DNA from: Geobacter sp.
GTDB taxonomy: Bacteria; Desulfobacterota; Desulfuromonadia; Geobacterales; Pseudopelobacteraceae
Length of the DNA stretch: 35,116 nucleotides
Assembly (NCBI GenBank): GCA_025360785.1
Contig: JANYBN010000226.1
Coordinates: 1 to 35,116 of the forward strand
Direction of reading: 5' to 3'
In this document: one piece after another, positions 1-35,116 of the stretch
Layout of the letters: every line of letters starts with the position of its first letter
How positions within the stretch are numbered: position 1 is the first letter of the stretch
Notes under the pieces: generated by a model
What the model saw: only the letters and a program-made list of their open reading frames with translations
What the model was told of the DNA's origin: nothing
The model's database searches: none
Program-made: the position numbers and the translations under genes

Positions 1-58
1 TTGATGTAAACAGATTTCCTGTCCATATAACTAATATCAAGGCAGGGGGAGGGGTACT

Positions 59-535
59 ATGGCTGAAGAGTTACAGACAACCCAGTATTTGACCTTTACA
101 CTGGCCGACGAGGTGTTTGCCGTCGATGTGGCCAGGGTCCGGGAAATACTGGAGATGCCGAGCATCACCAAGGTGCCGCAGGTGCCGGTATTTATGCGGG
201 GGGTCATCAATCTGCGCGGCTGCGTGGTGCCGGTCATTGATCTGCGGCTGAAGTTCGGCATGGAGGAAACCGCCCAGACCGTTAATACCTGCATCATCGT
301 GGTGGAAGTGGCAATGGACGGCGAAAACATTGTTCTTGGGGCGCTGGCCGACAGCGTTCAGGAAGTGATTGAGATGGAGCCGTCCCAGATCGAGGCGGCG
401 CCGCACATCGGCACCCATCTCAATACCGAATTTATCAAGGGCATGGGCAAGCACGACGGGCGCTTTGTCATGATCCTCGATATCGACAAGGTGTTTTCCG
501 GCGCTGAGTTGGCCGCAGTTCAGAGGCAAGGCTAG
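59..535 (+). CDS. cheW: Chemotaxis coupling protein CheW (copy 1)
   Basis: 158-residue single-domain CheW. It bridges receptors to the CheA kinase in cytoplasmic signalling arrays. The family signature is visible: YLTFTLADEVFAVDV near residue 10, REILEM, FMRGVINLRG around residues 46-55 and VVPVIDLRLKFG just after. The ATG is preceded by a strong purine-rich Shine-Dalgarno (about 42-54). It sits 49 bases upstream of an MCP gene, so the two are probably co-transcribed. It is a close paralogue of the CheW at 13353, about 80% identical by eye. The upstream 58 bases hold a weak promoter-like TATAAC at 26-31, not convincing enough to call. Function is confident from family membership; which MCPs it serves is inferred from adjacency. 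Confidence 0.96.
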   Translation: MAEELQTTQYLTFTLADEVFAVDVARVREILEMPSITKVPQVPVFMRGVINLRGCVVPVIDLRLKFGMEETAQTVNTCIIVVEVAMDGENIVLGALADSVQEVIEMEPSQIEAAPHIGTHLNTEFIKGMGKHDGRFVMILDIDKVFSGAELAAVQRQG

Positions 536-584
536 TTGACCTTTTGCAGCTAATTCTAAAATATCAGAGAGCGAGGAGGAATTT

Positions 585-2273
585 ATGAGTTGGTATTACA
601 ATTTGAAGATCAGTGTGAAGCTTTTGTCGGCATTTATCATTGTGGCGCTAATAGCAGCAACAATCGGCGTGATCGGAATCATTAAGCTTAAGGTGCTCGA
701 TGATAATAGTGAAAAACTTTACTCCAAGATCACCATGCCGATCAGCGATCTGGGCGATATATCCGTCTGGTTCCAGCGAATCCGCATTAACATGCGCGAT
801 CTGGTTGAGACCAATAATGCAGCCGAAAAGCAGGCAACACTGGACACAATCAAAAAATTGCGTAATGACATTTCTGAAAAGTCGGCAACTTTCGAGAAAA
901 CTATTCTGACCGAAGAAGGGCGCAAATTATTCGAAGAGTTTAAAAAAGCCCGCGAGGGGTATGCTCAAATTATCGACCGGGTAACGCCGTTGGCTATGGC
1001 CGATAAGGACAATGAGGCACTGGAAGTTCTTAAAGGTGATGGCAAGAAGGCGGCCTTTCATGAACAGGATATGCTCGACAAGCTACAGGACGCCAAGCTC
1101 AAACAGGCCAAGTTGACCGAAGAGGAAAATGGTCTGGTTGCCAACAACGCCCGTAACATGATGATCGGCTTTACTGTTGCAGGCATAATTCTTGCGATTC
1201 TGTTCGGCGTGTTTATTTCCAGTATCATCAGCAATCCGCTCCGTAAAGGCGTTATGTTCGCCCAGGCGGTTGCCGCCGGTGACCTGACCCAGAAAGTCGA
1301 TCTCGATCAGAAAGACGAGATCGGGCAGCTGGCTCAAGCACTCAACGAAATGGTGGCCAAGCTGGGCAGTATCGTCGGCGAAGTAACGGCCGCTGCTGAC
1401 AACGTTGCCTCGGGCAGCCAGGAGCTCTCCGCCACCGCCCAGCAGATGTCGCAGGGTGCCACCGAGCAGGCTGCCAGCGCCGAAGAAATCTCCTCCAGCA
1501 TGGAAGAGATGGCCTCCAGTATCCGCCAGAATACCGATAACGCGATGCAGACCGAGAAAATCTCGATCAAGAGTTCTGTCGATGCCAAAGACGGGGGCAA
1601 GGCGGTTATTGAAACCGTCGCCGCCATGAAGGAAATTGCCACCAAGATCTCGATCATCGAAGAGATCGCCCGCCAGACCAACCTGCTGGCACTGAACGCC
1701 GCCATTGAGGCCGCCAGGGCCGGTGAGCACGGCAAGGGTTTTGCCGTGGTTGCATCGGAAGTCCGTACGCTGGCCGAGCGGAGCCAGTCTGCCGCCGGAG
1801 AAATATCCGGCCTTTCCAGCCGCAGTGTTTCAATTGCCGAGCAGGCTGGCGAGATGCTGACCAAGATGGTACCGGACATTCAGAAAACCGCCGAACTGGT
1901 GCAGGAAATCACCGCCTCCAGCAAGGAGCAGGATACCGGCGCCGAACAGATCAACAAGGCGATTCAACAGTTGGATCAGGTTATCCAGCAGAACGCCAGT
2001 GCCTCCGAAGAGATGGCTTCCACATCCGAAGAACTTTCCAGCCAGGCCGAACAACTGCAGGATTCTATCAGTTTCTTCAACATCGGCACTCAAGGTGGCC
2101 GACGCGCATCATCGGTTGCCACTTCCCGCAAGCCTGCTCACAAGGTACAGATCGCCCACGCCAAAAGTGCCGCTACGCAGCCGCAGGCAAAGCGTTCCTC
2201 CGGCGGAGGCATAAACCTGCAGTTAGGTCAGGCCGGTCCGGATCATATGGATGACGAGTTTGAAAAATACTGA
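585..2273 (+). CDS. Methyl-accepting chemotaxis protein (transmembrane, copy 1)
   Basis: 562 residues. Transmembrane helix 1 lies at about residues 11-33, then a helical periplasmic ligand domain of four-helix-bundle type (about 35-190), transmembrane helix 2 at about 192-214, HAMP at about 216-265, and a long cytoplasmic hairpin. The conserved tip [20 protein letters not shown] lies at about 360-379. Helical bundles contain [13 protein letters not shown] and [14 protein letters not shown], plausible methylation regions. After the coiled coil a flexible linker (about 500-540) ends in a conserved tail, DDEFEKY, shared with the MCP at 11546. It senses an unknown periplasmic ligand and controls CheA through CheW. 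A strong GAGGAGG Shine-Dalgarno precedes the ATG. Its signalling domain is nearly identical to the second MCP, while the sensory domains differ. Confidence 0.96.
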
Positions 2274-2288
2274 AAAAACATATAAGCA

Positions 2289-2358
2289 GGGGCGTGGTCT
2301 TTGACCCGCCCCTTTGGTGAAATTGGACCAAACAAGGGCGGGTCTGAGACCACGCCCC
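2289..2358. repeat. Long GC-rich inverted repeat, family A copy 1
   Basis: The left arm begins GGGGCGTGGTCT at 2289 and continues with GACCCGCCC. The right arm (2333-2358) ends AGACCACGCCCC. The arms pair over 12 + 9 bases around a two-base mismatch, and a roughly 16-base loop separates them. The element begins 15 bases after the MCP stop codon. A related copy lies directly after the other MCP (13232-13315). It could act as a transcript-stabilising or attenuating hairpin; no U-run follows, so it is not a standard intrinsic terminator. Confidence 0.85.
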
Positions 2359-2388
2359 AACCTTCTGATCCCCTCAAAAGGCTTACCC

Positions 2389-4506
2389 ATGAAAGACAAG
2401 AATTGGCTCGGCAGGATGCCGATTAAAATTGTCCTCCTTTATCTGATCCTCTCCAGTATCTGGGTTGTCTTCTCCAATGTGGCACTACGCTTTTTCATCA
2501 GTGATATTAATTTATTGTCGCGTATTGACACCTATAAAGACTGGTCATTTATTGCCGTCTCATCGCTGTTTCTGTATGTCCTGCTAAGCCGCTATTTATC
2601 CATGATCATAGAGAGGGAAAAACGCTATCAGACCCTGGCTGATTCAGGCCAGGCGCTGGTCTGGCTGGCTGGGACCGACAAGTTATGCAATTATTTCAAC
2701 AAAACCTGGCTGGAGTTTACCGGGCGGACACTTGAGCAGGAGATGGGTAACGGCTGGGTCGAGGGTGTTCACCCTGAGGACCTGCAACGCTGTCTGGATA
2801 TTTATGTCGGCTCCTTTGATCGTCGTGAAAAGTTCAGCATGGATTATCGACTGCGGCGTCAAGACGGCGAATACCGCTGGCTGCAGGATGACGGTTCCCC
2901 TTGTTATGACAATGACGGTGAGTTTATCGGCTACATAGGTTTTTGTCTCGACGTTACCAAAGACAAGCAGCTTGAGGTAGAGCTCGCCAAAAATAACGAG
3001 TTCATGGCCGCCATCCTCGATTGTCTCTCGGATGGCGTAGTTGCTTGCGACAAGGATGGAACACTTTCCCTCTTCAACCGTTCAACACGAGAGTTTCATG
3101 GACTCCCAGAAAAGCCGCTTTCTCCGGATCAATGGTCCGATTATTACGACCTCTTTGAGAAGGACGGCATTACCCGGATGAAAACGGAAAATATCCCGCT
3201 TTTCAGGACACTTCAGGGAGAAGATGTTACCGACCAGGAAATGGTCATTGTCCCCAATGGCGCCAAGCCGCTTACTCTGCTGGCAACCGGCCGACAGTTG
3301 GTGAGCCGTAGCGGCGAAAAATTGGGAGCGGTCGTCACCATGCATGATGTGACGATGGTAAAAGCTCTGGAAGAACAGCTGCGGCAGTCCCATAAAATGG
3401 AGTCTATCGGTACCCTGGCCGGCGGCGTGGCCCACGATTTCAATAACATCCTGACGGTTATAGGCGGTGCTTGCACACTGCTGAAGATGGAAGTTGCCGG
3501 TAATCCGGAACAGATGAAGCTTGTCAACCAGATCAGCAGTTCCGCTGATCGAGGAGCCAAGCTGACCCATAGTCTGTTGGCCTTCAGCCGCAAGCAGACT
3601 ATCAGTAAACAGACTGAAAATCTGTGCAATATCGTGAAGATTATGCAGGACTTCCTTGGCCGGATCATCGGCGAGGATGTTCTGCTTACCACGTATCTGC
3701 CCGATGAAGCGCTCATGGTTATGATCGATCGTGGCCAGATCGAGCAGGTGCTGATGAACCTTGCGGCTAATGCCCGCGATGCCATGCCGAACGGCGGTAT
3801 TTTAAATATTACCGTGTCAAGGGTTGAAAATAATGGCTCGCTGCCGGAGTTGGAAGGGTGTCGTTCGGGGGACTTCGCTATGATTTCGGTTTCCGATACC
3901 GGTGAGGGCATTGACAATGCAACACAGAAGAGAATTTTCGAACCTTTTTTTACAACCAAGTTAATGGGTAAGGGGACCGGACTCGGCCTTTCGATGGCCT
4001 ATGGTATCATCCGCCAGCATGATGGGGTGATTCAGGTAGGCAGTGAACCGGGGGTAGGGACAATCTTCAAAATATATCTGCCGCTGCGTGATCAGAAGGA
4101 AAAGCAGGAGCCTGCTCATTTAGTAACGCTGTCGGGAGGCACCGAAACAATTCTGGTGGTAGAGGATAACCCCGAGGTGTTGGCAATCAGCAGCGGCCTT
4201 CTTGAACGGGCCGGCTATCTGGTGCTGAGTGCGCTGGATGGTGTCGAGGCTCTGGAGTTGTTCAAACGCGAAGCCGACAGAATTTCTCTGGTTGTTCTGG
4301 ACGTTATTATGCCGGTCATGAACGGTATAGAGGTGTTTGAAAAGCTGAAAGCTTATAAAAAAGATGTCAAGGTGTTGTTTGCCAGTGGTTATACGGCAGA
4401 TATTCTTAATAAATATGGAGTTGTCCAGGAGAGCGTAAATTTCATCTCAAAGCCGCTCAGTCCGCCGATTTTTCTGAAGCGTGTCCGCACGTTGATTAAT
4501 GATTAG
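2389..4506 (+). CDS. Membrane hybrid sensor histidine kinase (PAS-PAS-HisKA-HATPase-receiver)
   Basis: 705 residues from the chosen ATG. Two transmembrane helices (about 12-35 and 52-73) have a very short periplasmic loop, so sensing is probably by the PAS domains (about 80-190 and 205-320). The dimerisation box GGVAHDFNN has phosphoacceptor His349. The ATP-binding domain shows NARDAMPNGG, DTGEGID and GKGTGLGLS. A C-terminal receiver (about 586-705) has acidic residues VVEDN and phosphoacceptor Asp638 in LDVIMP. The open frame extends upstream to 2314, but those 25 codons lie in the inverted repeat. The ATG at 2389 has AAAGG 7 bases upstream. It probably passes phosphate to its own receiver and then to an unlinked partner; substrate and target are unknown. 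Confidence 0.93.
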   Translation: MKDKNWLGRMPIKIVLLYLILSSIWVVFSNVALRFFISDINLLSRIDTYKDWSFIAVSSLFLYVLLSRYLSMIIEREKRYQTLADSGQALVWLAGTDKLCNYFNKTWLEFTGRTLEQEMGNGWVEGVHPEDLQRCLDIYVGSFDRREKFSMDYRLRRQDGEYRWLQDDGSPCYDNDGEFIGYIGFCLDVTKDKQLEVELAKNNEFMAAILDCLSDGVVACDKDGTLSLFNRSTREFHGLPEKPLSPDQWSDYYDLFEKDGITRMKTENIPLFRTLQGEDVTDQEMVIVPNGAKPLTLLATGRQLVSRSGEKLGAVVTMHDVTMVKALEEQLRQSHKMESIGTLAGGVAHDFNNILTVIGGACTLLKMEVAGNPEQMKLVNQISSSADRGAKLTHSLLAFSRKQTISKQTENLCNIVKIMQDFLGRIIGEDVLLTTYLPDEALMVMIDRGQIEQVLMNLAANARDAMPNGGILNITVSRVENNGSLPELEGCRSGDFAMISVSDTGEGIDNATQKRIFEPFFTTKLMGKGTGLGLSMAYGIIRQHDGVIQVGSEPGVGTIFKIYLPLRDQKEKQEPAHLVTLSGGTETILVVEDNPEVLAISSGLLERAGYLVLSALDGVEALELFKREADRISLVVLDVIMPVMNGIEVFEKLKAYKKDVKVLFASGYTADILNKYGVVQESVNFISKPLSPPIFLKRVRTLIND

Positions 4507-4524
4507 GTTTGTATAGATGGAAGA

Positions 4525-4553
4525 GTGACAATTATTTTTTTGCTGTGTATAGT
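4525..4553 (+). promoter_or_regulatory. Sigma-70-type promoter for the P460 cytochrome gene
   Basis: GTGACA (5 of 6 bases of the -35 consensus) at 4525-4530 is separated by exactly 17 bases, mostly A/T, from TATAGT (5 of 6) at 4548-4553. This lies 39 bases before the start codon at 4592, in an AT-rich gap after the hybrid kinase stop. It is the best promoter match I found in the window. Not experimentally shown. Confidence 0.6.
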
Positions 4554-4558
4554 GTCAC
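4525..4558. promoter_or_regulatory. Inverted repeat GTGACA/TGTCAC around the promoter
   Basis: GTGACA (4525-4530) and TGTCAC (4553-4558) form a perfect 6-base inverted repeat with a 22-base spacing. It overlaps the -35 box and the last base of the -10 box. The geometry would suit a dimeric repressor, but six-base arms can occur by chance and no regulator family is recognised. Confidence 0.3.
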
Positions 4559-4591
4559 AAAATTATTCTCAATAAATATAAGGTTAAGTCA

Positions 4592-5065
4592 ATGAAAATA
4601 GCTATAGCCATAATTATTGTTATGTTCCTCCCCATGTTTACCAACTTTGTATCTGCCGCACCTGCTCAAACACTACCCAAAGGGTATCTTTCCTGGAAGA
4701 AAAGCGAACGCAAGGTCGTCACCGATAAAAACTCGCTCTTTTACGGTATTCACTACATTTACGCCGATAAGAAAGCGCAGAGCGGGTATCTGGCCGGCAA
4801 CAGATTTGCCGAGGGGAGCCGCATCGTCATCGAGTTTTTCAATATCAAGGAGAATCCGGCTGTTGACGGCCCGAAAAATATGATCGTAATGATGAAGAAG
4901 GATAAGCGGCAGGCGGCAACCGGCGGCTGGCTTTTTGCCGGTTTTGGCGCTGACGGCAAGCCCAGCGGCCTCGATCCGGTCACCACCTGTTTTGGCTGCC
5001 ATCAGAAGGATGCCGCGCAGAGGGATTTTGTGATCTCTACGAAAAAAGATTTTAAGAATTTTTGA
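4592..5065 (+). CDS. Exported cytochrome P460-family protein
   Basis: 157 residues with an N-terminal signal peptide (hydrophobic run at about 3-20, likely cleavage after SAA near residue 23). A single c-type haem site CFGCH lies at 133-137 near the C-terminus. The body resembles the cytochrome P460 family: the WKKSERKVVTDKN segment and the conserved GYLAGNRFAEGSRIVIEFF region at about 65-83. It would be a periplasmic mono-haem protein. P460 proteins in other bacteria oxidise hydroxylamine or bind NO or c' type ligands; the substrate here cannot be told from sequence. It is the first gene after its own promoter and is followed closely by a receiver/kinase gene, so redox or gas sensing is possible but inferred. 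Haem attachment needs Ccm machinery elsewhere. Confidence 0.85.
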   Translation: MKIAIAIIIVMFLPMFTNFVSAAPAQTLPKGYLSWKKSERKVVTDKNSLFYGIHYIYADKKAQSGYLAGNRFAEGSRIVIEFFNIKENPAVDGPKNMIVMMKKDKRQAATGGWLFAGFGADGKPSGLDPVTTCFGCHQKDAAQRDFVISTKKDFKNF

Positions 5066-5085
5066 CCAAACTCCAGGATTATTCT

Positions 5086-6309
5086 ATGTATGAACTCACA
5101 CAACATGCAGAGCAACTACTGCCCCACATACTAATTGTGGATGATGAGCCGGATATTCGTCAGATGGTGTCACTATGCTTTCAGAAGCATGGTTTCCGCA
5201 TCACCTGTGCCGAGGATGCGGCTGAAGCATTTAAACTGCTGCTGTCCGAACAGTTTGATGCCATTGTCAGCGATGTTATGATGCCGGGTGAGGACGGGAT
5301 TGCTTTTCTGGGCCGGGTACATGAATCCTGGCCTGAAATACCGGTTATTTTGATGACCGGTCATGCGCAGCTGCAGATGGCCGTAAATGCCATAAAAAAC
5401 GGCGCGTTTGATTTTGTGCACAAGCCGTTCGATTTTGACCATCTGCGCAAGATCGTTCTGAGGGCGGTAGATTACCGCAATCTGCAGAGGATGGAAAAAA
5501 ACTATCGCGATGAACTGGAAGAAACGGTGGCCCGGCGAACAGCCGATCTTAAAGAAGCTATGGTCGAACTCGATTTTGCCAGAACAACGCTTCAGCGGGC
5601 CACTGCAGACAAGAGTACATTCATGTCGACCGTTTCCCACGAAATGCGCACACCAATGAATGGCGTGATTGGTTCACTCGAACTGATGGCTGAAGAGGGG
5701 GTGACCGGAGTCGCTTCTGAGTATCTTTCTATGGCGCGCGAGTCGGCAGATAATATGATGAAGCTGATAAATCAGTTGCTGTCGTTTAATTACCTGAACG
5801 TCCACGATGGCGGAATCTCTCACCATGATCTGATAGATCTGCCGACTTTTCTGCATTCAATTATTGAGGATCGGCAGTCGGCTTTTAAGCGAAAGGGGCT
5901 TAAGCTTTCGCTGCAGATGGCTGATGACCTGCCGCGCCAGATATGGACTGATCGTGAAAAACTGTCCCGTCTGTTTGAAATCCTGCTTGGCAATGCGCTC
6001 AAGTTTACCGAGGATGGAGCTGTCTCATTGTCGGTCTGCCGTACAGCTTCTGATGAGGATGGAACTGGAGAAATACTCCGGTGTACGGTAAGCGACAGCG
6101 GCAGCGGGATTCCTGATGGGATGCTGGAACGGATTTTTGAACCATTTATGCAAGGAGATGGCTCATTCACCCGTCGCCATGAAGGTGTGGGGCTTGGGCT
6201 GGCAATTGCTCGTCAAAATGCGATGCTGCTTAACGGCCATCTTTGGGCCGAGCATATACCTGCCGGTGGCAGTCGTTTTATTGTAGCCTTAAAAATAAGT
6301 ACTCCGTGA
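5086..6309 (+). CDS. Receiver-histidine kinase hybrid (REC-HisKA-HATPase), cytoplasmic
   Basis: 407 residues. An N-terminal receiver (about 13-128) has HILIVDDEPD, phosphoacceptor Asp63 in SDVMMPGEDG and Lys in VHKPFD. A coiled coil (about 130-175) links it to a HisKA domain with His185 in STVSHEMRTP. The ATP-binding domain shows LGNALKF, DSGSGIP and GVGLGLA. There is no membrane segment, so it receives phosphate from another kinase and likely modulates its own kinase core. The frame also allows a TTG start at 5062 overlapping the cytochrome stop. The ATG at 5086 is preferred because AGGA lies 7 bases upstream. A single-domain receiver gene follows after 16 bases and is its most likely phosphotransfer target. 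Confidence 0.92.
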   Translation: MYELTQHAEQLLPHILIVDDEPDIRQMVSLCFQKHGFRITCAEDAAEAFKLLLSEQFDAIVSDVMMPGEDGIAFLGRVHESWPEIPVILMTGHAQLQMAVNAIKNGAFDFVHKPFDFDHLRKIVLRAVDYRNLQRMEKNYRDELEETVARRTADLKEAMVELDFARTTLQRATADKSTFMSTVSHEMRTPMNGVIGSLELMAEEGVTGVASEYLSMARESADNMMKLINQLLSFNYLNVHDGGISHHDLIDLPTFLHSIIEDRQSAFKRKGLKLSLQMADDLPRQIWTDREKLSRLFEILLGNALKFTEDGAVSLSVCRTASDEDGTGEILRCTVSDSGSGIPDGMLERIFEPFMQGDGSFTRRHEGVGLGLAIARQNAMLLNGHLWAEHIPAGGSRFIVALKISTP

Positions 6310-6325
6310 TAGAAGGAGAGCACCC

Positions 6326-6724
6326 GTGAAATGTTTGATAGCTGAAGATCATCTGTTGTCCCGCCGGATTTTGAAGGAAATGCTTTCGTCCCAGTTTGAC
6401 TGCGACATCGCCGTGAACGGCCAGGAAGCGATAGATTCATTCCAGTTGGCACATGAGTCGAAGCGCCCTTACGACGTAATCTTTATGGACATTATGATGC
6501 CTGTAGTTGACGGCTTGGAGGCGTTGTTGTGCATCCGCACCATAGAGCGGAAGATGGGAATTCCGCACGGGATGGCGGTAAAAGTTGTCATGACCACTGC
6601 CCTGGATGATCCGCACACGGTTGTCAAGTCATTCAACGAGTGTGAAGCGGACGCGTATATCGTCAAGCCGCTCAGCAGGCATAAACTTACAAATGAGTTG
6701 CGTAAGCTCAAGCTGTTACCATAG
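6326..6724 (+). CDS. Single-domain response regulator (CheY-like)
   Basis: 132 residues consisting of one receiver domain. Acidic pair Glu7-Asp8, phosphoacceptor Asp55 in FMDIMMP, a Thr in VMTTA and Lys in YIVKPLS are all present. There is no output domain, so it acts by protein contact, as CheY does, or as a phosphate relay. The start is GTG, with AGAAGGAGAG just upstream. It sits between the receiver-kinase hybrid (16-base gap) and the 604-residue MCP/CheZ-like gene (10-base gap), suggesting one transcript and a functional circuit. It is clearly distinct from the cheY at 8988. Confidence 0.92.
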   Translation: MKCLIAEDHLLSRRILKEMLSSQFDCDIAVNGQEAIDSFQLAHESKRPYDVIFMDIMMPVVDGLEALLCIRTIERKMGIPHGMAVKVVMTTALDDPHTVVKSFNECEADAYIVKPLSRHKLTNELRKLKLLP

Positions 6725-6734
6725 GAATCAATTC

Positions 6735-8549
6735 ATGACGATGCAAATTACTACACATAGCGAGAGAGACTATCTTCTGGCTGGCTTGCGGGATAAGTTT
6801 GATCCTGCAATAGACATGTTACGGCGGATGGCCGGCACTACTGAAGACGAATTTTTACAGATTGGATCGCAGCTGCAATCCTTTTATCAGCGCTCGGCGG
6901 AAATTTCAGGAATGGCCAAGGAGCTGGTGTCAGTGGTGTCAGGTGAGAATGTGTTTTCGCTTACATCCCGTCTGCAGCAGATGATGGCGGATATGGAGGC
7001 TTATCTGGCCAACGCCCGGGCTCGTAGCGGAGAAAACTGTCTTACCCTGGAGCAGGTACAGGTACTTCTGGATAAACTTTCTGAGCCGTTGGAAGGTTTC
7101 CAAAAGATGAACAAGTCCCTCCGCATGTTGAGTATCTCCACCAAAATCGAAAGCGCCCGTCTGGGTGAGCTTGGCAGCGGTTTTGTTAATCTGGCTATTG
7201 ATGTTGAAAAACTCTCACATCAGGTTCATGAAAAATCGGCCGCAATCCTTAGCCATCGTCAACTGCTGGCGACCTTGATCACCGCTAATCTGTCCACCGT
7301 CAGGTCATCAGAGACAAAGCAGGACGTCATGGTGTTGGCAACGTTGAAGGATACATCCGCAAACCTTACAGAGCTTGTCGCTGTCAATGAACGATGTACC
7401 CGGTTCGGGAGCACGGTTTCAATAATATCCGGCGAAGTTACCGACAGCATCAGTGAAGTTGTCTCTTCCATGCAGATGCACGACATGACCCGGCAGCAGC
7501 TTGAACACGTAGTAGAAGCGCTGGAACGTCTTACCGGCGATCTGGCTGGTGCAAAAACTTCCGATGACGATAACGACCGTCTACGCAGAGTGATTATCGA
7601 AACCGGTGATATCTGCGAACTTCAGGAGGCCCAGCTCCGCTTTGCTTCGAGCGAGCTGTACTCAGCTGTCTGTAATATTATTGATAATCTGCGTGAAGTA
7701 GCCAGTAAACAATCAGTGATTGCGCAGGAGACTATTACAATTACCGGTGCAACCGGCTCTTCATTCGTGGATGTAATGAGCCTGGGGATGTCTGCCGTGA
7801 CTGCCGTATTGACTTCATGTGCCGAAGCCGACCGTAATATGTCAGACACCATAAAAAAGGTGGCTCAAACGATTAATGAAATAGCTTCCTTTGTCACCGA
7901 TATCGAGGCAATTGGTTCCGAGATTGATCTGATCGCCCTTAATTCGCAGATCAAGGCGGCGCTTACCGGACCCGAGGGGGCTGCTTTGGGTGTGCTGGCC
8001 GAGGCGATCAAACGACTCTCGGACGAAGCGGTACGGCAGACCGATTCAGTCGCCGCGACCCTGACCGGAATACATGGTGTAACAGAGCACCTGTTGGCAA
8101 ATTCAGAAAACGAAGAGGATCAGCTTGGCGTCCGTATATCTTCGATGCAGGAAGAGTTGGCCGTAATTCTTAGCACTTTGGGAGAAATGAATACGGAGAT
8201 GCTTTCCGTTTTATCCGGCCTGAATGGACGGGTACTCCGTCTGACGGAGGATGTTGAAGAGGCCACTGCAGGAGTGGATGTACATGAACGAACAAAAGCT
8301 ATGTCTGATGGCGTCCTTGCCGATCTCGAACTGATTGTTGCCCAATCGCGCCAGATAGAACCGGCAAGCAGCGAGTTCAAAGAGAACCTGCGGCATATGG
8401 AAGAACATTATACGATGGAGAGTGAACGCCATATTCACGAGGCTCTTGCCCGTAAGCGAAGCGGCCAGACAGTGATTGCTGTTCGGAGTGTTGCGAAGGC
8501 CAGTACTGTTGATGAATCAGAGTTTGGTGATAATGTAGATTTGTTTTAA
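6735..8549 (+). CDS. Soluble MCP-like coiled-coil protein with CheZ-like DxxxQ motif
   Basis: 604 residues, largely helical, with no membrane segment or HAMP. Two segments resemble degenerate MCP hairpin tips: about 131-165 (STKIESARLGELGSGF) and about 398-432 (LIALNSQIKAALTGPEG). Between them, residues 245-259 read MQMHDMTRQQLEHVV. Its spacing of Asp250 and Gln254 matches the catalytic Asp143/Gln147 helix of the CheY-P phosphatase CheZ (QDLTGQ in E. coli). The C-terminus ends acidic-hydrophobic, EFGDNVDLF, comparable in character to the CheY-binding tail of CheZ. The start at 6735 has AGGA 8 bases upstream; the longer open frame overlaps the preceding gene. A role as an array-associated CheY-P phosphatase or unusual receptor is inference. 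An automated annotation would probably read 'methyl-accepting chemotaxis protein'. Confidence 0.7.
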   Translation: MTMQITTHSERDYLLAGLRDKFDPAIDMLRRMAGTTEDEFLQIGSQLQSFYQRSAEISGMAKELVSVVSGENVFSLTSRLQQMMADMEAYLANARARSGENCLTLEQVQVLLDKLSEPLEGFQKMNKSLRMLSISTKIESARLGELGSGFVNLAIDVEKLSHQVHEKSAAILSHRQLLATLITANLSTVRSSETKQDVMVLATLKDTSANLTELVAVNERCTRFGSTVSIISGEVTDSISEVVSSMQMHDMTRQQLEHVVEALERLTGDLAGAKTSDDDNDRLRRVIIETGDICELQEAQLRFASSELYSAVCNIIDNLREVASKQSVIAQETITITGATGSSFVDVMSLGMSAVTAVLTSCAEADRNMSDTIKKVAQTINEIASFVTDIEAIGSEIDLIALNSQIKAALTGPEGAALGVLAEAIKRLSDEAVRQTDSVAATLTGIHGVTEHLLANSENEEDQLGVRISSMQEELAVILSTLGEMNTEMLSVLSGLNGRVLRLTEDVEEATAGVDVHERTKAMSDGVLADLELIVAQSRQIEPASSEFKENLRHMEEHYTMESERHIHEALARKRSGQTVIAVRSVAKASTVDESEFGDNVDLF

Positions 8550-8610
8550 AACCTTACCCCCCCCCAGCCCCCTCCTTGAAGGGAAGGAGGGGTTGGGGGG
8601 GGTTGGGTTT
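8549..8610. repeat. C/G-rich inverted repeat, family B copy 1 (extended), with G-runs
   Basis: A C-rich left arm (8549-8577, ending CCCCCTCCTT) faces a G-rich right arm beginning AAGGAGGGG at 8584. They are separated by a short GAAGGG spacer and extend outward to AAACC/GGTTT. The core CCCCTCCTT/AAGGAGGGG is shared with copies at 17492-17514 and 25803-25823. It lies between the MCP/CheZ-like gene and the STAS gene. The + strand at 8581-8607 has four runs of three or more G, so a quadruplex is an alternative fold. Confidence 0.8.
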
Positions 8611-8640
8611 AGTTTGCAACCCGGGATTAAGGAGCCTGTC

Positions 8641-8988
8641 ATGCCACTCAACAGTTCAGTCCGTGAAAACGGCGCAATAATCGTCACCAGCGGTGATCGC
8701 CTGACTATTGAAAACGCTGCGGAATTTTCGCGCATCGTCCGCGAGGCGCTGGAAGCGTCAAGTATCATCGAACTCGAATTTGATCCAGCGGTCGAAATTG
8801 ACATAACAGGTCTGCAGATCATCTGTTCAGCCTGCAAGAGCGCTGCTAACAGCGGTAAAATATTTTCGTATCACGGCCAGCAGCCGCAAACTCTGGCAGA
8901 TATCATTAAGAGTAGCGGTGCTGAGCGGCATTCGGCCTGCAAGCACAACAATAATTCAACCTGTATCTGGTTTGGAGGTACCAACTAA
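8641..8988 (+). CDS. STAS-domain protein, chemotaxis-associated
   Basis: 115 residues forming one STAS domain of the anti-sigma-factor-antagonist type. The usual phosphorylation loop is DITGLQ, placing Thr56 where Ser/Thr is modified in SpoIIAA-like proteins. The C-terminal part has two Cys (HSACKH and STCIW), a pattern I associate with STAS proteins found beside cheY and cheA. The start is the ATG with AAGGAG 7 bases upstream; the frame runs further up into the G-rich repeat but has no proper start there. Its TAA overlaps the cheY ATG by one base, so translation is coupled. The partner is unknown: it could bind a kinase-like protein such as the one at 17569, but that is speculation. Confidence 0.82.
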   Translation: MPLNSSVRENGAIIVTSGDRLTIENAAEFSRIVREALEASSIIELEFDPAVEIDITGLQIICSACKSAANSGKIFSYHGQQPQTLADIIKSSGAERHSACKHNNNSTCIWFGGTN

Positions 8989-9353
8989 TGGCAAAGTTAA
9001 TCATGACAGCCGATGATTCGGCCAGTGTCCGGCAGATGGTGGCATTTACCCTTAAACAGAACGGTTATGATGTCGTTGAGGCGGTCGATGGCAAGGATGC
9101 CCTTAATAAACTGAACGCGCAAAAAGTCGATATGCTGCTGACCGATTTGAATATGCCCAATATGGACGGCATCGGCCTCATCAAAGGTGTGCGTGCCGGA
9201 ACCCTCAATAAATTCATTCCGATTGTCATGCTTACCACTGAATCTAACGACACTAAAAAGGGTGAAGGCAAAGCCGCCGGTGCCACCGGCTGGATCGTTA
9301 AGCCATTCAAACCGGAGCAGTTGATTGCCGTGATTAAAAAGGTACTGGGGTGA
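8988..9353 (+). CDS. cheY: Chemotaxis response regulator CheY
   Basis: 121 residues, single receiver. Asp9-Asp10, phosphoacceptor Asp53 in LLTDLNMPNMDG, Thr83 in VMLTTES and Lys105 in WIVKPFKPEQ are all in place, so it should be phosphorylated. It starts within the STAS stop codon and ends 4 bases before cheA, so it is almost certainly the cognate target of that CheA. The downstream effector (flagellar switch, pilus or other) is not in the window. Confidence 0.96.
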   Translation: MAKLIMTADDSASVRQMVAFTLKQNGYDVVEAVDGKDALNKLNAQKVDMLLTDLNMPNMDGIGLIKGVRAGTLNKFIPIVMLTTESNDTKKGEGKAAGATGWIVKPFKPEQLIAVIKKVLG

Positions 9354-9357
9354 GATC

Positions 9358-11481
9358 ATGATGGAAGAAGCAATTGCAACGTATCGCGAAGAGGCCGGTG
9401 AACTGCTGGCAGAGCTGGAAACTTCGCTGCTCGACCTGGAAGAAACGCCCGATGACAATGATCTGATCAACCGCGTCTTTCGTGCCATGCACACCATAAA
9501 GGGCTCTGGCGCGATGTTTGGTTTCGATGAGATTGCAGGTTTTACGCACGAGGTTGAGACGGTTTTCGATATGGTGCGCAACGGTAAGATGACCGTCACC
9601 AAACGCTTGCTTGATCTGACGCTGAAATCGCGCGACCACATTTCCTATCTGCTCAATATTCCCGAAGGCGAAGAGCTTGATCGCAGCGAGGGAGATGAAA
9701 TTATCGCAGGTCTGCGCCAACTGGTGCCACAGATAGAAATGCCGCAAAAAGGTTCCGATGAGGTGCCGGTCATTGAGCTCCCGGCGCTGTCCGAGGATGA
9801 ACTTGCCAATGAGTGTACCTGGCGTATCCGCTTCCGTCCCGCTCACAATATCCTGATGTGCGGCACCAACCCCATTTCGCTGATTAACGAACTGCGCGGT
9901 CTTGGTAAAGCTCACGTTGTCGCCCAGTTCGACGAGATTCCTGCGTTAGACGAACTGGTGGGTGAAAATTGCTATATCTATTGGGATATCATCCTGACTA
10001 CGACCCGTGGCGAAGATGCCATCAAGGATGTCTTTATCTTTGTAGAGGACGATTGCGATATCAAGATCGAGCTTATTGACAGAAGCGGCCTGATTGATCG
10101 TGAAGAAGGCTACAAAAAACTGGGCTACATTCTGGTCGAACGTGGTGATCTCTCGCCGGTTGAAATGCAGAAGGTACTGATGCTGCAGAAGCGCTTCGGC
10201 GAACTGCTGGTAGAGCAGGGTATTGTCTCGCCGGAAAAGGTACAGTCGGCTCTGGTCGAGCAGCAGCATGTCAAAAGCGTCCGCAAGGAACGCAGCGAAG
10301 CTCCGCCACAGGAAGCCGCCGCCAGCATCCGTGTTCCGGCCGAACGTCTGGATCAGCTGATTAACCTGGTTGGCGAAATGGTTACGGTACAGGCGCACCT
10401 GTCCCAGGTTTCCTTTGCCGGTGGCGATCCCACCTTTATCGCCATCTCGGAAGAGGTCGAGCGCCTCACCAACGAACTGCGCGACACCGCCCTCAATATC
10501 CGCATGCTCCCGATCGGCAGCACTTTCAGCAAATTCAAACGGCTGGTGCGCGATCTCTCAAGCGAACTCGGCAAAGAGATCGAAATGGAGACTTTCGGCG
10601 CCGAAACCGAACTGGACAAGACCGTAATCGAAAAACTGAACGATCCGCTGGTTCATATAATCCGCAACTGCATCGATCACGGCATCGAAATGCCCGAGGT
10701 GCGCAAGGCAGCCGGTAAATCATCACACGGCACCGTCTGTCTGGGAGCCGAACATTCCGGAGATTCAGTGCTGGTAACCATCCGCGATGACGGCGGCGGG
10801 CTTGACCGTGATCGAATCCGCGCCAAGGCTATTGAAAGGGGCTTGATTTCGGCTACTGCCGAAGTGTCTGATAAAGAGATCTATGCACAGATCTTTGCTC
10901 CAGGATTTTCTACTGCTGAAAAGGTGACCAGCGTCTCCGGGCGCGGTGTCGGCATGGATGTCGTCAAGCGGGGTATCGACGGCTTGCGCGGTTCGATCGG
11001 AGTGGATAGCGTCAGCGGCGCTGGCACGACCATCACCCTCAAGATTCCGCTGACTCTGGCGATCATCGACAGTCTGCTGGTCAAGATCGGCAAGGATCAT
11101 TTCGTCCTGCCGCTGGCTGCGGTAGAGGAGTGCGTCGAACTGACTGCTGAGGATATCAAAAACTCTCATGGCCGCAATCTCGCCAACGTGCGCGGTGTTA
11201 TTATCCCTTATATTCCACTGCGCCAGCATTTCCGCATCAGAGATCAGCGTCCGGAAATCGAGCAGATTGTGATTGCCGATATTCACGGCACCAAGGTAGG
11301 TTTCGTGGTTGATCATGTAGTCGGAGAGCATCAGACCGTCATCAAGTCCCTCGGCAAGATGTACCGCGATGTGAAGGGTGTCTCCGGGGCGACCATTCTG
11401 GGTGACGGCACGGTGGCGCTGATCCTCGATATGAGTGTACTGCTGCAGTCAATCGAGAAACTGGAGCATGCGGGAATGTAA
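9358..11481 (+). CDS. cheA: Chemotaxis histidine kinase CheA with MshEN-like linker repeat
   Basis: 707 residues. The P1/Hpt domain (about 1-105) has phosphoacceptor His45 in MHTIKGSG. A P2-type regulator-binding domain follows (about 150-242). Then comes an unusual tandem of two 24-residue motifs (about 254-302: KLGYILVERGDL and RFGELLVEQGIV). The P3 dimerisation segment (about 325-385), P4 ATPase (HIIRNCIDHGIE, RDDGGGLD, GRGVGMD) and P5 CheW-like domain (about 565-700) complete it. It takes its signal from the MCP/CheW array and phosphorylates CheY and CheB. ATG at 9358 or 9361 both work; GGGGTGAG lies just before. All catalytic motifs look intact. The tandem motif is not a standard CheA part and is treated as a finding. 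Confidence 0.96.
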   Translation: MMEEAIATYREEAGELLAELETSLLDLEETPDDNDLINRVFRAMHTIKGSGAMFGFDEIAGFTHEVETVFDMVRNGKMTVTKRLLDLTLKSRDHISYLLNIPEGEELDRSEGDEIIAGLRQLVPQIEMPQKGSDEVPVIELPALSEDELANECTWRIRFRPAHNILMCGTNPISLINELRGLGKAHVVAQFDEIPALDELVGENCYIYWDIILTTTRGEDAIKDVFIFVEDDCDIKIELIDRSGLIDREEGYKKLGYILVERGDLSPVEMQKVLMLQKRFGELLVEQGIVSPEKVQSALVEQQHVKSVRKERSEAPPQEAAASIRVPAERLDQLINLVGEMVTVQAHLSQVSFAGGDPTFIAISEEVERLTNELRDTALNIRMLPIGSTFSKFKRLVRDLSSELGKEIEMETFGAETELDKTVIEKLNDPLVHIIRNCIDHGIEMPEVRKAAGKSSHGTVCLGAEHSGDSVLVTIRDDGGGLDRDRIRAKAIERGLISATAEVSDKEIYAQIFAPGFSTAEKVTSVSGRGVGMDVVKRGIDGLRGSIGVDSVSGAGTTITLKIPLTLAIIDSLLVKIGKDHFVLPLAAVEECVELTAEDIKNSHGRNLANVRGVIIPYIPLRQHFRIRDQRPEIEQIVIADIHGTKVGFVVDHVVGEHQTVIKSLGKMYRDVKGVSGATILGDGTVALILDMSVLLQSIEKLEHAGM

Positions 11482-11545
11482 CTGTTCTCTTCACCTCTGT
11501 TGTTGCAAAGTAAAGTGTGGGTAGCACAACCTAAAAGGAGGAAGT

Positions 11546-13231
11546 ATGTTCGCAAACATGAAGATTGGTAAACGGATGACGCTTGGATTTGGTTTGCTGT
11601 TGGTGTTCATGGTGGTGCTGATCTGGGAAGGTGTAACGGGGATGTCTGCTATCCAGAAGAATCTTGACCGGATCGTCAAGGTCAACAATGTCCGCATTGA
11701 TTTGGTTAATGATGTTTATAAAGACGTAGATCAAATATCTATCAATATCCGTAACATAATCATCAGTAAAGATCAGGAGAAAGTGAAGGAATATCAACAA
11801 CGTATTGTCAAATATCGAGAAGAGTATGGTGCCAACTTTAAAAAAGTAGAGGAGATGACCAGCAAGGACGATAAACAGTCCTGGGAGATAATTGCAAAAA
11901 TTAAAGAGACAGTCTCCGCCTTTGCTCAATCCAACAATAAAGTCGTCGAGCTTGCCCTGGCGGCAAAGGATGCTGAAGCAGGTGTTCTGCTCAGCAAGGA
12001 AGCCGCTCCCCTGGGAAGAAAGTTGTCAGAAGAGATGGATCAATTGATTGATCACAATGCTTCACGCAGCAAGATGCGTTTTGAAGAGGCGGAAAAGGAA
12101 TATAATTCCGCACGCAACACGATGTTCGGTCTGGGTGCCGGTGCCCTTCTGATTGCCATCTTCACAGCCTTCTTTCTGACACGCGGAATAGTCGGCCCTC
12201 TTACCGTGGCCGTAGGTGTTGCCAACAAACTTGCTGCCGGCGATCTGACCGTGGAAGTTGAGGTTAAGAGCACGGACGAAACCGGCCAGTTACTGGAAGC
12301 GATCAAGAACATGGTCGACAAGCTGAAGCATGTCGTCGGCGATGTTATGTCGGCCGCCGATAATGTTTCTTCCGGCAGCCAGCAGCTCTCCTCCACCGCC
12401 CAGCAGATGTCACAGGGCGCCACCGAGCAGGCCGCCAGCGCCGAAGAAATATCATCCAGTATGGAAGAGATGGCCTCCAGCATCCGCCAGAATACCGACA
12501 ACGCGATGCAGACCGAAAAAATATCCATCAAGAGTTCAGTGGATGCCAAAGAAGGCGGCAAGGCTGTTATAGAGACGGTTGCCGCCATGAAGGAAATCGC
12601 CACCAAAATCTCTATCATCGAAGAGATCGCCCGCCAGACCAACCTGTTGGCGCTGAACGCCGCCATCGAAGCGGCCCGTGCCGGTGAACATGGTAAAGGT
12701 TTCGCCGTAGTTGCCTCCGAAGTTCGTAAACTGGCCGAGCGGAGCCAGTCTGCCGCCGGTGAGATATCAGGCCTTTCCACCCGCAGCGTGGCTATTGCTG
12801 AGCAGGCGGGTGAGATGCTGACCAAGATGGTGCCTGACATCCAGCGCACCGCCGAACTGGTGCAGGAAATCACCGCCTCCAGCAAGGAACAGGATGCCGG
12901 CGCCGAGCAGATCAACAAGGCGATCCAGCAGCTGGATCAGGTTATTCAGCAGAACGCTTCGGCATCTGAAGAGATGGCCTCCACTTCGGAAGAGCTTTCC
13001 AGCCAGGCAGAACAGTTGAGCGATGCGGTTTCCTTCTTCAAAATCGACGGCGGCGGTCATTCCCGCGCCCCGCGTCAACAGGCTGCCAAACAGGGTAAAC
13101 GTGTACAGATTGCCCACGCCGGTGTTAAGGGTAAAACTTCACCGTCCAAGCGAACATCTGGCGGAGGTATAAACCTGGAACTTGGGAACGCCGGTCCGGA
13201 CCATCTGGACGATGAGTTTGAAAAATATTGA
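11546..13231 (+). CDS. Methyl-accepting chemotaxis protein (transmembrane, copy 2)
   Basis: 561 residues, same layout as the MCP at 585. Transmembrane helix 1 is at about 12-27, then a helical periplasmic sensor, transmembrane helix 2 at about 190-212, HAMP, and a signalling hairpin with the [20 protein letters not shown] tip. The sensor domain is unrelated by eye to that of copy 1. The signalling part differs at only about 20 of about 238 positions. The C-terminus has the same linker and tail ending DDEFEKY. AAAGGAGGAAG precedes the ATG. It lies 64 bases after cheA and is the likely dedicated receptor of this array. The ligand is unknown. Confidence 0.96.
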
Positions 13232-13315
13232 TTTGTAGGGGCGCGGTCTGTGACCCGCCCGCCTTTGATTTTGATTAGAAAAAACAGGACGGGTCTAAGA
13301 CCCCGCCCCTACAAA
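13232..13315. repeat. Long GC-rich inverted repeat, family A copy 2
   Basis: The left arm starts TTTGTAGGGGCGCGGTCT at 13232 and the right arm ends AGACCCCGCCCCTACAAA at 13315. The arms span about 28 bases each with a few mismatches and an AT-rich loop of about 25 bases. It starts on the base after the MCP stop codon, as the family A element nearly does at 2289. It separates mcp from the second cheW and may tune expression between them. Confidence 0.85.
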
Positions 13316-13352
13316 AAAGCATTTCCCTTGATCATTGAAAGGAGTTTACTTT

Positions 13353-13838
13353 ATGAGCGTAGCGGGAATAACCGAAACGGTTCAATATTTGACATTCAAA
13401 TTGTCTGACGAGGTCTTCGCCCTGGATGTTGCCAAGGTGCGCGAGATCCTGGAAATAACCAACATAACCAAAGTCCCTCAGACTCCGGATTTCATGCGGG
13501 GCGTCATCAATCTGCGCGGCAGCGTGGTGCCGGTCATCGACATGCGTCTCAAGTTCGGCATGAGCGAGACGGAACAGACCGTCAACACCTGCATCATCGT
13601 GGTGGAGGTCAACATGGACGGCGATACAACTGTGCTTGGCGCCCTTGCCGATTCGGTGCAGGAGGTGGTCGAGATGGAGCCGGAAAGTATTGAGGCTTCG
13701 CCGCATATCGGCACCAAGCTGAATACCGACTTCATCCGTGGAATGGGTAAGGTAGACTGTCGCTTCGTTATGATTCTTGACATCGACAAGGTGTTTTCTT
13801 CGGACGAACTGGCTGTAGTTCAGGGTGCAGGAGACTGA
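13353..13838 (+). CDS. cheW: Chemotaxis coupling protein CheW (copy 2)
   Basis: 161 residues, one CheW domain: YLTFKLSDEVFALDV, FMRGVINLRGSVVPVIDMRL, GALADSVQEVVEMEP and a conserved FVMILDIDKVF end. It is a close paralogue of the CheW at 59, with roughly 30 differences over 149 aligned residues. The start is the ATG at 13353 with AAAGGAG 8 bases upstream; an in-frame TTG at 13335 would put the Shine-Dalgarno inside the gene. It couples the neighbouring MCP to CheA. Confidence 0.95.
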   Translation: MSVAGITETVQYLTFKLSDEVFALDVAKVREILEITNITKVPQTPDFMRGVINLRGSVVPVIDMRLKFGMSETEQTVNTCIIVVEVNMDGDTTVLGALADSVQEVVEMEPESIEASPHIGTKLNTDFIRGMGKVDCRFVMILDIDKVFSSDELAVVQGAGD

Positions 13839-13910
13839 ACACAATAGTATAAAGTATGCTGAAATATTCTTGATGTATTTGCCGCCGGTATAAACAGCAT
13901 CGGGCAAGGA

Positions 13911-13983
13911 AGGGTCCAAAGTTACAGAGACAGGGGGGGGGGAAACCCCCGTCTCTGGCTGTAAACCGTGATCCTTGGCCCTG
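13911..13983. repeat. Inverted repeat upstream of cheR
   Basis: The left arm (from AGGGTCCAAAG, through TTACAGAGACAGGGGG) is mirrored by CCCCCGTCTCTGGCTGTAAA and then CCTTGGCCC. The arms pair imperfectly, with a run of G and an AAA turn between them. It fills most of the 172-base cheW-cheR gap. Its sequence differs from families A and B. A mobile palindromic repeat or a transcript hairpin are both possible. Confidence 0.7.
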
Positions 13984-14010
13984 AAAATAAAGCTGATAAA
14001 AGGAAAATGA

Positions 14011-14883
14011 GTGACCAAAAACCAGGACAACAGCACAAAACCTCATCTTCCTGCAACCCTGCGTGACCGCGAATTTCACCGTTTCAGCAGCTTCATTTAC
14101 GATAATGTCGGCATCAAGATGCCACCCGCCAAAAAAACCATGCTTGAGGCGCGTCTGCAGAAGCGCCTCAAGGCTTTGGGTATTCCAACTTTTGAGGAAT
14201 ACGGTGATTACGTCTTCAGCCAGGAGGGGCGGGCAGGGGAATTGATCCATCTGATTGACGTTGTGACTACCAACAAGACCGATTTTTTTCGTGAACCTGC
14301 CCATTTCGACTTTATGGTGAAGACAGCGCTGCCAACTATTCTTGAGGCTCGCAACGATGTGCAGCGCGACCCGGTGCGGATTTGGAGCGCGGGCTGTTCA
14401 ACCGGTGAAGAACCCTATACTCTGGCGATGGTTCTGTCAGAATTCGCCATTGGCCGTCCTGACTTCCGTGTTGCCATCACCGCCTCAGACATCTGCACCC
14501 AGGTGTTGCAGACTGCCAAAACAGCCATCTATCCTGAAGAGAGAACCGATCCCATTCCGCTGAACCTGAAGAAAAAATATCTTATGCGCAGCCGTGAAAA
14601 ATCCAAATCACTGGTGCGTATTTCTCCGAATTTGCGCTCACTGGTTTCATTCAGACGGATCAACTTCATGGACGATGACCTCGGTATTTCAGAAAAGATG
14701 GACATAATATTCTGCCGTAATGTGGTTATCTATTTCGATAAGCCGACCCAGCAGACCCTGATGAAAAAGTTTCATCGACAATTGAGGCCCGGAGGATACC
14801 TGTTTATCGGGCATTCAGAAACATTGAGCGGACTAGATGTTGATTTTAGCGCTGTGGCATCGACGGTGTACCGGAAAAGTTAA
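14011..14883 (+). CDS. cheR: Chemotaxis methyltransferase CheR
   Basis: 290 residues. It transfers methyl groups from S-adenosylmethionine to Glu residues of MCPs. An N-terminal helical domain (about 15-80) is followed by the TTNKTDFFRE motif (86-95), the SAM-binding WSAGCSTGEEPYTLAM (125-140), ICRNVVIYFDKP and GGYLFIGHSET. No tetratricopeptide extension is present. The start is GTG at 14011, with AAAAGGAA just upstream; the nearby ATG at 14007 is out of frame. It lies 25 bases before cheD and pairs functionally with cheB downstream. Confidence 0.95.
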   Translation: MTKNQDNSTKPHLPATLRDREFHRFSSFIYDNVGIKMPPAKKTMLEARLQKRLKALGIPTFEEYGDYVFSQEGRAGELIHLIDVVTTNKTDFFREPAHFDFMVKTALPTILEARNDVQRDPVRIWSAGCSTGEEPYTLAMVLSEFAIGRPDFRVAITASDICTQVLQTAKTAIYPEERTDPIPLNLKKKYLMRSREKSKSLVRISPNLRSLVSFRRINFMDDDLGISEKMDIIFCRNVVIYFDKPTQQTLMKKFHRQLRPGGYLFIGHSETLSGLDVDFSAVASTVYRKS

Positions 14884-14908
14884 TGGCCCTTGTCCACTAA
14901 CATCTATT

Positions 14909-15421
14909 ATGAAAAGCCTTATTGCCTCACATACGCACAGCGTCTACCTCAAGCCGGGTGAGGTACTGGTAACACTGACGCCGATGCTGGTTTCCACCGT
15001 TCTGGGGTCGTGCATCGCGGTGACTATGTTTTCGGCTTCCCGTGGTTTTGGAGCGATCTGTCATGCAATGCTGCCCGAGAATGCCGGTCGGGACAACGAC
15101 CTTCGCTATGTTGATACCGCTCTTAAGCACATTTACGACAATATATTGGAATATGGTGCCGGCAGTGATCTGGTAATCAAGTTGTTCGGCGGCGCTCAGG
15201 TGCTGAATGTTGGTAAACGGTCGGCGGACAGAATAACTGTGGGAGATCAGAACGTAGCAAAGGCCGAAGCTGTGCTGGCTTCACTGGGGCTTCTGGTCTC
15301 TGCCCGTGATACCGGCGGCACCCGGGGGCGTAAGCTCTTTTTTTGTACAAGGAGCGGGGATGTTTTTATGCGTCGTATGCGTCATGACAAACATTCTATT
15401 GATGAGGATACAATTCGATGA
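14909..15421 (+). CDS. cheD: Chemoreceptor glutamine deamidase CheD (copy 1)
   Basis: 170 residues. It deamidates receptor Gln residues to Glu. Catalytic residues seen: Cys35 in VLGSCIAV, His52 in ICHAMLP and Thr30. [15 protein letters not shown] and [11 protein letters not shown] are family landmarks. The ATG at 14909 has no clear Shine-Dalgarno, so translation may depend on cheR read-through or coupling; the longer frame overlaps cheR. Its stop overlaps the cheB start (ATGA). It differs from copy 2 by having Cys immediately before the catalytic His (ICHAML versus MNHLML). Confidence 0.93.
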
Positions 15422-16488
15422 AAAAAATTAAAGTTCTGATAATTGACGATTCTGCTCTGGTACGCCAGACGTTGTGCGACATTCTCAATTCCGATCCTGA
15501 AATTGAGGTGGTCGGCAGCGCGGCAGATCCGATTCTGGCCGCAGAACGCATGAGAACGGTTATTCCTGATGTAATCACACTGGATGTTGAAATGCCGCGC
15601 ATGGACGGGCTGACTTTTCTGCAAAAACTGATGAGTCAGCATCCGATCCCGGTGGTGATGTGTTCCAGTCTCACCGAACATGGCAACGAGACGGCGTTGA
15701 AGGCGCTTGAATACGGCGCAGTTGATATCATCACCAAGCCGAAGATGGGCACGAAACAGTTTATTGAAGAGTCTAAAGTGCGTATCTGTGACGCTGTAAA
15801 AGGCGCAGCAGCAGCCCGTATGGGGCCACTGCGGGCGATGCGTACCATGAAGGAGGTTGCGCCGAAATATTCTGCCGACGTCATCATGGAAAAGCCCAAC
15901 AGCAAGGCGATGATCCAGACTACCGAAAAGGTCGTGGTGGTCGGGGCATCTACCGGCGGCACCGAGGCTCTCAAGGTCTTTCTGGAAATGTTGCCGGAAG
16001 ATACCCCAGGCATCGTTATCGTTCAGCATATGCCGGAAAATTTTACCGCCGCCTTTGCCAAACGGCTCGACTCCATCTGTCGGGTAACCGTCAAGGAGGC
16101 ACAGGACAATGATACGGTGGTGCGCGGCAGGGCACTGATCGCTCCGGGCAACCATCATGTTCTGCTTAAGCGGAGCGGAGCCCGTTATTATGTTGAGATC
16201 AAGGATGGCCCTCTGGTGTCACGTCACCGCCCTTCGGTGGATGTACTCTTCCGTTCCGCCGCCCGCTATGCCGGTAAAAATGCCGTTGGTGTCATTATGA
16301 CCGGCATGGGTGATGACGGAGCTCACGGAATGAAGGAAATGTTTGACGGGGGGGCGATCACTATAGCCCAGGACGAGGCAACCTGCGTGGTCTATGGCAT
16401 GCCGCACGAAGCTGTCAAGCTTGGCGGCGTCAACAAGGTTATGCCTCTGCAGAACATTGCCCATGAAGTTCTGAGGTTGTGTAGCTGA
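15418..16488 (+). CDS. cheB: Protein-glutamate methylesterase/deamidase CheB
   Basis: 356 residues. The receiver domain (about 1-125) has Asp10-Asp11 and phosphoacceptor Asp56 in [10 protein letters not shown]. The C-terminal esterase (about 170-355) has the expected triad: Ser178 in GASTGG, His204 in VQHMP and Asp300 in MGDDGA. When phosphorylated by CheA it removes methyl groups from MCPs, opposing CheR. It overlaps cheD by four bases, consistent with one adaptation operon cheR-cheD-cheB. Confidence 0.97.
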
Positions 16489-16574
16489 AACACTGAAACC
16501 CTGACCACCATCAGCCCTTCCTGCCAAAAGCAGGCGGAGGCGACGATTGTTGTTTTCAATCCAGGAGGTTCCCT

Positions 16575-17474
16575 ATGGCATCATCACTTGACGAAGCACT
16601 TCAGCGCTCGAACCTTTCCCAGTCAAACCAGATGGAGATGCTGACCTTCCGTCTGACGGATAATCAGCTCTACGGCATCAATGTTTTCAAGATCATTGAG
16701 ATCATTGAATGCCCCCGCAGAATCGACCGCATGCCCAATTCTCATCATGCTGTCAAGGGTGCCCTCGATTTTCGCGGCAATGCCCTGGCCGTTATCGATC
16801 TGTCAGAGGCGGTGGGTCTTTCTACCAAAGAGTTCTCCGACGAACTCGCATACATAATCATCTGTGAATACAACCGCAGCCTGACGGCTTTTATCGTCCA
16901 CGCACCGGACACGCTTCTGACGCGTAGCTGGCAGGATATTCACAAACCGGAGGGTGTCAATGCCCTTTCGCTGGTTGCAATCGCATATGCGGATAGTGGC
17001 GAGGCGATCATGCTGCTGGATATTGAATCAATTCTGGCCGATGTTGTCGGCATAGAGCGGGATCTTTCAACTGTTGCCATGATTGAGGCTGAAGGCAAAG
17101 GGAGCGGCAGGCACGTGCTTGTTGTTGATGATTCGCGTACGGCAATCATGCTGTTGCAATCGGTGCTGGATAAAATGGGCTTCACCAATACGTCCATGAT
17201 GTCTGCCGATAAGGCGCTGGAATATCTGGCAAAGGAACATGGCAAGGTTGATCTGGTTATCTCCGATATAGAAATGCCCGGTATGGATGGTTTTACCTTC
17301 ACCCGTACCTTGCGGGAACATAACGATTACAAACATCTGAAGGTTATTCTGCACAGCTCGATGAGTAATCCTTCCAATCGTCTCAAAGCAGAGCAGGCCG
17401 GCGCTGACAAGTTCGTGGCAAAATTTGATCCCGATTCCCTTTCGGAGGAAATATTCAGTCTGGTTGAGCTGTGA
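16575..17474 (+). CDS. cheV: CheV-type coupling protein (CheW domain + receiver)
   Basis: 299 residues. The CheW domain occupies about 20-165 (LTFRLTDNQLYGINVFKI, GALDFRGNALAVIDL). A receiver occupies about 180-299 with VLVVDDSRTA, phosphoacceptor Asp231 in ISDIEMPGMDG and AKFDPDSLSE, a typical CheV ending. It would couple receptors to CheA and serve in adaptation or as a phosphate sink once phosphorylated. CCAGGAGG precedes the ATG. It lies 86 bases after cheB, probably the same expression unit. Confidence 0.93.
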   Translation: MASSLDEALQRSNLSQSNQMEMLTFRLTDNQLYGINVFKIIEIIECPRRIDRMPNSHHAVKGALDFRGNALAVIDLSEAVGLSTKEFSDELAYIIICEYNRSLTAFIVHAPDTLLTRSWQDIHKPEGVNALSLVAIAYADSGEAIMLLDIESILADVVGIERDLSTVAMIEAEGKGSGRHVLVVDDSRTAIMLLQSVLDKMGFTNTSMMSADKALEYLAKEHGKVDLVISDIEMPGMDGFTFTRTLREHNDYKHLKVILHSSMSNPSNRLKAEQAGADKFVAKFDPDSLSEEIFSLVEL

Positions 17475-17480
17475 AGTACC

Positions 17481-17521
17481 CACCACCCCTAACCCCTCCT
17501 TGTCAAGGAGGGGTGTTGTTT
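17481..17521. repeat. Palindromic element, family B copy 2
   Basis: ACCCCTCCTT (17492-17501), loop GTC, AAGGAGGGGT (17505-17514): a perfect 10-base-pair hairpin. It is followed by GTTGTTTAG, which is moderately U-rich in RNA. It starts a few bases after the CheV stop codon, so it could act as a weak terminator or stabilising hairpin. Confidence 0.8.
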
Positions 17522-17568
17522 AGTCCCCTTCCCGGGGTGGTATGATGTCAAGACAAGGAGAGCCTCGC

Positions 17569-18459
17569 ATGAACTTAACCGATGATGATCTGATAGAAGA
17601 GTTGTCAAACCGGTTTGCCCAAAGCCGCAAGGCTTTTTCCGATTTAAGCGTGGTTAACCGCAAGTTGATAGAAATGAATGAACGGCTGGAGCGCTCTGAA
17701 TCGCTCAAAAGTAATTTTCTTTCTAATATCCGCAACGAAATTAATAATCCGCTCAATGCAATCATGGGACTGGCCGGACAGCTTGCATTAATTGGTGCCG
17801 GGAATGAAGAAATAGCATCCCTGTCTTCGCTGATAGGTGCGGAAGCCAACCATTTGGATTTTCAGCTCCGTAATATCTTCATGGCGGCAGAATTGGAGGC
17901 GGGAGAGGTCTACCCCCGCTGTGTAAAGGTTCATATCGCATCTGACTTGCGTGATCTTGTAGATTGCTTTCTGCATACCGCTGCAAAAAAGAATGTGTCG
18001 CTTGATCTGGTTCTGTCGGCTAAAGAAAATAATTGTATTGTTGCCATTGATTTTGAAAAACTTCAGATTGTCGTCTCAAACCTGCTGGCAAATGCAATTG
18101 AATACAGCATCGAAGGCGGTACTGTCGAAGTTTCAGCTTCCGTTTGCGGAAATGGTGATTTGCACATTTCTGTTCAGGATCATGGTGTCGGTATTGCGCT
18201 GGAAGATCAGCAGCGCATATTTGATCGCTTCGTCCAATTGGATGCCGGAACTACTCGCTCGCACCTGGGACATGGGCTGGGGCTCTGTATAACCAAGGCA
18301 CTTGTGGATCTTATGCAGGGCAGCATCAGATTGGTCAGCACTCCTGGCGAAGGTACGCTTTTTACTATCACTATTCCCCCCTGCTCGATTTTAGACGATG
18401 AAGATTCTTTTTCTGAGGCCGGCAATCTTTTCCTCTTCGATGATATGAGTGAGGCGTAG
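17569..18459 (+). CDS. Histidine-kinase-like protein lacking the phosphoacceptor His
   Basis: 296 residues, cytoplasmic. A short coiled coil (about 10-48) leads into a HisKA-like helix reading FLSNIRNEINNPLNAI. The position normally filled by the phosphorylated His (SHExxxPL) is Asn56. The ATPase domain seems complete: NLLANAIEYS, QDHGVGIALEDQQ, and a glycine-rich lid with HGLGLCITKA. It may therefore be a pseudokinase, a heterodimer partner that phosphorylates another subunit, or an ATP-dependent regulator. AAGGAGAG lies 8 bases before the ATG at 17569; an in-frame ATG at 17542 lacks one. The C-terminal 25 residues are acidic. It is followed after 5 bases by cheD copy 2, linking it to receptor control. 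Confidence 0.85.
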   Translation: MNLTDDDLIEELSNRFAQSRKAFSDLSVVNRKLIEMNERLERSESLKSNFLSNIRNEINNPLNAIMGLAGQLALIGAGNEEIASLSSLIGAEANHLDFQLRNIFMAAELEAGEVYPRCVKVHIASDLRDLVDCFLHTAAKKNVSLDLVLSAKENNCIVAIDFEKLQIVVSNLLANAIEYSIEGGTVEVSASVCGNGDLHISVQDHGVGIALEDQQRIFDRFVQLDAGTTRSHLGHGLGLCITKALVDLMQGSIRLVSTPGEGTLFTITIPPCSILDDEDSFSEAGNLFLFDDMSEA

Positions 18460-18464
18460 TCAGC

Positions 18465-18950
18465 GTGGGCTATGAAGAACCGATCAACAAGCATTTCCTC
18501 TTTCCCGGTACCATCTTTGCCGAACCTTTTGAATATCAGATCAGCACCGTGCTTGGTTCGTGTGTCGCCGTCTGTCTGTTTGATCGTGTGGCATGCCGGG
18601 GGGGGATGAATCACCTCATGCTGCCGCTATGGAACGGTGAGGGGTTGGCAACGCCAAAGTATGGCAATATTGCCATGGAAAAGTTGCTGAGCAAGGTGCT
18701 GTCAATCGGTTGTCACCGTGAACATCTGGTCGCCAAGGTTTTTGGGGGCGCCAATGTCTCCGGAACCGGGCTGGAAGTGTTCATGATCGGTGATCGTAAT
18801 ATTACGCTGGCGCTGGATATGCTGGAAGATCTCAAGATCCCGGTTGTTGCCAGAGATGTCGGCGGGCGGGTCGGCCGAAAAATAATTATGAATACCGCAA
18901 CAGGCGTGGTTCTGGTTGGTAAGGGGAGAAAAACAGCATCTGGTGGGTAG
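18465..18950 (+). CDS. cheD: Chemoreceptor glutamine deamidase CheD (copy 2)
   Basis: 161 residues. Catalytic set Thr28, Cys33 (VLGSCVAV) and His50 (GGMNHLMLP) present, along with KVFGGANV, IGDRN and ARDVGGRVGRK. It matches the standard CheD pattern more closely than copy 1. The start is GTG at 18465, five bases after the preceding stop, with a GAGG 10 bases upstream. CheD often binds the CheY-P phosphatase CheC; no cheC is in the window. Confidence 0.92.
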   Translation: MGYEEPINKHFLFPGTIFAEPFEYQISTVLGSCVAVCLFDRVACRGGMNHLMLPLWNGEGLATPKYGNIAMEKLLSKVLSIGCHREHLVAKVFGGANVSGTGLEVFMIGDRNITLALDMLEDLKIPVVARDVGGRVGRKIIMNTATGVVLVGKGRKTASGG

Positions 18951-18973
18951 ATTGTTTAATAAGATTTTGATTC

Positions 18974-19003
18974 TTTGTTGAATTGAGTGTAAAACTCAAC
19001 AAA
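18974..19003. other. AT-rich inverted repeat after cheD
   Basis: TTTGTTGA (18974-18981) and TCAACAAA (18996-19003) are perfect 8-base arms. An internal TTGAGT/ACTCAA offers a competing pairing. No T-run follows on the + strand, so a terminator call is weak; it may be an operator or a hairpin closing the chemotaxis transcript. Confidence 0.35.
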
Positions 19004-19073
19004 ATTTAAAACAGATTTGAACAATTGGGTACACTATGACAGCGGCTTTGTCCAGCCAATCACAGTTTCATCA

Positions 19074-19104
19074 AGTAATAGTTGAAATCAGTAATTGTTA
19101 AATC
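19074..19104. repeat. Imperfect tandem direct repeat upstream of PAS kinase
   Basis: AGTAATAGTTGAAATC (19074-19089) is followed at once by AGTAATTGTTAAATC (19090-19104). It lies 84-114 bases before the kinase start, in the AT-rich 18951-19187 gap. Such paired sites are typical of activator binding, but no regulator is identified. Nothing else is evident in this gap beyond a weak TTGCAG/TATTTC promoter-like pair with a 17-base spacing. Confidence 0.35.
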
Positions 19105-19187
19105 AAATTGCAGCTCAATTCGGCGTTACGTATTTCGTGCGTCTTTTTTTGTTTTGAGAGTGTGCTCATCAATTTCCGGAGTCTTTC

Positions 19188-20312
19188 ATGCTGATTGAAC
19201 TCATAAAAGCTCAAGAAACATTACAGGAGAGCGAGCTGAAGTACCGGCAGCTTTTCCAGTCAATGCAGAATGGCTTTGCACTGCACGAAATCATCTGTGA
19301 CGAACATGGCTCACCGTGCGATTACCGGTTCCTCGAAATTAATCCGGCCTTTGAACGTCTAACCGGATTGAAGGCGGAAAATGTTGTTGGACGTAACGTG
19401 ACGGAAGTATTGCCGGGGACTGAGCCTTTCTGGATAGAAACCTACGGCAAGGTGGCCCTGTCCGGTGAATCAGCTTATTTTGAGAACTATTCTGAGGTGA
19501 TGCAGCGTTACTACGAAGTTATGGCCTACTCTCCTCAGTCGCGCCTGTTTGCAACCATTATTACCGATATTACCGATCGAAAGCTTGCAGAACAAGCGCT
19601 GAAGGAAAAAAATACCGAGTTGGAGCGATTTACCTACACAGTTTCACATGATCTGAAGAGCCCGCTTATCACCATCCAGAGCTATGCCGGTATGATCTTG
19701 AAGGATATGGATTCAGGCAATCATGAGCGTGCCAGGGATGATGTAAAGAGGATTGAGGGCGCGGCGGGTAAAATGACCGCCCTGCTCAATGATCTGCTGG
19801 AGTTGTCCCGCGTCGGAAGGCAGATGAATGCTCCTTCGCTGATTGATATGAACCAACTGGTCAAGGATGTCCTGTCACAATTGGCAGGTTCTCTTGCCCG
19901 GCATGAAATTGAGGTCGTTACCGATCAGGATCTTCCCGATATAAAAGGCGATCATAAGCGCATCTCCGAGGTGCTTCAAAACCTGATTGAGAATGCCATC
20001 AAATACAGGGGTGATCAGGCAGCATTTCGCATTGAGATCGGCACAAGGAATGACGGCAAAGAACCCGTATTCTTTGTCAGTGACAATGGCAAAGGCATTG
20101 ATCCGCGCTTCCACGAAAATATCTTCGGCCTGTTCAATAAACTAGATGCCGGAAGCGAAGGGACCGGAGTCGGGCTGGCCTTGGTCAAGCGGATCATCGA
20201 GCTGCATGGCGGCAGGGTGTGGGTGGAGTCTGAAGGGGCAGGGCTGGGGAGCAGGTTCTGTTTTACTCTTCCGAAGGATCTCCATGAATCCGTGCCAGGT
20301 GCAGCCCAATGA
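19188..20312 (+). CDS. PAS-domain sensor histidine kinase, cytoplasmic
   Basis: 374 residues with no membrane segment. A PAS domain (about 18-130, ending TDITDRK) is followed by a HisKA domain with His154 in TVSHDLKSPL. The ATP-binding domain has QNLIENAIKY, SDNGKGIDPR and GTGVGLALVKRI. The HDLKSP box is typical of kinases allied to phytochrome-like systems and often partnered with Rcp1-type regulators; such a regulator is encoded at 22446. The gene overlaps the next kinase by four bases (ATGA). CGGAG lies 8-9 bases before the ATG. The PAS signal is unknown. Confidence 0.92.
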   Translation: MLIELIKAQETLQESELKYRQLFQSMQNGFALHEIICDEHGSPCDYRFLEINPAFERLTGLKAENVVGRNVTEVLPGTEPFWIETYGKVALSGESAYFENYSEVMQRYYEVMAYSPQSRLFATIITDITDRKLAEQALKEKNTELERFTYTVSHDLKSPLITIQSYAGMILKDMDSGNHERARDDVKRIEGAAGKMTALLNDLLELSRVGRQMNAPSLIDMNQLVKDVLSQLAGSLARHEIEVVTDQDLPDIKGDHKRISEVLQNLIENAIKYRGDQAAFRIEIGTRNDGKEPVFFVSDNGKGIDPRFHENIFGLFNKLDAGSEGTGVGLALVKRIIELHGGRVWVESEGAGLGSRFCFTLPKDLHESVPGAAQ

Positions 20313-22384
20313 TTAACGATGATCGATCAGAACGCCGCTTTCCATATATCATGGCCGGGGTCTTTCTTGCTCTTGCAATAGGTATAATTACAGCCGGTTA
20401 TGTATCGTTCCAAAACTATCAACAACGCTTTCGTAAAGAGGTCGAATCACAACTATCCGCCATTGTTGAACTGAAGGTGGGTGAACTTGATCGGTGGCGC
20501 AAGGATCGCCTGGAACATGGAAGTATCATTTCCAGGGTAGAAACTCTGTCATTTTTGGTGCGACGTTTCTTCGCTGATGTGCCTGACCCGGAGATCCGTC
20601 GCCAGTTGCATGGGTGGCTTGTAAACTATAGCGAGTCTTTTCATTACGATCAGTTACGCCTTCTTGATGTTAACGGTACTACGCTCATGTCTCTGCCGGA
20701 AGGGCGTCCTCCAGCTTCAGTTGCTGTCAGGAAGCGGATTGCAGAGGTCGTTAAGTCTAAACAGGTGACAATTGTAGATTTTTACCGGGCTGACAGCGAT
20801 AAACGGGTCTATCTGACGATGCTTATTCCGATCAGGAGCAATTTGGATGAAAACAGGGTCATTGGTATTATTGCCATGCGGATTGATCCGGAAAAATATC
20901 TCTATCCTCTGATCAGGCAATGGCCCACCGCCAGTACAACTGCCGAGACACTTCTGGTCCGCCGTGAAGGGGATGACGTTCTTTTTCTCAATGAACTCAA
21001 GTATGAGAAAAACTCCGCCCTCAATCTAAGAATATCCCTGAATAACACCACACTGCCGGCAGCAATGGCAGCACTCGGCAAAGAAGGGATCGTGGAGGGT
21101 GTCGATTATCGCGATGAACCGGTGTTTGCCTGTTTGAAGACCGTGCCCGGCACGTCATGGCATCTGGTGGCCCGCATTGACAAGGCCGAGATATATGCCC
21201 CGCTGAAAGAGCGCCTCTGGCTGATGATCGCCGGTGTTACACTCCTTATAATTCTTGCCGGGGTTACAATGACGCTTGTTTGGCGACAGCAGCGCCTTGC
21301 GGTTTACCGCAGACAGGCCGGCATAGAGCGTGAGAAGGGCCGTCTGCATGATATTATCAAACGCAGCCTTAACGAAATTTACCTGTTTAATCGGGATACC
21401 CTGCAATTTATCTTTGTCAACGATGGCGGCATGGCCAATCTTGGCTACAGTATGAATGAACTGCAGAGGTTAACAGTGTTCGATATTATACCCGAATTCA
21501 CTGAGGAGAGCTTTAGAACAGCCATCACGCCTCTGCTGACAGGTAAACAGGAACGCCTGGTCTTTGAAACAATCCATCGCCGCAAGGATGGCACACCCTA
21601 CCAGGTGGAGGTTTATCTGCAACTGATTGAATCTGGAGATGCTGCAGTGTTTCTTGCAATTGTTAACGACATCACCGTCAGGAAACAGTCTGAAAAAGAA
21701 CTGCATAACAAAAACGCTGAGCTGGAACGCTTTGCTTACACCGTCTCACACGACCTGAAAAGTCCGATTATCACCATCAAAGGGTTTACCGGCGCACTGG
21801 AAAAGGACCTCCTGAAGGGCAATTACGAGAGGATGGCGGGAGACCTGAGGCGCGTCAGCAATGCTGCTGACAAGATGAACGACCTGTTGCGAGACCTGCT
21901 GGAGCTCTCAACCATCGGCCATGTTGTTAATGCACCCGAACCGGTAAGCATGAATATACTGGTAGATGACGTGCTGGCGCAACTGGCCGGCCCTTTGAAT
22001 AATAATAACCTGAATGTTGTCGTGCAGTCCGGTCTGCCGTCTGTGTTTTGCGACCGGCGGCGCATGGCCGAGGTGGTTCAGAATCTGGTTGAGAATGCCA
22101 TAAAACATACGGGAGAACAGGCGGTGCCGCAAATACTCTTTGGCATGCGTGAAGAATCCGGTGTAAACATTTACTTTGTGCAGGACAATGGCACAGGTAT
22201 CGATGAAAGATATCACAAGATCATCTTCGGCCTCTTCAACAAGCTGGATAGCAAAAGCAGCGGTACCGGCATCGGTCTGGCACTGGTCAAGCGGATTATA
22301 GAGGTGCATGGCGGCCAGGTGTGGGTGGAGTCGGAGGGGGTCGGCAAGGGGAGCAGGTTTTGCTTTACGGTATCCAAAATGTGA
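20309..22384 (+). CDS. Membrane sensor histidine kinase with periplasmic sensor and PAS
   Basis: 691 residues. Transmembrane helix 1 is at about 13-33, then a large periplasmic domain (about 35-302) of Cache-like appearance. Landmarks include YDQLRLLDVNGTTLMSLP and, in its second half, VEGVDYRDEPVFACLKTVPG. Transmembrane helix 2 is at about 304-325. A PAS domain (about 345-460) precedes HisKA with His481 in TVSHDLKSPI and a full ATPase domain (NLVENAIKH, DNGTGIDERY, GTGIGLALVKRI). The kinase half is strongly similar to the preceding gene, suggesting tandem duplication with gain of a sensor. The start overlaps the previous stop, so translation is coupled. The ligand is unknown. Confidence 0.92.
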   Translation: MINDDRSERRFPYIMAGVFLALAIGIITAGYVSFQNYQQRFRKEVESQLSAIVELKVGELDRWRKDRLEHGSIISRVETLSFLVRRFFADVPDPEIRRQLHGWLVNYSESFHYDQLRLLDVNGTTLMSLPEGRPPASVAVRKRIAEVVKSKQVTIVDFYRADSDKRVYLTMLIPIRSNLDENRVIGIIAMRIDPEKYLYPLIRQWPTASTTAETLLVRREGDDVLFLNELKYEKNSALNLRISLNNTTLPAAMAALGKEGIVEGVDYRDEPVFACLKTVPGTSWHLVARIDKAEIYAPLKERLWLMIAGVTLLIILAGVTMTLVWRQQRLAVYRRQAGIEREKGRLHDIIKRSLNEIYLFNRDTLQFIFVNDGGMANLGYSMNELQRLTVFDIIPEFTEESFRTAITPLLTGKQERLVFETIHRRKDGTPYQVEVYLQLIESGDAAVFLAIVNDITVRKQSEKELHNKNAELERFAYTVSHDLKSPIITIKGFTGALEKDLLKGNYERMAGDLRRVSNAADKMNDLLRDLLELSTIGHVVNAPEPVSMNILVDDVLAQLAGPLNNNNLNVVVQSGLPSVFCDRRRMAEVVQNLVENAIKHTGEQAVPQILFGMREESGVNIYFVQDNGTGIDERYHKIIFGLFNKLDSKSSGTGIGLALVKRIIEVHGGQVWVESEGVGKGSRFCFTVSKM

Positions 22385-22445
22385 TAGATCAATAATAATA
22401 ACGGGTTGTTACAGCATTACATATTAACCAGAAAGGAAGGTGCAA

Positions 22446-22886
22446 ATGAAAGGTGAACCATTAACAATTTTACTGGTGGAGGACAATCTTGACCACGCCG
22501 AGTTGGTAATACGCAATATGGAGGATTTTCAGGTGGCAAATACCATCATCCATGTCGAGGATGGTGAGGCAGCGCTGGATTATCTACACGGTCGGGGCAA
22601 GTATGCCGATCGGCAGCAATTTCCTCTGCCGCACCTGATGCTGCTGGATCTGAGGCTTCCCAAGGTTGACGGACTGGAAGTTCTTAAAAAGGTGAAGACC
22701 GATGAAGTCCTGAGGCCTTTGCCGGTTGTTATCCTGACAACCTCTGAGGCCGAGCGGGACATGGCAATGGCCTATGAATATCACGCCAACAGCTATGTGA
22801 CCAAGCCGGTGATATTTGAAGAATTCAGCAAGCTGCTGCGGGATCTGGGGTTCTACTGGCTGGCATGGAACAAGCGTCCCTGGTGA
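22446..22886 (+). CDS. Rcp1-like single-domain response regulator
   Basis: 146 residues, one receiver: LLVEDNLDHAEL at the start, phosphoacceptor Asp68 in LLDLRLPKVDG, LTTSEAERD and YVTKPV. The insert around LHGRGKYADRQQFPLPH is the hallmark of Rcp1-type regulators that serve phytochrome-like and HDLKSP-class kinases, matching the two kinases upstream. ATG 22446 is preferred over the in-frame GTG at 22440, because GGAAGG (22435-22440) overlaps that GTG and sits 5 bases before the ATG. Confidence 0.92.
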   Translation: MKGEPLTILLVEDNLDHAELVIRNMEDFQVANTIIHVEDGEAALDYLHGRGKYADRQQFPLPHLMLLDLRLPKVDGLEVLKKVKTDEVLRPLPVVILTTSEAERDMAMAYEYHANSYVTKPVIFEEFSKLLRDLGFYWLAWNKRPW

Positions 22887-22917
22887 GAAGAACTAAAAAA
22901 ACCGATAAGGATTCTTC

Positions 22918-24876
22918 ATGCTGACAGATGATACCGCCGCACCACTGATACTGGTTGTAGAAGACGACAATAATCACGCTGAGCTTATCTATCGTTCATT
23001 TGAAGAAGCTCCTGAACAGTATCGTCTGGAAATTGCCGGCAGTGTATATGATGCGAAATCAGCCACAGAACGAAACACTCCAAGTCTTCTTCTGACCGAC
23101 TATCGATTGCCGGACGGAGATGGCAGTGAATTGGTTGTAATGGCTGCCGGTTCATGGCCGGTTATCATGATGACATCGCACGGCAACGAGCAGGTTGCTG
23201 TTGAGGCCATGAAGATCGGAGCGCAGGATTACATTGTAAAGTCTTCGGAAACTTTTGAAAACCTGCCTCGTACTGTCACGTACGCATTGATGACATGGGC
23301 ATTTACAGTGGCTCACAGGCAGGCTGCCGTTGCGGTTCTTCGCGCAAAAAAAGATTGGGAGCGCACCTTTGATGCGGTTCCTGACCTGATTGCCATAATT
23401 GACATCAACCACACCATAATACGCGTCAATAAGGCTATGGCTCAACGTTGCGGTTTTAAGCCGGAAGATCTTATCGGGTTGAAGTGTTGCGAGGTTGTAC
23501 ATCGAATGGGAAATCCCCCGGACATATGTCCGGTCGCCGGTATGGTCAGGCATGGTCAGGCACATAATTTCGAATTTGAAGAAAAGAGTCTTAACGGTAT
23601 TTTTGATGTCACGGTGTCACCTCTTTCTGATGGAGAAGGAAGCATAACCAGCTTTGTGCATGTCATGCGCGATGTTACCGAGCGGAAGCAGGCCGAGGAA
23701 GAGCGCCAGAAGATGGAAATGCAATTTCAGCATACGCAAAAACTAGAAAGCCTTGGCGTTTTATCAGGCGGTATTGCCCATGATTTCAACAACATTCTGA
23801 CAATCATCCTGGGACATTGTTACATCCTGAAAGAATACAACAATTCGGATGCTGATCGTGAAACCCATCTCGGGATGATTGAGACGGCAGGCAATAGAGC
23901 TGCCGATCTCTGCCGCCAGATGTTGGCATACGCCGGGAAAAGTCCTTTGCTGCAGACTGAGTTCAGTATGTGGATGCTGGTAGATGAAATTGTGAAGATG
24001 CTCACCTCTGCCATCAAAAAGAACGTGACTATAAAGTTGGATATGAAGCGCGACCTGCCGATGATTGTCGGCGACAGCAGTCAGATTCAGCAAGTAGTCA
24101 TGAACCTGATCATAAACGCCAGCGAAGCCATCGGCGAGAATAATGGAACTGTTACCGTCGCGATAAAAAAGATCACCATTCAGCCGGACCAACCTGAATC
24201 AGATTATTTCGGGACCAATATTTTACCCGGCAAATACGCTATACTGGAAGTTTCAGATACCGGATGCGGCATGAGTGAAGAGACTAAATTAAGGGTGTTT
24301 GAACCGTTTTATACAACAAAATTCTCCGGACGTGGACTCGGCATGTCTGCTATCCTCGGCATTGTCAAAGCGCATAATGGTACGTTACAATTGATAAGTA
24401 CACCGGGAACCGGCACAACGTTCAAGGTTTACATTCCATTGACCGTCGCCCTGAATCAGATTAAGGATGAACTGCCTGTAGATGAGGTTAAAACGGCACT
24501 GTCAAAAGCCACAGTTTTACTGGTTGATGACGAAGATACACTGCTGGTCATGGAAACAACTCTGTTGAAGGCCCTCGGCTTTACAGTTATAACCGCTACA
24601 AATGGGAGTGAAGCTCTGGAGTTGTACAAATCCCGTGCCGGCGAGATCGATCTGGTTATGCTTGATATGATCATGCCTGAAATGGGTGGCATTGAGGCAT
24701 ATCATGAAATTCGCAAGATCGATAGGGAAGTGCCGATAATAATCTGTAGCGGGTACGGCGCAGAATCAGTGACAGATGTTATAAAGTCTGATGGCAATGC
24801 AGGTTTTTTTCGCAAGCCGTATAATCCGTCAGAGCTACGCAGGTTATTGATAGAAAAGATAGGAGCTAAAATCTAA
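22918..24876 (+). CDS. Hybrid histidine kinase (receiver-PAS-HisKA-HATPase-receiver)
   Basis: 652 residues, soluble. The first receiver (about 8-125) has VVEDDNNHAEL and Asp61 in LLTDYRLPDGDG. A PAS domain (about 145-257) contains Cys190-Cys191 and a CP at 204-205. HisKA has His288 in GGIAHDFNN. The ATP-binding domain shows NLIINASEAIGE, DTGCGMS and GRGLGMSAI. The C-terminal receiver (about 530-650) has LLVDDEDTLL, LDMIMPEMGG and FRKPYNPSE. The N-terminal receiver resembles the upstream Rcp1-like regulator in type, so it may be fed by the same kinases and form a relay. AAGGA precedes the ATG. It probably ends the sensor operon. Confidence 0.93.
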   Translation: MLTDDTAAPLILVVEDDNNHAELIYRSFEEAPEQYRLEIAGSVYDAKSATERNTPSLLLTDYRLPDGDGSELVVMAAGSWPVIMMTSHGNEQVAVEAMKIGAQDYIVKSSETFENLPRTVTYALMTWAFTVAHRQAAVAVLRAKKDWERTFDAVPDLIAIIDINHTIIRVNKAMAQRCGFKPEDLIGLKCCEVVHRMGNPPDICPVAGMVRHGQAHNFEFEEKSLNGIFDVTVSPLSDGEGSITSFVHVMRDVTERKQAEEERQKMEMQFQHTQKLESLGVLSGGIAHDFNNILTIILGHCYILKEYNNSDADRETHLGMIETAGNRAADLCRQMLAYAGKSPLLQTEFSMWMLVDEIVKMLTSAIKKNVTIKLDMKRDLPMIVGDSSQIQQVVMNLIINASEAIGENNGTVTVAIKKITIQPDQPESDYFGTNILPGKYAILEVSDTGCGMSEETKLRVFEPFYTTKFSGRGLGMSAILGIVKAHNGTLQLISTPGTGTTFKVYIPLTVALNQIKDELPVDEVKTALSKATVLLVDDEDTLLVMETTLLKALGFTVITATNGSEALELYKSRAGEIDLVMLDMIMPEMGGIEAYHEIRKIDREVPIIICSGYGAESVTDVIKSDGNAGFFRKPYNPSELRRLLIEKIGAKI

Positions 24877-24927
24877 CCCCCTGTTAATACCTCCCTTGTC
24901 AGAGTGGAAAACTTGAAAGTTCGTAAC

Positions 24928-24956
24928 TTGACACCCCTCTGCTTTTGCGGTAACTT
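24928..24956 (+). promoter_or_regulatory. Possible sigma-70 promoter for kdsB
   Basis: A perfect -35 box TTGACA (24928-24933) is followed after exactly 17 bases by TAACTT (24951-24956), which matches only 3 of 6 bases of the -10 consensus. It lies in the 149-base gap between the hybrid kinase and kdsB, where a new transcription unit is expected. A second weak candidate, TATACA, is nearer the gene. Confidence 0.35.
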
Positions 24957-25025
24957 GTCACGTCCTACCACAGGACACCTGACGGTTTCGTCATTATCCC
25001 CGTTATACAAAAAGGTTGACCCGGC

Positions 25026-25790
25026 ATGAAAATTACAGCGGTTATCCCTGCCCGTTATGCATCGACACGTTTTCCAGGCAAAGCACTGGCGGAAATTGAC
25101 GGCCGTCCGATGATCCAGCATGTCTATGAGCGTGCTGCCCAGTCCAGGCTGGTCAGTCGGGTTATAGTTGCAACTGATGACCTCCGTATCGCCGATGCGG
25201 TAAGTCTTTTCGGCGGTGAATCGATCATGACCTCAATCAATCATGAAACAGGCACCGATCGTCTCGCTGAAGTGGCTGCCGGACTTGATTCAGACATAAT
25301 TGTCAACGTTCAGGGCGATGAACCGCTTATTGACCCGGCAATGATCGACCTTGCTATTCAGCCACTTCTTGAAGATCAGGATCTCAAGATGGGAACCGCC
25401 AAGACCCGCATTAAGTGTCTGCATGATTTTCTTTCCCCGAACGTGGTCAAAGTGGTGACTGATAATCGTGGCGATGCCCTATATTTCTCCCGGTCTCCCC
25501 TGCCTTTCTTTCGCGATAAATGGAAAGATCTCAAAGATGACTCATTCTGCTGCGGCAAACTGCTCTGTTACAAGCATGTCGGTCTGTATGTTTATCGGCG
25601 TGATTTTCTTTTGGAATTTGCCGCAATGCCTGCAACGTTTCTGGAAATATCCGAGAAACTCGAACAGCTGCGAGCGATTGAGAATGGTGTTAAAATACGG
25701 GTGATTGAGGCCGAGTTCGAGTCTATTGGTGTGGACACGCCCGATGATTTATTAAAAGCACAGGAACAGTATCGGAAACTTAAAAAATAG
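25026..25790 (+). CDS. kdsB: CMP-Kdo synthetase (3-deoxy-manno-octulosonate cytidylyltransferase)
   Basis: 254 residues, usual family length. It activates Kdo with CTP to CMP-Kdo for the lipopolysaccharide inner core. The nucleotide-binding start [16 protein letters not shown] (residues 5-20), [10 protein letters not shown] and [10 protein letters not shown] near the C-terminus are diagnostic. It opens the Kdo/LPS gene group and is followed by pyrG, which makes its co-substrate CTP. The spacing to the start has only a weak Shine-Dalgarno (AAAAAGG about 11 bases upstream). Confidence 0.96.
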
Positions 25791-25826
25791 CATCACCCCC
25801 AACCCCTCCTTATCAAGGAGGGGAGC
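25791..25826. repeat. Palindromic element, family B copy 3
   Basis: CCCCTCCTT (25803-25811), loop ATC, AAGGAGGGG (25815-25823): a perfect 9-base-pair hairpin preceded by CACCCCCAA. It lies between kdsB and pyrG, directly after the kdsB stop codon. It shares core and left flank with copy 2 at 17481. Confidence 0.8.
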
Positions 25827-25841
25827 TAAAATATCGATTGA

Positions 25842-27467
<1,626 letters not shown>

Positions 27468-27470
27468 GCT

Positions 27471-28304
27471 ATGACCCGTGAAATTATCTCAGGAAATGTG
27501 AAAATCGGCGGCAATCGTCCGCTGGTTCTGATTGCCGGGCCATGCGTTATCGAGAACGAAACCGCAACCATGCGTCATGCCGAGCGGCTGATGACTATTT
27601 GCAATGGGCTGTCAATTCCGCTGATTTTCAAAGCTTCCTACGACAAGGCCAACCGTACCTCGATCAATGCCTACCGGGGGCCGGGGCTTAAAGATGGCCT
27701 TGCCATCCTTCGCAAGGTCAAAGAATCACTGGGAGTACCAGTCATTTCGGATATTCACTCGATCGAGCAGATTGCACCGGCGGCCGAGGTGCTGGATATT
27801 CTCCAAATACCGGCTTTTCTCTGCCGTCAGACAGACCTTTTGGTTGCTGCTGCCAAGAGCGGCCGGATCATCAATGTTAAAAAGGGACAGTTTCTGGCCC
27901 CATGGGATATGAAAAACGTCGCCGGAAAAATTGCCGCGAGCGGTAACGAAAACATCATTCTTACCGAACGCGGTGCTTCTTTCGGCTATAACAATCTTGT
28001 CGTGGACATGCGCAGTTTCCCGGTCATGCGAGCTACCGGTTATCCGGTTGTATTTGATGCTACTCACAGCGTGCAGCTTCCTGGAGGTCAGGGAGACAGT
28101 TCGGGTGGGCAGCGGGAGTTTGTGGAATATCTTTCCCGGGCGGCTGTTGCCACCGGGCTTGACGGCATTTTCATGGAGGTGCATGAAGACCCTGACAAAG
28201 CGCTCTGTGACGGTCCAAACTCGATACCTCTCAGCGAACTTCCGGCGTTGCTTAAAACTCTGAAAACGCTTGATTTTGTCATTAAACAGAGGCCGTCGGC
28301 ATGA
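27471..28304 (+). CDS. kdsA: Kdo-8-phosphate synthase
   Basis: 277 residues. It condenses phosphoenolpyruvate with arabinose-5-phosphate to Kdo-8-phosphate. Characteristic segments: [10 protein letters not shown] (19-28), [39 protein letters not shown] and [13 protein letters not shown]. Three bases separate it from pyrG and four bases overlap kdsD, so it is embedded in one operon. It acts directly downstream of KdsD and upstream of KdsC. Confidence 0.97.
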
Positions 28305-29269
28305 CTGTTATCGCTGAGGCACGCCGGGTAATCCGGGTTGAAGCACAGGCTCTGTCAGCCATGGCTGACCGCATTGATGATTCGTTCGAGCTTGCGATTG
28401 ATTTGATACTCGGGAGTACAGGGCGGGTTATTGTCAGCGGAATGGGCAAATCCGGTCTTGTCGGCCAGAAGATTGCCTCCACCATGGCTTCAACCGGAAC
28501 ACCGGCCTTTTTTCTGCATCCTGCAGAAGGAATACATGGTGATCTGGGAATGATCATGAAGGGTGATGTTGTAATTGCTATTTCAAACAGTGGTGAAACT
28601 GATGAAATCCTGAGAATACTCCCCTCTATTAAACGTCTGGGAGCATGTCTGATCGCCATGAGCGGAAATCCTGAATCAAACCTGGCCCGTTCAAGTGATG
28701 TTTTTCTTGATGTCTCGGTTTCGGAGGAGGCATGTCCTCTTGGTTTGGCTCCTACTGCGTCCACCACCGCTACGCTGGCAATGGGAGACGCGCTGGCAGT
28801 GGCATTGCTGGTAAAGCGCGGCTTCAAGGCAGAGGATTTCGCAATATTTCACCCCGGTGGGTCGCTTGGCAAAAAGCTGATTCTGAGGGTTGAAGATCTG
28901 ATGCACTCTGGCGAAGCCATTCCGCTGGTTCAGGAAGATACATTGATGAAGGAGGCACTGTTTGTGATCACCTCAAAGGGGCTTGGAGTCACTGGTGTCT
29001 GTGATTCAAACGGCGCTCTGATTGGTGTAATTACCGATGGAGACTTGCGCAGATCGCTGGAAAAAGGTTTTGACATTCTCAATCAGCGTGCCTCGGAAAT
29101 CATGAAGCACGGACCGCTTCGTATCAAACGGTCGGAGCTTGCCGCTGCTGCGCTGCAGATAATGGAGCAACGTGCCATTACATCTCTGTTCGTTTTTGAA
29201 AACGATCAAATTTTATCTCCGTGCGGTGTTATTCACCTTCATGACATCCTGAAGGCTGGTATTGCCTGA
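28301..29269 (+). CDS. kdsD: Arabinose-5-phosphate isomerase (SIS + two CBS domains)
   Basis: 322 residues of the KpsF/GutQ family. It converts ribulose-5-phosphate to arabinose-5-phosphate, the first committed step to Kdo. The SIS domain (about 30-180) has [25 protein letters not shown] and [10 protein letters not shown]. Two CBS domains follow (about 205-320). ATGA overlap with kdsA and a one-base overlap with kdsC show tight coupling. The paralogues kpsF and gutQ share this architecture; context makes kdsD the right role. Confidence 0.95.
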
Positions 29270-29784
29270 TGAATGAGAAACTTGCGGATATCCGCCTTTT
29301 ATTGCTTGATGTTGATGGTGTTATGACCGATGGCGGCATTATATATGATGTCAACGGTGTAGAAACCAAGGTATTTAATGTCAAGGATGGGCATGGCATC
29401 AAGATGCTGCAGAGATACGGCATTGAAGTTGGTATCATAACCGGCCGCACCTCGCCTGTCGTTGATTTCAGGGCAAAAGAACTGGGAATCGAACTGCTTT
29501 ATCAAGGAGCGCTGAAAAAGCTTGATAGCTACCTTGACGTGAAACAGAAAACCGGACTTATCGACAGTCAAATCGCATATATGGGAGATGATGTTATTGA
29601 TGTTCCGGTCATGCAGCGCGTAATTTTTTCTGCGGCTCCAGCCGATGCATTGGTCGAAGTTCGTAATATCGCAAATTATGTGACGTGCCTTGCTGGTGGA
29701 AGAGGTGCTGTACGTGAAGTATGCGATCTGATTCTCAAAGGGCGCGGTCTGTGGGATGATGTTGCGACCCGCTATGAACTGTAA
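29269..29784 (+). CDS. kdsC: Kdo-8-phosphate phosphatase (HAD family)
   Basis: 171 residues. It removes phosphate from Kdo-8-phosphate to give Kdo. Type C0 HAD layout without a cap domain: nucleophile motif LLLDVDGVMTDGGI near residues 11-24, IITGRTSP, a Lys in GALKKLDS and the acidic motif YMGDDVIDVPVM. Length matches the tetrameric KdsC family. It starts inside the kdsD stop (TGATG). Confidence 0.95.
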   Translation: MNEKLADIRLLLLDVDGVMTDGGIIYDVNGVETKVFNVKDGHGIKMLQRYGIEVGIITGRTSPVVDFRAKELGIELLYQGALKKLDSYLDVKQKTGLIDSQIAYMGDDVIDVPVMQRVIFSAAPADALVEVRNIANYVTCLAGGRGAVREVCDLILKGRGLWDDVATRYEL

Positions 29785-29866
29785 TACAATCTCTATGCCA
29801 AATGCATCAATCCTGCTACGTTGTGCTGGACAGTCCCGCTCCTCAATGATATAGTTTCCTCCTATT

Positions 29867-30436
29867 ATGGTATCGCCCGTTTATATCAGGCCTTTGCTGG
29901 CACTACTTTTTATGGCGGTGATTGTTGCTATCGCGGCCGTAGTTCTCCGGAATAGTCCTCAAGGATTATCACCGGTACCGTCAGCCACTCAGCAACTTCC
30001 CCACAACATTGATGTAGCCTTGAAAAAGGCCCGGTTTTCAGAGATCCAGGATGGCCTGGTAGCATGGGAACTTATTGCAGAACGGGCTGAGTACGATAAG
30101 GGTGGAGATATGGCATATCTTTCAGATATCCGGATGGAATTCAAGCAAACCAAATCGCATGGGGCAGTAACTGTTACCGCAAATAATGGTGTCTATTCGA
30201 TTACAACAAAAACAGTCAGGCTAAATGGTCAGGTACATCTCATAACTGAAGATGATGCCAGCTTCAAAACCGAATCAATCGTATATAACGGCGTAACTGC
30301 CCATTTTTCAACGCCTGACCCGGTGCTTTTCCATCAACAAAGGTTACAGCTTGCCGCCGTTGGGATGGATTTGGGTGTCAATAATCAACGGGCCAGTTTT
30401 CATTCTGCAGTTGATGCAGCAATTAATATCAGATAG
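29867..30436 (+). CDS. lptC: LPS export protein LptC
   Basis: 189 residues. A single N-terminal membrane anchor (about 8-27) is followed by a periplasmic beta-jellyroll: DVALKKARFSEIQDGLVAWEL, DIRMEF and GQVHLITED. LptC receives LPS from the LptBFG transporter and passes it to LptA. Identity rests on this pattern and on its position between kdsC and lptA. The ATG has no Shine-Dalgarno; the leader is pyrimidine-rich (TTTCCTCCT), and an in-frame stop at 29852 rules out an earlier start. Confidence 0.85.
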   Translation: MVSPVYIRPLLALLFMAVIVAIAAVVLRNSPQGLSPVPSATQQLPHNIDVALKKARFSEIQDGLVAWELIAERAEYDKGGDMAYLSDIRMEFKQTKSHGAVTVTANNGVYSITTKTVRLNGQVHLITEDDASFKTESIVYNGVTAHFSTPDPVLFHQQRLQLAAVGMDLGVNNQRASFHSAVDAAINIR

Positions 30437-30493
30437 AAATGTGTGGATAGATCTAGATTGATTATCTTTACGGTGGCTTCAGTTAAGGTATGG

Positions 30494-31018
30494 ATGATGA
30501 GAGTATATTTTTTCTGCATGGCGATAATATGTCTGTTGTGTCTGACACCGGGTTCGGCCGTTCCGGCCGCAATTCCTGTACATAAGGACCGGTCCAGCCT
30601 GCCGATTACCGTTAAATCCAACGAGATGACCGCCGACAACAAAGGGAAAACGGCTATATTCTCCGGTAAGGTGGTTGCGAAGCAAGGTGATATAACTATT
30701 TATTCTGATAAACTTGTCGTCAGTTACGCGGATAAAAACAATGATGTTGATAAAGTCGAAGCGCATGGCAACGTCAGGATTGTCCAACTGAACAGAACAG
30801 GTTTTGCCGATCAGGCTGTTTATGATAGCCGTAACGGACGGATTGTTTTGACCGGAACCCCAAGGGTAGTGCAGGGTAGTGATAGCATCAGCGGAAAAGT
30901 GATTACATATTACGTCGATGACGAAAAGAGTGACGCCTCAAGCGGAGGCGATCCGAAAGCGCGTGTCGAAGCTGTTATTAATCCGCCAGCAAGGAAGAAT
31001 GATGCCGGAAGTCGTTGA
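30494..31018 (+). CDS. lptA: LPS transport periplasmic protein LptA
   Basis: 174 residues from the chosen ATG. A signal peptide (about 1-24, ending GSAVPAA) is followed by an OstA-type beta-jellyroll: PITVKSNEMTADNKGKTAIF, SGKVVAKQGDITIYSDKL and VEAHGNVRIVQ. It bridges LptC and the outer-membrane LptD. The frame opens at a GTG at 30443. The tandem ATGs at 30494/30497 sit 5-8 bases after AAGG and begin a cleaner signal peptide. The 3' end overlaps lptB by 17 bases. Confidence 0.9.
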   Translation: MMRVYFFCMAIICLLCLTPGSAVPAAIPVHKDRSSLPITVKSNEMTADNKGKTAIFSGKVVAKQGDITIYSDKLVVSYADKNNDVDKVEAHGNVRIVQLNRTGFADQAVYDSRNGRIVLTGTPRVVQGSDSISGKVITYYVDDEKSDASSGGDPKARVEAVINPPARKNDAGSR

Positions 31019-31742
31019 TTCTTCTAAACTTTGGACTAAAGCTCTTAAAAAAACATACGGCAGCCGTCAGGTCGTCTGTGGTGTAGATATTTCGATAACA
31101 TCCGGATCAGTTATCGGACTCCTGGGGCCAAACGGCGCCGGAAAAACAACGACCTTTTATATGGTGGTCGGGTTGGCGCAGCCTGACGGCGGCCAGGTTT
31201 TTCTTGGTGATGAAGAGATAACAGCGCTTCCGATGTACCAGCGAGCCCGGCGCGGCATCAGCTATCTTCCTCAGGAAGCTTCTGTCTTTCGCAAACTGTC
31301 AGTGGCGGATAATCTGATGGCAATTATCGAAACAGTAGAGCCTGATAAGCGCCTTGGTCGTCAGAGAATGGAACAATTGCTGGAGGAGTTTTCCATTACT
31401 CACATCGCATCATCAAAGGGATACGCACTTTCAGGCGGTGAGCGTCGCCGTGTTGAAATAGCTCGTGCGCTTATAACAAATCCTTCGTTCATTCTTCTTG
31501 ACGAACCGTTCGCAGGCATAGATCCGATTGCTGTTGCCGATATACAGGGGTTGATTGTTTCCCTGAAAAACAAAAATATAGGTGTTTTGATTTCGGATCA
31601 TAACGTCCGGGAAACCCTTGGTGTTTGTGATTCAGCATATATTATGAGCAGTGGTGCCGTGCTGGAATACGGAAATCCGAACGAGATTGCCGAGAGTAAA
31701 AAAGCTCAAGAGATTTATTTGGGTAAAGATTTCCGGCTTTAA
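31002..31742 (+). CDS. lptB: LPS export ABC transporter ATP-binding protein LptB
   Basis: 246 residues. Walker A GPNGAGKTT (42-50), the Q-loop region SYLPQEASVFRKL, signature LSGGERRR, Walker B FILLDEPFAGIDP and switch His in SDHNVRETL. SYLPQEASVFRKL and the ending NEIAESKKAQEIYLG are typical of LptB. It powers LPS extraction with LptFG, which are not in the window. AAGGA lies 6 bases before the ATG at 31002; 30999 is also an ATG, and the longer frame overlaps lptA more deeply. Confidence 0.96.
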   Translation: MPEVVDSSKLWTKALKKTYGSRQVVCGVDISITSGSVIGLLGPNGAGKTTTFYMVVGLAQPDGGQVFLGDEEITALPMYQRARRGISYLPQEASVFRKLSVADNLMAIIETVEPDKRLGRQRMEQLLEEFSITHIASSKGYALSGGERRRVEIARALITNPSFILLDEPFAGIDPIAVADIQGLIVSLKNKNIGVLISDHNVRETLGVCDSAYIMSSGAVLEYGNPNEIAESKKAQEIYLGKDFRL

Positions 31743-31858
31743 TTAACTATGATTTGCTGCAAGCGTAGGAACATACGGTAGACGCGATAATCTCGTCAAT
31801 ATTTTGCTCTACGGATTATTTAAATTAATTCCCATATCGGGTTTGAGGTCAACGTTTC

Positions 31859-33301
31859 ATGGCAATGGAGATGCGTCAACAACTGAAAATGTCTCAGCAA
31901 CTGGTGATGACTCCGCAGTTGCAGCAGGCTATCAAGCTGCTTCAGTTGACACGGCTGGAACTTCAGGAACTTGTCATACAGGAACTGGAGGAAAACCCGC
32001 TTCTTGAAGAATCCAGCGAGATGGAAGAAATCCGCGAGCCGGATACGCTTGAAGTTGCTGAGCAGGAACTGGAACCGGTGCAGGATACGGCGGATTTTCA
32101 TGAAGTGGAAACCGGCGAGGATACTCTGCGGGATTGGGACAGCTACCTCGACGGCTACAACTACAGCTCCGGAGAACAGCAGTACGGCGGTGAAGATGAG
32201 CGCCCTTCATTTGAAAACCTGCTGACAAAAAAAGGTACCCTGATCGATCACCTCTTGTGGCAGCTCCATATGGGTCAGTATTCAGAAATGGATGTTCGTG
32301 TGGGCGAGGTAATTATCGGCAACGTCGATGACTATGGCTATCTGCGTGCGTCTTTGCCGGAAATAGCCGCCGCAAGTAATGCCACGGAAGAAGATGTTCA
32401 GGATGTGCTTGAATGCATTCAGGAATTTGATCCGCCTGGCGTTGCAGCTCGGGATCTGCGTGAATGTCTGCTTATTCAGGCCTGTAATCTGGGCATGAAG
32501 GGGAGTATAGTTGAGAGCATACTGAAAAATCATCTAAGTGACCTGGAAAAAAGAAACTATAAACAGATTGCCCGTTCATTAAAGGTTGATATGAACCAGG
32601 TGCTGGTGGCTTCCAGGATTATTTCGGGATTTGATCCACGCCCGGGCTCATCATTCAGTACCGATGACGTTCATTATATATCTCCAGATATTTTTGTGCA
32701 TAAGGTCGGAGATGATTATGTTGTCATGCTAAATGAAGATGGTTTGCCAAATCTGAAAGTCAGCAGCCAGTATACTGATGTTCGTGGAAATGGTACAATC
32801 GACACCCAAACTGAGCATTATATCAGTGACAAGATGCGTTCGGCAGCTTGGTTGATCAAAAGCATTCAGCAGCGGCAGAGAACCATCTATAAAGTTGCAA
32901 AAAGTATCATCCGTTTTCAGCGTGAATATTTTGACCGTGGCATTGAATACCTCCGTCCGCTGGTGCTAAGGGATATAGCTGAAGATATCGGTATGCATGA
33001 ATCAACAATCAGCCGGGTCACTACTAATAAATATATGCAGACACCACAGGGATTGCTGGAGCTTAAATACTTTTTTAACAGCGGCCTATCGACCAGCGAT
33101 GGAGATTTTGTCGCTTCTGAGAGTGTGAAAAACAGGATCAAAGATATTATCGAAAGGGAAAATACTAAAAAACCGCTTTCTGATCAGAAAATTGCCGAAT
33201 TGCTGACAAGCGAGTCGGTGAACATAGCTCGTCGCACGGTAACAAAATATCGCGAAATGCTTAACCTTGGCTCATCTACTGAACGTAAACGACATTTTTG
33301 A
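31859..33301 (+). CDS. rpoN: RNA polymerase sigma-54 factor RpoN
   Basis: 480 residues. Glutamine-rich region I (MRQQLKMSQQLVMTPQLQQA), an acidic region II (about 45-110), the core-binding and helix-turn-helix parts (HESTISRVTTNKYMQTPQG), and the RpoN box ARRTVTKYRE at 457-466 that reads the -24 element. It directs transcription from -24/-12 promoters with enhancer-binding activators. GAGG lies 11 bases upstream of the ATG. The 116-base gap from lptB may hold its own promoter, but I see no convincing one. Gene order with hpf, hprK and rapZ is the usual one. Confidence 0.97.
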   Translation: MAMEMRQQLKMSQQLVMTPQLQQAIKLLQLTRLELQELVIQELEENPLLEESSEMEEIREPDTLEVAEQELEPVQDTADFHEVETGEDTLRDWDSYLDGYNYSSGEQQYGGEDERPSFENLLTKKGTLIDHLLWQLHMGQYSEMDVRVGEVIIGNVDDYGYLRASLPEIAAASNATEEDVQDVLECIQEFDPPGVAARDLRECLLIQACNLGMKGSIVESILKNHLSDLEKRNYKQIARSLKVDMNQVLVASRIISGFDPRPGSSFSTDDVHYISPDIFVHKVGDDYVVMLNEDGLPNLKVSSQYTDVRGNGTIDTQTEHYISDKMRSAAWLIKSIQQRQRTIYKVAKSIIRFQREYFDRGIEYLRPLVLRDIAEDIGMHESTISRVTTNKYMQTPQGLLELKYFFNSGLSTSDGDFVASESVKNRIKDIIERENTKKPLSDQKIAELLTSESVNIARRTVTKYREMLNLGSSTERKRHF

Positions 33302-33358
33302 CGTACTGCTGATTCGGTAGTCGTCCATTTCACAGCACTAACCACACAGGAGGATTGT

Positions 33359-33907
33359 ATGCAGGTAACAATGACATTCAGACACATGGAACAGAGTGAC
33401 GCGCTCAAGGCGTATGCGGAAGAAAAACTTGAGCGGGTAACAAAGTATATCGATAGTCCGATTAACGTTCAGGTCTACTTTTCTGTAGAAAAGAAGATTC
33501 GTCACATTGTCGAAATTGTTATTAATTCAAAAGGCGTCAGCACCAAGGCTTCCGATACGACTCACGACATGTATGCAGCTATTGACGCGGTAATCGACAA
33601 AATTGAACGTCAGCTTGTGCGCTACAAAGAGAAAATTAAAGCTCATAAACCGAATGGCGATGAACATGGTCGTCAGCTCTCTAAAAAGATTTTTGAGGCT
33701 GAGAGTATTGAAGCCAGTACAGATTCTCTTGTTATTAAAACATCTACTGAGACCGCCAAGCCGATGTCGGTAGAAGAGGCTGTTATGCAGATGGATCTTC
33801 TGCATAAGGATTTTATTGTATTCACTGACGCCGACAGCAGTGAAATCAATGTTCTTTATCGTCGTAAAGACGGAAACTATGGCTTGATTGAACCGCATCG
33901 CGCCTAG
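33359..33907 (+). CDS. hpf: Ribosome hibernation promoting factor (long form)
   Basis: 182 residues. The N-terminal S30AE domain (MTFRHMEQSDALKAYAEEKL, then VEIVINSKG and DMYAAIDAVIDKIERQL) binds the ribosome. A linker (about 105-135) leads to a C-terminal dimerisation domain: MSVEEAVMQMDLLHKDFIVF, then INVLYRRKDGNYGLIEP. The long form pairs ribosomes into 100S dimers. CAGGAGG lies just upstream of the ATG. Confidence 0.95.
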   Translation: MQVTMTFRHMEQSDALKAYAEEKLERVTKYIDSPINVQVYFSVEKKIRHIVEIVINSKGVSTKASDTTHDMYAAIDAVIDKIERQLVRYKEKIKAHKPNGDEHGRQLSKKIFEAESIEASTDSLVIKTSTETAKPMSVEEAVMQMDLLHKDFIVFTDADSSEINVLYRRKDGNYGLIEPHRA

Positions 33908-33924
33908 AATTGATCGAAGCCAAC

Positions 33925-34884
33925 ATGGACGGTATTTCACTCTCTATACAAGATCTGCTGACTGACAATGAGTACGGTCTCGGTTTGTCACTTCTGGCCG
34001 GCAGACAGGGACTTACCCATCGTGTCTCCAGTTCTCGTATTCAGAAACCCGGACTGGCACTGGCCGGTTACACCGAGCACTTGCATCCTGACCGGTTGCA
34101 GGTGCTCGGTAACACCGAAATATCTTATCTTCAGCAGGTTGACAACCGAATTGGTGCAGAAAATCTTGCTGCGCTCTGTAACTTTCCGATATCCTGCTTT
34201 ATTGTGACCAAGGGTCTGCTTCCGCCGCAACTTCTGCTGGATCTGGCAGACGCCCGGTCTATTCCGGTGCTTGCAACCCCTCATCAATCATCCACCTTTA
34301 TATCACTGATTACCAAATTTCTTGAAGAGCGGCTGTTACCGACTACTCATTTGCATGGCGTTCTTATGGACGTGTTGGGGGTCGGGGTTCTTATCTCCGG
34401 TAAAAGCGGCATAGGCAAGAGTGAATGTGCACTCGATCTTGTGATACGTGGGCATCGCCTTGTTGCAGACGATATGGTGTTCATAAAAAAGAAGATGCCG
34501 GCTGTGCTGGTTGGGCAGGCGGAGGAGTCGCTTCAATATTTGATGGAGATTCGGGGCCTTGGCATCATCAATATCAAGGACCTTTACGGGGTTTCGGCGA
34601 TACGTGACAAGAAAATCGTAGATATGCTGCTGGAACTGGTGGATTGGGATGAATCTCATGAATATGATCGTCTGGGCGTTGATGATCGTACTATTACTAT
34701 TCTCGGTATTGAAATACCGCATATCATTATTCCAGTGAGGCCAGGTCGAAATCTGGGTTCTATTATCGAGGTTGCTGCTCGTAATAATATGTTGAAAGGT
34801 ATGGGGTATCACTCGGCCCGCGATTTTCAGAAACGGCTTTTAGCACGTATTGAGGCAAGACCACTTGGGGATGAGGTTGAGTAA
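33925..34884 (+). CDS. hprK: HPr kinase/phosphorylase
   Basis: 319 residues. An N-terminal regulatory domain (about 1-130) is followed by a kinase core with Walker A GKSGIGKS (159-166), DLVIRGHRLVADDMV, and the family signature EIRGLGIINIKDLYG. It phosphorylates or dephosphorylates a Ser of HPr-type phosphocarriers. In proteobacteria with this gene order it is tied to the PTS-Ntr system. ATG 33925 starts the usual MDGISLSIQDLL; a TTG at 33910 is an alternative. Neither has a strong Shine-Dalgarno. Confidence 0.95.
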   Translation: MDGISLSIQDLLTDNEYGLGLSLLAGRQGLTHRVSSSRIQKPGLALAGYTEHLHPDRLQVLGNTEISYLQQVDNRIGAENLAALCNFPISCFIVTKGLLPPQLLLDLADARSIPVLATPHQSSTFISLITKFLEERLLPTTHLHGVLMDVLGVGVLISGKSGIGKSECALDLVIRGHRLVADDMVFIKKKMPAVLVGQAEESLQYLMEIRGLGIINIKDLYGVSAIRDKKIVDMLLELVDWDESHEYDRLGVDDRTITILGIEIPHIIIPVRPGRNLGSIIEVAARNNMLKGMGYHSARDFQKRLLARIEARPLGDEVE

Positions 34885-34887
34885 GGT

Positions 34888-35116
34888 ATGCGCATATTAG
34901 TTATTTCCGGCATGTCCGGTTCAGGTAAATCTACAGCAGTCAGGGCCTTGGAAGATGAAGGGTATTACTGCATTGATAATCTTCCGGTACGCTTATTTAA
35001 ACGATTTGTCGATTTGATCGGCAAATCGGGAGAATCTTTCAAAGGCATTGTATTGGTGGCTGATATCCGGGGACGGGAGTTTTTTAAGGGGTATGAAAGC
35101 GCCTTTCAAAAGATTA
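34888..35116 (+). CDS. rapZ: RNase adapter/P-loop protein RapZ (partial, 3' end outside window)
   Basis: The first 76 codons are present. The P-loop GMSGSGKS (8-15), [12 protein letters not shown] and [11 protein letters not shown] are characteristic of RapZ/YvcJ nucleotide-binding proteins. E. coli RapZ guides RNase E to small RNAs that control amino-sugar synthesis; the role here is unproven. AAGG sits just before the ATG, 3 bases after the hprK stop. The gene is truncated by the end of the window, not broken. Confidence 0.93.

Follow-up and report, generated by a model that had tools for sequence, protein, structure and literature searches.

The 604-amino-acid protein encoded at positions 6735-8549 of the window (the whole 35,116-nucleotide stretch of Geobacter sp. 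DNA analyzed here) is probably a phosphatase of phosphorylated CheY (CheY-P) that serves its own chemosensory system and is built on a chemoreceptor-like coiled-coil scaffold. The protein is soluble and MCP-like, with a DxxxQ helix located between two diverged MCP hairpin tips, and since it carries a CheZ active-site helix and is encoded beside cheY, it probably switches the messenger off. The phosphatase assignment is well supported by sequence comparison, though not proven. By the same kind of comparison the protein belongs to a large unnamed family, whose motif and C-terminal tail recur in two architectures, referred to here as the long form (as in the window) and the short form. The nearest precedents are CheZ and the rhizobial protein CheT, and what appears likely to be new here is a DxxxQ response-regulator phosphatase on an MCP scaffold.

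The motif MQMHDMTRQQLEHVV contains Asp250 and Gln254 as the first-pass annotation had claimed, although it occupies residues 246-260 and not 245-259 (Table 1), and the i, i+4 spacing of the two residues lies in the same register as D143/Q147 of CheZ. In the long-form alignment of 76 rows, obtained after merging rows identical over the last 120 residues (six are alphaproteobacterial, five are fragments of 265-425 amino acids, and L064 and L065, from one bin, may be one gene), D250, Q254 and Q247 are identical throughout, H258 is kept in 75 rows, R253 in 74 and T252 in 69, and the His249 column holds H in 63, Q in seven and G in six. The long-form relatives diverge to about 23% identity with the window protein, and of the 593 well-occupied columns just seven are fully invariant, those of D250, Q254 and Q247 among them. 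A second copy in genome G025 likewise retains D250 and Q254; the proposed check of conservation among orthologues has thus returned an invariant pair, in 76/76 rows and this further copy. When [QH]D[IM]T[RS]Q was searched as an 18-base pattern, 23 matches appeared in 18 family-positive genomes, 18 of them in long-form members, one in a short-form member and four outside the family (a PAS kinase, an unplaced 324-codon frame and two frames of fewer than 50 codons), and the backward pattern gave two matches in the same genomes.

Table 1. Features of the window discussed in the text, with their positions, strand and supporting evidence
Feature	Position	Strand	Evidence
Single-domain receiver, less CheY-like	6326..6724	+	Pfam; alignment; ends 10 bases upstream of 6735 gene
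MCP-like protein with CheZ-type DxxxQ helix	6735..8549	+	604 aa; translation, family conservation, Pfam MCPsignal
First diverged MCP hairpin-tip segment, residues 119-173	7089..7253	+	phmmer to 3g6b, 4jpb; columns versus E. coli Tar
CheZ-type motif, residues 246-260	7470..7514	+	D250 at 7482-7484, Q254 at 7494-7496
Second diverged MCP hairpin-tip segment, residues 382-441	7878..8057	+	Pfam MCPsignal; columns versus E. coli Tar
Conserved YTMESER segment, residues 559-565	8409..8429	+	Column conservation
C-terminal tail EFGDNVDLF	8520..8546	+	DN[VI][DE]LF-stop pattern
STAS-domain protein, CheS-like cluster place	8593..8988	+	Pfam STAS_2 1.1e-4, below curated cut-off
CheY, most likely substrate (putative)	8988..9353	+	Pfam; alignment with E. 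coli CheY and 15 neighbours
CheA kinase	9358..11481	+	Pfam Hpt, H-kinase_dim, HATPase_c, CheW

The 604-residue protein passes the cut-off of MCPsignal (PF00015) with 38.9 bits versus 34.6 (E 1.1e-9, best stretch 368-489), all 30 long-form members tested match the same family (best 1.7e-21), and solved MCP structures such as 3g6b and 4jpb match the protein at residues 54-178, 116-174 and 253-555 in phmmer searches. These matches bear out the two degenerate MCP hairpin-tip segments that had been described on either side of the motif. The Pfam scan of the protein detected no sensor domain, no CheC/CheX domains (PF13690/PF04509) and no ATPase domain. In comparison with E. coli Tar, the first tip keeps E139, R142 and G-x-GF150 and is without the LALN stretch, and the second keeps ALN403, with K at 407 where Tar has E and A-A-L in place of R-G-F. 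The canonical MCP tip as seen in Tar is absent from the long form, both tips being diverged in the 30 rows compared; the tip of the short form is canonical or nearly so in the eight aligned short forms. Because both long-form tips differ from the canonical one, the earlier suggestion of docking into the receptor lattice through the tips is unsupported as written and stays conjectural for the long form, and the canonical tips of the short form make array membership more plausible for that architecture.

AlphaFold models of the protein are monomers of long helices, nearly all helix for the whole protein (pLDDT 82.7, pTM 0.58) and with pLDDT 85.6 and pTM 0.33 for residues 170-345. The whole-protein model resembles the cytoplasmic hairpins of MCPs (3g6b, TM 0.74 by target length in Foldseek), and its Foldseek and VIA-align rows comprise MCPs together with many unrelated long-helix proteins; the fragment gave weak unrelated rows alone. 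CheZ is not among the structure matches listed for the whole and fragment models (best 50, 50, 17 and 21 rows), an absence that is uninformative.

The C-terminus carries a strict family signature. The DNA pattern for DN[VI][DE]LF followed by a stop had 20 matches in 16 of 18 family-positive genomes, each ending a family member as assigned by position, and its backward version had none in these 18 genomes. The alphaproteobacterial copies have a different tail sequence that is yet acidic-hydrophobic. Of the earlier claim of a CheZ-like tail, the presence of EFGDNVDLF stands but its alignment with the CheZ tail does not: in a by-eye comparison with the CheZ alignment, no helix similar to the CheY-binding DDLLxxLGF of CheZ was found in the DN[VI][DE]LF tail. 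In the nearby YTMESER segment, Y559, T560, M561, E564 and R565 are each present in 0.97-1.0 of occupied long-form rows, and its Y, M and R are also invariant in the short-form module.

Direct comparisons of the long form with CheZ are modest in strength. The whole-profile hhalign gave a probability of 2.8 in a different register, while residues 215-280 aligned in register with E 0.012, a score reached by 0/150 column shuffles and 1/150 block shuffles; among 25 hhalign windows along the long form, the motif window ranked first at 19.6, with an unrelated window (23-88) at 19.3. When 113,296 pairs of ungapped 21-column windows from the family and CheZ profiles were scored, the best lay on the D250:D143 diagonal, which was also best at window lengths of 11, 15, 21, 31 and 41 with two backgrounds; between 0 and 88 of 300 shuffles were as good, the fewest for long windows. 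After masking of D, T and Q the CheZ register was no longer best in this ungapped comparison, and reversed CheZ outscored real CheZ at window lengths 15 and 21 and scored lower at 31. The best CheZ HMM score of the long form, 11.6 bits, was equalled by 1/3,000 shuffled controls. Pfam CheZ matches 10 of the 30 long members at E 10 (best 7.6e-5), the window protein not among them, and by members matched it ranks fifth, after MCPsignal and three coiled-coil chance families; the family members that came up in the genome search with CheZ (PF04344) score 20-22 bits, below the gathering cut-off of 30.7. These tests point to a local similarity that is in register but modest, and by family rules the window protein is no CheZ; that identity was rejected on the hhalign result in another register and on CheZ HMM scores near those of shuffled controls. 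As the direct evidence from the long form is weak, the claim of homology rests on the short form.

The short form, reached via profile searches and the motif pattern, is a protein of 412-493 amino acids with a membrane anchor (N-terminal segments that look hydrophobic by eye), a single MCP hairpin, the DxxxQ helix in the form LQFQDITRQ-IEHV, a Y-M-R segment and tails such as GDNVELF or PKIELF. The D-xxx-Q pair is kept in 18/18 short-form or module sequences. Ten of these were obtained with the help of the motif, one through the motif pattern and nine through a motif filter; the eight obtained independently of it (L155-L161, L206) all keep the pair. The short-form motif-to-tail profile aligns with CheZ in hhalign at E 8.8e-5 (probability 59.8), placing FQDATRQ on FQDLTGQ with D on D and Q on Q in the CheZ register. 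None of 150 column shuffles and none of 150 seven-residue block shuffles was as good, the reversed profile was also below the real score, and the E value was 8.7e-5 with full rows and 5e-5 once the motif-derived row was left out. Pfam CheZ finds three of the eight short-form modules at E 10 (best 7.3e-4), other Pfam families matching no more than one module each, and the CheZ HMM run on 2,116 ORFs of 36 neighbourhoods gave three matches at E 0.01, all of them short-form members. In the opposite direction, the short-form profile matched in 63 of 297 genomes, and 19 weaker rows overlap PF04344 CheZ genes over cut-off; it also matched one 191-amino-acid stand-alone protein and second sites near the C-terminus of four long members, and the rows G223:C114, G021:C1:2413770 and G220:C21 were left uninspected. 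A PDB sequence search with this profile returned 41 sequences at E 10 with no CheZ among them, the best being a designed coiled coil (E 5.6e-4). The expected match of the motif region to CheZ is therefore significant by way of the short-form relatives but weak for the window protein itself. The first-pass annotation would have been abandoned for want of both a CheZ match and conservation; the short forms supplied the former, and Asp250 and Gln254 are invariant.

Some small proteins carry related segments. The 191-amino-acid protein (L218:3862-4434, + strand) bears a CheZ-like helix on its own, LLQYQDVLRQKIEKIASAL; the 6.6 kb analyzed at this locus contained no recognised che genes. The 144-amino-acid ORFs of L198 and L201 consist of the short-form motif-to-tail module alone and are possibly genes split by a stop.

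Relatives of the 604-residue protein were identified in 37 of 297 genomes of the phylum, its own genome included (E 1e-10), and a search with the protein also found 35 loci in genomes mostly labelled Geobacteraceae or Desulfuromonadaceae. Cultivated Geobacterales with the gene include Oryzomonas japonica and Pelotalea chapellei. A larger count by the long-form profile at E 1e-15 (108/297 genomes) was set aside because many of its rows are MCP-type matches to the second half alone. A plasmid-borne relative was found in Methylosinus, and via it eight more plasmid records from Agrobacterium, Shinella, Rhizobium, Azospirillum and Sphingomonas; six of these nine records were analyzed (Methylosinus and five of the eight others). 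The annotations carried by family members are hypothetical, chemotaxis protein and type VII secretion target, the last being the label of L152:6719-8443 and probably a misannotation.

With regard to genomic context, the che cluster continues after CheA with genes for an MCP, CheW, CheR, CheD, CheB and a CheW-receiver (CheV-type) protein. The CheY at 8988 keeps D12, D13, D57, N59, T87 and K109 (E. coli numbering), and among 15 aligned neighbour CheYs, D57, T87 and K109 are present in all and Asn59 in 14; the 6326 receiver has Met at the T87 position. For 28 of the 31 Desulfobacterota copies (21/24 long, 7/7 short), a CheY gene is found no more than 500 bases away on the same strand, the exceptions being the long copies L108, L112 and L164 (the contig ends at L164), and one further long copy also adjoins CheY. 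A STAS relative adjoins 15 of the 24 long copies in Desulfobacterota, and CheA is close to 19. Two of the six alphaproteobacterial plasmid copies have CheY nearby, encoded on the other strand, and one of these two also has an annotated STAS gene; CheY was not found in the analyzed stretch of the other four, where other che genes are present. The single-domain receiver gene reported just upstream of the 604-residue protein is indeed there, and a counterpart occurs in only three of the 24 long copies (L104, L106 and L107). Of the two receivers proposed as partners, the downstream CheY is thus likelier than the 6326 receiver, cheY being a conserved genetic neighbour.

Other features of the cluster were also noted. 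A cytochrome P460 gene (window 4592-5065) lies inside the che cluster beside two kinases, likewise in L104, L106 and L107. There are two cheD genes (14837-15421 and 18465-18950), the second beside a small histidine kinase (17542-18459), and such a histidine kinase-cheD pair recurs in L119 and L120.

Other candidate CheY-P phosphatases are located elsewhere in the genome. The genome-wide family search found no CheZ in the organism's own genome and four CheX-family matches, all on other contigs, two of which also match CheC. No CheC, CheX or CheZ domain was detected by Pfam in the 20 window ORFs between 59 and 22384, and the genome-wide searches had no match to these families on the window's contig, C118, in agreement with the earlier statement that the cluster has no stand-alone cheC, cheX or cheZ. 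Among the 37 family-positive genomes, CheZ is over cut-off in 17 and a CheX match (E 0.001) is present in 34; together with the four CheX matches in the organism's own genome, these counts indicate that the family protein is not the sole phosphatase genome-wide, and a replacement of other phosphatases at the genome level was rejected on the same counts. With blastp and an HMM built from three own-genome CheX copies, no CheX was found near the family gene in 36 neighbourhoods, a weak zero because the HMM missed the fourth own-genome copy; among the CheX matches listed, the nearest (G223:C28:33226) is about 13 kb from a family gene (G223:C28:18348), beyond the neighbourhood covered by that search. 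As a separate observation, the CheZ profile aligns as two separate pieces to many of the CheZ genes of Desulfobacterota, within ORFs of ~400-690 amino acids (for instance G145:C5:100266-101579, G172:C1:1002959-1004320 and G005:C494), as would be expected if CheZ contained a long insert or a duplicated hairpin.

In CheZ, the glutamine positions the attacking water and the aspartate contacts the CheY active-site lysine. By analogy, the helix at about residues 241-272 would let Asp250 and Gln254 reach the active site of CheY-P (8988), where Gln254 would position the attacking water and Asp250 would contact the lysine of CheY. CheY is probably tethered by the flexible C-terminal EFGDNVDLF segment. 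A dimeric scaffold is the probable contribution of the MCP hairpins, which may also locate the phosphatase within the receptor array or next to it.

Several other readings of the same data can be considered. It is plausible in principle, though unlikely, that the DxxxQ helix and the tail bind CheY or CheY-P without hydrolysis, the protein serving as a docking scaffold or buffer through which CheY stays close to CheA: the whole face Q247-D250-R253-Q254-H258 is conserved with the tail, as a binding surface would be, the gene adjoins cheY and cheA, and the full-length profile gives no CheZ membership. However, the invariant residues include the CheZ catalytic pair, at the catalytic spacing and in register, and the rhizobial DXXXQ protein CheT is described as enhancing the dephosphorylation of one CheY (PMC12654446). 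A target other than CheY, such as the 6326 receiver, CheB or CheV, seems rather improbable; the 6326 receiver gene, which ends ten bases upstream, and its counterparts in L104, L106 and L107 suggest such a partner, but these are the only three of 24 long copies to have it, as against CheY beside 21, and the 6326 receiver is without Thr at the T87 position.

A further reading is a soluble chemoreceptor of unusual type, or a structural protein of the array, whose likeness to DxxxQ proteins arises incidentally from a polar layer buried within the coiled coil. This would account for the MCPsignal matches of all 30 long members and for the resemblance of the model to the 3g6b hairpins, and chance matches to helical families are common. 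We consider this explanation very unlikely, as 19 of the 23 motif-pattern matches in 18 genomes belong to the family, motif and tail occur in two architectures, both long-form tips are diverged, and CheZ genes are among the short-form-profile matches. The sequence HDMTRQ resembles the HDxxxQ motif of HisKA_3 kinases, and on a reading as such a helix His249 would be a phospho-acceptor; this reading was dropped as having next to no likelihood because His249 varies among the 76 rows, and the protein has no ATPase domain. A phosphatase acting on CheY-P remains the preferred reading.

Compared with known systems, the candidate phosphatase shares with CheZ the DxxxQ pair on a long helix, the context F[QH]D[IL]T[RG]Q.[IL] in the same register, an acidic-hydrophobic C-terminal tail ending in F and a gene beside cheY. 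Unlike CheZ, it is built on MCP hairpins with undetectable full-length similarity, its tail DN[VI][DE]LF is not alignable to DDLLDSLGF of E. coli CheZ, and the family has the additional near-invariant residues Q247, R253 and H258 and the segment YTMxSER. With cytoplasmic MCP domains such as the Thermotoga maritima soluble receptor (3g6b) it shares the hairpin coiled coil, Pfam MCPsignal and a Foldseek match, but it differs from these in having two diverged tips per chain with the DxxxQ helix between them, a conserved tail and no Pfam sensor domain. CheX and CheC, with members elsewhere in the same genome, would do the same job; the fold and motif of these phosphatases differ from those of the DxxxQ type. 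The literature search, which lay mostly outside subscription journals, found no published MCP-like protein with DxxxQ. Besides CheZ, the nearest precedent is CheT of Sinorhizobium meliloti, known by its description: a DXXXQ protein without significant similarity to known chemotaxis proteins, it has a CheZ-like predicted structure and, of the two CheYs present, enhances the dephosphorylation of one. The system of CheT also includes a STAS protein, CheS; an MCP hairpin is not mentioned for CheT in the available text (PMC12654446). For Geobacter, a 2008 survey of chemotaxis genes reported no cheZ and concluded that a CheZ-independent mechanism must operate (PMC2577667).

The family described here is a candidate CheZ-type terminator for one recurring kind of che cluster, encoded next to CheY, and if this is true, the receptor scaffold would be a phosphatase location of a new kind. 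The family also points to a function for proteins whose current labels are hypothetical, type VII secretion target or chemotaxis protein, and to a possible evolutionary connection of CheZ with MCP coiled coils. More tentatively, and with less than even likelihood, these proteins could represent widespread unnamed receptor-phosphatases, lattice proteins with a CheZ active site in their coiled coil, in which the signalling state of the array could control the removal of CheY-P in addition to the kinase activity of CheA, and CheZ itself may share the origin of the module.
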